Assembly (NCBI GenBank): GCA_026195895.1 | Contig: JAPHRO010000060.1 | Coordinates: 1-48,857 of the forward strand | Direction: 5' to 3' | Length of the DNA: 48,857 bases | DNA from: Gammaproteobacteria bacterium | Lineage (GTDB): Bacteria; Pseudomonadota; Gammaproteobacteria; SZUA-229 | In this document: one piece after another, positions 1 to 48,857 of the stretch | Position numbering within the stretch: position 1 is the stretch's first letter | How the letters are laid out: each line of letters begins with the position of its first letter | The notes under the pieces: generated by a model | Told to the model about the DNA's origin: nothing | What the model saw: only the letters and a program-made list of their open reading frames with translations | The model's database searches: none | Program-made: the position numbers and the translations under genes

Positions 1-577
1 TGGAAATTAGCATACCAATACCCAGGAAACACCAGGCCAGCACGACCAGTAACGCCGTGTAATAACCAAATAAGCCCCAGGGTACTTCAGCGCCCCTGAA
101 TACTCCGACAATCAGCGCAATCAGCATGGCGAAAAAAACCGGTATGAAAATCACCATAAAACGGCCGAGCATTTTTCCCCAGAACCAGGCAAACAACGAC
201 ACTGGCAATGACAGCATGTATTCAAAAACCCCGGCTTCTCTATCTCCGGCAACCGAACGTACCGTAGTTATTAATACAAAAATAGGCAGAATAGCCATGG
301 TTAACTGGATATAGGTGATGAGCAGCCGAGATAATCCGGTAAAACCCATAATGCGTGATTCGGTCAAACCGAACACAAAAAGCAAAATCACAATACTGCC
401 AAAAATACCGGCATACACCATGAACCAGCGCGCGCGTAAGGATTCAACTATATCGGCCCAGGCCGTTAACCATAAATGTTTCATAGATGTTAGTTTGTCC
501 GATGTACTATTCGCTTGAAATGTATTTGTCTCAGTGGCGCTGATTTTCCCTGCGGTTGCTTCATTAGTGGTGTTCAT
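1..577 (-). CDS. nosY: NosY, ABC-2 type permease of the nos maturation transporter (C-terminus cut by window edge)
   Basis: Reading the minus strand from an ATG at 577 gives an open frame of about 192 codons that runs off the window edge. After a polar leader of about 30 residues it continues MKHLWLTAWADIVESL and then shows several hydrophobic membrane segments with the ABC-2 permease feature VAGDREAGVFEYMLSLPVS. NosY is the membrane partner of the NosF ATPase; the NosDFY complex helps assemble the copper centres of nitrous oxide reductase. The ATG at 577 overlaps the end of nosL by 14 bases and has a weak AGGT before it. A second ATG at 484, beginning MKHLW, would remove the unusual polar leader but has no visible ribosome site. 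The identity follows from sequence and position; only the N-terminal two thirds or so is present. Confidence 0.88.
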   Translation of the reverse strand, partial: MNTTNEATAGKISATETNTFQANSTSDKLTSMKHLWLTAWADIVESLRARWFMVYAGIFGSIVILLFVFGLTESRIMGFTGLSRLLITYIQLTMAILPIFVLITTVRSVAGDREAGVFEYMLSLPVSLFAWFWGKMLGRFMVIFIPVFFAMLIALIVGVFRGAEVPWGLFGYYTALLVVLAWCFLGIGMLIS

Positions 578-1034
578 CTTGCACCTGTCCTTTTAAATCT
601 GAGCCAGCCTGATTAAACCGCTTTTCTCGATCATAGATATATTGCACAGCCTGCTGATAGTTCAGGGCACCCGCCACCGGCTCGGACTGCGCTCCCAGCC
701 CAAATGCCATGGGTGTATTCTGCCCACTAATATAAACTGCTTTGCGCGCATCTAGCCAAACACCGGTTGTATGGTGATTTACCCAGATCTCTGTTTTTGG
801 ATGGTCTGCCCAGTCTTTATCGCTTAGCCATAATATGGCGCCACCGATATCATCAAACAAATAGACTTTAGCATTGGTGCCATTACGCACTTGCGCGGAA
901 TGCAGACGATCGCTTAACACCATGCGACAACGTTCACAGGCATCACGATCCCACTTTACTTCCACCGGACCGGTATCGACTTTGCTGCATGATGATAAAA
1001 ACGCCAGCAGCCCCAGCAACAAAAATCTACGCAT
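564..1034 (-). CDS. nosL: NosL, copper-binding outer-membrane lipoprotein
   Basis: This is a protein of about 156 residues. It starts with a lipoprotein signal (MRRFLLLGLLAFLSSC) whose lipobox cysteine would be acylated. The mature part contains CERCRMVLSDR, the cysteine/methionine motif region used by NosL to bind Cu(I). NosL delivers copper to the nitrous oxide reductase maturation machinery. An upstream in-frame ATG at 1058 would add a basic stretch, MMKKRRRI, overlapping nosF further. The start at 1034 is preferred because AAAGAGA lies about ten bases upstream and the lipoprotein signal is then normal. It overlaps the nosF stop by 8 bases (ATGCGTAG) and is followed by nosY, so the last three genes are translationally coupled. 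In many nos operons nosL comes after nosY; here it precedes it. Confidence 0.9.
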   Translation of the reverse strand: MRRFLLLGLLAFLSSCSKVDTGPVEVKWDRDACERCRMVLSDRLHSAQVRNGTNAKVYLFDDIGGAILWLSDKDWADHPKTEIWVNHHTTGVWLDARKAVYISGQNTPMAFGLGAQSEPVAGALNYQQAVQYIYDREKRFNQAGSDLKGQVQDEHH

Positions 1035-1899
1035 GATACGGCGTCTCTTTTTCATCAAGCTGAACGCTGCTTAATAAGCCAGTATAGCGACTCAGTACGC
1101 CAAGAAAACGCAGGCGATCCGCGCCCGCCACAACGCCCTGCCAGATTTTGCCGTCCGCTACATCACTAAAGCCCCATTCCCCGATTGCTTTGGCAAACGC
1201 GGGTTCCGCCTTGATTAAACCGATCTGACAATAGAGTTTACTATTCATATCAACCAGATCTTCAACATGATCATCCAGCACGATCTGTCCCTGATCCATT
1301 TCAATAACCCGGTTTACCAGAGATGCAACCTCATCCAGTCGATGGCTGGAAATCAGCATCACTGTATGCTCCGGTTTTTCTGCCAGAATCTGAAAAAAGA
1401 TATGTCGCGCCTCGGGGTCGAGATTTGCTGCGGGTTCATCAAGAATTAAAATATCAGTATCCCGGCCCAGCGCAATACTGATCAGTAATTTCTGTTTTTG
1501 ACCACCGGATAATTTCACAAAAGGTCGATTACGAATTTGCTCTACTTCCAGACCCAGTCGTTCGGCAACATGAATCATTCTATCGACATCCGCGTCACAA
1601 ACACTGGCCGAAAAACTAAGCAACTGACCGACCGGCATTTTCAATGGTGGTGGCAACTGAGGTACGAACCCAATACGCTTTAACACAAGCTGGCGATTAT
1701 CTCTTGGTTTTAAACCATCGACCAGTACATTGCCTTCACAATTGTATTCTCCCAGCAAACAACGGATGAGAGTAGTTTTGCCTGCGCCATTTGACCCAAC
1801 CAGTGCCACGCGGTTACCCGCGCCGATATCCAGATCAATATTTTTTAAAACCGAGACTTTTTTAAACTGCTTGCCAACCTGTTGAAATTGAATTGTCAT
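1027..1899 (-). CDS. nosF: NosF, ABC transporter ATPase for nitrous oxide reductase maturation
   Basis: A 290-residue cytoplasmic ATP-binding subunit with all standard ABC motifs: Walker A GSNGAGKTT near residue 36, signature LSGGQKQKL near 128, Walker B ILILDEPAANLD near 150 and the switch histidine in LISSHRLDEV. In known nos systems NosF pairs with NosY and with periplasmic NosD to support biogenesis of the tetranuclear CuZ site. Its ATG directly follows the TAG stop of nosH (TAGATG), and its own end overlaps nosL, so it sits inside one tightly packed operon. The length is normal for NosF/CcmA-like ATPases. Confidence 0.93.
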   Translation of the reverse strand: MTIQFQQVGKQFKKVSVLKNIDLDIGAGNRVALVGSNGAGKTTLIRCLLGEYNCEGNVLVDGLKPRDNRQLVLKRIGFVPQLPPPLKMPVGQLLSFSASVCDADVDRMIHVAERLGLEVEQIRNRPFVKLSGGQKQKLLISIALGRDTDILILDEPAANLDPEARHIFFQILAEKPEHTVMLISSHRLDEVASLVNRVIEMDQGQIVLDDHVEDLVDMNSKLYCQIGLIKAEPAFAKAIGEWGFSDVADGKIWQGVVAGADRLRFLGVLSRYTGLLSSVQLDEKETPYHA

Positions 1900-2862
1900 C
1901 TATTTGCCACCCGGCATTTTAAATTCGAAACGAAGAGAATCAGTAGGACATAAATCTACACACAAACCACAGCGTGTACAATCGGCACCAGCGGCCACCC
2001 GTACATCTCTGGCTCGACCCTTGATGGTCATATCCAGTACATGGGGAACCAAACACACTTTCCTGCAATCACCTTCATGGGCGCAGTCATTTGGCGTATA
2101 GGTAACACGTAAAGGAGAAACGGTACCGACAATGCCATAGGTGATGCCAATTGGGCATACGTAACGACACCAGGCGCGGCGCGAAACAAAAATCTCAAAT
2201 AACAATAAAACACCGACCCAGATTAACGCAAAGCTCGGACCATATATTAACGCACGACTCAAAATACCGGTTGGCGAAATGGTTTCAAACACGGTATAGC
2301 CGGTAACTATGGCGAGCAGAGCAAAAATCACATATAGCACAGTGCGCAGACCGCGATGGAAGGTTTTATTTTCAATGATTTTTTTATTCACCAGCCATAA
2401 ATGAATAGCTTCTGCCCATTCGGCTAACAGGTGATAGGGGCAGACCCAGGAACAAAATGCTCGTCCACCTAACAGGATCCACATTATTAATACCGTAGTG
2501 GTACCGATAATTAAATTTAGTACGACTTCCTTGAACGCCAGCATCACCTGCAAGGCTGAATTCAGATCCGCCATGTGGAAACCGGCGAAACGCGATGCCG
2601 TTAGCGCACCTTCCAGTAATTGAATATCGAGCTGATAGGAAAGCACAAACAGTAAATTAACAAATAACAAAGTCAGCCAGCGGCGATTACGCCATTTATT
2701 TCCATGACCCGCGGCATGCAGTTCAGCGATAAATTCAGGCGAAACCGGATTGGCTTTTTTATAAAAATGAATTTCCTGAGCTGCCGGCCTGATATCTTCT
2801 TTGGCTGGTTTCTTCGGTTCCGCACCAAACAACTGTAGTAAGGATTCTTTTATGTAATTCAT
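1900..2862 (-). CDS. nosH: NosH, NapH-like polytopic iron-sulfur membrane protein
   Basis: A 320-residue protein with about four membrane helices between residues 60 and 240. Two cysteine motifs, CSWVCP and CRYVCP, occur at membrane boundaries, typical of NapH/NosR-type proteins. Two 4Fe-4S clusters are suggested by the C-terminal motifs CAHEGDCRKVC and CTRCGLCVDLCP. In clade II nos clusters NosG and NosH are thought to move electrons from the quinol pool toward the periplasm, replacing or assisting the flavoprotein NosR, which is absent from the visible part of this cluster. It overlaps nosG by four bases (ATGA), which supports coupled translation of a NosGH pair. The paralogue NapH from a nap operon is excluded by context, because no nap genes are present. 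Confidence 0.9.
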   Translation of the reverse strand: MNYIKESLLQLFGAEPKKPAKEDIRPAAQEIHFYKKANPVSPEFIAELHAAGHGNKWRNRRWLTLLFVNLLFVLSYQLDIQLLEGALTASRFAGFHMADLNSALQVMLAFKEVVLNLIIGTTTVLIMWILLGGRAFCSWVCPYHLLAEWAEAIHLWLVNKKIIENKTFHRGLRTVLYVIFALLAIVTGYTVFETISPTGILSRALIYGPSFALIWVGVLLLFEIFVSRRAWCRYVCPIGITYGIVGTVSPLRVTYTPNDCAHEGDCRKVCLVPHVLDMTIKGRARDVRVAAGADCTRCGLCVDLCPTDSLRFEFKMPGGK

Positions 2863-3686
2863 ACCGGTGCCTCCGCGCGAGCATCAATTACGATGGCTGC
2901 TGGATCCACCGGACAGATCATCTCACACACACCACAGCCAACACAGCCTTCCAGTACTTCTGGCCGCATTTTTACGACACCATTTTCAGCATCAATACTT
3001 ACCAGTTCAATGGCTTTTTTAGGCGGACACTGATTGGTGTCACCCGAGGGTGGTTTACCTGCATCACATTGTGAGCGACGAATTTCAATCGGGCATTGAC
3101 GCATGCAGAGATCGCACAGTTCCAGGTCATATTCATGTTCCGCCACCGGCAGGGGATTCCAGCGATCAATATCATCGTAACGTAAGGTACCGTCAAAATC
3201 TGGACCGCGAGCCAGCCCTTTAAAACCCTTGCCCTGAACTGCCAGACATTTGCCTGGGCGTGACAGGCGTGCAAAACCCATACGTGTTTCATGCGAATAG
3301 TTCAGATCATGACTCAACGACCCGGTTGGACAGGCCAGTACACACTGCAGGCCATCACAGGAAAAATCACAGGCCTGTGGTCGCGCATCAATATATGGCG
3401 CGCCGATACCAAAGCCATCAAAAATATCAGCCAGTTTAATCGCCTCTACCGGACAGACCTGCACACATTGACCGCACTTGATACAGGAAGCGAGAAATTC
3501 CGCTTCGTCCAGTGCACCGGGTGGTCGCAAGCGGATTTTTTCGCCTTTAACCACAGGGTAATAACCCATGCCCGCTACACCCACGACCCCGGCCGCCAGC
3601 GCTATGGATCGAACAAATTCGCGCCTGGCTCGTTCCTTTCTACTCAGGCGTGGCTTTTTACTTTTTTTTGTTACGTCGTTTGGCAT
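2859..3686 (-). CDS. nosG: NosG, NapG-like Tat-exported ferredoxin with multiple 4Fe-4S clusters
   Basis: A 275-residue protein starting with a basic region and a twin-arginine-like motif (RREFVRSIALAAGVVG), so it is probably exported folded through Tat. The mature part carries repeated ferredoxin cysteine motifs: CIKCGQCVQVCP, CDFSCDGLQCVLACP, CDLCMRQCP and CVGCGVCEMICP. These predict about four 4Fe-4S clusters, as in NapG. Its expected role is to accept electrons from membrane-bound NosH and pass them to periplasmic carriers feeding NosZ. It lies two bases downstream of nosD and overlaps nosH. The sequence supports the family firmly; the precise electron path is inferred from the Wolinella-type nos systems. 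Confidence 0.9.
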   Translation of the reverse strand: MPNDVTKKSKKPRLSRKERARREFVRSIALAAGVVGVAGMGYYPVVKGEKIRLRPPGALDEAEFLASCIKCGQCVQVCPVEAIKLADIFDGFGIGAPYIDARPQACDFSCDGLQCVLACPTGSLSHDLNYSHETRMGFARLSRPGKCLAVQGKGFKGLARGPDFDGTLRYDDIDRWNPLPVAEHEYDLELCDLCMRQCPIEIRRSQCDAGKPPSGDTNQCPPKKAIELVSIDAENGVVKMRPEVLEGCVGCGVCEMICPVDPAAIVIDARAEAPV

Positions 3687-3688
3687 AG

Positions 3689-4930
3689 CTAGTCTACATA
3701 AATTTTTGGCCTGGAATCTCTAAACACCATCTGGGGTGGTGAAAATGGCGCCAGTCGTTCCAGGAAGTCAAGCACCTCTAACATTGGGGAGCCCTTGAAA
3801 AATTGTGCCGCCGGAACATCCATCCAGATTCTATCTGCATAAGAATAAAATTCATGGGGTGTATCACCGACGCCATTTTTATCCAGGTCAAAACCTTCAT
3901 AGTCGTCCCAGTAATTACCATTCCATTTATTACTATTAGCTCCTTTACCATCACTAACGGCAACCTGTGTGATATTGCTTTTGAAACGATTATTAATAAA
4001 ATGATTCCCTGGCCAGTCATTTAAAAATCGAACACCGATATTATTAAATGCAACTAAATTATCTTTTATCAGGTTTATTGTATCTGGCTGAAACGGCGAT
4101 ACATCCATATAAAAACCAATGGCATTATAAAGGACCTTATTTCCCTCCAGTACCATCTCGGAGGACTCTTTCATTCCAATGCCAACTCCGGTAGTGCCCG
4201 TTGCATGGGATATTTTATTCCGGCGCAATTCCACACCATCGCTATACATTAAAAAAATACCGACGGAATTATCCCAGTACTCATTGTCTTCAACTTTATT
4301 GTGCTGTGCATACATAAAGTGCAAGGCATAACGACCACGGGTACCACGATTTTTTGCAATCAGATTATCTTTTGAGTACCAGACAACCATGTCTCTGGAA
4401 TCATGGATAAAATTGTCGGTAATCTTGTTGCCAAAGCTATACCACAACCGAATACCATCGCCACGCATGCCGAGATCAACAGGCTTTGAACTAATGTCAT
4501 TCCGCCGCACGACGTTAAATTCTGATTGTTGCAGATCGATACCGAACAGGCAGTTGTCGATAACATTGTCTTTAATGACGTTGAAATTTCCGCGCACCTG
4601 AACACCAGAGTCCAGGTCATTATGTGAATTGCCAGAATTGGTTAAGCGCAGATTACGAATAGTTGCGCCATCCGTATCCAGATATATGACCGAACCTTCA
4701 CCGCCCGCATCAATGGTTGCCTTACCCTGACCATCCAGGATTATGGCCTTCTCGATTGTCACCGGCCCTTTATAAACACCCGGCTCCAGCAAAATGACAT
4801 CACCCTTTTTGGCGGCTTCTATCATTTGCAGCAGGGATTGCTTCACTGCTGGGGTATCGGCAACAGACACACTGCTACTGACTAGCAATAGCAGCCCTGT
4901 TATCCATCTAATCATCTGCCCCGAGATCAT
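3689..4930 (-). CDS. nosD: NosD, periplasmic beta-helix protein for nitrous oxide reductase copper-site assembly
   Basis: A 413-residue protein with an N-terminal Sec signal (hydrophobic stretch GLLLLVSSSVSVADT). A right-handed parallel beta-helix follows, seen as a long series of short repeats of the type N.I..N.I, for example IKDNVIDNCLFGIDL, KITDNFIHDSRDMVV and RRNKISHATGTTGVGIGM. NosD binds NosFY at the membrane and is required for CuZ maturation. An alternative ATG at residue 6 (MIRWITG) would shorten the signal slightly. The gap of 55 bases to nosB contains a near repeat (AGCTATCAA twice) and no convincing terminator, so nosB and nosD are probably cotranscribed. Confidence 0.92.
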   Translation of the reverse strand: MISGQMIRWITGLLLLVSSSVSVADTPAVKQSLLQMIEAAKKGDVILLEPGVYKGPVTIEKAIILDGQGKATIDAGGEGSVIYLDTDGATIRNLRLTNSGNSHNDLDSGVQVRGNFNVIKDNVIDNCLFGIDLQQSEFNVVRRNDISSKPVDLGMRGDGIRLWYSFGNKITDNFIHDSRDMVVWYSKDNLIAKNRGTRGRYALHFMYAQHNKVEDNEYWDNSVGIFLMYSDGVELRRNKISHATGTTGVGIGMKESSEMVLEGNKVLYNAIGFYMDVSPFQPDTINLIKDNLVAFNNIGVRFLNDWPGNHFINNRFKSNITQVAVSDGKGANSNKWNGNYWDDYEGFDLDKNGVGDTPHEFYSYADRIWMDVPAAQFFKGSPMLEVLDFLERLAPFSPPQMVFRDSRPKIYVD

Positions 4931-4985
4931 AGGAAATTACCTTGAATACATTAATTTAACTAGCTATCAACAATTTAACCAGCTA

Positions 4986-5969
4986 TCAAGCTTCATCCTC
5001 AAGCTGTCGTTTACGCATAACCGCTGCCACGATTAATAAAGCTGACATAGCCATCATAATGAAGTAGCCAATAGAGGGGTATGAATGTGTAGAAAACTGC
5101 GCGACTTTTCCCTGGCCAAAAACGGTAGGCATAAAGGGTTTTACGGTAAAGGCTCCCATGTCATTGAGGTTGTGACCGAAGTACCATAGCCATGCGGCAT
5201 AGTCGATAACAAAAAACACCGGCAATAAAATTGGCACCAGTACTAGCAACCAGTAAAACAGTTTGCTGACGCTTGCGCCTATCACAAGCACCACCATAGC
5301 AATCATAAGTGCAATGACAATGCCATTGGTCCATATTTCCAGATTGGCCACTTTAGGGCCGATAACTTCCTGTTGAGGGAAAAACATTCCCATCGTATCA
5401 CGATAATTTTCTGTTACCGCCTCGATACCGCTCCATTTCTGAATATCTTCAACATCGAGATCTAATGATGACTGCAATGCCTGTCTATAACCATCGCTCA
5501 GCATCATGACGCCACCTTCGCTATACATGGCCATGGACATCCATACGGCGATAGCACCAAATCCAGCACTCATCAATACGGCACGTAATTTCTTTTTACG
5601 GCAGACAAATCCAATTAACATAACACCCAGGAAGCTTACCAGAAACTGTGATAGAACGCGTTCAATCGGGCCGCCAGAAGCAATCGGATACATGCCGACA
5701 TAGTGATTGATAGTGTCCATTTCGTGAACGCAGTTAAGCGCCTCATCAACCTGCACCTCATCGCTTTCCATTATCTTGCAGCCGTTAAACACACCATTAA
5801 AATGGAAGTTAATTCGAATACCATCAGGAAAAGCTTCTGGGGGATAATTGGGTGCTTTCAGAGAAACCCACCAAATGGGTGTAAAATAAGTGACTGCCAA
5901 TAAAATTAGTGCGACACCAATTATACCTGCAACTATAAAATTCCTTTTATCATCTGTAACACCAGTCAT
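4986..5969 (-). CDS. nosB: NosB-like integral membrane protein of clade II nos clusters
   Basis: A 327-residue protein with a first hydrophobic helix at about residues 11-30 and about five more from residue 105 on. A periplasmic segment between the first two contains paired cysteines (NGCKIMESDEVQ... and NCVHEMDTINHYVGMYPIASGG). A membrane gene directly upstream of nosD in a Sec-type nosZ cluster is nosB, a marker of clade II N2O reducers. Its function is not established; a role in electron transfer or in NosZ assembly has been proposed. Here it is separated from nosZ by two cytochrome genes, unlike the nosZ-nosB order in Wolinella. A hairpin terminator lies just before it, so its expression may partly depend on read-through. 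Confidence 0.82.
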   Translation of the reverse strand: MTGVTDDKRNFIVAGIIGVALILLAVTYFTPIWWVSLKAPNYPPEAFPDGIRINFHFNGVFNGCKIMESDEVQVDEALNCVHEMDTINHYVGMYPIASGGPIERVLSQFLVSFLGVMLIGFVCRKKKLRAVLMSAGFGAIAVWMSMAMYSEGGVMMLSDGYRQALQSSLDLDVEDIQKWSGIEAVTENYRDTMGMFFPQQEVIGPKVANLEIWTNGIVIALMIAMVVLVIGASVSKLFYWLLVLVPILLPVFFVIDYAAWLWYFGHNLNDMGAFTVKPFMPTVFGQGKVAQFSTHSYPSIGYFIMMAMSALLIVAAVMRKRQLEDEA

Positions 5970-5981
5970 ATAAAACCTCTA

Positions 5982-6018
5982 TAAAATAAACGGGGTGCTG
6001 TTTCCACTAAGCACCCCG
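5982..6018 (-). terminator. Hairpin with U-rich tail inside the nos cluster, between diheme cytochrome and nosB
   Basis: On the minus strand CGGGGTGCT (6018-6010) pairs perfectly with AGCACCCCG (5999-5991) around a 10-base loop and is followed by TTTATTTTAT. This looks like an intrinsic terminator with an interrupted U tract. Because nosB follows after only about 20 bases, it probably works as a partial terminator that lowers expression of the maturation genes compared with the cytochromes. Confidence 0.7.
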
Positions 6019-6084
6019 ATTATCCATAAGAAAAAAACAATCTGATTATTTCCTCTCTCTGTGGAGAGGTAAATATTTTTTTAG

Positions 6085-6801
6085 CTAGTCAAAGTCTGGG
6101 TTTTTCCAGTCTTTTGATGGTGCTACCAAATCCTTAGGAACCGGGATACGTGAAACATAGTTAATAACCATTTTCATATCCTTGTCGGAAAAGCCCTGAA
6201 TCTGCTTGACCATGTCTGGATTAGCATTACGACGCTTACCGTCTCTGATCCATTCGAACTGACGCAGCATATACTTGTAATGCTGACCCATAATCATGGG
6301 ATAGTATTTATCCTTTTTACCTTCACCATTTTCAGCATGGCATTCTACACAGTTATCTGCATATAGTTTTTTGCCCTGAGCAAACTCAGTAGTGCCTTCG
6401 GCCCATTCACCTTTACCATTATCCGGGTTCATGGGTAATTTTTCGATATATGCAACCACGTCAGCCAGTGCCTGCGCATCACCAATCGACTCGGGCAGAG
6501 CAAACGGATACATAGTTGGGTTATCGCGGTTACCAGCACGGATATCAGCGAGCTGCTTGATCAGTACTTCTTTATGCTGACCAGCAAGCTGTGGGAAAGT
6601 GCCATCCTGGGTTCCCCAGCCTTCGGGGTAATGACAGGCAGAACAGACTTCATAAACATCGAGCCCATCTTCCAGGCTTCCTTTCAGATGCATAGCCTCA
6701 TCCTGTTCGCCGCCGCCAGTATTCCAGTCGTTTGCAGCCTGCGCAGACAGGGCAAAGCCCATGGCCACGAAAATTGATAATAGTTGTTTACCTGATGTCA
6801 T
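6085..6801 (-). CDS. Periplasmic diheme cytochrome c of the nos cluster
   Basis: A 238-residue protein with a Sec signal (MTSGKQLLSIFVAMGFALSAQA) and two CxxCH heme sites: CSACH at residues 53-57 and CVECH at 151-155. The two halves are similar (each has QLAGQH or IMGQHYKYMLRQ-like segments after the heme), as in the c4/c553 two-domain cytochromes. Methionines in TMYPFA and IMGQHYKYM are candidate axial ligands. A clear AGGAG lies seven bases before the ATG. By position it is an electron carrier to NosZ, corresponding in role to the NosC cytochromes of other clade II clusters, although those are usually monoheme. A perfect FNR-type box lies about 95 bases upstream, so the gene may have its own oxygen-controlled promoter. 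Confidence 0.9.
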   Translation of the reverse strand: MTSGKQLLSIFVAMGFALSAQAANDWNTGGGEQDEAMHLKGSLEDGLDVYEVCSACHYPEGWGTQDGTFPQLAGQHKEVLIKQLADIRAGNRDNPTMYPFALPESIGDAQALADVVAYIEKLPMNPDNGKGEWAEGTTEFAQGKKLYADNCVECHAENGEGKKDKYYPMIMGQHYKYMLRQFEWIRDGKRRNANPDMVKQIQGFSDKDMKMVINYVSRIPVPKDLVAPSKDWKNPDFD

Positions 6802-6858
6802 GCCTGTTCTCCTGGCGTAAAGAGCCAGATAATGCTGGCCCCCATTAATGATTTACGT

Positions 6859-6887
6859 TGGTGCGCAATTGTTTCAATTGCGCACCA
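6859..6887 (-). other. 13-bp perfect stem-loop in leader of the diheme cytochrome gene
   Basis: TGGTGCGCAATTG (6859-6871) and CAATTGCGCACCA (6875-6887) form a perfect inverted repeat with a 3-base loop. Neither strand has a U tract after it, so it is not a normal terminator. It lies between the FNR-type box and the cytochrome start codon. It could be a stabilising stem at the 5' end of the transcript, a processing site after the upstream cytochrome gene, or an operator. Confidence 0.6.
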
Positions 6888-6895
6888 GCGACGCA

Positions 6896-6909
6896 TTGAT
6901 ATTTATCAA
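6896..6909 (-). promoter_or_regulatory. Perfect FNR/DNR-type box upstream of the diheme cytochrome gene
   Basis: TTGATATTTATCAA matches the TTGAT-N4-ATCAA consensus at all ten defined positions. It lies about 95 bases upstream of the diheme cytochrome start, downstream of the monoheme cytochrome gene. This predicts anaerobic, and possibly nitric-oxide-dependent, activation of a second transcript for the distal nos genes. I could not find a convincing -10 at the class II distance, because that region is occupied by the strong inverted repeat. Confidence 0.75.
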
Positions 6910-6948
6910 AACATCAATCATTGCACCATTTTAAAAAGCCTATATAAA

Positions 6949-7278
6949 TTAAGGTTTTAAAGATGAAATATATTTCGCCAGAGCAGCCATTTCTTCATCA
7001 TTAACCAGATGCATAATGCCTTTCATAGCGGCAGTCATACCGTTATTTCGTTTGCCGCTCTTGATATCTTTTAGCTGTTGCAGAATATAGACCTCATTCT
7101 GGCCGGCCAGTTTGGGATAAGAAGGTAAAATCGGTGAATTAGCATCTTTACCATGGCAGGCCGAACAGCCACCCTTGGCCGGATTCTTATAAATAGCCGC
7201 ACCATCCAGTGCATGCGCCTGCCCCATGACAGAAACCAGAAAAACAGCAGAAATGAACGTGAAAACTTTCTTTTTCAT
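6949..7278 (-). CDS. Small periplasmic monoheme cytochrome c
   Basis: A protein of 109 residues with a Sec signal (MKKKVFTFISAVFLVSVMGQAHA) and one heme site, CSACH at residues 38-42, followed by the class I cytochrome pattern PKLAGQNEVYILQQLKDIKSGKRNNGM. A longer frame reaches 7329, but the start at 7278 is chosen because TTTTGGAG lies eight bases upstream and the signal peptide then begins properly. It sits directly after nosZ and is probably its immediate electron donor. It resembles one domain of cytochrome c4. The hairpin after nosZ lies upstream of it, so its expression depends on read-through or on a local promoter. Confidence 0.9.
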   Translation of the reverse strand: MKKKVFTFISAVFLVSVMGQAHALDGAAIYKNPAKGGCSACHGKDANSPILPSYPKLAGQNEVYILQQLKDIKSGKRNNGMTAAMKGIMHLVNDEEMAALAKYISSLKP

Positions 7279-7363
7279 TGTAATACTCCAAAAGTACGGC
7301 CTGAACCGCGATAAGTAATTTTTAACCATTCGATATATGAGCGATATAGCTTTCTCACAACGA

Positions 7364-7389
7364 AATCGGGGGGAGCCTGGCTCCCCCCG
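7364..7389 (-). terminator. GC-rich hairpin directly after nosZ
   Basis: CGGGGGGAGC (7367-7376) and GCTCCCCCCG (7380-7389) form a 10-bp stem with a 3-base loop. On the minus strand it is followed only by ATTTCG, so the U tract is weak. Such hairpins often protect the 3' end of a highly expressed message or cause partial termination, giving more nosZ than downstream genes. Confidence 0.65.
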
Positions 7390-7411
7390 CTATTATGCAT
7401 AAAAGTTAAGC

Positions 7412-9706
7412 TTATTTAACTTTTTTAGCACCGTGCTCCTCAAGATAGGTCTTGGCACGTAAGCCCATGTCTGCAGTTTTAACCTGATACTGCCACCACT
7501 GGTTAGCCCACAGCATTGCATTTTGCCAGTCTTTCTTAGCGGCAGCGACTTCAGATTTCTTCTTCGCTTCTTCCGCAAAACCTAACTGGTCGGTAGCATC
7601 TTCAACCAGAGCAACCACAGGTTTGAAGTCCTGATAGTTATGGCTGGTGATGAAACCAACTACTGAGTCAATTACAGCCTGAGTTTCAATGTTGGTTTTA
7701 ACCTGCTTTTCGTAGTCAGCCTGAGTGTAACTTACACCTTCCTGCATCTTACCTTTCTTGGCTTTATAACCTTTAGGTTTAACCAGCAGATAGCCCTGCA
7801 TTTCCAGATGCAGCGCGGAACAGAACTCAGTACAGTAGTAAGGGTACACACCTTCTTTATCTACAACAAATTTTGCAGTTGATGTCTTACCCGGCTCCAG
7901 TGACATTTGCACGTTCTGGCCATACATGGCAAAACCATGTACCTGGTCTTGCGCACGTTCCAGGTTGGTTAAGTGAATAATAACTTCATCACCCACTTCT
8001 GCTTCGATAGTTTCTGGCGTGATATGTGAACGGATGGTAGTACCAAACACTTCCACCTTACCAGGTGTTTTCACAGTTTTCTCACGACCCGCACGGGTTT
8101 TATAAGGCGAACGCTTATCTTCGCGAGGATTCCAGCCAGACTTGTAGCGATTTACTGGTTTCAGCTTGTCGGCTTTGATAGCGACCACATAATGGGGCTC
8201 ACCCAATGGTAGCGGCATATCATAGAGCAGTTGCATTTTATCACCGCTGATATCGATCAACTGATGATTCTGCGGATGCAAGGGTCCAACAGGGTTGAAA
8301 CGGTCAATTGCCAGCTTGTTCAAAGCCACCAGATATTTACCGTCCGGAGATTTACTATCACCTTCCATAGTCATCAAGTGACCGATGTTGTAGTGAATAG
8401 AAATTTTATCCAGTACTTTACCTTTACAGTAATCCCATTTACCCACCATTGAGTCTACGTATAGTGAGGTATACGCCACACAGGGTTTAGAATCAAACTG
8501 GGTATGCAATGGCCCAAGACCAAGTTCCACTTGCGTATGCAAGGTATCTTTCATAGATATGATTGGAATACCATAGGGGTCTTTGCTTTCGAACTTCTTG
8601 TTCTTGATGGCAGTCATGATTTTATCAAAACTGTAAACAGAAGTATGACTATCCAGCTTACCGGATACGATAATGAATTTACCGTCTGGCGTCACGTCTA
8701 CACCATGTGGACTCTTGGGTTCAGGAATCAGGAATAAAATACCTTCCTTAACCGCAGTTTCCATGGTGATAATACTGGCACCATTGATTTTTTTAACTTT
8801 GCCCGCTTTGTATACTTCTTCAGCTTTTTTCCAGTTCACCACATGCATGAAGTCAGTATCTTTCGCAGAACAACCCGCCTCGTAAGGAGGACGTCCTTTT
8901 TCGATACCACCTACATAACGCTCAGAACAGAATGAGTTAGTGAATGACCAGCCATGTGATGGACCTTTACCAAAATCAGATAAATCCTGGCTGTAAGGAG
9001 GCGCCATAACAGTGAATGACTTATCTTCCTGGATACGACCTATTTTCCTGTCGAATTTCCAGTAGGTCATACCACCGCGGTATTTGTCATTAAACTCTTC
9101 CAGCGGAACAAATTTATTTTCATAAGGCGTGGCATACTGTGCAGCAGTAATGACATATTCAGTATTTTCCGATACGAAAGCACCACCATGCTGTGATTTG
9201 AATACCGGATTAACAACGATCTGCTTGGTATCAAAATCATGCAGGTCAATAACGGCGACACGAGGATTCGCCTTGTCATTAATAAATAGATATCTACCGT
9301 CGTATTCACCATCGGTTTCAGAAATTGCAGGATGATGAGTATCACCAAAATTAATTTCTTTGCCCTGGATGTTGCCCATTCGAAGAACCTTTTTAGACTC
9401 TTCATCGAAACCATAACCCTGCCATGGCTCTGGCGTAAATACGCCGATGTATTTGAGGATACGCATGGACGGGATACCGTAAACGATTACCTGCCCACTC
9501 TGACCGCCAGAAGCAAAGGCAAGATATTCATCTCGACCACCGGTCGGTGTATAGGTTTTTGCTGCTGCCAGCAAATCTTTTTGTGTCAGACCACGGTCTT
9601 TCATCACCTGATCAAGGGACGTGGCAGACATGGCGCTAGTGCTGACTGTCAGGCCTACCCCTAAACCTGCCAGTAAAGCCAGCGTCTGCTTGGCTGTTTT
9701 TATCAT
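7412..9706 (-). CDS. nosZ: Nitrous oxide reductase NosZ, clade II (Sec-exported), with C-terminal extension
   Basis: A 764-residue periplasmic enzyme reducing N2O to N2. The start at 9706 is chosen because GGAG lies six bases upstream; the signal peptide MIKTAKQTLALLAGLGVGLTVSTSAMSA has no twin arginines, placing it in the Sec-exported clade II. The beta-propeller domain carries the CuZ histidines in DTHHPAISETDG, QHGGAF, SPHGVDV, GPLHTQF, NIGHLM and GEPHY, seven in all. The cupredoxin domain has the complete CuA motif CTEFCSALHLEM starting at about residue 625. About 115 residues follow this motif (MQEGVSYTQADYEKQV to the end), far more than usual. They look helical and charged and contain no heme motif. 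The gene is first in the cluster and has an FNR-type site upstream. Confidence 0.97.
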   Translation of the reverse strand: MIKTAKQTLALLAGLGVGLTVSTSAMSATSLDQVMKDRGLTQKDLLAAAKTYTPTGGRDEYLAFASGGQSGQVIVYGIPSMRILKYIGVFTPEPWQGYGFDEESKKVLRMGNIQGKEINFGDTHHPAISETDGEYDGRYLFINDKANPRVAVIDLHDFDTKQIVVNPVFKSQHGGAFVSENTEYVITAAQYATPYENKFVPLEEFNDKYRGGMTYWKFDRKIGRIQEDKSFTVMAPPYSQDLSDFGKGPSHGWSFTNSFCSERYVGGIEKGRPPYEAGCSAKDTDFMHVVNWKKAEEVYKAGKVKKINGASIITMETAVKEGILFLIPEPKSPHGVDVTPDGKFIIVSGKLDSHTSVYSFDKIMTAIKNKKFESKDPYGIPIISMKDTLHTQVELGLGPLHTQFDSKPCVAYTSLYVDSMVGKWDYCKGKVLDKISIHYNIGHLMTMEGDSKSPDGKYLVALNKLAIDRFNPVGPLHPQNHQLIDISGDKMQLLYDMPLPLGEPHYVVAIKADKLKPVNRYKSGWNPREDKRSPYKTRAGREKTVKTPGKVEVFGTTIRSHITPETIEAEVGDEVIIHLTNLERAQDQVHGFAMYGQNVQMSLEPGKTSTAKFVVDKEGVYPYYCTEFCSALHLEMQGYLLVKPKGYKAKKGKMQEGVSYTQADYEKQVKTNIETQAVIDSVVGFITSHNYQDFKPVVALVEDATDQLGFAEEAKKKSEVAAAKKDWQNAMLWANQWWQYQVKTADMGLRAKTYLEEHGAKKVK

Positions 9707-9753
9707 TGTCATCTCCAGTTGCGTGGATAGCATTTTTTGCGAAGGAATTCGTT

Positions 9754-9800
9754 ATAATAGAATGCGTCAGAAGGAACAGAGTCACATTGACACATATCAA
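9754..9800 (-). promoter_or_regulatory. nosZ promoter region with FNR/DNR-type box
   Basis: TTGACACATATCAA at 9787-9800 matches the TTGAT-N4-ATCAA box at nine of ten positions. Its centre is about 87 bases upstream of the nosZ start. On the minus strand TATTAT (9759-9754) is a candidate -10 element, placing the box near -46; a shifted hexamer, TTCTAT at 9762-9757, would bring it closer to the usual -41.5. This predicts anaerobic induction of nosZ by an FNR/DNR-family regulator. Confidence 0.75.
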
Positions 9801-9824
9801 AACTGTGTGAAATCACACAGTTTT
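9799..9824. promoter_or_regulatory. Perfect 12+12 bp palindrome overlapping the nosZ FNR box
   Basis: AAAACTGTGTGA (9799-9810), AA, TCACACAGTTTT (9813-9824) form a perfect inverted repeat with a two-base centre. It shares two bases with the FNR-type box. The core TGTGT-N6-ACACA resembles a CRP-type site with one mismatch in each half. It is most likely an operator for a second regulator of nosZ. A further copy of the half-site, TCACACAG, begins at 9836. Confidence 0.6.
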
Positions 9825-9943
9825 TAAGATCGTATCACACAGACAGGTAGCCTACACGAACAGTCGGCAAATATGCTAAGAAAAATCCTTTAATGGCTTA
9901 ATACTTTGGTCTTAATGCGAGAGTCTGGCAATAACCCATATAA

Positions 9944-11506
9944 CTAAAACATTATCCGGATCACACCAGGTCGTTTATTTTTATAGTCTGGCATGGTCAT
10001 ACCCGCACTGGCATTTATATAGGTCGGGTCAGTGACGACATAACGCTTCTTGTTAAACATAATAGAATCGCCACGCACTTTTTCATTGAAATGAACAGCC
10101 GCGGCTATATGACCAGGGAAATCCAGTCCGACAACTTCCAGACCGAGCAGATTGTGAACCAGCCAGGCAAAGAAGACTGACCTGTCTTCACAATCAGAAT
10201 AAGGGTAGTACAGGGTTTCTTCGGGAAATAAATAATTCTCGGTGCCAAACTGGCCTTCGTCCGTTTTGTATTTGAAGGCTGTCTGCACAAAGCGAAGCAA
10301 CAGGTTTACCGCATCCTGTTCTGACTGTCCCTCCACCATTGGCTTAAGCTGAGCAAGCAATGGGTTACCGGTAGCCCGATTCACGTCGGATGAAAAATAC
10401 ATGCCAATATCCATTTGCGGATAGGTGGTCAGGTAATCAACGGTCTGCTTATCGTAACCCACTCTAATGCGGTGAGTTTTTCCCTTATATTTAAATGACA
10501 GTATTTTTTCATTTTCACTACGCCCGGTATTGATGGAACGAGTCAGACTCATATCCAGATGCCTGGTAGCCCCCGGATAATGGCCATCATAGGTAAACAC
10601 GCGGCCTGGCTGCTGTTTTTTACCATCAAACCCCAACGCATAATAACGCACCTTATCAAAGGTAAAATACGGCGCCGCGAACAATTGCTGGCGAGATGGC
10701 AGCAATAAAAATACCTGATTGGCATCATAGGCTATACGAGCCCTGTAACCTGCCTTGGTCAACATAAACCAGGTCAACATGGACTGCTCGTTGCGGCGGC
10801 CCGGATTGATACCCCTGGCAACCTCATGAATCAGCAGAGTAAAGCCCCAGTCATTCAGACTGAGTGGTTCACGTTGAGCATTAATCTGTTTTAATAGAGG
10901 CTCGTAGTCAGCTCTACTCAAGTCAGACCAGTAGCCACTCATTGCTTTTTCATCGATTCGCAATGCCAGGCGAACTTTTAATCCAGGATCATAATTAAAG
11001 TGCAATTTCTGACCATAGAAACTGATATTCAATGTTTTGCCCTGCGGCAGCTTAACCACGGGAACGGGCTGTATTTTAACCGGCTCGGGTGCTGGTTTGA
11101 TTGGAGGTACTTTTACTACCGGCACGGCTGGTTTAATGACCGGTGGAGGGGTGACTACAACGGGTTGTTTAACTGGTGATCTGTCTGGCTCGGGAGTCTT
11201 TACAATGACCGGGGGCTGTTTAATCGGTGGTGTCTCTACGACCGGTTCTGGTCTGGGTGCCACCGGCATTTTTACCGGCTTGGGTGTTTTATCACGAACC
11301 AGACCCTGAAATGTCTGCATTTCCTTCCACTGGGTTTTTAAAAAACTGGTAAATTCCTTATCCCGCTTATCACGATATTCCTGATAACTCTGTGTTTCCT
11401 GCTGCATCCATTTTTCAAATTCAGATCTGTTGTCAGCATCAACAACTGATGCCAAACCTACGCCAGCCAGCAACACACAACCAGTAAGCATATGAATTTG
11501 ATTCAT
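9944..11506 (-). CDS. Exported transglutaminase-like cysteine protein with proline-rich linker
   Basis: A 520-residue protein with a Sec signal at residues 1-25. A charged, aromatic-rich helical module follows at about 28-70 (SEFEKWMQQETQSYQEYRDK then EFTSFLKTQW). Next comes a proline/valine/lysine linker at about 75-150 built from PPVIVKTPEP-like repeats, and then a large C-terminal domain. The end of this domain has the transglutaminase-like triad: Cys in YSDCEDRSVFF, His in GHIAAAVHF and Asp in VVTDPTY. Family members act as amidases, proteases or cross-linkers; the substrate is unknown. The linker could span from the membrane to peptidoglycan. It is cotranscribed with, or follows, an LPP20-type lipoprotein and stands beside a lytic transglycosylase with a similar N-terminal module, which suggests a joint job in the cell wall or outer membrane. 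Confidence 0.75.
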   Translation of the reverse strand: MNQIHMLTGCVLLAGVGLASVVDADNRSEFEKWMQQETQSYQEYRDKRDKEFTSFLKTQWKEMQTFQGLVRDKTPKPVKMPVAPRPEPVVETPPIKQPPVIVKTPEPDRSPVKQPVVVTPPPVIKPAVPVVKVPPIKPAPEPVKIQPVPVVKLPQGKTLNISFYGQKLHFNYDPGLKVRLALRIDEKAMSGYWSDLSRADYEPLLKQINAQREPLSLNDWGFTLLIHEVARGINPGRRNEQSMLTWFMLTKAGYRARIAYDANQVFLLLPSRQQLFAAPYFTFDKVRYYALGFDGKKQQPGRVFTYDGHYPGATRHLDMSLTRSINTGRSENEKILSFKYKGKTHRIRVGYDKQTVDYLTTYPQMDIGMYFSSDVNRATGNPLLAQLKPMVEGQSEQDAVNLLLRFVQTAFKYKTDEGQFGTENYLFPEETLYYPYSDCEDRSVFFAWLVHNLLGLEVVGLDFPGHIAAAVHFNEKVRGDSIMFNKKRYVVTDPTYINASAGMTMPDYKNKRPGVIRIMF

Positions 11507-11538
11507 ACCTTAATCCTTTAAATAGTAAGACCGGAAAC

Positions 11539-11569
11539 AATAAAGCCGGTCGATGTGACCGGCTTTATT
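11539..11569 (-). terminator. Bidirectional-looking hairpin after the LPP20 lipoprotein gene
   Basis: AATAAAGCCGGTC (11539-11551) pairs with GACCGGCTTTATT (11557-11569) over 13 bp with a 5-base loop. U-rich bases follow on either strand (TTATTG on minus). It separates the lipoprotein gene from the transglutaminase-like gene and probably gives partial termination. Confidence 0.75.
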
Positions 11570-11585
11570 TAATACTACGACGGAA

Positions 11586-12167
11586 TTAGTTACCTTCCAT
11601 TTTTGAGATTTCTGCAGCTAACTCATCCTGGGATTTTTGAGCTTTAAACTGTTGCCACAGAGCACGCTCATTTTTCATGCTGGTTTTAACCGCATTTTTA
11701 GTCGCCTGTTCTACACTGGCTTCATCCATTCCCAGTAGCACATATAAACTACCTGTTGGACTGGTGCGTGTTTTATAAATACGGGTGCCTACCAATGTTT
11801 CATTGGTGATCTGTTTAGTAACCGAAGTCATCACTTTATCAACAGTTTCAGAATCTGCCGCACCGGTTGTTTCAATATATTGCTTAATCATATTGCGCAC
11901 CTGCACTTTCATGCGCTGGGCTAATTGTACACGTGCCGACGTTGCCGCCATCTGCTTCATGAAATCATGACCAGCACCAGATTTATCCGCAGAACCTACG
12001 GCAGAAACCTCTACTCCTTCTACGGGCTCATCACAAACCCAGCCTGGAGCTGCGGTGCCGGGAGCATCCGGGAACACACAATCTGCAACTTCTTCTTTAG
12101 TACCCCCGCAGCCCGCCAGAAATGCAGACATTGCGACACCAGCGATCAGGTAAGCAGCCTTATTCAT
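11586..12167 (-). CDS. LPP20-family lipoprotein
   Basis: A 193-residue lipoprotein with lipobox LAGC (cysteine at residue 20). The mature part begins with a short cysteine-containing segment (VADCVFPDAPG then GWVCDEP) and continues with the pattern P.W...P....VGSA.....F...A...AR..LA....V.V...I that also occurs in the lipoprotein at 13577. This is the LPP20 type, named after a Helicobacter outer-membrane lipoprotein; the biochemical role is unknown. A good GGAGAG ribosome site precedes the ATG. It is divergent from the MltC-like gene, sharing a 184-bp intergenic region. A companion role with the neighbouring wall enzymes is inferred from position only. Confidence 0.75.
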   Translation of the reverse strand: MNKAAYLIAGVAMSAFLAGCGGTKEEVADCVFPDAPGTAAPGWVCDEPVEGVEVSAVGSADKSGAGHDFMKQMAATSARVQLAQRMKVQVRNMIKQYIETTGAADSETVDKVMTSVTKQITNETLVGTRIYKTRTSPTGSLYVLLGMDEASVEQATKNAVKTSMKNERALWQQFKAQKSQDELAAEISKMEGN

Positions 12168-12351
12168 AGTTATTCTCTCCGTATTGTTGAATGGTGGCTA
12201 ATATTTATTTGTATAAACATAGCCGAGATACCCAGAATACGCAATGAGTTTCATCAAATCTGCCAACAATCCCACAGCGATGAATCGGATTCAAGGGATT
12301 CCAGCATTATGCTATTATCGGTTGACCTAATCACTTTTCGGGGAGACACCC
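12168..12351. promoter_or_regulatory. Divergent promoter region between the LPP20 lipoprotein and MltC-like genes
   Basis: Both flanking genes start here and read outward. Toward the plus strand there is a possible TATTAT -10 near 12313 with a weak TTCAAG -35 seventeen bases before it, and GGGGAG six bases before the TTG start. Toward the minus strand only the ribosome site GGAGAG is clear. Confidence 0.4.
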
Positions 12352-13563
12352 TTGCAAGGGTATGCACGCCTTATTTCCAGCCTCATCTTTGGCGCATTAT
12401 TCTGTCATCCTCTCGGGGCAACCGACTTCCTTCAGGCACAGTCAGAATTTGATAGTTTCAAAGGCCAAACTAACAGAGAGTTTCAGGCGGCCAAAGGTGA
12501 ATTCAAATTATACAAGCAACAACTGCTGGCAGCCTTTGATCAGTACAAATATCAGACGGCCAAAATCTGGGGCAGCAAAAACACCATCATGCCCAATAAC
12601 AGGAACTGGATCAGCTACCAGAATGATTTAAACCATCGGAGTATTGTCGATTTTGAAAAAGGCACCATAGACGTAGAAATTGCTATCGATGCAAATAGCA
12701 AGATATCCAGTACCGAAGCAAAAAAACAACTTGAACAAACCATTGTAAATACCCTGAAACAGGGCGCGGACCAGAGATCATTAATAGAACTTGCCAAAGA
12801 CCCAGTATCCAAACCCTCCGGCCCTGCAGTATTAAAAGATCAAATCGCCAATCCACAGGGGCAATCTGTTAATCAAAGTGAATATACTGAGCTAGCATCG
12901 CAGGCGTCAATGAATGCCAAATCACAAAAGATTAAAGGCGATGACGGAAAAACGCGCTTCATATATCGTGCGCAACTCAATCTGGTACCTGATCACATAA
13001 AACGACGGGCAAATAAATATCTTGCTGATGTCAACAGCTATTCTAAAAAACAGAAAATTTCTCCGGCCATCGTATTTGCCATTATGGAAACTGAAAGCAT
13101 GTTCAATCCAGTTGCCCGATCGCCCGTTCCCGCATTTGGTCTGATGCAACTGGTACCAACTAGTGGTGCTCGTGATGCTTATCGCCACATCTATAAACAG
13201 GACCGCATTGTCAGTGATCGCTATTTATACAATCCACAAAATAATATAAACCTGGGCACCGCATTTATACATATTCTGTACTACAACTATCTTTCGGGAA
13301 TAAAAAATGATCGCTCTCGGCAATGGGCCGCCATTGCCGCATACAATACGGGCGCTGGAAATATTTTTCGCACCTTTGCCGGCAAATATTCGAGATCAAA
13401 ATTTGGCAGCCGCAGCAACTGGAAACGTACTGCTCTTAATGAAATAAATAAAATGTCATCAGAACAGGTTTATGATTTTTTGCGTAAGCATCTGCCACAT
13501 AAAGAAACACGTAATTATATAAAAACCGTACGTAATCGAATAAATAAATACGAAGTAAGCTGA
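12352..13563 (+). CDS. mltC: MltC-like membrane-bound lytic murein transglycosylase
   Basis: A 403-residue protein with a Sec-type signal (MQGYARLISSLIFGALFCHPLGA), an aromatic-rich helical segment (SEFDSFKGQTNREFQ then EFKLYKQQ), a MltC N-terminal domain (IWGSKNTIMPNNRNWISY) and an SLT catalytic domain. The catalytic glutamate lies in AIMETESMFNP, followed by GLMQLVP and AAYNTGAG. The enzyme cleaves peptidoglycan glycan strands to give 1,6-anhydro ends. It resembles E. coli MltC along most of its length, but there is no clear lipobox, so it may be periplasmic rather than lipid-anchored. The start is TTG at 12352, six bases after GGGGAG; no suitable ATG occurs until deep inside the protein. 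A lipoprotein gene follows 13 bases downstream. Confidence 0.85.
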   Translation: MQGYARLISSLIFGALFCHPLGATDFLQAQSEFDSFKGQTNREFQAAKGEFKLYKQQLLAAFDQYKYQTAKIWGSKNTIMPNNRNWISYQNDLNHRSIVDFEKGTIDVEIAIDANSKISSTEAKKQLEQTIVNTLKQGADQRSLIELAKDPVSKPSGPAVLKDQIANPQGQSVNQSEYTELASQASMNAKSQKIKGDDGKTRFIYRAQLNLVPDHIKRRANKYLADVNSYSKKQKISPAIVFAIMETESMFNPVARSPVPAFGLMQLVPTSGARDAYRHIYKQDRIVSDRYLYNPQNNINLGTAFIHILYYNYLSGIKNDRSRQWAAIAAYNTGAGNIFRTFAGKYSRSKFGSRSNWKRTALNEINKMSSEQVYDFLRKHLPHKETRNYIKTVRNRINKYEVS

Positions 13564-13576
13564 GGAGTTTTTAAGC

Positions 13577-13966
13577 ATGCGTCATTTGGTAAGGGCATTT
13601 GGTTTGGTAGCAATACTTATTACACTTAATGCATGTGATAATTCAATTAAACCTGCACCCAGCTGGATTCATAACCCCGGCGATGGCGCTGTAGGCTCGG
13701 CAACGACTCATGTACGTGGCCGACATTATCAGGAAGAACTGGCAATTGGCCGAGCGCGTGAGCGCCTTGCTGCGCGTTATGGCGTAGCCGTAAACAGCAT
13801 TCAGACCATCAGAGAAAGAATTGTTAATGAAACCGCCTACGTCACCTCAGACAAGGAAATTCATCAGCAAATTCAAAATGCCGTGGTAAAGGCACACGTG
13901 CGGGAGACATGGCATGATAAGGGGCATGATGAGATATGGGTTTGGGTTTATCCTGTTGCTAATTAA
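13577..13966 (+). CDS. Small LPP20-type lipoprotein downstream of the MltC-like gene
   Basis: A 129-residue lipoprotein with lipobox LNAC (cysteine at residue 20). The mature sequence APSWIHNPGDGAVGSA followed by ELAIGRARERLAARYGV matches the pattern of the lipoprotein at 11586, so the two are probably paralogues of the LPP20 type. It has a good GAGGAG site and sits 13 bases after the lytic transglycosylase, so the two are almost certainly cotranscribed. It may be an outer-membrane partner or regulator of the transglycosylase, by analogy with lipoproteins that control other wall enzymes; this is inference. Confidence 0.75.
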   Translation: MRHLVRAFGLVAILITLNACDNSIKPAPSWIHNPGDGAVGSATTHVRGRHYQEELAIGRARERLAARYGVAVNSIQTIRERIVNETAYVTSDKEIHQQIQNAVVKAHVRETWHDKGHDEIWVWVYPVAN

Positions 13967-13992
13967 TTTTTCTTAAAAAATAAATAAAAAAC

Positions 13993-16230
13993 CTATTCAG
14001 ACAAACAGGAAGCAATCACACACTGATTTCTTCCATTCTGCTTGGCTTTGTAAAGCGCCTTATCAGCCCGTTCAAATACTTTCTCCAGACTATCGCCTTT
14101 TCGAAAACAGCTAACCCCGCAAGAGACGGTGATTTTTACTGCTTCACCATGATAATGAAATCCGCAGGATTCAACTTTTGCTCTGAGATCATTAACCAGT
14201 CTTAGAGTTTCTTCTTCCCTGGTGCCAGGCAACAACATTACAAATTCTTCCCCGCCATAGCGGGCAAAAAAGTCAGTGGCCCGAATTCTATCGTGCAGCA
14301 CCCTGGCAATAGTTTTCAATACCTTGTCTCCTGCGGCATGACCATAGGTATCATTTACTGTTTTAAATAAATCGACATCCCAGACGGCCAGACTTAATGG
14401 ATTACCAAAACGCTTCCATCTGGCAATTTCTTCCTCTACTTTCTTTTCATAAGCAAGCCTGTTAGGAATGCCAGTTAAGACATCGAACATCGCCTGTTTA
14501 TTTTTCTCGACAATAATATGCTTAAGACTTTCTGTTTCCTGCTCCATTGAAACCATACGCTCCTGCATTGAGTCTACATTTTGCTGCGCCTCCTGACTGC
14601 GCAACTGCTCAGCTTCACGATAAGCTTTTATATGCTGAGACATTGTATCTAATCGAGTTTCCACAACTCCTTTCAGACTGTTCAGATCATTAGCCGCCGT
14701 CATATCATCTCTGATAGTTTGCACATTGGATTTCACTTTACTATCAAATTCTCTGCCTTGCTGTTCTGCTATTTTTAAATTAGAACTTTCAATTTGCAGG
14801 AAAGAATCCATTTCATTCAACCGACCCGTGATTTGCTGCAGGAAGTCTTCAAACTCATGCTTCTCCTTTTGCATTCTGCTACGTATAGAATTAATTAAAA
14901 CCGCGACATCTTTTAATAACTGTTTCCAGTTGTCAGATGACACTTCCTTTTCCAGCCGCAACTTCATTGCATCTACTTTTGCCTGTAATTCTACCGGCAC
15001 AACCAGTTGCTCAAGCAAACGAATTAGCAATTCCTGTATTGATGGCTGTATTTTTACATCATCCAGACTTAAATCGGCTTCCTGTCCGGCATCTGGGCGA
15101 GTCGCGACATTTTGAGTTAACAAACTTGCCAGTTCTATTGACAAATTATCCAGCTCTGTCTTTTCGTTGGCATCTTTTGCTAATAATTTTAAAGCAGCAA
15201 TACGGCCATCTGGCGAATCCGAACGATCCAGATTATTCAAAAAAGACAATACGCAATGACGATAAATTTCCAGCTCGGAAACAGCTTCTGTCCCTGCCAT
15301 GCTTGCCGGTGCTTTTTCAATTTTTTTAAGACCATCTATTAGCAGGGCATAATCAACTATCAATGCTTCGACAATTTCCGGGCTCATCGTTAACCGCGAT
15401 TCAAAATCGACGATTTTTTTCCGAATATTCTCTGGCCAGTTTATTTTTTTATTTAGTTTTTTTATGAATTCATCTACAGAAATTATTTTTTGATCAGAAA
15501 CAAATTCCGCTGAGGAAACTTCCATTGGCTCCCATTTCGAAACTAGCTGTTCCATGTGTGCAATATTATTGCTGATATCCTGATCAGTATTACTTTGTTC
15601 AGTATTGTTTATCAGCTTTTTAATATCAGCCGAAAGACTGTCCGGCCAGGGGAGCATTTTTATAATATGGACAATGGTAGTAGCCAGCATTTGAACGTCT
15701 GTATTTTTACTGCTGTCAGATGAGCCTAAAATACGTTCAAACAAGCCGGGTCTGGCTTCAGTATCTTTGTCTGAAACGGTTATTACTGAAGCCAACAGGG
15801 AAATAGTCTCTTTGAGTAAACTATCAGTTTCTTTGTCTGTCGCTTTTGATAAGCGCTTTATCAGTTTATTTTTGGGTTTATTAAATGTCTGGGGCAAGTC
15901 CAGTTTTTCTAGCAGGGATAATAATAGTGAAATAGACTGCTTATCGGGAGACGATTGTTTTTCTTCTATTTTAGCGAGCAACCTGGAAAGATCTTCCAGT
16001 ATGGACTCCAGACGATGCTGATTGATTTTGTCTTTGACCGCAGCACGAATATCTCGAATGTGGCGATCTAATGATTGGTGGTTGCCTTCTGCGGCAAGAC
16101 TCAGGCGACCAATCGCCCGCTTGAGCACAGACTCCAGGCTTCCCCATTCTTTTTCTTTTTGATCAAGTCGATCCAACTGATCGTAGTACTTTTGCTTCCA
16201 CTGCTCTGCACCCGGATCATCGGTTGCCAT
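13993..16230 (-). CDS. Diguanylate cyclase with long helical N-terminal region
   Basis: A 745-residue cytoplasmic protein with no membrane helix. Residues 1-570 are almost entirely charged and helical, with a likely coiled coil from about 480 to 570 just before the catalytic domain. The GGDEF domain covers about 580-740 and has an active-type GGEEF motif at 659-663. An RATD inhibitory-site motif lies at 650-653, at the normal distance, so the enzyme should make cyclic di-GMP and be inhibited by its product. The N-terminal region resembles no sensor domain I can name. It follows dsbA on the same strand after an AT-rich hairpin and converges with the MltC-like operon. The signal it senses is unknown. 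Confidence 0.85.
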   Translation of the reverse strand: MATDDPGAEQWKQKYYDQLDRLDQKEKEWGSLESVLKRAIGRLSLAAEGNHQSLDRHIRDIRAAVKDKINQHRLESILEDLSRLLAKIEEKQSSPDKQSISLLLSLLEKLDLPQTFNKPKNKLIKRLSKATDKETDSLLKETISLLASVITVSDKDTEARPGLFERILGSSDSSKNTDVQMLATTIVHIIKMLPWPDSLSADIKKLINNTEQSNTDQDISNNIAHMEQLVSKWEPMEVSSAEFVSDQKIISVDEFIKKLNKKINWPENIRKKIVDFESRLTMSPEIVEALIVDYALLIDGLKKIEKAPASMAGTEAVSELEIYRHCVLSFLNNLDRSDSPDGRIAALKLLAKDANEKTELDNLSIELASLLTQNVATRPDAGQEADLSLDDVKIQPSIQELLIRLLEQLVVPVELQAKVDAMKLRLEKEVSSDNWKQLLKDVAVLINSIRSRMQKEKHEFEDFLQQITGRLNEMDSFLQIESSNLKIAEQQGREFDSKVKSNVQTIRDDMTAANDLNSLKGVVETRLDTMSQHIKAYREAEQLRSQEAQQNVDSMQERMVSMEQETESLKHIIVEKNKQAMFDVLTGIPNRLAYEKKVEEEIARWKRFGNPLSLAVWDVDLFKTVNDTYGHAAGDKVLKTIARVLHDRIRATDFFARYGGEEFVMLLPGTREEETLRLVNDLRAKVESCGFHYHGEAVKITVSCGVSCFRKGDSLEKVFERADKALYKAKQNGRNQCVIASCLSE

Positions 16231-16246
16231 GAAACTGGCCTCACTA

Positions 16247-16288
16247 CTATATTATTTCTGACAGAGTATCCTGACAGAAATAATATAG
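16247..16288 (-). terminator. AT-rich 14-bp hairpin after dsbA
   Basis: CTATATTATTTCTG (16247-16260) pairs perfectly with CAGAAATAATATAG (16275-16288) around a 14-base loop. No long U tract follows, so it is either a weak terminator after dsbA or a structure in the leader of the diguanylate cyclase transcript. Confidence 0.5.
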
Positions 16289-16299
16289 CTCTAGTTTAC

Positions 16300-16923
16300 T
16301 TATTTTGCTTCTTTGCTTATTAAATAACTGGTGATATTGATCATTTCATCATAGCTGCCAGCCTGTGACGCTGAGACGGTATATTTCCCGTTGATCGCCA
16401 GCGCGGGTACACCATTCAGCTTATAGGCTTTGCCAATTTGCATGGCTCTGCGAGCGCGCATCTCAACAGCAAATGAATTAACTGCATCGCTAAAAGCTTT
16501 TTTGTCTACGCCCTGTTTAACCAGGAAATCAGTAATCTCATCCATGGTGAACAATCGCTGCTTTTTAACATGCAGGGCTTCAAATAGAGGTTCATGATAT
16601 TGCTCACCCTTACCCATTAACTCCAGTGCGTAATAGGTTTTTGTGTGTGGCATCCATTTTGGGTTTAATGGTGCAGGCACACGTTCAAAATGAACATTAG
16701 CGGGTTTGTTTTTTACCCATCTGGAAAGCGCCGGCTCAAAACGATAACAATGGGGGCAGCCATACCAGAAGAATTCCAGCACTTCTATTTTATCTGCGCT
16801 CTGGGTGGCCTGTGGTGTAAATAATGTACTGTAGTGCTTGTCTTCGCTATATTCTTTGGCTAGCGCTGTTAGCGGCAAAACCAGCAGCAAAAAGGCCATA
16901 CGCTTAATCCAGACTAAATTCAT
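16300..16923 (-). CDS. dsbA: DsbA-type periplasmic thiol:disulfide oxidoreductase
   Basis: A 207-residue protein with a Sec signal (residues 1-22) and a thioredoxin-fold active site FFWYGCPHCYRFEP with cysteines 56 and 59. The CPHC dipeptide is the classic DsbA form. The cis-proline loop is GVPAL near residue 160. It introduces disulfide bonds into exported proteins and would be reoxidised by DsbB, which is not in this window. It lies downstream of cytochrome c4, an arrangement common in gammaproteobacteria. Its products may matter for the many cysteine-containing periplasmic redox proteins here. Confidence 0.93.
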   Translation of the reverse strand: MNLVWIKRMAFLLLVLPLTALAKEYSEDKHYSTLFTPQATQSADKIEVLEFFWYGCPHCYRFEPALSRWVKNKPANVHFERVPAPLNPKWMPHTKTYYALELMGKGEQYHEPLFEALHVKKQRLFTMDEITDFLVKQGVDKKAFSDAVNSFAVEMRARRAMQIGKAYKLNGVPALAINGKYTVSASQAGSYDEMINITSYLISKEAK

Positions 16924-17064
16924 TTGTTGTCTCCATCGTAATCGATTCTATTACAGACCAGTTTGTTCATGATTAATTTCAACGGATTATGCCATACATG
17001 ATTTTAAAAACGTACGTATAGCTGTTAAGTTTAAAATCCGTAGATTGTTGCATATCCCAACCAC

Positions 17065-17090
17065 AAAAAAAGGGTGGCCAAAGCCACCCT
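17065..17090 (-). terminator. Intrinsic terminator after the cytochrome c4 gene
   Basis: AGGGTGGC (17071-17078) and GCCACCCT (17083-17090) form an 8-bp GC-rich stem with a 4-base loop. On the minus strand it is followed by seven U residues. It sits just after the stop codon of the cytochrome c4 gene, so it ends that transcript before dsbA. Confidence 0.88.
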
Positions 17091-17116
17091 CCTTTAGATC
17101 AGCAATAGCTAATGAC

Positions 17117-17725
17117 TTACTTCAGTGAAGCAATGTAATTGGCTACCGCTTCGATTTCCGCAGTTGTCATACGCGCGGCTAGATTACGCATCATGCTACC
17201 GGCATCATTAGCACGAGTACCATCGCGGAATGCATTCAACTGTTTAACAGTGTAGGCCACATGCTGGCCACCCAGTGAAGGATACCTGGCAGTAGGGTTG
17301 CCCGCACCCGTGGGGCCATGACAACCCATGCACGCTGGAACACCCGTATTCATATTGCCACCTCGGTAAAGGTCCTTACCCAGGGCAACCTTACTTTCAT
17401 CTACCGTACCTACATTGGCAACTTTAGCTGCATAGTAGGCGCTGATATCAGCCATATCCTGCTCACTCAGTGCAGCCGACATACCAATCATGGTGTCATC
17501 TTTACGCTGCATGGTTTTGAATTCGATTAGCTGCTTAACCATATATTGCTCATGTTGACCTGCCAGTTTAGGAAACTGATCAACAATGCTGTTGCCATCA
17601 GCCATATGACATGCTGCGCACATCGCAGATTTAGCTTCGCCGTCGGCTGCATTACCGGCCGCTGTAGCAGTTGCATTAACGCCCAGAATCAGGCTAAAAA
17701 CTGCCATCAGATATTTAAAATTCAT
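17117..17725 (-). CDS. Diheme cytochrome c4
   Basis: A 202-residue periplasmic protein with a Sec signal (residues 1-23) and two similar heme domains: CAACH at 36-40 and CMGCH at 132-136. Each domain has the c4 features FPKLAGQHEQYMVKQL or YPSLGGQHVAYTVKQL after the heme, and methionines in DDTMIGM and GSMMRNL as probable axial ligands. Cytochrome c4 carries electrons to terminal oxidases or to denitrification enzymes. The gene is monocistronic, because a terminator follows it, and it is divergent from engB. In gammaproteobacteria c4, engB and polA are commonly neighbours. Confidence 0.92.
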   Translation of the reverse strand: MNFKYLMAVFSLILGVNATATAAGNAADGEAKSAMCAACHMADGNSIVDQFPKLAGQHEQYMVKQLIEFKTMQRKDDTMIGMSAALSEQDMADISAYYAAKVANVGTVDESKVALGKDLYRGGNMNTGVPACMGCHGPTGAGNPTARYPSLGGQHVAYTVKQLNAFRDGTRANDAGSMMRNLAARMTTAEIEAVANYIASLK

Positions 17726-17902
17726 TGTGTGTATTCTCCAAACAAAAAATACGCTTCAGAACCCGTGACTGGATTCCGGTAAAAAAGTGGGCGCAAGTCT
17801 ACACCAGAAGGGGCATTTCAGCAATTTAGCAAAGGCTAAAAAATGGTTCCGATTGTTGATTATTGATAACATTCGGCAACTTTTTCTGACGGATCGCTCT
17901 CG

Positions 17903-18508
17903 ATGCACAATTTCTATAGACAGGCCCACTTTCTCACCAGTGCCTCTCAGGCCAGCCAGTTTCCCGATGATGCCAGTCTGGAAGTCGCATTCGCCGGCCG
18001 CTCCAATGCTGGTAAATCCAGCGCAATCAATACCTTATGTGAAAATAAAAACCTGGCTCGTACCAGTAAAACGCCTGGTCGCACCCAGTTAATCAATTTT
18101 TTCGAGCTGGATGAGCAGCGTCGACTGGTCGATCTGCCTGGATACGGCTATGCCAGGGTGCCAGAAAAAATGCGTCGGGAATGGCAAAAACTCATGGAAG
18201 ACTACCTGGGTTCCCGGAAAACCCTCTGCGGCCTGGTGATTATTATGGATATCCGCCACCCACTAAAAGATTATGACCTGCAAATGCTCGACTGGTGCCA
18301 GCACATGGGCACCCCAACCCATATCCTGCTGACCAAGGCGGACAAGCTTAAACGGGGTCCTGCCAGCCAGTCCCTGCTCAAGGTTAGAAAAATACTGAAA
18401 GATACTGGCTATGACAGCAGCGTGCAGATGTTCTCCGCCCTGAACAAAACCGGGCTGACAGAATTGCAGCAGGTGCTGAATAACTGGTATGGCTTGACGG
18501 CGGCATAA
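17903..18508 (+). CDS. engB: EngB (YihA/YsxC) ribosome-biogenesis GTPase
   Basis: A 201-residue GTPase with P-loop GRSNAGKSS, switch motif GRTQLINFF, G3 motif DLPGYGYARV and G4 motif LTKADKL. EngB is an essential or near-essential factor for large ribosomal subunit assembly. It converges with polA across a 517-base intergenic region, the same arrangement as yihA and polA in E. coli. The length is usual for the family. A REP-type hairpin lies 24 bases after the stop and may stabilise or end the transcript. Confidence 0.95.
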   Translation: MHNFYRQAHFLTSASQASQFPDDASLEVAFAGRSNAGKSSAINTLCENKNLARTSKTPGRTQLINFFELDEQRRLVDLPGYGYARVPEKMRREWQKLMEDYLGSRKTLCGLVIIMDIRHPLKDYDLQMLDWCQHMGTPTHILLTKADKLKRGPASQSLLKVRKILKDTGYDSSVQMFSALNKTGLTELQQVLNNWYGLTAA

Positions 18509-18531
18509 GCTCACCCGTCAGCCACTAAAAG

Positions 18532-18560
18532 CTATCGCGACCTGAAGGTCGCTGCTACGT
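18532..18560 (-). repeat. REP-like palindromic element with GTAG head
   Basis: On the minus strand GTAG is followed by CA and then the perfect hairpin GCGACCT-TC-AGGTCGC. This is the layout of REP sequences mobilised by RAYT transposases, and it differs by only a few bases from the familiar GTAGGAGCGGCCTTCAGGCCGC form seen in Pseudomonas and Xanthomonas. A loose fragment (CGCGACCTC) occurs at 18613-18621, but there is no complete second copy. Confidence 0.65.
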
Positions 18561-18636
18561 GAATACTAAACCTGGATAACTGGAATGCGTCGCTCCTTGA
18601 CGTCCTGTCACCGCGACCTCGTATAAATAAATACGG

Positions 18637-18765
18637 ATTCTTGCTATTCAAATTGCGTCTGTGCAATCTCAGGACAGGGCAAAAAATGTGAGTTTACAAA
18701 AGGTAAATGATCATTTTTTAACGAAGATCATGGGATCGCACAGACGTGAGCCGGGTAGCAAGAAT
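18637..18765. repeat. 129-bp near-palindromic intergenic element
   Basis: The outer arms (18637-18664 and 18738-18765) match as inverted repeats at 21 of 28 positions, with ten identical at the outer end and nine at the inner end. Pairing continues inward (18666-18671 with 18731-18736), then AAAAAATG pairs with CATTTTTT, and TTTAC pairs with GTAAA at the centre. The whole block can therefore fold as one long hairpin. It encodes no protein. Size and form resemble ERIC-type or MITE-type elements, and it ends exactly at the terminator U tract of the small RNA next to it. Confidence 0.6.
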
Positions 18766-18798
18766 AAAAAATCCCCGATCTTTTGGGCAAGATCGGGG
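18766..18798 (-). terminator. Strong intrinsic terminator between polA and engB
   Basis: On the minus strand CCCCGATCTT (18782-18773 in + coordinates as its complement) pairs with AAGATCGGGG over a perfect 10-bp stem with a 6-base loop. It is followed by A and six U residues. It ends the candidate small RNA and possibly any read-through from polA. Confidence 0.9.
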
Positions 18799-18910
18799 AC
18801 AACCTAGAGGCCAGCTTGGGGAGGCTAACCTCAAATCGCCCGCTCAGGGAGGCAAGCGGGCTTGCGCCGGGCTTTAGCGCAATTCACGATGAAAAAAGCT
18901 GCTTTGCTGT
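18766..18910 (-). ncRNA. Candidate trans-acting small RNA in the Spot 42/ErsA position between polA and engB
   Basis: About 145 bases on the minus strand between a sigma-70 promoter and a strong terminator. The transcript contains three consecutive stem-loops with almost no spare sequence. SL1 is TTGCGC/GCGCAA (18882-18862) with loop TAAAGCCCG. SL2 is CCCGCT/AGCGGG (18860-18839) with loop TGCCTCCCTG. SL3 is GAGGTTAGC/GCTGGCCTC (18832-18807, two G-U pairs) with loop CTCCCCAA. The SL2 and SL3 loops carry CCUCCC and CUCCCC, which are complementary to Shine-Dalgarno sequences. E. coli Spot 42 and Pseudomonas ErsA occupy the same place downstream of polA facing engB, but I see no primary-sequence match to Spot 42. 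No open frame with a ribosome site lies inside. The function is unknown; a Hfq-type or C-rich-loop regulator is likely. Confidence 0.75.
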
Positions 18911-18916
18911 AAGAGA

Positions 18917-18944
18917 ATTAAAGATCAATTCAGCTATAAGTCAA
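18917..18944 (-). promoter_or_regulatory. Sigma-70 promoter of the candidate small RNA
   Basis: On the minus strand TTGACT (18944-18939) and TTTAAT (18922-18917), each five of six matches to consensus, are separated by 16 bases. The predicted start is near 18910. The promoter lies about 80 bases after the polA stop codon and is independent of polA. Confidence 0.7.
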
Positions 18945-19025
18945 AACAGATTCGACGAGTGGTAGCCGTCTGTTCAACGCATCGGACGAACGGATGCATA
19001 TTAAAAATAGCTTATAAAATTAACC

Positions 19026-21716
19026 TTAATGGGCCTCATCCCAATTATCACCTACACCTGTTTCGACCAGTAATGGCACGTCCAGTTCCGCCGCGGACTC
19101 CATATCCCGATGTACCAGTTTGGTCAGTGCCAAGACATCTTTTTCAAGCACTTCAAAAACCAGCTCATCATGCACCTGCATCACCATGCGCGCATCCAGC
19201 TTGCCGGCGCGCAACGAAGCATCAACACTGATCATGGCATGTTTAATGATGTCGGCTGCTGTGCCCTGCATCGGCGCATTGATCGCGGTACGCTCGGCAT
19301 ACTGGCGGCGCTGGCCATTTTTGGAATTAATTTCCGGCAAATACAGACGGCGACCAAACAGCGTTTCGACATAGCCCTGATCATGGGCTTTTTCCCGGGT
19401 TTGATCCATATAGTCTTTCACCCCAGGATAGCGCTCAAAATACAGATCCACGTAATCCTGTGCTTCATAACGGGTGATGTTTAACTGCCTGGCCAGACCA
19501 AATGCCGACATGCCATAAATCAGGCCAAAATTGATGGCCTTGGCGGCGCGACGCTGCTCGGCACTCACCTCATCCAGTGCCAGCTCAAACACCTCCGCTG
19601 CCGTCGCTCGATGAATATCGCGACCTTCCTTGAACGCCGTTAGCAAACTTTCATCACCCGATAAATGCGCCATGATACGCAGCTCGATCTGGGAATAGTC
19701 CGCCGCCAGTAATTTATAACCCTTATTGGCGACAAAGGCCTGACGAATGCGCCGACCTTCCTCGGAACGGACCGGGATGTTCTGCAAATTTGGGTCTGAT
19801 GATGACATCCGCCCCGTGGCCGCCCCACCCTGATGATATGATGTGTGCACTCGACCGGTTTGCGAATTCACCTGCTGGGGCAGTTTATCAGTGTAGGTGG
19901 ATTTCAGTTTACTTAAGCCTCGGTGTTCCAGAATCAACCGCGGCAGCTCGTATTCTTCTGCCAGCTCCTGCAGCACATCCTCCGCCGTAGACGGCTGCCC
20001 CCTGGGGGTTTTACGAATCACCGGCAAGCCGAGCTTTTCAAAAAATATCGCCTGAATCTGTTTGGGCGAACCCAGGTTAAAACTCTCTCCCGCCTCTTCA
20101 AACGACTGCTGCTCGATCTCCAGCATCCGCTCGGCCAGTTCACGACTTTGTTTAGCCAGCATATCGACATCTACCTTGACACCATTCTGCTCAATGCGCT
20201 GAATCACCGGCATTAACGGTAGTTCAATGGTGTCATAGACCTGCTTCAGTGCTGCGTCCTGCTCCAGCTGCTGCTGCAGGTAATGATGCAGGCGCAGGGT
20301 AATGTCCGCATCTTCAGCGGCATAAGGCCCCGCCTGTTCCAGATCAATCTGATTAAAGGTTAACTGTTTGGCGCCCTTACCCGCGACGTCTTCAAAATGG
20401 ATCGTCTGATGATTGAGAAAACGACTGGCCATGCTATCCATGTCATGGCGTTTGGTGGAGTCCAGCACATAGGATTCCAGCATGGTGTCATGGGCTATGC
20501 CCTGCAGATGAATGCCGTGGTTTGCCAGCACATGGATATCGTATTTCAGGTTCTGGCCCAGCTTGGCCTTGCTGGCATCTTCCAGCAGCGGCTTCAAACC
20601 ACCGAGAACCGTCTCTTCGGATAGCTGCGTCGGCGCATCGGGATAATCATGGCCGAAAGGCACATAGGCCGCCCTGCCTTCTGCCACCGCAAACGACACA
20701 CCCACTACCCGCGCCTGCATATAATTCAGGCTGGTAGTCTCGGTGTCGAAGGCGAATATATCCGCCTGCTGCAACTGATCCAGCCATGAATTGAAACGGT
20801 CCTCATCCAGCACGGTTTCATATTCGGATTCTTTAGTGCTGGCCGCTGTTGTCGGCGCATCGTCAGCCACTTCCGCCAGCCAGCTTTTCAATTCCAGCTC
20901 TGTATACAGCTCTTTTAAGCGCTGCACATCGGGCTGCATTAGCACCAGATCCGACGGTTTCTGGTCCAGTTCCACATCACAGACGATAGTGGCTAGCTGG
21001 TAGGACAGCGGCAACTGCTCCAGGCTGGCGCGCAGATTGTCGCCAACCTTGCCTTTTATCTCATCTGCATGCTCGATAATGCCCTGCAGGGACTGGTACT
21101 GGTTCAGCCACTTTACTGCGGTTTTTGGACCCACTTTGGGCACTCCGGGGATGTTATCCGCGGTATCACCGACCAGTGCCAGGTAATCGATAATCTGCTC
21201 TGCTGATATGCCAAATTTTTCCTGAACCGTCTCCGGATTACTCAGAGTATTGCTCATGGTATTGATCAGGCTGATTTTATCGCTTACCAGTTGCGCCATA
21301 TCCTTATCACCGGTGGAGATCAGCACATCGCGCCCTTCGGCCGCCGCCTGCCTGGCCAGCGTGCCAATCACGTCATCCGCTTCCACTTTCGGAATGACCA
21401 GTTTGGGATAGCCCAGAGCGTCGACCAGTTCATGGATCGGCTCAATCTGATCTCGCAAATCATCGGGCATGGGTGGCCGATGCGCTTTGTATTCTGGATA
21501 TAAATCACTCCGAAAAGTTTTGCCTTTGGCATCAAACACCACCGCCATATTCTCAGGCTGATATTCTTCCACCAGTTTCTTCAGCATATTGATCACGCCA
21601 TAGACGGCGCCAGTCGGCTGGCCGGTGGAGGTGGCCAGCGGCGGTAACGCATGAAATGCACGATAAAGATAAGACGAACCGTCAACCAGAATAAAGGGGG
21701 GCTTTTTTGCTGCCAT
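19026..21716 (-). CDS. polA: DNA polymerase I
   Basis: An 896-residue enzyme with three domains. The 5'-3' nuclease domain (1-290) carries DGSSYLYRAFHAL, VFDAKGKTFR and GDTADNIPGVPKVGPKTA. The 3'-5' exonuclease domain (about 310-500) keeps the metal-binding pair in FAFDTETTSL, so proofreading should be active. The polymerase domain has motif A AADYSQIELRI, motif B RRAAKAINFGLIYG and motif C QVHDELVFEV. It fills gaps in repair and replaces RNA primers. Length and motifs are normal. It is divergent from the LOG-family gene and followed by the candidate small RNA. Confidence 0.97.
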   Translation of the reverse strand: MAAKKPPFILVDGSSYLYRAFHALPPLATSTGQPTGAVYGVINMLKKLVEEYQPENMAVVFDAKGKTFRSDLYPEYKAHRPPMPDDLRDQIEPIHELVDALGYPKLVIPKVEADDVIGTLARQAAAEGRDVLISTGDKDMAQLVSDKISLINTMSNTLSNPETVQEKFGISAEQIIDYLALVGDTADNIPGVPKVGPKTAVKWLNQYQSLQGIIEHADEIKGKVGDNLRASLEQLPLSYQLATIVCDVELDQKPSDLVLMQPDVQRLKELYTELELKSWLAEVADDAPTTAASTKESEYETVLDEDRFNSWLDQLQQADIFAFDTETTSLNYMQARVVGVSFAVAEGRAAYVPFGHDYPDAPTQLSEETVLGGLKPLLEDASKAKLGQNLKYDIHVLANHGIHLQGIAHDTMLESYVLDSTKRHDMDSMASRFLNHQTIHFEDVAGKGAKQLTFNQIDLEQAGPYAAEDADITLRLHHYLQQQLEQDAALKQVYDTIELPLMPVIQRIEQNGVKVDVDMLAKQSRELAERMLEIEQQSFEEAGESFNLGSPKQIQAIFFEKLGLPVIRKTPRGQPSTAEDVLQELAEEYELPRLILEHRGLSKLKSTYTDKLPQQVNSQTGRVHTSYHQGGAATGRMSSSDPNLQNIPVRSEEGRRIRQAFVANKGYKLLAADYSQIELRIMAHLSGDESLLTAFKEGRDIHRATAAEVFELALDEVSAEQRRAAKAINFGLIYGMSAFGLARQLNITRYEAQDYVDLYFERYPGVKDYMDQTREKAHDQGYVETLFGRRLYLPEINSKNGQRRQYAERTAINAPMQGTAADIIKHAMISVDASLRAGKLDARMVMQVHDELVFEVLEKDVLALTKLVHRDMESAAELDVPLLVETGVGDNWDEAH

Positions 21717-21787
21717 GTTAATTTTTTTCTTGCAAAGTAATCTGAGAGGCTATTATTCATAGAAAGCATTCATAAAGCGAGAGCGAA

Positions 21788-22510
21788 ATGTCCGATAAAA
21801 ATTCTAAAATCCCGCGCGTTACCCAGGGAACCGAAACCATGCTCAATCGCGAGTCATGGAAAATCTTTCAGATCATGGCGGAATTCGTCGAAGGTTTTGA
21901 ACGACTGGCCGCGATAAAACCCTCGGTCAGTATATTTGGTTCGGCGCATACCAGCCCGGATCATCCGGACTATAAAACTGCCGAAGACATTGCTCAGCGC
22001 TTGTCCGATGCCGGCTTTTCCATCGTTAGCGGCGGCGGCCCGGGCATCATGGAGGCGGCCAATAAAGGCGGCTACCAGGGAAAATCACCCAGCATTGGCC
22101 TGAATATCCAGCTACCCAGGGAACAGACACCGAATACATACCAGGACATCGAGCTCTACTTCCATCACTTTTTTCCCCGCAAGGTGATGTTTGTAAAATA
22201 CGCCTCTGCTTACGTGATCTGTCCCGGCGGCTTTGGCACACTGGATGAAATGGCAGAAATGCTGACCCTGGTACAAACGGGAAAAGCCCGCCGCATCCCA
22301 ATTATTCTGGTCAACAAATCATTCTGGCAGCCTTTACTGGACTGGTTTCAAAATACCCTGGTGAAACAGGGTATGATCAAGCAGAAAGACATGAAGCTAT
22401 TTAAAGTACTGGACGATCCAGCAGAAGTCGTTGCCGCCATCTTTGATCATTATGAACACCGCGACATTGAGCCCTCTGCCGAAGAACAGGAAATTCTACT
22501 GCAGCTATAA
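21788..22510 (+). CDS. LOG-family (TIGR00730) Rossmann-fold protein
   Basis: A 240-residue protein with the motifs of the LOG/lysine-decarboxylase-like family: SIFGSAHTSP, VSGGGPGIMEAANKGG and the signature PGGFGTLDEMAEML. Proven members cleave nucleoside 5'-monophosphates at the N-glycosidic bond, which in plants and some bacteria activates cytokinins; they are not real lysine decarboxylases. This is the longer form of the family, with an N-terminal helical segment (FQIMAEFVEGFERL). It is the first gene of a tight run with the hydrolase and TRAP permease genes, but no common function is evident. The physiological substrate is unknown. Confidence 0.85.
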   Translation: MSDKNSKIPRVTQGTETMLNRESWKIFQIMAEFVEGFERLAAIKPSVSIFGSAHTSPDHPDYKTAEDIAQRLSDAGFSIVSGGGPGIMEAANKGGYQGKSPSIGLNIQLPREQTPNTYQDIELYFHHFFPRKVMFVKYASAYVICPGGFGTLDEMAEMLTLVQTGKARRIPIILVNKSFWQPLLDWFQNTLVKQGMIKQKDMKLFKVLDDPAEVVAAIFDHYEHRDIEPSAEEQEILLQL

Positions 22511-22518
22511 ACAAAACA

Positions 22519-23328
22519 ATGAATCTGATTTCCAAGCTCCTTATATTTGGCATAGTGCTTTACAGCTCGATGCTCGCTTACCTGTTTTTCTTTCAGGATA
22601 AATTTATTTTTTATCCGCCGAAGCCGAACACTTCCTGGTATCGGCAAATGCAAAAATATGAATATTATATTGATACAGAAAAAGAGAAATTACATGGCTG
22701 GCAATTTAACAATCCAGACATTGCCCATAGCAACATCATTTATTTTGGCGGCAACGCCGAAGATGTCATTTATAATATTGCCGATGCCAGCCGCTATTCG
22801 GCCAGCAAGCTATTTTTTACCAACCTGCCCGGTTATGGCAACAGCACTGGCACACCTTCAGAAAAAAGTTTTTATGACAATGCCTTACAGGCCTACGATA
22901 CGATTGTTCAAAAACATCAGCTTGATCCTGACGATATCATCATTATGGGCCGCAGCCTGGGCGCCTCAGTCGCGGCTTATGTAGCCGCGCAACGTAAAGT
23001 CAAAAGCCTGATTCTGGTTACGCCGTTCGATAGCGTTGCAAATATCGCCGCGCAACAGTTTAGCTGGTTCCCGGTGCGTCGGCTGTTACGGCATAAATTC
23101 AATACCATGGAATACGTTTCGCAGATTAATGCGCCCATCCTGATAGTAGCTGCAGAACACGATGAAATTATTCCAAAAACCAATGGCAATAATCTGTATC
23201 AGGCCAGACCCGAAAACATCAGCCTGCTGGAAGTAAAAAATACCGGCCACAACAATATCAGTCAGAATCCACAATATTTCCAGTATATAAATGGATTTAT
23301 ACTGGCTAATACCGCGCTGGCTGAATAA
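22519..23328 (+). CDS. Membrane-anchored alpha/beta hydrolase
   Basis: A 269-residue protein with one N-terminal hydrophobic helix (LLIFGIVLYSSMLAYLFFF) that probably anchors it to the inner membrane. It then has an alpha/beta-hydrolase domain of the Bem46/ABHD13 type. The serine lies in the nucleophile elbow GRSLGAS, an acid in AAEHDEIIP and the histidine in TGHNNIS, giving a complete triad. Substrates in this family include esters, thioesters and acyl groups; the real one is not known here. It starts 8 bases after the LOG-family gene and ends 11 bases before dctQ. Confidence 0.8.
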   Translation: MNLISKLLIFGIVLYSSMLAYLFFFQDKFIFYPPKPNTSWYRQMQKYEYYIDTEKEKLHGWQFNNPDIAHSNIIYFGGNAEDVIYNIADASRYSASKLFFTNLPGYGNSTGTPSEKSFYDNALQAYDTIVQKHQLDPDDIIIMGRSLGASVAAYVAAQRKVKSLILVTPFDSVANIAAQQFSWFPVRRLLRHKFNTMEYVSQINAPILIVAAEHDEIIPKTNGNNLYQARPENISLLEVKNTGHNNISQNPQYFQYINGFILANTALAE

Positions 23329-23339
23329 AATCCTCTTCC

Positions 23340-23846
23340 ATGCATAAAACAGCACAGGGCATAAATAATTTTATCGACTGGACCGGTCGAGTCGTATCAT
23401 GGCTCACGTTGGGCATGGTGCTGGTTACTTTTATTGTCGTCTGTCTGCGTTATATTTTCGACCTGGGTTCCATAGCCGTTCAGGAATCTATCAGCTATAT
23501 GCATGCGCTGGTATTTTTAATCGGCGCAGCCTATACCCTGAAATATGACGAACATGTTCGCGTTGATATTTTCTATGCAAAGCTGAGCCACAAAGGGCGC
23601 GCCTGGGTCGATTTTCTGGGCAGCAGCCTGATCCTGTTTCCGGTTATGATTTTTATTTTCTGGATCAGCTGGGAATACGTGCTGGATAGCTGGTCGGTCA
23701 TGGAAGGCTCACGCGAAACCGGCGGACTGCCCGGCATTTTTTTATTAAAATCCAGCATGCTGCTCATGGCCAGTCTGCTAATCATGCAGGGCATGGCAAA
23801 AGTACTGCTCAGCCTGGCCACCATACTTGAATCGGATAGCTATTAA
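23340..23846 (+). CDS. dctQ: TRAP transporter small permease subunit DctQ
   Basis: A 168-residue protein with four predicted membrane helices (starting VVSWLTLGMVLVTFIVV, SYMHALVFLIGAAY, SSLILFPVMIFIFW and SSMLLMASLLIMQ). The family signature KYDEHVRVDIFYAKLS lies after the second helix. DctQ pairs with DctM in secondary uptake driven by the sodium or proton gradient. Its stop overlaps the start of dctM by one base (TAATG), so the two are translationally coupled. Confidence 0.92.
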   Translation: MHKTAQGINNFIDWTGRVVSWLTLGMVLVTFIVVCLRYIFDLGSIAVQESISYMHALVFLIGAAYTLKYDEHVRVDIFYAKLSHKGRAWVDFLGSSLILFPVMIFIFWISWEYVLDSWSVMEGSRETGGLPGIFLLKSSMLLMASLLIMQGMAKVLLSLATILESDSY

Positions 23847-25222
23847 TGGAATACATGGCGCTCTGGTTATTCGCGACGGTTTTTCTATTATTACTCAGTG
23901 GCTATCCCGTCGCCTTCACTCTGGCGGGTACCGCACTATTATTTGCCGGCATCGGTAGTTACACCGGCACTTTCGATAGCGCTTTTCTGGAAGCATTACC
24001 CAATCGCCTGTTCGGCATCATGATGAACCAGACATTAATCGCCGTGCCGCTGTTTGTGTTTATGGGCATCATGCTGGAGCGTTCCAGAATTGCTGAAAAC
24101 CTGCTCGACACCATGGCCATGTTATTTGGATCAAAACGTGGCGGCATTGGCATTTCGGTGATGCTGGTCGGTATGTTGCTGGCCGCCAGCACGGGCATCG
24201 TTGGCGCAACCGTGGTCACCATGGGGTTACTTTCTTTACCCACCATGCTCAAGCGCGGTTATGATCCGCGCATTGCCACCGGCGCGATATGCGCTTCTGG
24301 TACACTCGGCCAGATCATTCCTCCTTCGATTATTCTGGTGCTACTGGGCGATGTGCTTTCATCCGCTTATCAACAGGCACAACTGGACATGGGTATCTTC
24401 AGTCCTGAAACGCTGTCGGTGGGTGATCTGTTTGTCGGCGCCTTACTGCCGGGGCTGATGCTGGTCGGCCTCTATATCAGCTATCTCGTCCTGGTCACTT
24501 TTATAAAACCGGACGCTATGCCTGCGCTGCCCGAGTTAGACACTGATACCCGGCGGAATTTAAAACTACAGGTGTTACAGGAACTAATCCCCCCACTGAC
24601 ACTTATTTTTGTTGTACTGGGTTCAATTATCGGTGGCGTCGCCACACCGACGGAAGCCGCGGCCGTCGGAGCGGTGGGCGCCATGCTGCTGGCCATTAGC
24701 CGTCAGCAATTTAGCCTGCAAATACTGCGCGATGTGATGCAAAACACCACTCGCGTCAGCAGCATGGTGTTTATGATTCTCATCGGCGCGTCTATTTTCT
24801 CGCTGGTTTTTCGCGGCTTCGAAGGCGATGAACTGATTCAGGCTTTTCTCAGTGATTTACCCGGCGGCACTTATGGCGCACTGTTGCTGGTTATGCTGAT
24901 TATGTTCCTGCTTGGTTTTGTGCTCGACTTTATTGAAATTACTTTTGTCATCGTGCCTATTGTTGGCCCTGTTTTATTGTCCATGGGGATAGACCCCATC
25001 TGGCTGGGCATTCTGATCGCAATCAATTTACAAACATCATTTCTGACACCACCGTTTGGTTTTGCTCTGTTCTATTTACGGGGTGTTGCACCTGACAGCA
25101 TAAAAACAACCGATATCTACCGGGGCGTGATGCCATTTATTCTGATTCAGGTAATTGCGCTTGGTTTAATTGCTTACTGGCCGGAAATTGCCACATGGTT
25201 GCCGCGGAGCATTATCAACTAA
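23846..25222 (+). CDS. dctM: TRAP transporter large permease subunit DctM
   Basis: A 458-residue polytopic membrane protein with about 12 hydrophobic segments. It has DctM-type motifs such as SGYPVAFTLAG near the start, the long GxxxAASTGIVGATVVTMG helix and the IPPSIILVLLGD loop. It forms the substrate channel of a TRAP uptake system with DctQ. The solute-binding protein that would complete it lies 800 bases downstream on the opposite strand. That protein is TakP-like, so the system probably imports 2-oxoacids or related carboxylates. Confidence 0.93.
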   Translation: MEYMALWLFATVFLLLLSGYPVAFTLAGTALLFAGIGSYTGTFDSAFLEALPNRLFGIMMNQTLIAVPLFVFMGIMLERSRIAENLLDTMAMLFGSKRGGIGISVMLVGMLLAASTGIVGATVVTMGLLSLPTMLKRGYDPRIATGAICASGTLGQIIPPSIILVLLGDVLSSAYQQAQLDMGIFSPETLSVGDLFVGALLPGLMLVGLYISYLVLVTFIKPDAMPALPELDTDTRRNLKLQVLQELIPPLTLIFVVLGSIIGGVATPTEAAAVGAVGAMLLAISRQQFSLQILRDVMQNTTRVSSMVFMILIGASIFSLVFRGFEGDELIQAFLSDLPGGTYGALLLVMLIMFLLGFVLDFIEITFVIVPIVGPVLLSMGIDPIWLGILIAINLQTSFLTPPFGFALFYLRGVAPDSIKTTDIYRGVMPFILIQVIALGLIAYWPEIATWLPRSIIN

Positions 25223-25289
25223 CGTAATTTTTTATAAACCTGCTAATATCTAGTCCATCTAATTAAATTTATTGACCAAAATAGTTGCC

Positions 25290-25973
25290 ATGAAAAAACG
25301 AATAAGCCGCAGCACACCCATCATCATTTCAATTTTACTCAGTGCTTGTGGAAGCAGTGACGACGCCGCACGAATTGTTCTGGGAACCGGTAATGATTCC
25401 ATGACGGTGGTCAATGGCATTGACTATCAGCAAGCTTACAGCGTCGGCGTTACCGATGCCGAAGGTAATGGCATTGGTCGTTCAGTGGTGAATTTATCTT
25501 ATACCACGGTGAGTTACATCAAGGGACAATACGTGACGGTAGATACTGATGCTGATGGCGAAGACGATCAATGGCGTGCTACGCCCAGCATTACCTGTGC
25601 CGCAGAAGATATTAACCAGAATGACACCGACGATGGCGGCGAAGATCTGGATGGTGACGGCGTACTGGAACCAACAAATTCTGTCGTGCTAACAGCACAC
25701 CCCAGCTTTACACCTACACTGGTCAGTAACCAGATCATCACCGATGAAAACGGTATAGGATATTTTGTTATCCAGTATCCCAAATCAGAAGCTTCATGGT
25801 CACGCATTATCCTGACCGCAAAAACAGAAGTATTCGGTTCTGAAGAAATCGAAAATCTGACCATCACTCTGCCGGTGTTACTATCGGACGCTCAAAATAT
25901 AGACGGGCCAACACCTAGCGGATTTATTGATAGCCGCTATGGCACAGTAGCAGACTGCACCAACCTTAATTAA
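25290..25973 (+). CDS. Lipoprotein with Ig-like region and acidic calcium-type repeats
   Basis: A 227-residue protein starting MKKRISRSTPIIISILLSAC with a clear lipobox. The frame also opens at a TTG at 25272, but the ATG at 25290 gives a proper lipoprotein signal. The mature part contains a stretch resembling bacterial Ig-like (Big) domains (YQQAYSVGVTDAEGNGIGRSVVNL). It also has two acidic segments, DTDADGEDDQW and DDGGEDLDGDGVLEP, of the kind that bind calcium in thrombospondin-type or dockerin repeats. It follows dctM after 67 bases and ends at a hairpin shared with dctP. Probably a surface or outer-membrane lipoprotein; function unknown. Confidence 0.65.
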   Translation: MKKRISRSTPIIISILLSACGSSDDAARIVLGTGNDSMTVVNGIDYQQAYSVGVTDAEGNGIGRSVVNLSYTTVSYIKGQYVTVDTDADGEDDQWRATPSITCAAEDINQNDTDDGGEDLDGDGVLEPTNSVVLTAHPSFTPTLVSNQIITDENGIGYFVIQYPKSEASWSRIILTAKTEVFGSEEIENLTITLPVLLSDAQNIDGPTPSGFIDSRYGTVADCTNLN

Positions 25974-25981
25974 TCTATTGT

Positions 25982-26004
25982 TTTGGCAGACAATGCCTGC
26001 CAAA
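25982..26004. terminator. Hairpin between convergent lipoprotein and dctP genes
   Basis: TTTGGCAG (25982-25989) pairs with CTGCCAAA (25997-26004) around a 7-base loop. It lies between two convergent stop codons and can serve both directions; the U tracts are short. Confidence 0.6.
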
Positions 26005-26014
26005 GTGATAATCT

Positions 26015-27088
26015 CTAACGCACTTTCAAATAAGCCAGCTCAGAAACTGCCGACCAGTTAGAAACCTGCTTATTAAACTTATTAAATGACTGATAGACTT
26101 TTTTTGTCATCGCATCTTTTGCTGCCACATCATTTACCACCTCATGGGATAGCTGTTTAAGTTTATCCAGAACTTTATCGGGCAGTTTACGTAAATCAAC
26201 TTTATGTTTATTGACCAGAGTATCCAGTGCCATTTGATTGCGTGCGGTATATTCTGTCAGCATATCCTGATTTACCACCTTACAGGCATTACTAACAATG
26301 CTTTGTAAATCTTTGGGCAAGGCGTTGAAGGCTTGCTGGTTTATCAATGCTTCCAGTGTTGTACCTGGCTCATGCCAGCCGGGATAGTAGTAATATTTTG
26401 CCGCCTTATGCAAACCAAAAGCGAGGTCATTATAGGGTCCAACCCATTCAGTGGCATCGATGGCGCCGGTTTTTAGCGAAGTAAAAATTTCACCACCGGG
26501 CAAACTCACCGGCGTACCCCCGGCGCGTTTCAATACTTCGCCACCAAGACCCGGGATGCGCATCTTCAATCCGTTAAGATCACTAACCGTATTAATTTCT
26601 CGATTGAACCAGCCCGCCATTTGCACGCCGGTATTGCCAGCAGCCGCCGGTATCACCCCAAAGGGCTGATAAGTTTCCTGCCATAGCTTCATCCCGTCAC
26701 CATGATACAGCCAGGCATTCATTTCCTGCGCAGTCAGACCAAAAGGCACGGCGGCAAAAAACTGTGCTGCTTCCGATTTTCCCTTCCAGTAATAGGATGC
26801 ACCATGCCCCATTTGAGCGGTACCTCTGGACACCGCATCAAATACTTCAAACGCTGGCACCAGTTCTTTGGCTCCATATACTTTTACTTTTAATCGGCCA
26901 CCCGACATATCGGTAATCAGTTTGGCCAGATTGTTTGCACCCGTGCCCAGCCCAGGAAAATTTTTTGGCCAGGTTGTCACCATTTTCCATTTAATTTTAC
27001 TTTTTGCATGTACTGCCGGCGCCATAACTGTGCTGCCTGCCAGCAAACCGCTTGCCCCCGCTGTTTTAATAAAATCACGTCGTTTCAT
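26015..27088 (-). CDS. dctP: TRAP transporter solute-binding protein, TakP-like
   Basis: A 357-residue periplasmic protein with a Tat signal (MKRRDFIKTAGASGLLAGS). The mature sequence shows the DctP fold and the TakP-type features EWVGPYNDLAFGLHKAAK, YYYPGWHEPGTTLEAL and RIPGLGGEVLKRAGG. The arginine in MRIPGL is the expected carboxylate anchor. TakP relatives bind 2-oxoacids such as pyruvate, as dimers with a metal ion; lactate binders are close relatives. It is transcribed opposite to dctQM, so the two parts of one transporter have separate promoters. Tat export is usual for this subfamily. Confidence 0.9.
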   Translation of the reverse strand: MKRRDFIKTAGASGLLAGSTVMAPAVHAKSKIKWKMVTTWPKNFPGLGTGANNLAKLITDMSGGRLKVKVYGAKELVPAFEVFDAVSRGTAQMGHGASYYWKGKSEAAQFFAAVPFGLTAQEMNAWLYHGDGMKLWQETYQPFGVIPAAAGNTGVQMAGWFNREINTVSDLNGLKMRIPGLGGEVLKRAGGTPVSLPGGEIFTSLKTGAIDATEWVGPYNDLAFGLHKAAKYYYYPGWHEPGTTLEALINQQAFNALPKDLQSIVSNACKVVNQDMLTEYTARNQMALDTLVNKHKVDLRKLPDKVLDKLKQLSHEVVNDVAAKDAMTKKVYQSFNKFNKQVSNWSAVSELAYLKVR

Positions 27089-27141
27089 TTTTATCCTCTC
27101 AAGCCGGCAGCTCTTTTATCAAAAATAAAGAGCATTATTAA

Positions 27142-30100
27142 TTAGTGTTTTTTCACAAATTCAGCAACCTGATCTGCCGGTAATGGTTCACTGAAATAGT
27201 AACCCTGTATATGTTCACAACCTATGGCTTTAAGTTGCTGCAACTGCTCTTCGGATTCTACACCTTCTGCAATAACATCAATATCCAATCTGTCCGCCAA
27301 TGCTATCAGTCCTTTTAGCATGGCCTCAGTATCTTTATTAAGATGGCCTTTTGAAATCAGACTCTTATCAATTTTTATCCCATCGACTGGACACTGCAAC
27401 AGGCTTGCCAAGGATGCGGAACCACTACCAAAGTCATCAACGCAGATATAAAAACCATGGCGCTGTAATTTGTGTAGAATTTTTTTCTGTTCGGTAGTGC
27501 TTGTTATAAATTTGCTTTCGTTAAAATCGAGCGCGATTTGATCATAGCGTATCTGGTACTCATCACATTTTCTAAACAAACAATCCAGCAGATCTTCATC
27601 GATTTGAGTCTGGCATATATTCAGGCTCAGGCGTCCAATATTAACCCCCGCAACAAGCCACTCTCGGTACTGGCTGAATGCCATATCTACGACCTGAAAA
27701 CCAATTGCACTAATAAATCCTGATTGCTCTGCATTTGGTAGAAATTTTATCGGCCGCAACATTTTCTGACCTGAACTCCGCCAACGAATCAATGTTTCCA
27801 GCGCTTCAAATTTTACTCCATCCCTGACATTCATTTGAGGCAGATAATGCAGAACAAATTCATTATTTTTTAGTGCCCTGTGCAGGTCTTCGTCAGTTTG
27901 CAACCATAACCGTGCATTTTCATTAAGCTGACTAGATGTTAACTGAAAGTTACTACCCGGCTGCTGCTGTGAATTACGTAATGCTATTTCTGCTTTTTCT
28001 AATAAGACCATGGCATCGGTAGCATCATCAGGCGCAACACTAATGCCGATTGAAACGTCAAGACTAATATCAACATTTTCAACCTGAAAGTCTTCCTGTA
28101 ATGTAGAAATTATTTTCTGTGCAACTATTCCAGTTTGCTGGATATCAGCAAGATCTTCGAGCAGCACAGCAAAATCATCGGAAGTAAAATGCGCCACCGT
28201 ATCACTGTCCCGTACATTATATTTCAAGCGTTTTGCAATTGCCTGCAGGACACTATCGCCAATATCATAACCATGCTCCGCATTTATTGAAGAAAAATTT
28301 CGGAAATCAATCAATAAAACAGCAAGTGACTTTTCATTTCTGTGTGCTCTTTCAACCGCGTTATTCAGCCGATCCATGAATAAGGCCCGGTCTGGCAGAC
28401 TGGTCAAGCCTGTATAATGGACGTTGCTTTGTGCGCTATTTTGCTGATCCTGATACTTGGGTGACATCAGAATGACGTAATTAACAACTTTAGCATTGTT
28501 ATCTTTGACCATATTAATAGTTGTATTTATTGGTCTAGATTCACCATCTTTTAAACGATGCCAAATTTCTCCTTTCCACTGACCATGCTTTTCTATTTCA
28601 GCAACCACTTCCTCATGAATAAGATTTTCATTTCGCCCAGCCAATATCATTTCAGGTGCCAGGCCTAATATTTCTGACTGCTGATAACCAGTAACACTGG
28701 TAAACGCATGATTGACTGAAATAACATTTTTATTTTCATCTGTGATCATTACCGCTTCGGTAGAGCAATCGAACATTTTTGAGGCAAGCATTAGCTGATC
28801 TTCTGCCTGTTTGCTTACAGTCACATCATGCACAATAGAATATAAAAGATCCTGGCCATCAATTTCCATTCTTCCATCACGCACCTCAACGAATCGTATA
28901 TCCCCATTAGCTAATCGATGTGGACAACTATAAAAGCCCAGGCTTTGTTCTTTAGAAGAATTAATTAGCTCGCTTAACTTATCGTCAGATAAAACATTAA
29001 TTTGACGTAGCGGCATGCCTTTTAATTCGTCTATTGTATAACCATAGAAATCAGCCGCGGCAGGATTGGCATCATCAATTGTATTTTTGACCGGGTTAAT
29101 AACCAGTTTTATCGCCTGATTGGATTCGAACATTTGTCGATAACGCTGCTCACTATCTTTTAGTGCTCGCTCCGTCTTTTTCCTCTCACTAATATCACGA
29201 ATAACGTACTGATAAACCTCGTCTTCACCATAATTGACTTTGTGAGCATTAATTTCGACATGAAATTTCTCACCTTTTCGATTGCGTAATTTATGCTCAA
29301 ATAAAACATGATTGTATATTTCGAGATTATTCATCTGTTCTGTTGAAAAGGCTCTATCGGCTAAATCCTCCAGATCCATAAAACACATAAACCTTAAATC
29401 ATCACGGCTATAGCCAAGCAAACTGACAGCAATTTCATTGGCATCAATAATATTCATTGTTTCCACGCCAATGATAATAATTGCATCATTGGCATATTCA
29501 AATAAGGAACGATATTTTAGTTCTGAGCTTATGAGTTCATTGGTAGAGTTTTTTAGTTCTGTTACATCATGTAATAACATATGCAGATATTTTTTTTCAT
29601 CAATAACAACTTCCTGGGCATAACCAGAAACATCTACAATATCTTTTTCTTTAGTTTTAAACTGGATCTCGAACTCTCCTGCCGAATGCTCCATCAGAAA
29701 AGTAACTGTATTTCTAAACACTTCAAGATCTTTATTTGTTATATGCACACTCAAACGCAAACGTGAAAATTCCTCATGTGTATAATGCAGCAATTCGCAC
29801 ATGGAGTTATTGAAAGTAAACGGCAACATAGTCGTTGTATCCAGCACCAGAACAGGATACGGTAACTTGTTAAATAGTCTGCGATAGCGATCTTCCAGTT
29901 CACTATTAAGATTTTGAAAAGTTCTTATAACGGTAATATTTTTACATACACCGGTTATGCCTACTATGCGACCCTTTCGATCCCTGCAGGGAATTTTTTT
30001 ACATAGAAAGGTATCATTTCCATTGCCTACATTTTTTACTGTTTCCCAGGAAGTTGTTTCTCCATTTTCCAGTATACTTTTATCTTCCCGTTCTATTTTA

Positions 30101-30510
30101 TGCGCCAGTATAGAACTGTGTAGTTCACTATCTCGGCGCCCTATTACATTCTTATTTTGTAAATCCAGAATCTGCTGGGCTGTGAAATTAATAATTCGAT
30201 ATCTGCCTTTACGATCTTTAAAAAAAATACCTTCACTATCATCTTCCAGAACGCTGCGATACATTAATGTTGGCAGGTTATCAGGCTCTATCATGAACTC
30301 GGATAAACATAGAATGGTACGAACGAATATATAGACGGCCGCGAAGCCTAAAGAAAAAATGACACCACTAAAGAAATTATAAAGTGTTGCAACCTGATCC
30401 TCTGGTACCAGGTAAAGTACAATTGAGCGACCCACGAATAGCCATAACAATGCAATAATTACGGCTATTGCAGACAGGCTTAAATAGACAAGGCTTTTAT
30501 CCCTAATCAT
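27142..30510 (-). CDS. Membrane-bound five-PAS GGDEF-EAL cyclic di-GMP protein
   Basis: An 1122-residue protein with two N-terminal membrane helices (about 8-30 and 45-65). Five PAS domains follow, near 78-190, 205-310, 330-440, 455-560 and 575-690, then GGDEF at about 700-860 and EAL at about 870-1115. The cyclase motif is degenerate: FTSDDF replaces GGDEF, so synthesis is unlikely. The EAL domain keeps the key residues: ETLIRW for EALLRW, the asparagine in SLNICQ, DDFGSG, the lysine in KIDKSLI, AEGVES and the glutamine of QGYYFSEP. It should therefore hydrolyse cyclic di-GMP. The ATG directly follows the uvrD stop, so it is probably cotranscribed with uvrD. Ligands of the PAS domains cannot be told. 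Confidence 0.88.
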   Translation of the reverse strand: MIRDKSLVYLSLSAIAVIIALLWLFVGRSIVLYLVPEDQVATLYNFFSGVIFSLGFAAVYIFVRTILCLSEFMIEPDNLPTLMYRSVLEDDSEGIFFKDRKGRYRIINFTAQQILDLQNKNVIGRRDSELHSSILAHKIEREDKSILENGETTSWETVKNVGNGNDTFLCKKIPCRDRKGRIVGITGVCKNITVIRTFQNLNSELEDRYRRLFNKLPYPVLVLDTTTMLPFTFNNSMCELLHYTHEEFSRLRLSVHITNKDLEVFRNTVTFLMEHSAGEFEIQFKTKEKDIVDVSGYAQEVVIDEKKYLHMLLHDVTELKNSTNELISSELKYRSLFEYANDAIIIIGVETMNIIDANEIAVSLLGYSRDDLRFMCFMDLEDLADRAFSTEQMNNLEIYNHVLFEHKLRNRKGEKFHVEINAHKVNYGEDEVYQYVIRDISERKKTERALKDSEQRYRQMFESNQAIKLVINPVKNTIDDANPAAADFYGYTIDELKGMPLRQINVLSDDKLSELINSSKEQSLGFYSCPHRLANGDIRFVEVRDGRMEIDGQDLLYSIVHDVTVSKQAEDQLMLASKMFDCSTEAVMITDENKNVISVNHAFTSVTGYQQSEILGLAPEMILAGRNENLIHEEVVAEIEKHGQWKGEIWHRLKDGESRPINTTINMVKDNNAKVVNYVILMSPKYQDQQNSAQSNVHYTGLTSLPDRALFMDRLNNAVERAHRNEKSLAVLLIDFRNFSSINAEHGYDIGDSVLQAIAKRLKYNVRDSDTVAHFTSDDFAVLLEDLADIQQTGIVAQKIISTLQEDFQVENVDISLDVSIGISVAPDDATDAMVLLEKAEIALRNSQQQPGSNFQLTSSQLNENARLWLQTDEDLHRALKNNEFVLHYLPQMNVRDGVKFEALETLIRWRSSGQKMLRPIKFLPNAEQSGFISAIGFQVVDMAFSQYREWLVAGVNIGRLSLNICQTQIDEDLLDCLFRKCDEYQIRYDQIALDFNESKFITSTTEQKKILHKLQRHGFYICVDDFGSGSASLASLLQCPVDGIKIDKSLISKGHLNKDTEAMLKGLIALADRLDIDVIAEGVESEEQLQQLKAIGCEHIQGYYFSEPLPADQVAEFVKKH

Positions 30511-32676
30511 TTAAACAGCTTGCAAGTTAGCATAAGACAATACCAGCCACTTACTGCCAGCATGATCAAAATTAACCTCTACCCTGGCATGACTGCCCTG
30601 GCCCTCGCTATTGAGCACAATCCCCTCGCCAAATTTCTGGTGATGCACTCGCTGACCAATTGAAAAACCATTATCAGCAGCATAGGCCTGCTGCTGAAAC
30701 ATGGGCTGCGATATAGATGCTTTCGGCCGGACATCTTCAATCAGTTCAGCAGGAATCTCACCAATAAACTTCGACGGCATCGGATAATGATCCTTGCCAT
30801 ACAAACGCCGCCGTTCAGCATAGCTCAATACCAGTTGCTCCCGAGCGCGGGTAATGCCCACATAACATAAGCGACGCTCTTCCTGTACACGCCCCGGTTC
30901 TTCCGAGGAGCGCTGGTGCGGGAATAAACCTTCTTCCATACCGCATAAAAAAACCAGCGGAAATTCCAGCCCCTTGGCAGAATGCAATGTCATGAGCTGG
31001 ACACAGTCTTCCCAGGCTTCTGCCTGGCCTTCACCAGCCTCCAGTGCGGCATGGGTCAGAAATGCGGTAAGCACATCCATTTCCAGTTCATCTTCGTTGT
31101 GGAATTCAAATCCTTTGGCAGCGCTGACGAGCTCTTCCAGGTTTTCTACCCGAGCCTCTGCTTTTTCTCCTTTTTCCTTTCCATAGTGTTCGATCAAACC
31201 GCTTTGATGAATGACATGCTCTACCTGCTCATGAAGCTGTAAATCTTTTACTGATAAATGCATTTCGTTGACCAGTTTCAAAAAACTGGCCAGGGCATTT
31301 CTGGCCCGGGCGGTCATTTCATTCGAATCAATTAATGCACCCGCCGCCGACCATAATGATATATCCATCTGCCTGGCGGTTTGTCGCAGTTGATCAACCG
31401 TTTTGCCACCGACACCCCGCGTCGGCTGATTTACCACACGCTCGAATGACGGATCATCATTGCGGTTATTTAACAGGCGAAGATAGGCCAGGGCATCCTT
31501 TATCTCTGCCCGTTCGAAGAAACGCAGCCCCCCGTATACCCGATACGGCATGCCTTCGTTAATTAACTGCTCCTCGAATACCCGGGATTGCGCATTGGAG
31601 CGATACAGAATGGCAATATCCGCACGTGCACCGCCGTAAGCCACCTGATCTTTTATGCGCTGAACAATATATCTCGCTTCATCCTGTTCATTAAAGGCGC
31701 TGTATAACTGGACAGGTGAACCTTCAACACCAGCCGTCCACAGGTTTTTACCCAGACGATCATCATTATGGGCGATCAGCGCATTGGCAGCATTCAGTAT
31801 GGTCGCTGTGGAGCGGTAATTCTGCTCCAGCCGAATGACCTGGGTCCTGGGAAAGTCTTTTTTAAAGGTATGAATATTCTCAACGCGCGCACCACGCCAG
31901 CCGTAAATCGCCTGGTCATCATCACCCACGATAAAAACCTGCGCGCCGGGGTTGCCGTCCGTTGCACCGAGCAGTCTCACCCAGGCATACTGGATGGCAT
32001 TGGTATCCTGAAATTCATCCACCAGCACATGGCGAAACCGCTCCCGGTAATGCTTGAGCAGAGCTTCATTATCTCTGAGTAATTCCAGTGATTTCAGTAG
32101 CAGTTCGGCAAAATCGACGGCACCGGCCCGTTTGCAGGCGGCCTCATAGGCAGAATATATGCGAACCAGTTGTTGCCTGATAGGATCTCCGCCGGCATCC
32201 ACATGCTGCGGGCGCTGGCCTTCATCCTTGCGGCCATTGATAAAGCTTTGCACCTGCCTGGGCGGCCAGCGCGCCTCATCCAGCTCCAGTGAGCGCAATA
32301 CCCGTTTGATCATGCGGAACTGGTCATCGGAATCCAGAATCTGGAACGCCTGGGGCAAATCAGCCTCTTTCCAGTGCGCCCGCAACAGACGATGGGCTAT
32401 GCCGTGAAATGTACCGACCCACATGCCATTGGGCGACACACCCTGCAACTGCTCGACACGGGAGCGCATTTCGCTGGCCGCTTTATTGGTAAAAGTCACC
32501 GCCATCAGGCTAAATGGTGATACCCCCTCCACCTGAATAAGCCAGGCCATGCGATGCACCAGCACCCGGGTTTTACCACTACCCGCACCCGCCAGCACCA
32601 GCATAGGTCCAGGAGGTGCGGTAACGGCTTCACGCTGCGCGTCATTTAAATCATCAAGTATATGAGAAACATCCAT
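30511..32676 (-). CDS. uvrD: DNA helicase II UvrD
   Basis: A 721-residue superfamily 1 helicase with Walker A AGAGSGKTR, motif II VDEFQDTN, motif III GDDDQAIYGWRGA, motif IV LEQNYRS and motif VI YVGITRAREQL. The start at 32676 (MDVSHILDDLNDAQREAV) aligns with the beginning of E. coli UvrD, which has nearly the same length. A longer frame to 32718 is possible but less likely. The enzyme unwinds DNA in nucleotide-excision and mismatch repair. The C-terminal segment GQRVHHQKFGEGIVLNSEGQG is the Tudor-like tail of UvrD/PcrA that contacts RNA polymerase in relatives. Confidence 0.96.
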   Translation of the reverse strand: MDVSHILDDLNDAQREAVTAPPGPMLVLAGAGSGKTRVLVHRMAWLIQVEGVSPFSLMAVTFTNKAASEMRSRVEQLQGVSPNGMWVGTFHGIAHRLLRAHWKEADLPQAFQILDSDDQFRMIKRVLRSLELDEARWPPRQVQSFINGRKDEGQRPQHVDAGGDPIRQQLVRIYSAYEAACKRAGAVDFAELLLKSLELLRDNEALLKHYRERFRHVLVDEFQDTNAIQYAWVRLLGATDGNPGAQVFIVGDDDQAIYGWRGARVENIHTFKKDFPRTQVIRLEQNYRSTATILNAANALIAHNDDRLGKNLWTAGVEGSPVQLYSAFNEQDEARYIVQRIKDQVAYGGARADIAILYRSNAQSRVFEEQLINEGMPYRVYGGLRFFERAEIKDALAYLRLLNNRNDDPSFERVVNQPTRGVGGKTVDQLRQTARQMDISLWSAAGALIDSNEMTARARNALASFLKLVNEMHLSVKDLQLHEQVEHVIHQSGLIEHYGKEKGEKAEARVENLEELVSAAKGFEFHNEDELEMDVLTAFLTHAALEAGEGQAEAWEDCVQLMTLHSAKGLEFPLVFLCGMEEGLFPHQRSSEEPGRVQEERRLCYVGITRAREQLVLSYAERRRLYGKDHYPMPSKFIGEIPAELIEDVRPKASISQPMFQQQAYAADNGFSIGQRVHHQKFGEGIVLNSEGQGSHARVEVNFDHAGSKWLVLSYANLQAV

Positions 32677-33082
32677 GGGGGCTAATTCTATCAAATAGAC
32701 CATGTTTAGCGAGGACACTTTTCATCCAATCAAAACCTCGATGATTTATCAGATTAACGTTTTTATTCGCCATTCCCCTCAGCAACAGAGCATGATTATT
32801 CAAAGATGCCTTAGCAGATAAACTATTGACAGCTTTTGATAAACACGTATTGTTTAATAATATAAAAAAATCAGCCTCTATAAAAAATAACAATCAGGAG
32901 GATTCACAAAGATATCTGTACCGGATTATTTGCGAGAAAAGCAAGGGATCATGCATTAATGCATATATATCAGGATTAAGATGCAATCTCATCTCGCCAG
33001 GCATATGTATCTTGTGAACTGAACAATAATAAATTCCGGGATAAGACGGGAATGTCGCCTGGATTACCAAGAATACAGGCAG
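32677..33082. other. 406-bp divergent intergenic region upstream of uvrD and the PAS-receptor operon
   Basis: No gene is convincing here. A good promoter reads right: TTGACA (32826-32831), 16 bases, TATTGT (32848-32853). A perfect AGGAGG follows at 32896-32901, but no ATG, GTG or TTG stands at a useful distance. A perfect 14-bp palindrome, ATGCATTAATGCAT, lies at 32951-32964 and may be an operator. The PAS gene starts 182 bases after the AGGAGG, so this could be a long leader. I found no flagellar sigma-28-type promoter. Confidence 0.45.
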
Positions 33083-33601
33083 ATGAAACAAAATATTGCA
33101 CCTATCAATCGTGAAATTGTCATGCGGGACGATGATTTTATCGTTTCCAAAACCAGCCCCAAAGGACTCATAACCTACGGCAACAAAATCTTTATCGAGT
33201 TCTCTGGCTATACTGAATCCGAACTTCTGGGAAAACAGCATAACATCGTCCGACATCCGGATATGCCGCGCGCTGTATTCAAACTCCTCTGGGACACGCT
33301 AAACAGCGGCCAGGAATTTAACGGTTATGTAAAAAATCTAGGCAAAGACGGAAGTTTTTACTGGGTTTTTGCCAATGTAACACCCAGTTATGCTGCAGAT
33401 GGCACATTACTTGGCTACTACTCGGTAAGACGAAAACCTAAAAAAGAGGCACTGCATATTATGCAGAATTTATATCGTGACATGTTAGCCGCAGAGCAAC
33501 GAACGGATACTAAAAATGCAATCGCCGCGTCTACTCAGCTACTTACCGACCTGCTAATAAGCAAAGATGTTAGTTATGAAAAATTTATACTTACGCTTTA
33601 A
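33083..33601 (+). CDS. Soluble PAS-domain redox sensor, CetB/Aer-PAS-like
   Basis: A 172-residue cytoplasmic protein consisting almost only of one PAS domain of the Aer type. The conserved segments are [22 protein letters not shown] and [21 protein letters not shown], which in Aer hold FAD. There is no membrane segment or signalling domain. It overlaps the chemoreceptor gene that follows by about 26 bases. In Campylobacter the soluble PAS protein CetB and the membrane receptor CetA form a two-part energy-taxis receptor, and this pair has the same composition. FAD binding is inferred from motif similarity only. Confidence 0.8.
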
Positions 33602-35042
33602 TCCACAACACATGCTATTTATTCATATCGGCATCATTGTGTCGGCACTTGCCTATGCCATTTATACCTATGGGCTGGATCCAGTATTCTTTCTATTTTT
33701 TACCATTGCCATTTTAAGCCTGGGCTATACACGACTATACCAGCGTCACATTAACCACATGCTTGAGAAGATAAATACTATTTGCCAGCAAATTGCGCAG
33801 GGAAATCTTGAATATAGAATCACTGAAATTCCAGAAAAATCACCGCTTGCCAGCATGTCTTACCAGCTTAATAGTGCCACTGATCAACTGGAAACATTTA
33901 TGCGAGAAGTATCCACTGTTTTTAAATATGCTGAACAGGAAGTTTTTTATAGAAAGACATTATCTACCGGTCTTCATGGTTTATTTGCCAGTTCTTTAAA
34001 AAAAATTGATCAGTCTGTTCAGTCAATGGAGCAGAACTTCTGGCAATCTCATAAAGATAGAATGGCTGATGCACTGGACAACCTTAAAACCCAGAATCTA
34101 CTTAATAATCTTCAGGGAGCACAGCAAGATTTAACTGGTATCGCACAACAGATGAACAATGTTGAATCCAGCTCACAAATTGCCGCCAATAACGCACTTG
34201 AAAGTAAATCCTCTGTAAACAATGTCATTCAAAACACACACAATGTAGTTAATAAAATTAACGAATTACGCCAATCATCCCTGGCACTTGATAAAAGCAG
34301 CGCAGAAATTGCAGAAATTATAAATTTCATTGCTACCATTGCAGATCAAACTAATTTGCTCGCACTCAATGCCGCAATCGAAGCTGCCAGAGCTGGCGAG
34401 CATGGCCGCGGTTTTGCTGTAGTGGCTGATGAAGTACGTGCATTAGCGGCAAACACAAAAGACGCCACTGACAAAATCGAAAATATCATCAGAAAGCTAT
34501 TAACTGCCAGTCAGGCTATTTCCAATGACTCACAGGAAATGGAACAGTTAAGCAACGAGTCGTCAAAATTGATTGCTACTTTTGAACAGAATTTTGGTGA
34601 GTTTTCTGACATCGCACAAAACACCTATGAAGTTGCTACACAAGCCAGCATGATCTGCTATATATCGCTTGCTAAAATTGATCACATGGTTTACATGCAA
34701 AGGGCATATCGTGCTATCGATTTAGGTCCTGATTCAGCAGAGGCATCAACCGTAATGGTTAATGAACAAAACTGTCGATTTGGCAAATGGCTGGCTGATG
34801 AAAAAGGCGGCATGAAATACTCACACCTGCCCGCATATAATGCAATTGGCAGCCCCCACTCACAGGTACACAGCAATGTACATCAAAGTATTAATATTCT
34901 TAGTTTAAACTGGCAGCAAGATACAAACCTGCAGAACAAAATTGTTGCGCACATGCAGGAAGCTGAAAATGGTAGTCATAATTTGATTTGTATACTTGAT
35001 GGAATGGTTGCAGAAAAAAAACAGATGGCGACTACATCATGA
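33576..35042 (+). CDS. Methyl-accepting chemotaxis protein with short membrane anchor and CZB zinc-binding tail
   Basis: A 488-residue receptor starting MKNLYLRF at 33576 (a frame three codons longer is possible). Two membrane helices near residues 15-55 are separated by a very short loop, so there is no periplasmic ligand domain. The signalling hairpin [19 protein letters not shown] and [16 protein letters not shown] is intact. The C-terminus is a chemoreceptor zinc-binding (CZB) domain with His in KIDHMVYMQ, Cys in [10 protein letters not shown] and His residues in [12 protein letters not shown] domains sense zinc or, through cysteine oxidation, hypochlorous acid. The signal is probably supplied by the PAS protein encoded just upstream, as in CetA/CetB. 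Confidence 0.88.
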
Positions 35043-35046
35043 ACTT

Positions 35047-35067
35047 CAGGTTCAGTAGACCTGTTTT
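35047..35067 (+). terminator. Weak hairpin and U tract after the chemoreceptor gene
   Basis: CAGGT (35047-35051) pairs with ACCTG (35059-35063) and is followed by TTTT. The stem is short, so this is a weak terminator; another hairpin, TAGCCC/GGGCTA, lies at 35098-35117. Confidence 0.4.
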
Positions 35068-35193
35068 AATTAGTCATATTAACTAAAAAATTACTTCTAG
35101 CCCTGCCAGAGGGGCTACGATTAATTCTGGATAGAGACTTATTTGCTTAAGGCATACCTGAATATTTTTTAATAGAAAATAAAGGGGCATTTA

Positions 35194-38022
35194 CTAAAAA
35201 GAGGCACCGAGACTGAAATAAACACGATCATCACCTAGTGTATCATCTAAGCCAGTGGCCACACCCAGACGCATGCGAGTGGTAAGACTATAAAACAGAT
35301 TCACATCGCCATGAATTTCAAAACCTGCACTGGTGTAATATTTTTCTGGCGAACTACCATCATTCCATGTTGCACCCGAATCCATAAATAAACTGCCCGA
35401 CCACTGAATTAAACCTATCGGCGGTGCCATCCAGCCATTTTCTACCAGCCCAAACGGGAAACGCCATTCGATACTGCCAAGCTGCATGCGTCGGCCGCGT
35501 AAATCCTGCAGTCCTTCAGGGTATCCACGCAGAGCATAATCGCGTTCGCCAAATACAGGCTCGCCCACTGGCTGCAAAAGGTCAAATGCATTGAAATCTG
35601 TGTCCTCGCCTCCCAGATTAAACTGCTCAGGATTTTCCGTACCCCAGGCTTCAACAAAACGTAAGGCCAGCACATGTTGCTCGCCCAAAGATAAAAATTC
35701 ACGCCAGTCCAGAGTATAAACTTCGCCCGAAAAATCACTTTCCCAGACATCACTCGATTCCGCCATCAGGCGCACACTTCTACCATCAGCAGGACTGATG
35801 GATCGAATATAATTATCTGCATTGTTAAACTGGAAAGACAAGCCCAGCACTCGATCTTTTGTTTCACCAAGTGGAGCTATGCCGGTTGCAATTCGACCAT
35901 CATTTTCCGTACTGGTAGTGGCGCCAATAACATAAGTCTGCGACGCATCTACACCCGGATAATTAAATATCGCCAGGGCGAATAAATCATCCTCTTTTCT
36001 GGCCATGGCAAAATTATTATTTTGATCGCGCAATATATCCGTTGATCGCCGATAACCAAAACTGAATCGATTACTATAGGCATAACTCAATCCGCCAATG
36101 AACCATTCATTCTCAGTATCGTAAGCAGCATCTAGCAAATAATTATGTATACCAAGCGCATCATTCGCCGAGCTGCTAATACCTATTTCAGTATTATCTT
36201 CATCAACCACCAGCAAGGGTGACCACCAGCGTGGTTTTAAGCCTGGCCACGGAGAATAGTTAGTGACATTGTGCGCAGGCAAAACAATGGGGCTGGAAAT
36301 TTGATAATTGTAATCTGCTATTTCAAGTATTTCCGTGCTCAATTTATTAATATTGTTTAACTGAAATATATCGCGACCATTAGCATGATAACCTACATAA
36401 TAAAGAGCACCGTCATTACCAGCTTGTGATGGTTCAAAAGCCCCGCCAATTACATTAGTCAACTGATGCAGCGAATTATTTTGCAGGCTTAACTGGTGAA
36501 TATTGTAAACACCGTTTCTTTCTGAACTGAATAAAATAGATGAGCCATCGGCACTAAATTCTGGATGAAGATCGATGTTCCTGTCATTAGTAAGCAGGGT
36601 CCACTGCTTATTGTTGATATCAAATAATTCAATATTCCATCCCATACTCGGCCTGAATACCGACGCGACTATAGTATTGCCATCTGGCGACCAGTCCGGT
36701 TGACCGATAATTTCTTCTTCTTTACCCTGATAAACGACCGATATATTTTCGCCCTGCTGATCCAGCAAGTGCAACTGACTTATTGCCTTGTCGGTATGTA
36801 CTGCAACAATATTTTCTCCATCATCAGACCATGCGACACTGCGATAACGCGCACATTGGGTTAATCGCCTGGGTTCTTTTTTACCATGTTCAATTATATA
36901 TAAATCAAAATTAAAATTATATTCATCACAAAATTCCTGTTGTGCTATAAGCGCCCCACTTGTTTCATGGACATCAAGCCGCGCACTGCGATGCACATTG
37001 GAGATAAAATGATGCTTTCCCTTTTGATCAATAGACATCAATGCTGCATGCTCAAATGCACCGCCGCGAATATAAAATACACGCCCGTCAACCAGACTTT
37101 TGACTTGCGCTGTAGTATAGCCCTGCCGGGTTAGCTGTCTGGCTCTGGTCAAGTTTTCTGCTTTGATTTGTTGAATTTGTGGCTGGTATTTTTCTTCCAG
37201 CCAGGTAGAAAACTCCTGCCACAACTCAGTAAGATCTTTTTCAAATAACTGTTCTGTATTGCTGTTGATAAAGAACGGGAGAATATTGTCGCTATAATTA
37301 TCTACCAGATCACTGGTTGCCTGCTTGCCGTATTGCTCTTCCAGAAACTGAAAAAAGTGCACGCCATAGAGATAATACACCGTACCCATGGGCCAGCTTT
37401 TAATTGGCAGATTTACCTGTGATATGGGTTTAATACCCGCATCAACTTCCATGCGCATCATCATCTGAAAAACGCTGCTTTGGCCCCTGCCTACTTTATC
37501 TTCCAGATCAGTTTCGTGATAAGTGGCTAATCCTTCAGTTATCCAGGCCGGCTGGTACAGATTCGGGAACAAAAAGAAATGTCGCCCAAACACCTTGCGT
37601 AATTTGTTAACCGCGCCCGTTCCTTTGTCCAGATGCAATATATGCACATATTCATGGGTAATAAGCGTTTCCAGCCAACTATCAAAATCTTCCAGGGTAT
37701 TTGCGTCGTCAGGGGGCACCATAAACAGCACGCTACGACTAAATGGAAATGGCAATGCATAACCATTCGGTTGATCTGTTTCATCGCTGATTACCAGGTG
37801 TGTTTTTTCTACTGGCTGCCAATTTAATTTTGGAGATAAATCTGAATGTGCCTTTTCTGCAACGGCAGCGGCTTTATTTGCCAGCTTCAAATAACCATCT
37901 GCAAAATGCACATAAAAGTTTTCGGTTTCCAGCGTTTTCCAGTTAAGCCGGGGATCAACTGCATGAACTTTGGTTGTGAATAACGATAAAATAACCGCAA
38001 AAAAATACAGTTTCTTCAACAA
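35194..38022 (-). CDS. Exported metalloprotease-like, TolB-propeller, outer-membrane-barrel protein
   Basis: A 942-residue protein with a Sec signal (residues 1-21). The first part is a gluzincin-like peptidase: HEYVH at 123-127 and the third ligand probably in ITEGLATY at 161-168. The middle (about 300-580) has TolB/WD-type propeller repeats such as WSPDGNTIVASVF and FSADGSSILFSSERNG. The C-terminal third looks like an outer-membrane beta-barrel of the BamA/surface-antigen type, with ALRGYPEGLQDLRGRR and a final phenylalanine (YFSLGASF). The start is TTG, with AGGA about seven bases before it, two bases after ubiB. It is probably in the outer membrane with the peptidase in the periplasm; substrate and function are unknown. 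Confidence 0.8.
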   Translation of the reverse strand: MLKKLYFFAVILSLFTTKVHAVDPRLNWKTLETENFYVHFADGYLKLANKAAAVAEKAHSDLSPKLNWQPVEKTHLVISDETDQPNGYALPFPFSRSVLFMVPPDDANTLEDFDSWLETLITHEYVHILHLDKGTGAVNKLRKVFGRHFFLFPNLYQPAWITEGLATYHETDLEDKVGRGQSSVFQMMMRMEVDAGIKPISQVNLPIKSWPMGTVYYLYGVHFFQFLEEQYGKQATSDLVDNYSDNILPFFINSNTEQLFEKDLTELWQEFSTWLEEKYQPQIQQIKAENLTRARQLTRQGYTTAQVKSLVDGRVFYIRGGAFEHAALMSIDQKGKHHFISNVHRSARLDVHETSGALIAQQEFCDEYNFNFDLYIIEHGKKEPRRLTQCARYRSVAWSDDGENIVAVHTDKAISQLHLLDQQGENISVVYQGKEEEIIGQPDWSPDGNTIVASVFRPSMGWNIELFDINNKQWTLLTNDRNIDLHPEFSADGSSILFSSERNGVYNIHQLSLQNNSLHQLTNVIGGAFEPSQAGNDGALYYVGYHANGRDIFQLNNINKLSTEILEIADYNYQISSPIVLPAHNVTNYSPWPGLKPRWWSPLLVVDEDNTEIGISSSANDALGIHNYLLDAAYDTENEWFIGGLSYAYSNRFSFGYRRSTDILRDQNNNFAMARKEDDLFALAIFNYPGVDASQTYVIGATTSTENDGRIATGIAPLGETKDRVLGLSFQFNNADNYIRSISPADGRSVRLMAESSDVWESDFSGEVYTLDWREFLSLGEQHVLALRFVEAWGTENPEQFNLGGEDTDFNAFDLLQPVGEPVFGERDYALRGYPEGLQDLRGRRMQLGSIEWRFPFGLVENGWMAPPIGLIQWSGSLFMDSGATWNDGSSPEKYYTSAGFEIHGDVNLFYSLTTRMRLGVATGLDDTLGDDRVYFSLGASF

Positions 38023-38023
38023 A

Positions 38024-39700
38024 CTAATCCTGTTTTTCAGTAAAACTTTTTATGCCTATCCACATTAAAAACCCGCCTACACCCGATAGACCCCAGGTTA
38101 AAGCTGGAATCTCAAGAAATCGAGCATGGCTAAGAACATGCTGATCCATGACAATAATGCCGCTCAAAAATAATATGGCACCAGTAAATGTGTAAACTAA
38201 TTTCCGATGATTGGTATTGATTTGTTTTCTTAACTGGTGAATTTCTTTAACTTGCTGTTTATTGTTTTCACCTTCGGTTACTTTTTTAAGTGCAACATAT
38301 ATCAGCTCTGGTAACTCAGGCATTTTTTCAGCAATGTATGGCAGGTTTTTTCTAAACCCTTTTATCAGTGCCCCTGGCCCTATTTGATCTGCCATCCAGT
38401 TTTCCAGAAAGGGTTTGGCTGTTTTCCATAAATCAAGATCCGGATAAATCTGTCTGCCCAGACCTTCAATATTCAACAGGGTTTTTTGCAGCAAAACCAA
38501 CTGGGGTTGAACTTCCATATTGAATCGCCGGGCTGTCTGAAACAGACGCAATAATAAATGACCGAATGAAATATCCTTCAGCGGCCTTTCAAATATAGGC
38601 TCACAGACACTACGAATGGCCGATTCAAATTCATCAACACGGGTACCCGCTGGAATCCATCCTGAATCTACGTGTAACTGAGCAACTTTATGATAATCGC
38701 GTTTGAAAAATGCCAGCAGATTTTCGGCAAGATAACGTTGATCTTCAGGACTTAAACTACCGACAATTCCAAAATCAACGGCGATATATTTCGGATCCTG
38801 TAAATCGTCCACATTTACGAAAATATTACCCGGGTGCATATCCGCATGGAAAAAATTGTGCTTGAAAACCTGAGTGAAAAATATTTCTACGCCACGTTCC
38901 GATAACACGCGCATGTTGACACCCATGGCTTTTATACGCTCAATTTCACCCATCGGTACACCGTGCACACGTTCCATAACCATGACATTACGCCGCGTGT
39001 CTTCCCAGTAAATTTCAGGAATAAATAAAATATCGGTGTTGTCGAAATTTCGCCGTAGCTGACTGGCATTGGCAGCTTCACGCATCAAATCCAGTTCATC
39101 TAAAATTGTTTTTTCATATTCGGTGACAATTTCGATAGGGCGCAAACGGCGAGCATCCGCCGAATAGCGCTCGGCCAGGCGTGCGATGATAAAAAGTAAT
39201 GCAATATCACGTTTGATAACGGGCAGGATATTAGGACGTAACACTTTTACGACAACATCGGTACCATCTTTCAAGGTTGCCGCATGAACCTGCGCCACGG
39301 ATGCTGAGGCCAGTGGCTGACGATCAAATTTAAGAAACACATCTTCGACTGATTGACCATACGCTTTTTCGACAATAGCGATAGCTTGCTCACCTGGGAA
39401 CGGTGGCACATTATCCTGTAAACAGGAAAGTTCTTCGGCAATTTCTTCCGGCAGCAAATCCTTGCGTGTTGACAGCATCTGACCCAGTTTTACAAATATA
39501 GGACCAAGATCTTCAAGCGCTCGGCGTATACGCTGCCCTCTTGGTGCTCGAACCCTGAGAAACCAGTTCCATGGCAGCAGGTACATTAAAAATCGAAACG
39601 GGCGAAATAAATGGATGGCAAAAACAATATCATCCAGACCATGGCGCACCAGAACATAATTAATGTGAATAAGTCGAATGAGTTGCGATGGCCTGATCAT
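38024..39700 (-). CDS. ubiB: UbiB, ABC1-family atypical kinase/ATPase of ubiquinone biosynthesis
   Basis: A 558-residue protein with the ABC1-kinase hallmark [21 protein letters not shown], an alanine-rich loop [11 protein letters not shown], the catalytic [11 protein letters not shown] and the metal-binding VDFGIVG. Two hydrophobic helices at the C-terminus (residues 500-550) anchor it to the inner membrane. It assists the late hydroxylation and methylation steps of ubiquinone synthesis. It is the last of the ubiEJB group in the same order as in E. coli. Length is normal. Confidence 0.95.
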
Positions 39701-39728
39701 TTATTCTTGCTCTTATTTTACTGCGCTG

Positions 39729-40340
39729 CTAGCTTGTTTTATTTGTTAATCGATTAACTCTGGCCTGTAGGCGATCAACTGCATTTCTGATCTCATCTAC
39801 ATTGTTTATAAATCGATCAACTTCTGCCCGGGCTGGCGAAAAATGTTGTTCTTCCTGTAAATATTCCCCAATATCTAATTGCACAGAACGCTGACTGCGG
39901 CTAAACCAGTTAGAAAATTCGCGCGTGACATTCGCTAACTGGTGGGCCACAACATCGCCTACATATAAAGACAACTGCTCTTCCCAGTCGATATCAATTT
40001 GTGACAGTATTTTCTTGAAACTATGACCCAGACGTGTGTCACCTGAAATAATAACTTCACCCGAAAATAAAACCGGTGCGGCATTTTTAGATAAGCTTAG
40101 TTTAGCCAATGCCAACGGAGTGCCATTTAACCGGGTATCGGCTTCACCATCAAAATCCCCCAGCACCATAATGCCATCGATTCCCGGAAACAGATACAGA
40201 CTTTCGCCAATACCGGAAATATCAATCGCGATGATTTTGCCTTCCATCTCAGCTAACTGATCTAGCGCAGCAGGGTCCAGTGACAGATACTGGTTAAATG
40301 CCGACTCTAGTGAAGCGATGAAAACTTGCGGCAGGCTCAT
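39729..40340 (-). CDS. ubiJ: UbiJ, SCP2-domain ubiquinone biosynthesis accessory factor
   Basis: A 203-residue protein with an SCP2 sterol-carrier-like lipid-binding domain in its first 120 residues and a charged helical tail (VDRFINNVDEIRNAVDRLQARV). UbiJ binds ubiquinone intermediates and, with UbiK, organises the soluble Ubi complex. Sequence conservation is low in this family, so the assignment depends mainly on the position between ubiE and ubiB, plus size and the coiled-coil tail. Confidence 0.88.
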   Translation of the reverse strand: MSLPQVFIASLESAFNQYLSLDPAALDQLAEMEGKIIAIDISGIGESLYLFPGIDGIMVLGDFDGEADTRLNGTPLALAKLSLSKNAAPVLFSGEVIISGDTRLGHSFKKILSQIDIDWEEQLSLYVGDVVAHQLANVTREFSNWFSRSQRSVQLDIGEYLQEEQHFSPARAEVDRFINNVDEIRNAVDRLQARVNRLTNKTS

Positions 40341-40346
40341 GGTAAG

Positions 40347-41093
40347 TTAAAGCTTAAAGCCTTTATGCAAGGCAACCACACCGCCGGTCATATTGTGATA
40401 TGAAGTTTTCTCGAACCCAGCATCATCCATCATTGCCTGTAATGTTTGCTGATCCGGGTGCATGCGAATGGATTCCGCAAGATAACGGTAACTGTCGGCA
40501 TCATTGGCCACCAGTTTGCCCATGACAGGAAGTATCTTGAAAGAGTAGGTATCGTAAACAGGTGCCAGACCCGGCGCAACGGGTTTGGAAAATTCCAGTA
40601 TCAATAAGCGGCCACCGGGTTTTAATACGCGGTACATCGAACGCAAGGCGGCATCTTTATCGGTTACATTGCGCAGGCCAAACGCAATGGTAATACAGTC
40701 AAAATAATCATCGGGAAACGGCAGACATTCGGCATTGGCCTGTACATAACGAATGTTACCTGCCACGCCCTTATTCAATAAACGCTCCCGCCCATTACTC
40801 AGCATAGAGGCATTAATATCCGATAACACAATCTCGCCGGATGGCCCCACCATCCGCGACATACGCAACGCCAGATCACCGGTACCCCCAGCGAGATCCA
40901 GTGCCCGCTGACCTGCTTTAAGCCCGGTCTGACTTAGGGTAAATCGCTTCCACAGACGATGAATGCCAAATGACATCAAATCATTCATCACATCATATTT
41001 GTCGGCCACCGAATGAAATACGCCGGCCACTCGATTAACCTTGTCGTCTCGATTGACCTGCTCAAAGCCAAAATGTGTTTTATCGTCGCTCAT
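40347..41093 (-). CDS. ubiE: UbiE, ubiquinone/menaquinone C-methyltransferase
   Basis: A 248-residue S-adenosylmethionine-dependent methyltransferase. The SAM-binding motif [14 protein letters not shown] is at about residues 67-80, with family motifs [22 protein letters not shown] near the start and [13 protein letters not shown] later. It methylates the quinone ring in ubiquinone synthesis, and in menaquinone synthesis where that pathway exists. It is 6 bases upstream of ubiJ, clearly in one operon. Confidence 0.96.
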
Positions 41094-41104
41094 ATTTAAC
41101 TCTA

Positions 41105-41467
41105 TTAACTGGCCAGTTCTTTATGTTCGTGCCCTGCCGCCTGGAGTCGACTCAGATAGTCTTTCCATTTGGCTTCATAATTCTGACCCAGCTTGTATAA
41201 ATATTCCCAGGAATACAGTCCACTGTCATGGTTATCATCGAACACCAGTTTCACCGCATAGTGGCCAACCGGCTCGATGGCTTTAATATTCACACCCTGT
41301 TTACCCACCTGTAAAACTTCTTCGCCGGGCCCATGACCGGTCACTTCTGCTGATGGTGAGTGGACACGAAGAAACTCGCAGGTGTATTTAAAATCACTTC
41401 CATCATCGAATTCGATTTCGAGAATTCTGGATTTCTGGTGTAAATTAATACTCGTTGGCTTAGCCAT
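41105..41467 (-). CDS. DUF971 (GBBH-like N-terminal domain) protein
   Basis: A 120-residue protein starting [23 protein letters not shown]; an upstream in-frame ATG at 41494 is possible but less likely. It is a stand-alone DUF971 domain, the fold found at the N-terminus of gamma-butyrobetaine hydroxylase, with the pattern [17 protein letters not shown] and [14 protein letters not shown]. The function is not established; similar domains occur in iron-sulfur cluster proteins. The location between hslU and ubiE is conserved in gammaproteobacteria. Confidence 0.85.
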
Positions 41468-41593
41468 ATTTATTCTCCGAAAATTTGAGAACACCTAAGG
41501 GGGGATAATGCGCTCTCGGTGTCAGACAAAGGTTAAGCAGCCCCATGAGATTCATTGCTTCGCCAGGAAACAGAATCGTTTAGCGCTGCGTAC

Positions 41594-41617
41594 ATCGCCT
41601 GACTAACATCAGGCGAT
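41594..41617 (-). terminator. Hairpin after hslU without U tract
   Basis: ATCGCCTGA (41594-41602) pairs with TCAGGCGAT (41609-41617) over 9 bp with a 6-base loop, just after the hslU stop codon. No U tract follows on the minus strand, so this may be a message-end stabiliser rather than a full terminator. Confidence 0.5.
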
Positions 41618-41622
41618 CCATA

Positions 41623-42951
41623 TTACAGTATGTATCGGCTCAGGTCTTCATCCTGTACCAGATCACCCAGGGATTCCTCTACATAATCTGCATCGATGCT
41701 CAGCGAATCCCCGGAACGATCCGGTGCTTCATAGGAGACACTTTCCAGCAATCGTTCCATCACCGTATGCAGACGTCGCGCACCGATGTTTTCCGTGCGT
41801 TCATTCACATCATGGGCCACTTTGGCAATATGCTCGACCCCGCTTTCGGCGAAACTGAGGGTCATGCCTTCGGTTGCCATGAGCGCGGAATATTGTGTTG
41901 TCAGAGATGCATCGGGCTCGGTCAGGATGCGCACGAAATCTTTCGTGGTCAGCGCCTCCAGTTCAACCCGTATCGGCAGTCGCCCCTGCAACTCCGGAAT
42001 CAGATCAGAGGGTTTGGATAAATGAAACGCGCCGGATGCGATAAACAGGATATGATCCGTTTTTACCATGCCGTATTTGGTGCTGATGGTACAACCCTCA
42101 ACCAGCGGCAACAGATCCCGCTGCACACCCTCACGTGATACATCGGCACCCGAGGTTTCACCCCGTTTCGCCACCTTGTCAATTTCATCAATGAACACTA
42201 TGCCGTTCTGTTCAGCATTTCTGACCGCATTCAATTTCAGCTCATCTTCATTGACCATTTTCGCCGCTTCTTCATCCAGCAGTATTTTCCTGGCCTCTGC
42301 AATGGGCAGCTTGCGATGTTTGGTTTTGCCACTGCCAAGATTCTGAAACATGCCCTGTAGCTGGGAAGTCATTTCTTCCATTCCCGGTGGCGCCATAATT
42401 TCCACGCCGACCGGTGCCATATTAACTTCTATTTCAATTTCCTTATCATCCAGTTGGCCGGCACGCAGCTTTTCGCGGAATTTTTCCCGGGTGCTGCTCG
42501 GCTCAGCAACTTCCGGTTCGCCAAAACTGTTTCGAGGCGGCGGCAGCAGGGTATCGAGAATTCGCTCCTCGGCGGCGGACTCTGCCCGATGACGAACTTT
42601 TTCCATCTCAATTTCGCGCGTCATTTTCACCGACATATCGACAAGATCACGTACAATGCTGTCAACTTCACGACCGACATAGCCCACTTCGGTGAATTTA
42701 GTCGCCTCGACTTTAATAAACGGCGCATTGGCCAGCCTGGCCAGACGGCGCGCTATTTCTGTCTTGCCCACGCCGGTCGGGCCAATCATGAGAATATTCT
42801 TCGGCGTGATTTCATTGCGCAGGTCTTCACTCACCTGCTGGCGTCGCCAGCGATTACGCAGCGCAATGGCTACCGCTCGCTTGGCAGAATCCTGGCCAAC
42901 AATATGCTTGTCCAGCTCGTTAACGATTTCACGGGGTGTCATTTCCGACAT
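41623..42951 (-). CDS. hslU: HslU ATPase of the HslUV protease
   Basis: A 442-residue AAA+ unfoldase. Walker A is [15 protein letters not shown], Walker B is [10 protein letters not shown], the pore motif is [10 protein letters not shown], and sensor regions include RLPIRVEL and [14 protein letters not shown]. The C-terminal DEDLSRYIL is the conserved tail that inserts into HslV and activates it. It unfolds substrates using ATP and feeds them to the HslV chamber. It follows hslV by three bases. The size matches E. coli HslU. Confidence 0.97.
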
Positions 42952-42954
42952 GGG

Positions 42955-43497
42955 TTAATACTCAATTTCTTCGATAGTTAAATTCTGGTTGGTGTAAATA
43001 CAGATGTCGCCAGCAATGTTTAATGCTTTTTCAACCACATCTCTGGCCGACAGCTCAGTATTATCATACAGCGCGCGGGCTGCCGCCTGGGCATAAGAGC
43101 CGCCGGAGCCGATCGCCAGCAGATCATCTTTGGTATCGACAACGTCACCGGTACCGGAAATAATCAGCGATGCTTCTTCATTGGCTACAATCATCATCGC
43201 TTCCAGCTTGCGCAGCATACGGTCAGTACGCCAGTCTTTGGCCATTTCCACGGCTGAACGCACCAACTGACCATTGTGCTTTTCCAGCTGGTCTTCAAAT
43301 CGCTCAAACAGGGTGAACGCATCGGCAGTAGCGCCAGCAAAGCCCACCAGTACTTTATCTTTGAACAGGCGACGCACTTTGACGGCGTTGGGTTTCATAA
43401 CGGTATTGCCCAGGCTGACCTGGCCGTCACCACCGATGACAACAGAGTTGCCTCGGCGGACAGATAAGATGGTTGTTCCGTGCAGGGTAGTTTGCAC
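42955..43497 (-). CDS. hslV: HslV peptidase of the HslUV protease, with a short N-terminal propeptide
   Basis: A 180-residue proteasome-like peptidase. The start is placed at GTG 43497, with GTGGAG six bases upstream. This gives the N-terminus M-QTTLHG before TTILSVRR, where the first Thr of TTILS aligns with the catalytic Thr1 of E. coli HslV. So a short propeptide must be removed, as in several beta- and gammaproteobacterial relatives. The frame is open back to 43536 but the extra residues look untranslated. It forms two hexameric rings capped by HslU and degrades damaged or regulatory proteins. Confidence 0.95.
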
Positions 43498-43582
43498 TTG
43501 ATTCTCCACAACAAGAAAAAGGGCGATATTGTACAACAGAATCGACTAGATGCGGCCGAACGGGCGCTGTTTCAAGGTTTAG

Positions 43583-44479
43583 CTATTTCTTTTTCGCGCG
43601 CGGATGCGCTGCATCATACACTTTTGCCAGATGTTGAAAATCCAGATGGGTATAAATCTGCGTGGTACTTAGATTGGCATGCCCCAGCAGCTCCTGCACG
43701 GCGCGCAGATCGTGGCTGGATTCCAGGATATGGGAAGCAAAAGAATGGCGCATGAGATGGGGATAAATACGCTGGTCAATGCCTTTTTTCATTGCCCATT
43801 TTTTCAGGCGCTGCTGTACACTAGAAGCGCTGATACGCATACCACGCTGGCTGACAAACAGGGCTGGCTCATCCTCATTGGTAAACTGCCCACGTAACTT
43901 AAGCCAGTTTCGCATTGCCAGTCTGGCTTTATCACCAAAAGGCGCGATACGCTGCTTACTGCCTTTTCCCAGCACGTTCAGCGTCTGCCCCTGCCAGTCG
44001 ATTTTTTTCAGATCCAGGCCCACCAGCTCGGATAAACGCAGCCCACAACCGTAAAATAATTCCATAATGGCCATATCCCGAACTGCCAGCGGATCGCTGC
44101 CATCCAGATGCATCAAATGATCCAGTTTATCGGGGCTTAAGACTTCCGGCAGTTTTCGGTTTGATTTGGGCGCCGCCACATCGACGGCTGGATTTAGCTT
44201 GAGCTTGCTATTTCTGAGTAGAAACCGAAACAAACTGCGCAAAGAAGATAGCAAACGCTGGATGCTTTTACCGGCCAGCCCCTGGCGATGCACCCGGGCC
44301 ACATAGCTTCGGATATGCTGCTGGTCGATTTCTGTCCAGTCAGCTAGCTGGATCTCGTTGCAATACTCAAGAAAACCATGAATATCACGCCGATAATTTT
44401 TCAGTGTATGTTCAGAATAACGTTTTTCAGTCTGCAGAAACTGGAAAAATGCACTCAGATCCTGATCGAAAAACGCCAT
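43583..44479 (-). CDS. xerC: XerC tyrosine recombinase
   Basis: A 298-residue site-specific recombinase with N-terminal core-binding domain (SAFFQFLQTEKRYSEHTLKNYRRD) and catalytic domain. The catalytic residues are visible: Arg in GCGLRLSELV, Lys in GKGSKQR, HxxR in HLMRHSFASH, His in LGHANLSTTQ and Tyr in IYTHLDF. With XerD it resolves chromosome dimers at dif. It follows DUF484 by 13 bases; the dapF-DUF484-xerC order is conserved in gammaproteobacteria. XerC is preferred over XerD from this context. Confidence 0.93.
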   Translation of the reverse strand: MAFFDQDLSAFFQFLQTEKRYSEHTLKNYRRDIHGFLEYCNEIQLADWTEIDQQHIRSYVARVHRQGLAGKSIQRLLSSLRSLFRFLLRNSKLKLNPAVDVAAPKSNRKLPEVLSPDKLDHLMHLDGSDPLAVRDMAIMELFYGCGLRLSELVGLDLKKIDWQGQTLNVLGKGSKQRIAPFGDKARLAMRNWLKLRGQFTNEDEPALFVSQRGMRISASSVQQRLKKWAMKKGIDQRIYPHLMRHSFASHILESSHDLRAVQELLGHANLSTTQIYTHLDFQHLAKVYDAAHPRAKKK

Positions 44480-44492
44480 GATCCTGTTATCT

Positions 44493-45191
44493 TTACAAAT
44501 GGGGCTTCATCGCTGCACTGACCAGATCAGCGAGTTGCTGCAGAAAATCCGTGCCCATCCCGGGGTGATAGCGTTGTTCATCTTTGCTGCCTAAACCAAT
44601 AACACCATAAGTCTCTGCATCCGCCAGCGGAATCACCGCCGCCGAACCGATGATCTGGCAGTCATCCTGAAACAGAAATGCAATTTGCTCATCCGTCATC
44701 CGGCCGCATTGAATGCGCTTTTCATCGATCAGCTTCCCGAAAGAATCGAGCTGTTCGTCACTCTTCAATAAATAACGTTCCGGCTGTTTTTCTAGCAATG
44801 CTTTGTCTTCGGTGAGCAGGCGAATAACCGAGCAATCTGTACCCAGTTCATTGCGTAACTCATTGTTTACCATAGCAATCACGTCATCGAGGCCGTCATT
44901 CATAAACAGGTTGATGGCGAGGCGTTGCAAACTGCTGTTTAGCCGCTGATTATCATGTACAGCATCGACCATTTCACGCAGCTTCTGGTCAAAATGGCGA
45001 TTTTTCTCTCTTAGCAAAAACACCTGGCGCTCGATGAGAGAAACCGCAGTGCCGGTTTCATGGGGAATTTCCATGTCGGCCAGCAGCAGCGAATTACGTA
45101 AAAAGAAATCCGGGTTTTGCATCAGATAGTCGATGACCTGCTGCTCGTCCAGTTGTTGTTCATTTTGCTTGGATTGTGCCTGGGTTGTCAC
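44493..45191 (-). CDS. DUF484 (GAF-like) protein
   Basis: A 232-residue protein of the DUF484 family, with an N-terminal helical part ([26 protein letters not shown]), a short coiled coil and a GAF-like domain ([23 protein letters not shown]). It starts with GTG and overlaps the dapF stop by four bases (GTGA), so it is translationally coupled to dapF. Its role is not established; its location between dapF and xerC is a stable marker of gammaproteobacterial chromosomes. Confidence 0.88.
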
Positions 45192-46018
45192 AGCTCAATT
45201 TGTCCTTCAAAAACATGGGTTGCTGGGCCCGTCATATACACCGGGTGATTTCCACCCTGCCAGCGTATAACAAGCTCGCCACCGGGTAAACTTACTTTTA
45301 CGATTTCATCCAGCCAGCCCTGAATCCGACCGGCCACTACCGCAGCGCAGGCGCCTGTACCACATGCCCGGGTTTCGCCGGCGCCTCTTTCATACACCCT
45401 TAACTTAATAGCATCTCTGGCAACAATTTGCATGAATCCGGCATTCACTCTTTGCGGAAACCGGGGATGAGATTCAATAGCTGGGCCGAGCGTATCCACC
45501 GGCGCCGTGTCCACATTTTCAACGCGCAGCACGGCATGGGGATTACCCATGGACACAGCGGCGATTGCATAGCGGTCACCATCCACATCCAGCTCATAGC
45601 TACTGGACAGTTCCACGGCTTTAAATGGCAAACTGGCTGGCTCAAACCCCGGCACACCCATATTTACCCTTACCTGATCATCCTCTTCCAGCTCCAGTAC
45701 AATTAACCCCGATGCGGTTTCCACCGGAATTCGGCTGCTTTCGGTCAGCTTCTTTGCGACGACAAAACGGGCAAAACAGCGGGCGCCATTGCCGCACTGT
45801 TCAACTTCACTGCCATCTGCGTTAAATATTCGATAGCGGAACTCCGCTTCTGCAGACTGCGGTTTTTCAACCAGCAAAAGCTGATCGCAACCGACACCAA
45901 GCCGTCGATCAGCAATATACTGGACCTGCCCTGGCGTCAGCTCAACACGCTGATTAATGGCATCGAACACCACAAAATCATTGCCCAGACCATGCATTTT
46001 GGTAAATTTCAATATCAT
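45188..46018 (-). CDS. dapF: Diaminopimelate epimerase
   Basis: A 276-residue enzyme converting LL- to meso-diaminopimelate for lysine and peptidoglycan synthesis. It has the family start [16 protein letters not shown] and both catalytic cysteines, in EQCGNGARC and RACGTGACA. The length is normal. It is first in the long minus-strand block that ends with ubiB and the outer-membrane protein, and is divergent from the sigma-54 activator gene. Confidence 0.96.
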
Positions 46019-46145
46019 TGCCGTAGCTTACCTTATCCCGGATATTTCACAAATTGACGATTTATGCTTATTAATATCTGTAATTTCAAACCCTTAGGCC
46101 GACACGAAAAACAGCCGCAGGTAAAAATAATATTTTACTCAACTT

Positions 46146-46181
46146 TTTGACCCAAAATAGGGCTTTGACCCAAAATAGGGC
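46146..46181. repeat. Perfect tandem duplication of an 18-bp unit upstream of the sigma-54 activator gene
   Basis: TTTGACCCAAAATAGGGC occurs twice without any spacer (46146-46163 and 46164-46181). Each unit has dyad character (CCC-AAAATA-GGG), and the arrangement resembles paired enhancer sites of sigma-54 activators. It ends 69 bases before the activator start codon. A 10-bp palindrome, TGTCATGACA, follows at 46230-46239. Its partner protein is not known. Confidence 0.65.
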
Positions 46182-46250
46182 ACGTCATATTTGACAATCT
46201 CAATTTTGAGGACCATTCTTGTCATGTAATGTCATGACAGGCACGCAAAA

Positions 46251-47579
46251 ATGAAATGTCCACCCACTAAGCCACCCATGAAACCCACCTGCGAAGCAAT
46301 CATCGATCTGTTCCCGGATCCCTTTGTTATTATTGACCGGAATTTCCAGATCGTATCAGCTAATCAGAAATACAAAGATCACTACGATGTGGGACATGAT
46401 GAAGTCGTTGGCAAACATTGTTATGAAATTTCACACCGCATTGATCGCCCCTGTAGCCAGAATGGCGAACATTGCCCACTGGAAGAAGTGGTCGCCACCG
46501 GAAAATCCACCACGGTCATGCATATTCACTACTCTCACGATCATGAGGAACACGTGCAGATTTCAGCCGCACCCATTCACGATGATCAGGGCAATGTACT
46601 GTACATGGGTGAAACCATGCATCCCCTGCCGAATGTTTCGGATATCGATCGATTACTGGTTGGCCGCTCCTCTTCTATTTTACGCTTAATCAGTATTCTG
46701 CATCGGGTAGCGCCCACCAACTCGACTGTTTTTTTACTCGGGGAAAGCGGCGTTGGCAAAGACTGTGCCGCTCGCTATGTACACCAGCACTCGGAACGGA
46801 ATAATGGACCTTTTGTGGTGGTGGATTGCGGCGCTCTGGGTGAAAGCCTGATTGAAAGTGAATTATTTGGTTACGAAAAAGGCGCCTTTACCGGGGCAGA
46901 CAGAAAAAAAGAAGGGCTGTTTGAAGCCGCTAACAAAGGCACGCTGTTTATCGATGAAGTTGGTGAACTGCCACTACAGTTACAGACCAAACTATTACGC
47001 GTACTAGAAACCGGCACCATTCGACGTATTGGCGGTACCGAGTATATTAAGGTGGATGTGCGCATTATTGCTGCGACCAATCGTGACCCACAGGAAATGC
47101 TGAAATCAAAACATTTTCGCGAAGATTTATATTATCGACTTAGCGCATTTCCGGTAAAGGTGCCAACTTTGCGTGAACGCAAAGAAGATATACCGACCCT
47201 GGCAGAATTTTTCCTGTTGCAAATTGATGAAGGTGATATCCAGATTCCACTATCACCGGAGGTGATCGAAAAGCTGTTAAGTTATAGCTACCCAGGTAAC
47301 GTGCGCGAGTTGCGCAATGTTGTTGAGCGTGCCGTCATTCTTGCCGCAGGCAGCCCGATAATGCCCGATTTTATTGTCTTTGAAAATGAAGAAAACGATG
47401 CACAAACCCCTGTATTTATAGCTTCAGAAGTCAATTTTCCAACCAGCAAAAGCAGCAGCCGATTAACTAAAGCGCAAGTACTGGACGCCATTAATCAGTG
47501 CGGTGGACATCGATCAAAAGCGGCTCAAATGTTAGGTGTCAGTGAGCGTACGATTTATCGGCATTTGAAAAATTCCTGA
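46251..47579 (+). CDS. Sigma-54-dependent transcriptional activator with cysteine-bearing PAS domain
   Basis: A 442-residue regulator. A PAS domain (about 14-125) contains a Cys pattern [20 protein letters not shown], cysteines 57, 68 and 75, that may bind a metal or respond to redox or sulfur species. The AAA+ domain has Walker A GESGVGKD at 164-171, the sigma-54-contacting GAFTGA at 211-216, Walker [11 protein letters not shown] and IIAATNRD. A Fis-type helix-turn-helix ([20 protein letters not shown]) ends the protein. There is no receiver domain, so it senses directly. No clear ribosome site precedes the ATG; a second ATG lies at 46278. It stands beside a rhodanese operon that has a sigma-54-type promoter, its likely target. 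Confidence 0.9.
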
Positions 47580-47624
47580 AAAATTATTTTAACTTTTAAT
47601 TTTATTAAACTGTTTGCTGAACAT

Positions 47625-47789
47625 GGTTACTGCCGGTTGCGACATGCCATAAATGCCTGCGCCGTCCTTGCGGGGGAGACGACCCGCGAATATATCGTCC
47701 GCAGGACACCAGACCTAATTCAGCACATCGCTGTGCATGCGCCGCTCCTGCGCTTCCCTGCGCCCGCGGCCTACCGCACTCCTGTGCAT
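47625..47789. repeat. GC-rich non-coding segment, possible dispersed intergenic repeat
   Basis: About 165 bases are clearly richer in G+C (roughly 60% by eye) than the flanking AT-rich DNA and contain short inverted repeats such as GCACATCGCTGTGC. Open frames on both strands have no ribosome sites and no recognisable protein features. The abrupt change in composition suggests an inserted intergenic repeat, but no second copy is visible in this window. Confidence 0.4.
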
Positions 47790-47826
47790 AAAAAATGCCC
47801 TCTATCATTACGACAGAAGGCATTTT
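47790..47826 (-). terminator. Intrinsic terminator after the rhodanese gene
   Basis: On the minus strand AAAATGCC (47826-47819) pairs with GGCATTTT (47799-47792). Pairing continues inward for seven more positions, including G-U pairs, to a 5-base loop, giving a 15-bp stem followed by U residues. It lies 20 bases after the rhodanese stop codon. Confidence 0.85.
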
Positions 47827-47845
47827 AATGACCACTCGGTAAAAA

Positions 47846-48499
47846 TTATTTTACAGTTGTGAAACCCAGGTTTTCCCAGTTCTGCATACCACCACGGTAC
47901 CATTTGATTTTGTGTGCCGGGTAACCAAATTTCATCAGGTTTCTGATGTTGTTTGGCGACTGACCACACCACATACCATTACAGAACAATACCAGTGTTT
48001 TGGCTTTGGAAAAATTAAACAGGCCTTCAGACTCTGTTACACCAAAGTGTTTTTCCATAATTTCTGCAATTTCAATTGGAGTCGCACCTTTCGCTGGATT
48101 TAGTTTTGTCCAGGGAAGATTGATTGCACCTGGAATCGTGCCACGAGCAACCCAGTCTGGAGTACGTGAGTCAACAACCAGAATTGATTTATCACCATCC
48201 GACATGGTTTTCAGGTAATGCAGCATTTCAATTTCACCAACGGTTTCTACGCCGGGCGCCAGTTGCATAGGATTAATACAAAACGGTGGGCAATTACGTG
48301 AAGTTTTTGCAAAGGCAGGAATAACATCATTTTTGTTATTCTGATTACGCTGAATAGTAACCGATTTGCCATTGTGCTTAACGGTTACGCTACCCATTTT
48401 AGGGGTGATTTTAACTTTCATGTCACCCGCATTGGCAACAGACATAGTAGCCAGACCAAGTGCGATAATCGACGAAGCTAATAGATGTTTAAGTTTCAT
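47846..48499 (-). CDS. Periplasmic rhodanese-like protein with extra cysteine pair
   Basis: A 217-residue protein with a Sec signal (residues 1-24). An N-terminal segment of about 65 residues (MKVKITPKMGSVTVKHNGKS) precedes a CPPFC motif at 70-74, and then comes a single rhodanese domain. The active-site loop LVLFCNGMWCGQS contains Cys173, the expected sulfur-carrying residue, and Cys178. The rhodanese core motifs VVDSRTPDWVARGTIPGAINLPW are clear. It probably transfers or binds sulfane sulfur in the periplasm. It is 61 bases downstream of a small exported protein gene, in one predicted sigma-54-controlled operon. The extra cysteines could form disulfides made by DsbA or have a redox function. 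Confidence 0.87.
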   Translation of the reverse strand: MKLKHLLASSIIALGLATMSVANAGDMKVKITPKMGSVTVKHNGKSVTIQRNQNNKNDVIPAFAKTSRNCPPFCINPMQLAPGVETVGEIEMLHYLKTMSDGDKSILVVDSRTPDWVARGTIPGAINLPWTKLNPAKGATPIEIAEIMEKHFGVTESEGLFNFSKAKTLVLFCNGMWCGQSPNNIRNLMKFGYPAHKIKWYRGGMQNWENLGFTTVK

Positions 48500-48560
48500 T
48501 TTTAATGACTCCAGGTGATATTTTTATATAGTGGTTGTGATAATTTTGCTTTACTGACCG

Positions 48561-48752
48561 CTATTCGCAATCAGGATCTTCCTCTTCTTCTCCTGCTCCT
48601 TTCTTTTTCCCCTTTTTCTTACCATCAGCATCTCCATTACCGCTGGTCTGTTCTGCTGACACGCCGTCAGCTTCAGCTCCATTATCAGCCCACACCGTCA
48701 ACGGCGACAGCAAAACCAATAACAGAAAAAAAATTCCAGGCAACATCTTCAT
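48561..48752 (-). CDS. Small exported charged protein upstream of the rhodanese gene
   Basis: A 63-residue product with a convincing Sec signal (MKMLPGIFFLLLVLLSPLTVWA). The mature part of about 41 residues is strongly biased: first acidic and Ser/Gly-rich, then basic (KKKGKKKG), then GAGEEEEDPDCE with a single cysteine next to the C-terminus. GGAG lies eight bases before the ATG, and a sigma-54-type promoter lies 39 bases further up. It is not similar to a family I can name. Ribosome site, signal peptide, promoter and operon position argue that it is a real gene; metal or sulfur binding through the tail is only a guess. Confidence 0.65.
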   Translation of the reverse strand: MKMLPGIFFLLLVLLSPLTVWADNGAEADGVSAEQTSGNGDADGKKKGKKKGAGEEEEDPDCE

Positions 48753-48790
48753 TTATTTCTCCGGTTCAATACATTTTACTCGCTTTAATC

Positions 48791-48806
48791 TGCAGAGATT
48801 ATGCCA
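48791..48806 (-). promoter_or_regulatory. Sigma-54-type (-24/-12) promoter of the small protein and rhodanese operon
   Basis: On the minus strand TGGCATAATCTCTGCA matches the TGGCACG-N4-TTGCA consensus. The invariant GG and GC are present with exactly 10 bases between them, and TGGCA and TGCA are intact; three less critical positions differ. Transcription should begin near 48780, giving a leader of about 28 bases. Enhancer sites would lie beyond the window edge. Confidence 0.7.
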
Positions 48807-48857
48807 GACAATATCGATAATTAAATAATTTATTAAAATCAATAAGTTAACTATACA

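Follow-up and report, generated by a model that had tools for sequence, protein, structure and literature searches.

The window, the whole stretch of 48,857 nucleotides that was analysed, contained a small RNA (sRNA) gene on the minus strand between polA and engB (18944-18766), consisting of a promoter, an interval of approximately 145 nt and a strong terminator (Table 1). These borders are those of the original prediction, the near-consensus promoter reading TTGACT-N16-TTTAAT and the terminator comprising a G+C-rich hairpin of 10 pairs followed by AUUUUUU. The promoter scanner applied accepts only -10 boxes with A as their second base and therefore missed this promoter. Upstream of the -35 box, the conserved element CCACTCGTCG may represent a binding site for a regulator. 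A search against Rfam at curated cut-offs returned no match in the window, in line with the earlier claim of an unannotated gene, and the gene was single-copy in its genome. A small open reading frame (ORF) inside the RNA was considered and rejected, as the GUG-started frame lacked a Shine-Dalgarno (SD) sequence and the length of the region varied among relatives. As in trans-acting bacterial sRNA genes, a dedicated promoter and terminator were present together with a conserved structure, and a conserved ORF was absent. Hence, this is a real, unannotated sRNA gene, the product of which belongs to a known kind of RNA but diverges from it. Between its terminator and engB (18640-18765), a short repeat element with a 17-bp inverted repeat was found (18655-18671 with 18730-18746), of which two more copies occurred in the genome (contigs C27 and C11; 77-82% identity). 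This repeat has the appearance of a small non-autonomous mobile element.

Table 1. Features of the sRNA locus between polA and engB (positions refer to the window).
Feature	Position	Strand	Evidence
polA, same-strand upstream neighbour	19026..21716	-	Pfam DNA_pol_A, 5_3_exonuc, DNA_pol_A_exo1
Conserved element CCACTCGTCG, upstream of -35	18953..18962	-	Same sequence in the window and its four nearest relatives; degenerate (..TCGG) in the majority of the others
-35 box TTGACT	18939..18944	-	Read directly; TTTTGACTT or TTTTGACAT in about two-thirds of the family's aligned upstream regions
-10 box TTTAAT, 16-nt spacer	18917..18922	-	Of 19 aligned upstream regions, 18 have TTTAAT and one has TTTACT
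sRNA of approximately 145 nt, estimated to start at 18911-18908	18766..18910	-	Promoter, terminator, fold z, sub-threshold Rfam matches, R2 match
SL0, 5' hairpin, loop AAAGCCC	18862..18882	-	All cells (100%) paired across the 5 consensus pairs in 20 relatives
SL1 hairpin, loop GCCUCCCU (18853-18846)	18838..18861	-	Two-sided compensatory changes in 5 of 8 consensus pairs
SL2 hairpin, loop CUCCCCAA (18823-18816)	18807..18832	-	Two-sided changes in 7 of 9 pairs
Intrinsic terminator: hairpin 18798-18773, loop GCCCAA, U tail	18766..18798	-	Two-sided changes in 4 of 8 consensus pairs
engB (yihA/ysxC) GTPase, convergent neighbour	17903..18508	+	Pfam MMR_HSR1; engB convergent at most related loci

The RNA (18910-18766) had a folding energy of -62.7 kcal/mol, compared with -45.0 ± 4.3 kcal/mol for dinucleotide shuffles (z -4.08; 0/200). 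It folded into four hairpins, namely SL0, SL1, SL2 and the terminator, each with a C-rich loop. The original prediction had seen the interval filled by three stem-loops; the C-rich loops described for two of them (those of SL1 and SL2) hold, but the 5' hairpin SL0 had been overlooked. That prediction had also named the preservation of the stems by compensatory changes among relatives as the test that could refute it, and such preservation was found. Indeed, when 20 orthologues from the taxonomic family of the window were aligned without reference to structure, RNAalifold recovered the same four helices, with two-sided changes that kept the pair in 17 of the 30 pairs. Standard pairs occupied 96.7% of the cells, compared with 26-46% when the partners were slid, and 74 two-sided cells were observed versus 25.6 in shuffles (0/500). 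The SL2 loop motif CCCCAA was invariant among these relatives and the SL1 motif CCUCCCU nearly so. Across the class, 94.9% of the cells paired (slid controls, 30-51%), 29 of the 30 pairs displayed two-sided changes, and two-sided cells numbered 572 versus 149 in shuffles, although this alignment of 86 copies was fitted to a covariance model and is therefore biased towards the model structure. The SL1 motif CUCCC was present in 94 and the SL2 motif CCCC in 101 of 105 copies. The stems are thus under selection and the loops are constant.

A covariance model built from the 20 family orthologues (R1, the seed of which includes the window sequence) had matches (E ≤ 0.001) in at least 150 genomes of a class-wide sample of 370, belonging to at least 117 of 273 genera; as nine candidates per genome were scored, the count of genomes is probably a lower bound. 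Sixty loci were inspected, namely the best-scoring ones together with some tandem ones and some weaker, scattered ones, and in 48 of these 60, polA and/or engB adjoined the sRNA. Significant matches downstream of polA occurred in Thiohalobacter (L014), Thiotrichaceae (L042), Halothiobacillus (L035), Ectothiorhodospiraceae (L054), Methylococcaceae (L037) and Lysobacterales (L068). A second model (R2), made from 86 class-wide matches that do not include the window sequence, matched the window only at the sRNA (93.1 bits, E 9e-21). Tandem copies were found as well, with five in one locus (L174), four in each of two others (L182 and L183), and two in approximately ten more. Besides L174, L182 and L183, tandem arrays were noted at L145, L146, L155, L158, L169, L184, L186, L197 and L198. 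Within the arrays, the stems differed between copies and the C-rich loops were mostly kept; some copies carried their own sigma-E-type promoter. In one family (L157, L163, L165), the sRNA adjoined a permease gene instead of polA, and the spacer of its sigma-E-type promoter was slightly shorter (N15); this is a relocated copy. At L152 (2734-2851), the sRNA lay immediately upstream of the genes for ResB and cytochrome c assembly, with polA absent from the vicinity, and in the window genes for a cytochrome c and a DsbA-like protein adjoined engB, which suggests a broader conserved neighbourhood. In addition, a TwoAYGGAY RNA match (44.1 bits; cut-off 43) was located near the polA-engB locus at L136 (2103-2181).

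These data bear on whether the RNA might be no more than a processed 3' end, or the terminator region, of the polA mRNA, devoid of any function in trans. Its position directly downstream of polA on the same strand would fit such an origin, but the sRNA possesses its own conserved promoter boxes, its upstream hairpins evolve by compensatory changes, it has been duplicated in tandem, sometimes together with a promoter, and copies exist at loci without polA (e.g., L152, L157 and L163), making this explanation extremely improbable.

The motif GAAC[T/C]T-N15-17-NCNNA, which is of the sigma-E/AlgU promoter type, was found upstream of 47 of the 105 copies, versus 0.56 expected in shuffles. The same sigma-E-type box was present at the ErsA locus (L381), and ErsA is known to be AlgU-dependent (PMC8395346, PMC5819304). 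In most relatives, the sRNA gene accordingly looks like a member of the sigma-E (envelope-stress) regulon, judging from these boxes. A search for the ErsA-type motif GAACTT-N15-17-NCNNA (sigma-22/sigma-E) upstream of the window RNA gave no hit. The promoter in the family of the window is the TTGACT-N16-TTTAAT form; in three relatives (L087, L098 and L103), a degenerate GAACTC-N16-TCATA overlaps with it, and the window itself keeps only the sigma-70-like form. In the lineage of the window, the degraded sigma-E box is overlapped by a sigma-70-like promoter, which suggests broader expression.

Concerning known RNAs, the original prediction had placed the gene by position only, at the locus of Spot 42 and ErsA. 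The position is correct, Vibrionaceae and Shewanella having Spot 42 there, but the RNA is not an orphan: it is related to anti-hemB and sX13, which had been overlooked. At permissive thresholds, the window RNA aligned over its full length with anti-hemB (RF02837; 39.7 bits, E 7e-8; curated cut-off 49.5) and with sX13 (RF02232; 33.4 bits, E 1e-4; cut-off 50), whereas ErsA/Pseudomon-1 (RF01719) scored 15.7 bits (curated score 50). As all curated cut-offs were missed, strict membership of any of these three families was rejected. With anti-hemB (Burkholderia RNA 7; ncS04 in B. cenocepacia), the window RNA shares a CCUCCCUGA-loop hairpin followed by a terminator; it differs in having more C-rich hairpins and in its location at polA-engB (contig C20), hemB being on contig C30. 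In B. cenocepacia, ncS04, as the homologue of anti-hemB, is a transcribed RNA (PMC5688073). The sX13 RNA of Xanthomonadaceae (approximately 115 nt) likewise lies directly downstream of polA and consists of stable stems with C-rich apical loops and a terminator, but its stem sequences differ; it has been described as confined to that family (PMC3771888). ErsA has the polA locus in common with the window RNA, and a sigma-E-family promoter in common with many of its relatives, the promoter of the window RNA being sigma-70-like. Spot 42 (RF00021) occupies the same chromosomal position in the same orientation but is devoid of the C-rich loop architecture. As originally stated, no sequence similarity to Spot 42 was visible: its model did not match the window RNA even at E 10, while true Spot 42 loci scored 90-126 bits. 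Homology with Spot 42 was rejected, and none is claimed despite R2 scores of 17-26 bits at Spot 42 loci. Finally, the alpha-proteobacterial RNAs ar7 and ar14 have C-rich loops too, and ar7 is located near polA (PMC3771888), yet a permissive Rfam scan reported no match of either to the window RNA.

Similar links emerged at the level of the family. RF02837 matched 118 of the 370 genomes, 22 of them above the cut-off, largely in the same places as R1. As polA was adjacent in 8 of 10 inspected above-cut-off loci, the name anti-hemB covers one branch only. Conversely, R2 yielded 31-34 bits at sX13 loci (E ~1e-5), 45 bits for anti-hemB and 26 bits for ErsA. The RF01719 model retrieved four matches in the 370 genomes, namely one strong ErsA and three sub-threshold matches, the latter all being C-rich polA-locus sRNAs. 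Moreover, the copies of a single polA-engB array (L217) matched anti-hemB (four copies), sX13, ErsA and ar14, the ar14 match (38 bits) being below the cut-off. These comparisons firmly link the window RNA family with anti-hemB and sX13; a link with ErsA is weaker but probable, and one with ar14 is no more than suggestive. The window RNA shares polA/engB synteny, C-rich SL1 and SL2 loops, a terminator and a significant R2 score with the other copies. It is, given its sub-cut-off matches to anti-hemB and sX13 and the link to ErsA through other members, a divergent member of a superfamily of C-rich sRNAs at the polA locus, which Rfam holds piecemeal. It is somewhat more probable than the contrary that one ancient polA-engB C-rich sRNA, originally under sigma-E control, underlies anti-hemB, sX13, ErsA and possibly ar14, which are now filed as unrelated. 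Such an sRNA would be carried by a large share of the Gammaproteobacteria (as circumscribed in GTDB), having expanded in tandem in some lineages and switched to a sigma-70-like promoter in that of the window. In the literature searched, mostly without subscription journals, no paper was found that names sX13 and ErsA together or that names RF02837, and the phrase "downstream of polA" in connection with sRNAs was encountered in the sX13 paper only; prior recognition of the family is therefore possible.

With respect to the mode of action, the C-rich loops of sX13 repress mRNAs with G-rich motifs independently of Hfq (PMC3771888). The original prediction had proposed a translational repressor with several targets, many genes having matching ribosome-binding sites. 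Target statistics were obtained for 271-276 genes (approximately 380 kb, consisting of the window and 20 further stretches of its genome). GGGAG preceded the start codon of 4, GGGGA that of 7 and GGAG that of 40 out of 271 genes, while the longer motifs GGGAGG and GGGGAG were found at 0 and 1 of 276 starts, respectively. Among the 276 genes, the predicted loop pairing at starts did not exceed that within genes and was little above that of shuffled loops. The abundance of matching sites was thus not borne out. Because starts with GGGAG or GGGGA were few and an excess of pairing at start sites was lacking, the regulon should be limited. By analogy with sX13, the best remaining reading of the proposal is that the RNA would repress a limited set of mRNAs with G-rich leaders; a multitude of targets is not supported.

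The same counts weigh on the idea of an anti-SD mimic that damps the translation of very many mRNAs in general. The SL1 loop resembles the CCUCC core of the anti-SD sequence and GGAG is a frequent start-site motif, as counted above, but the near absence of the longer motifs and the lack of any advantage of start regions over internal ones, or much advantage over shuffled loops, led to the rejection of such general action, which we consider very unlikely. The lack of enrichment at start sites could instead fit an RNA that titrates a protein or has a structural role, with C-rich loops that bind not mRNAs but a protein, for instance an RNA-binding regulator or a factor associated with the ribosome. 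The loops are far more constant than one lineage-specific set of targets would need, and tandem arrays of up to five copies would suit a dosage-dependent titration. However, CsrA/RsmA sponges carry GGA loops, of which the loops of the window RNA (CCUCCC/CCCC) are the complement, and sX13, with the same architecture and locus, acts via C-rich loops and G-rich mRNA motifs (PMC3771888). A role of this kind is hence unlikely.

The best explanation as a whole, to which a probability of roughly 0.8 may be given, is that of an autonomous C-rich sRNA of the polA locus, the loops of which repress a limited set of mRNAs with G-rich starts. According to this explanation, a free-standing gene, driven by a promoter of its own shortly downstream of polA and closed by an intrinsic terminator, would belong to an ancient family of polA-engB-locus sRNAs with C-rich loops, among the branches of which are sX13, anti-hemB and probably ErsA. 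Its rigid hairpins would present the C-rich loops (GCCUCCCU and CUCCCCAA), and these may form short G-C-rich pairings with G-rich motifs (GGGAG, GGGG) in or close to start sites, so that ribosome binding would be blocked on a limited set of mRNAs, as is the case for sX13. The window RNA thus probably represses mRNAs with G-rich initiation sites; we infer its transcription, its targets, the repression itself and any need for Hfq.

A possible target is hfq, which is present in the genome of the window and is repressed by sX13 in Xanthomonas. Leaders of hfq with GGGAG or GGGGA occurred in 26 of 30 genomes of the family of the window (L218 and L242-L270). AGGAG is the class norm, and GGGAG is rare before other genes of the genome of the window (4/271). 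Across the class, a G-rich hfq start was found in 3 of 49 sRNA-positive versus 7 of 45 sRNA-negative genomes, so that hfq was rejected as a conserved target; as the G-richness of the hfq start is not class-wide, no conserved target is established. The G-rich hfq leaders of the family may reflect shared ancestry, and hfq is a lead, as a lineage-specific candidate target. Another candidate leader, cggcggaggcggcc, followed by a gene, was noted at L238 (15683).

The 2013 study of sX13 raised the question of whether comparable sRNAs are encoded at the polA locus in other bacteria (PMC3771888). According to the present scan they are, in approximately 40% of the class genomes sampled. More broadly, sX13, anti-hemB and probably ErsA resemble parts of a single widespread family at the polA locus. 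Three separately filed RNAs hence become one family open to testing, united by their locus, their loops and, in many cases, an envelope-stress promoter. The results obtained for sX13 and ErsA on virulence, biofilm formation and antibiotic entry could guide work on many unstudied lineages. Furthermore, the natural change of promoter in the lineage of the window makes it testable how sigma-E control is linked to the targets of the RNA.
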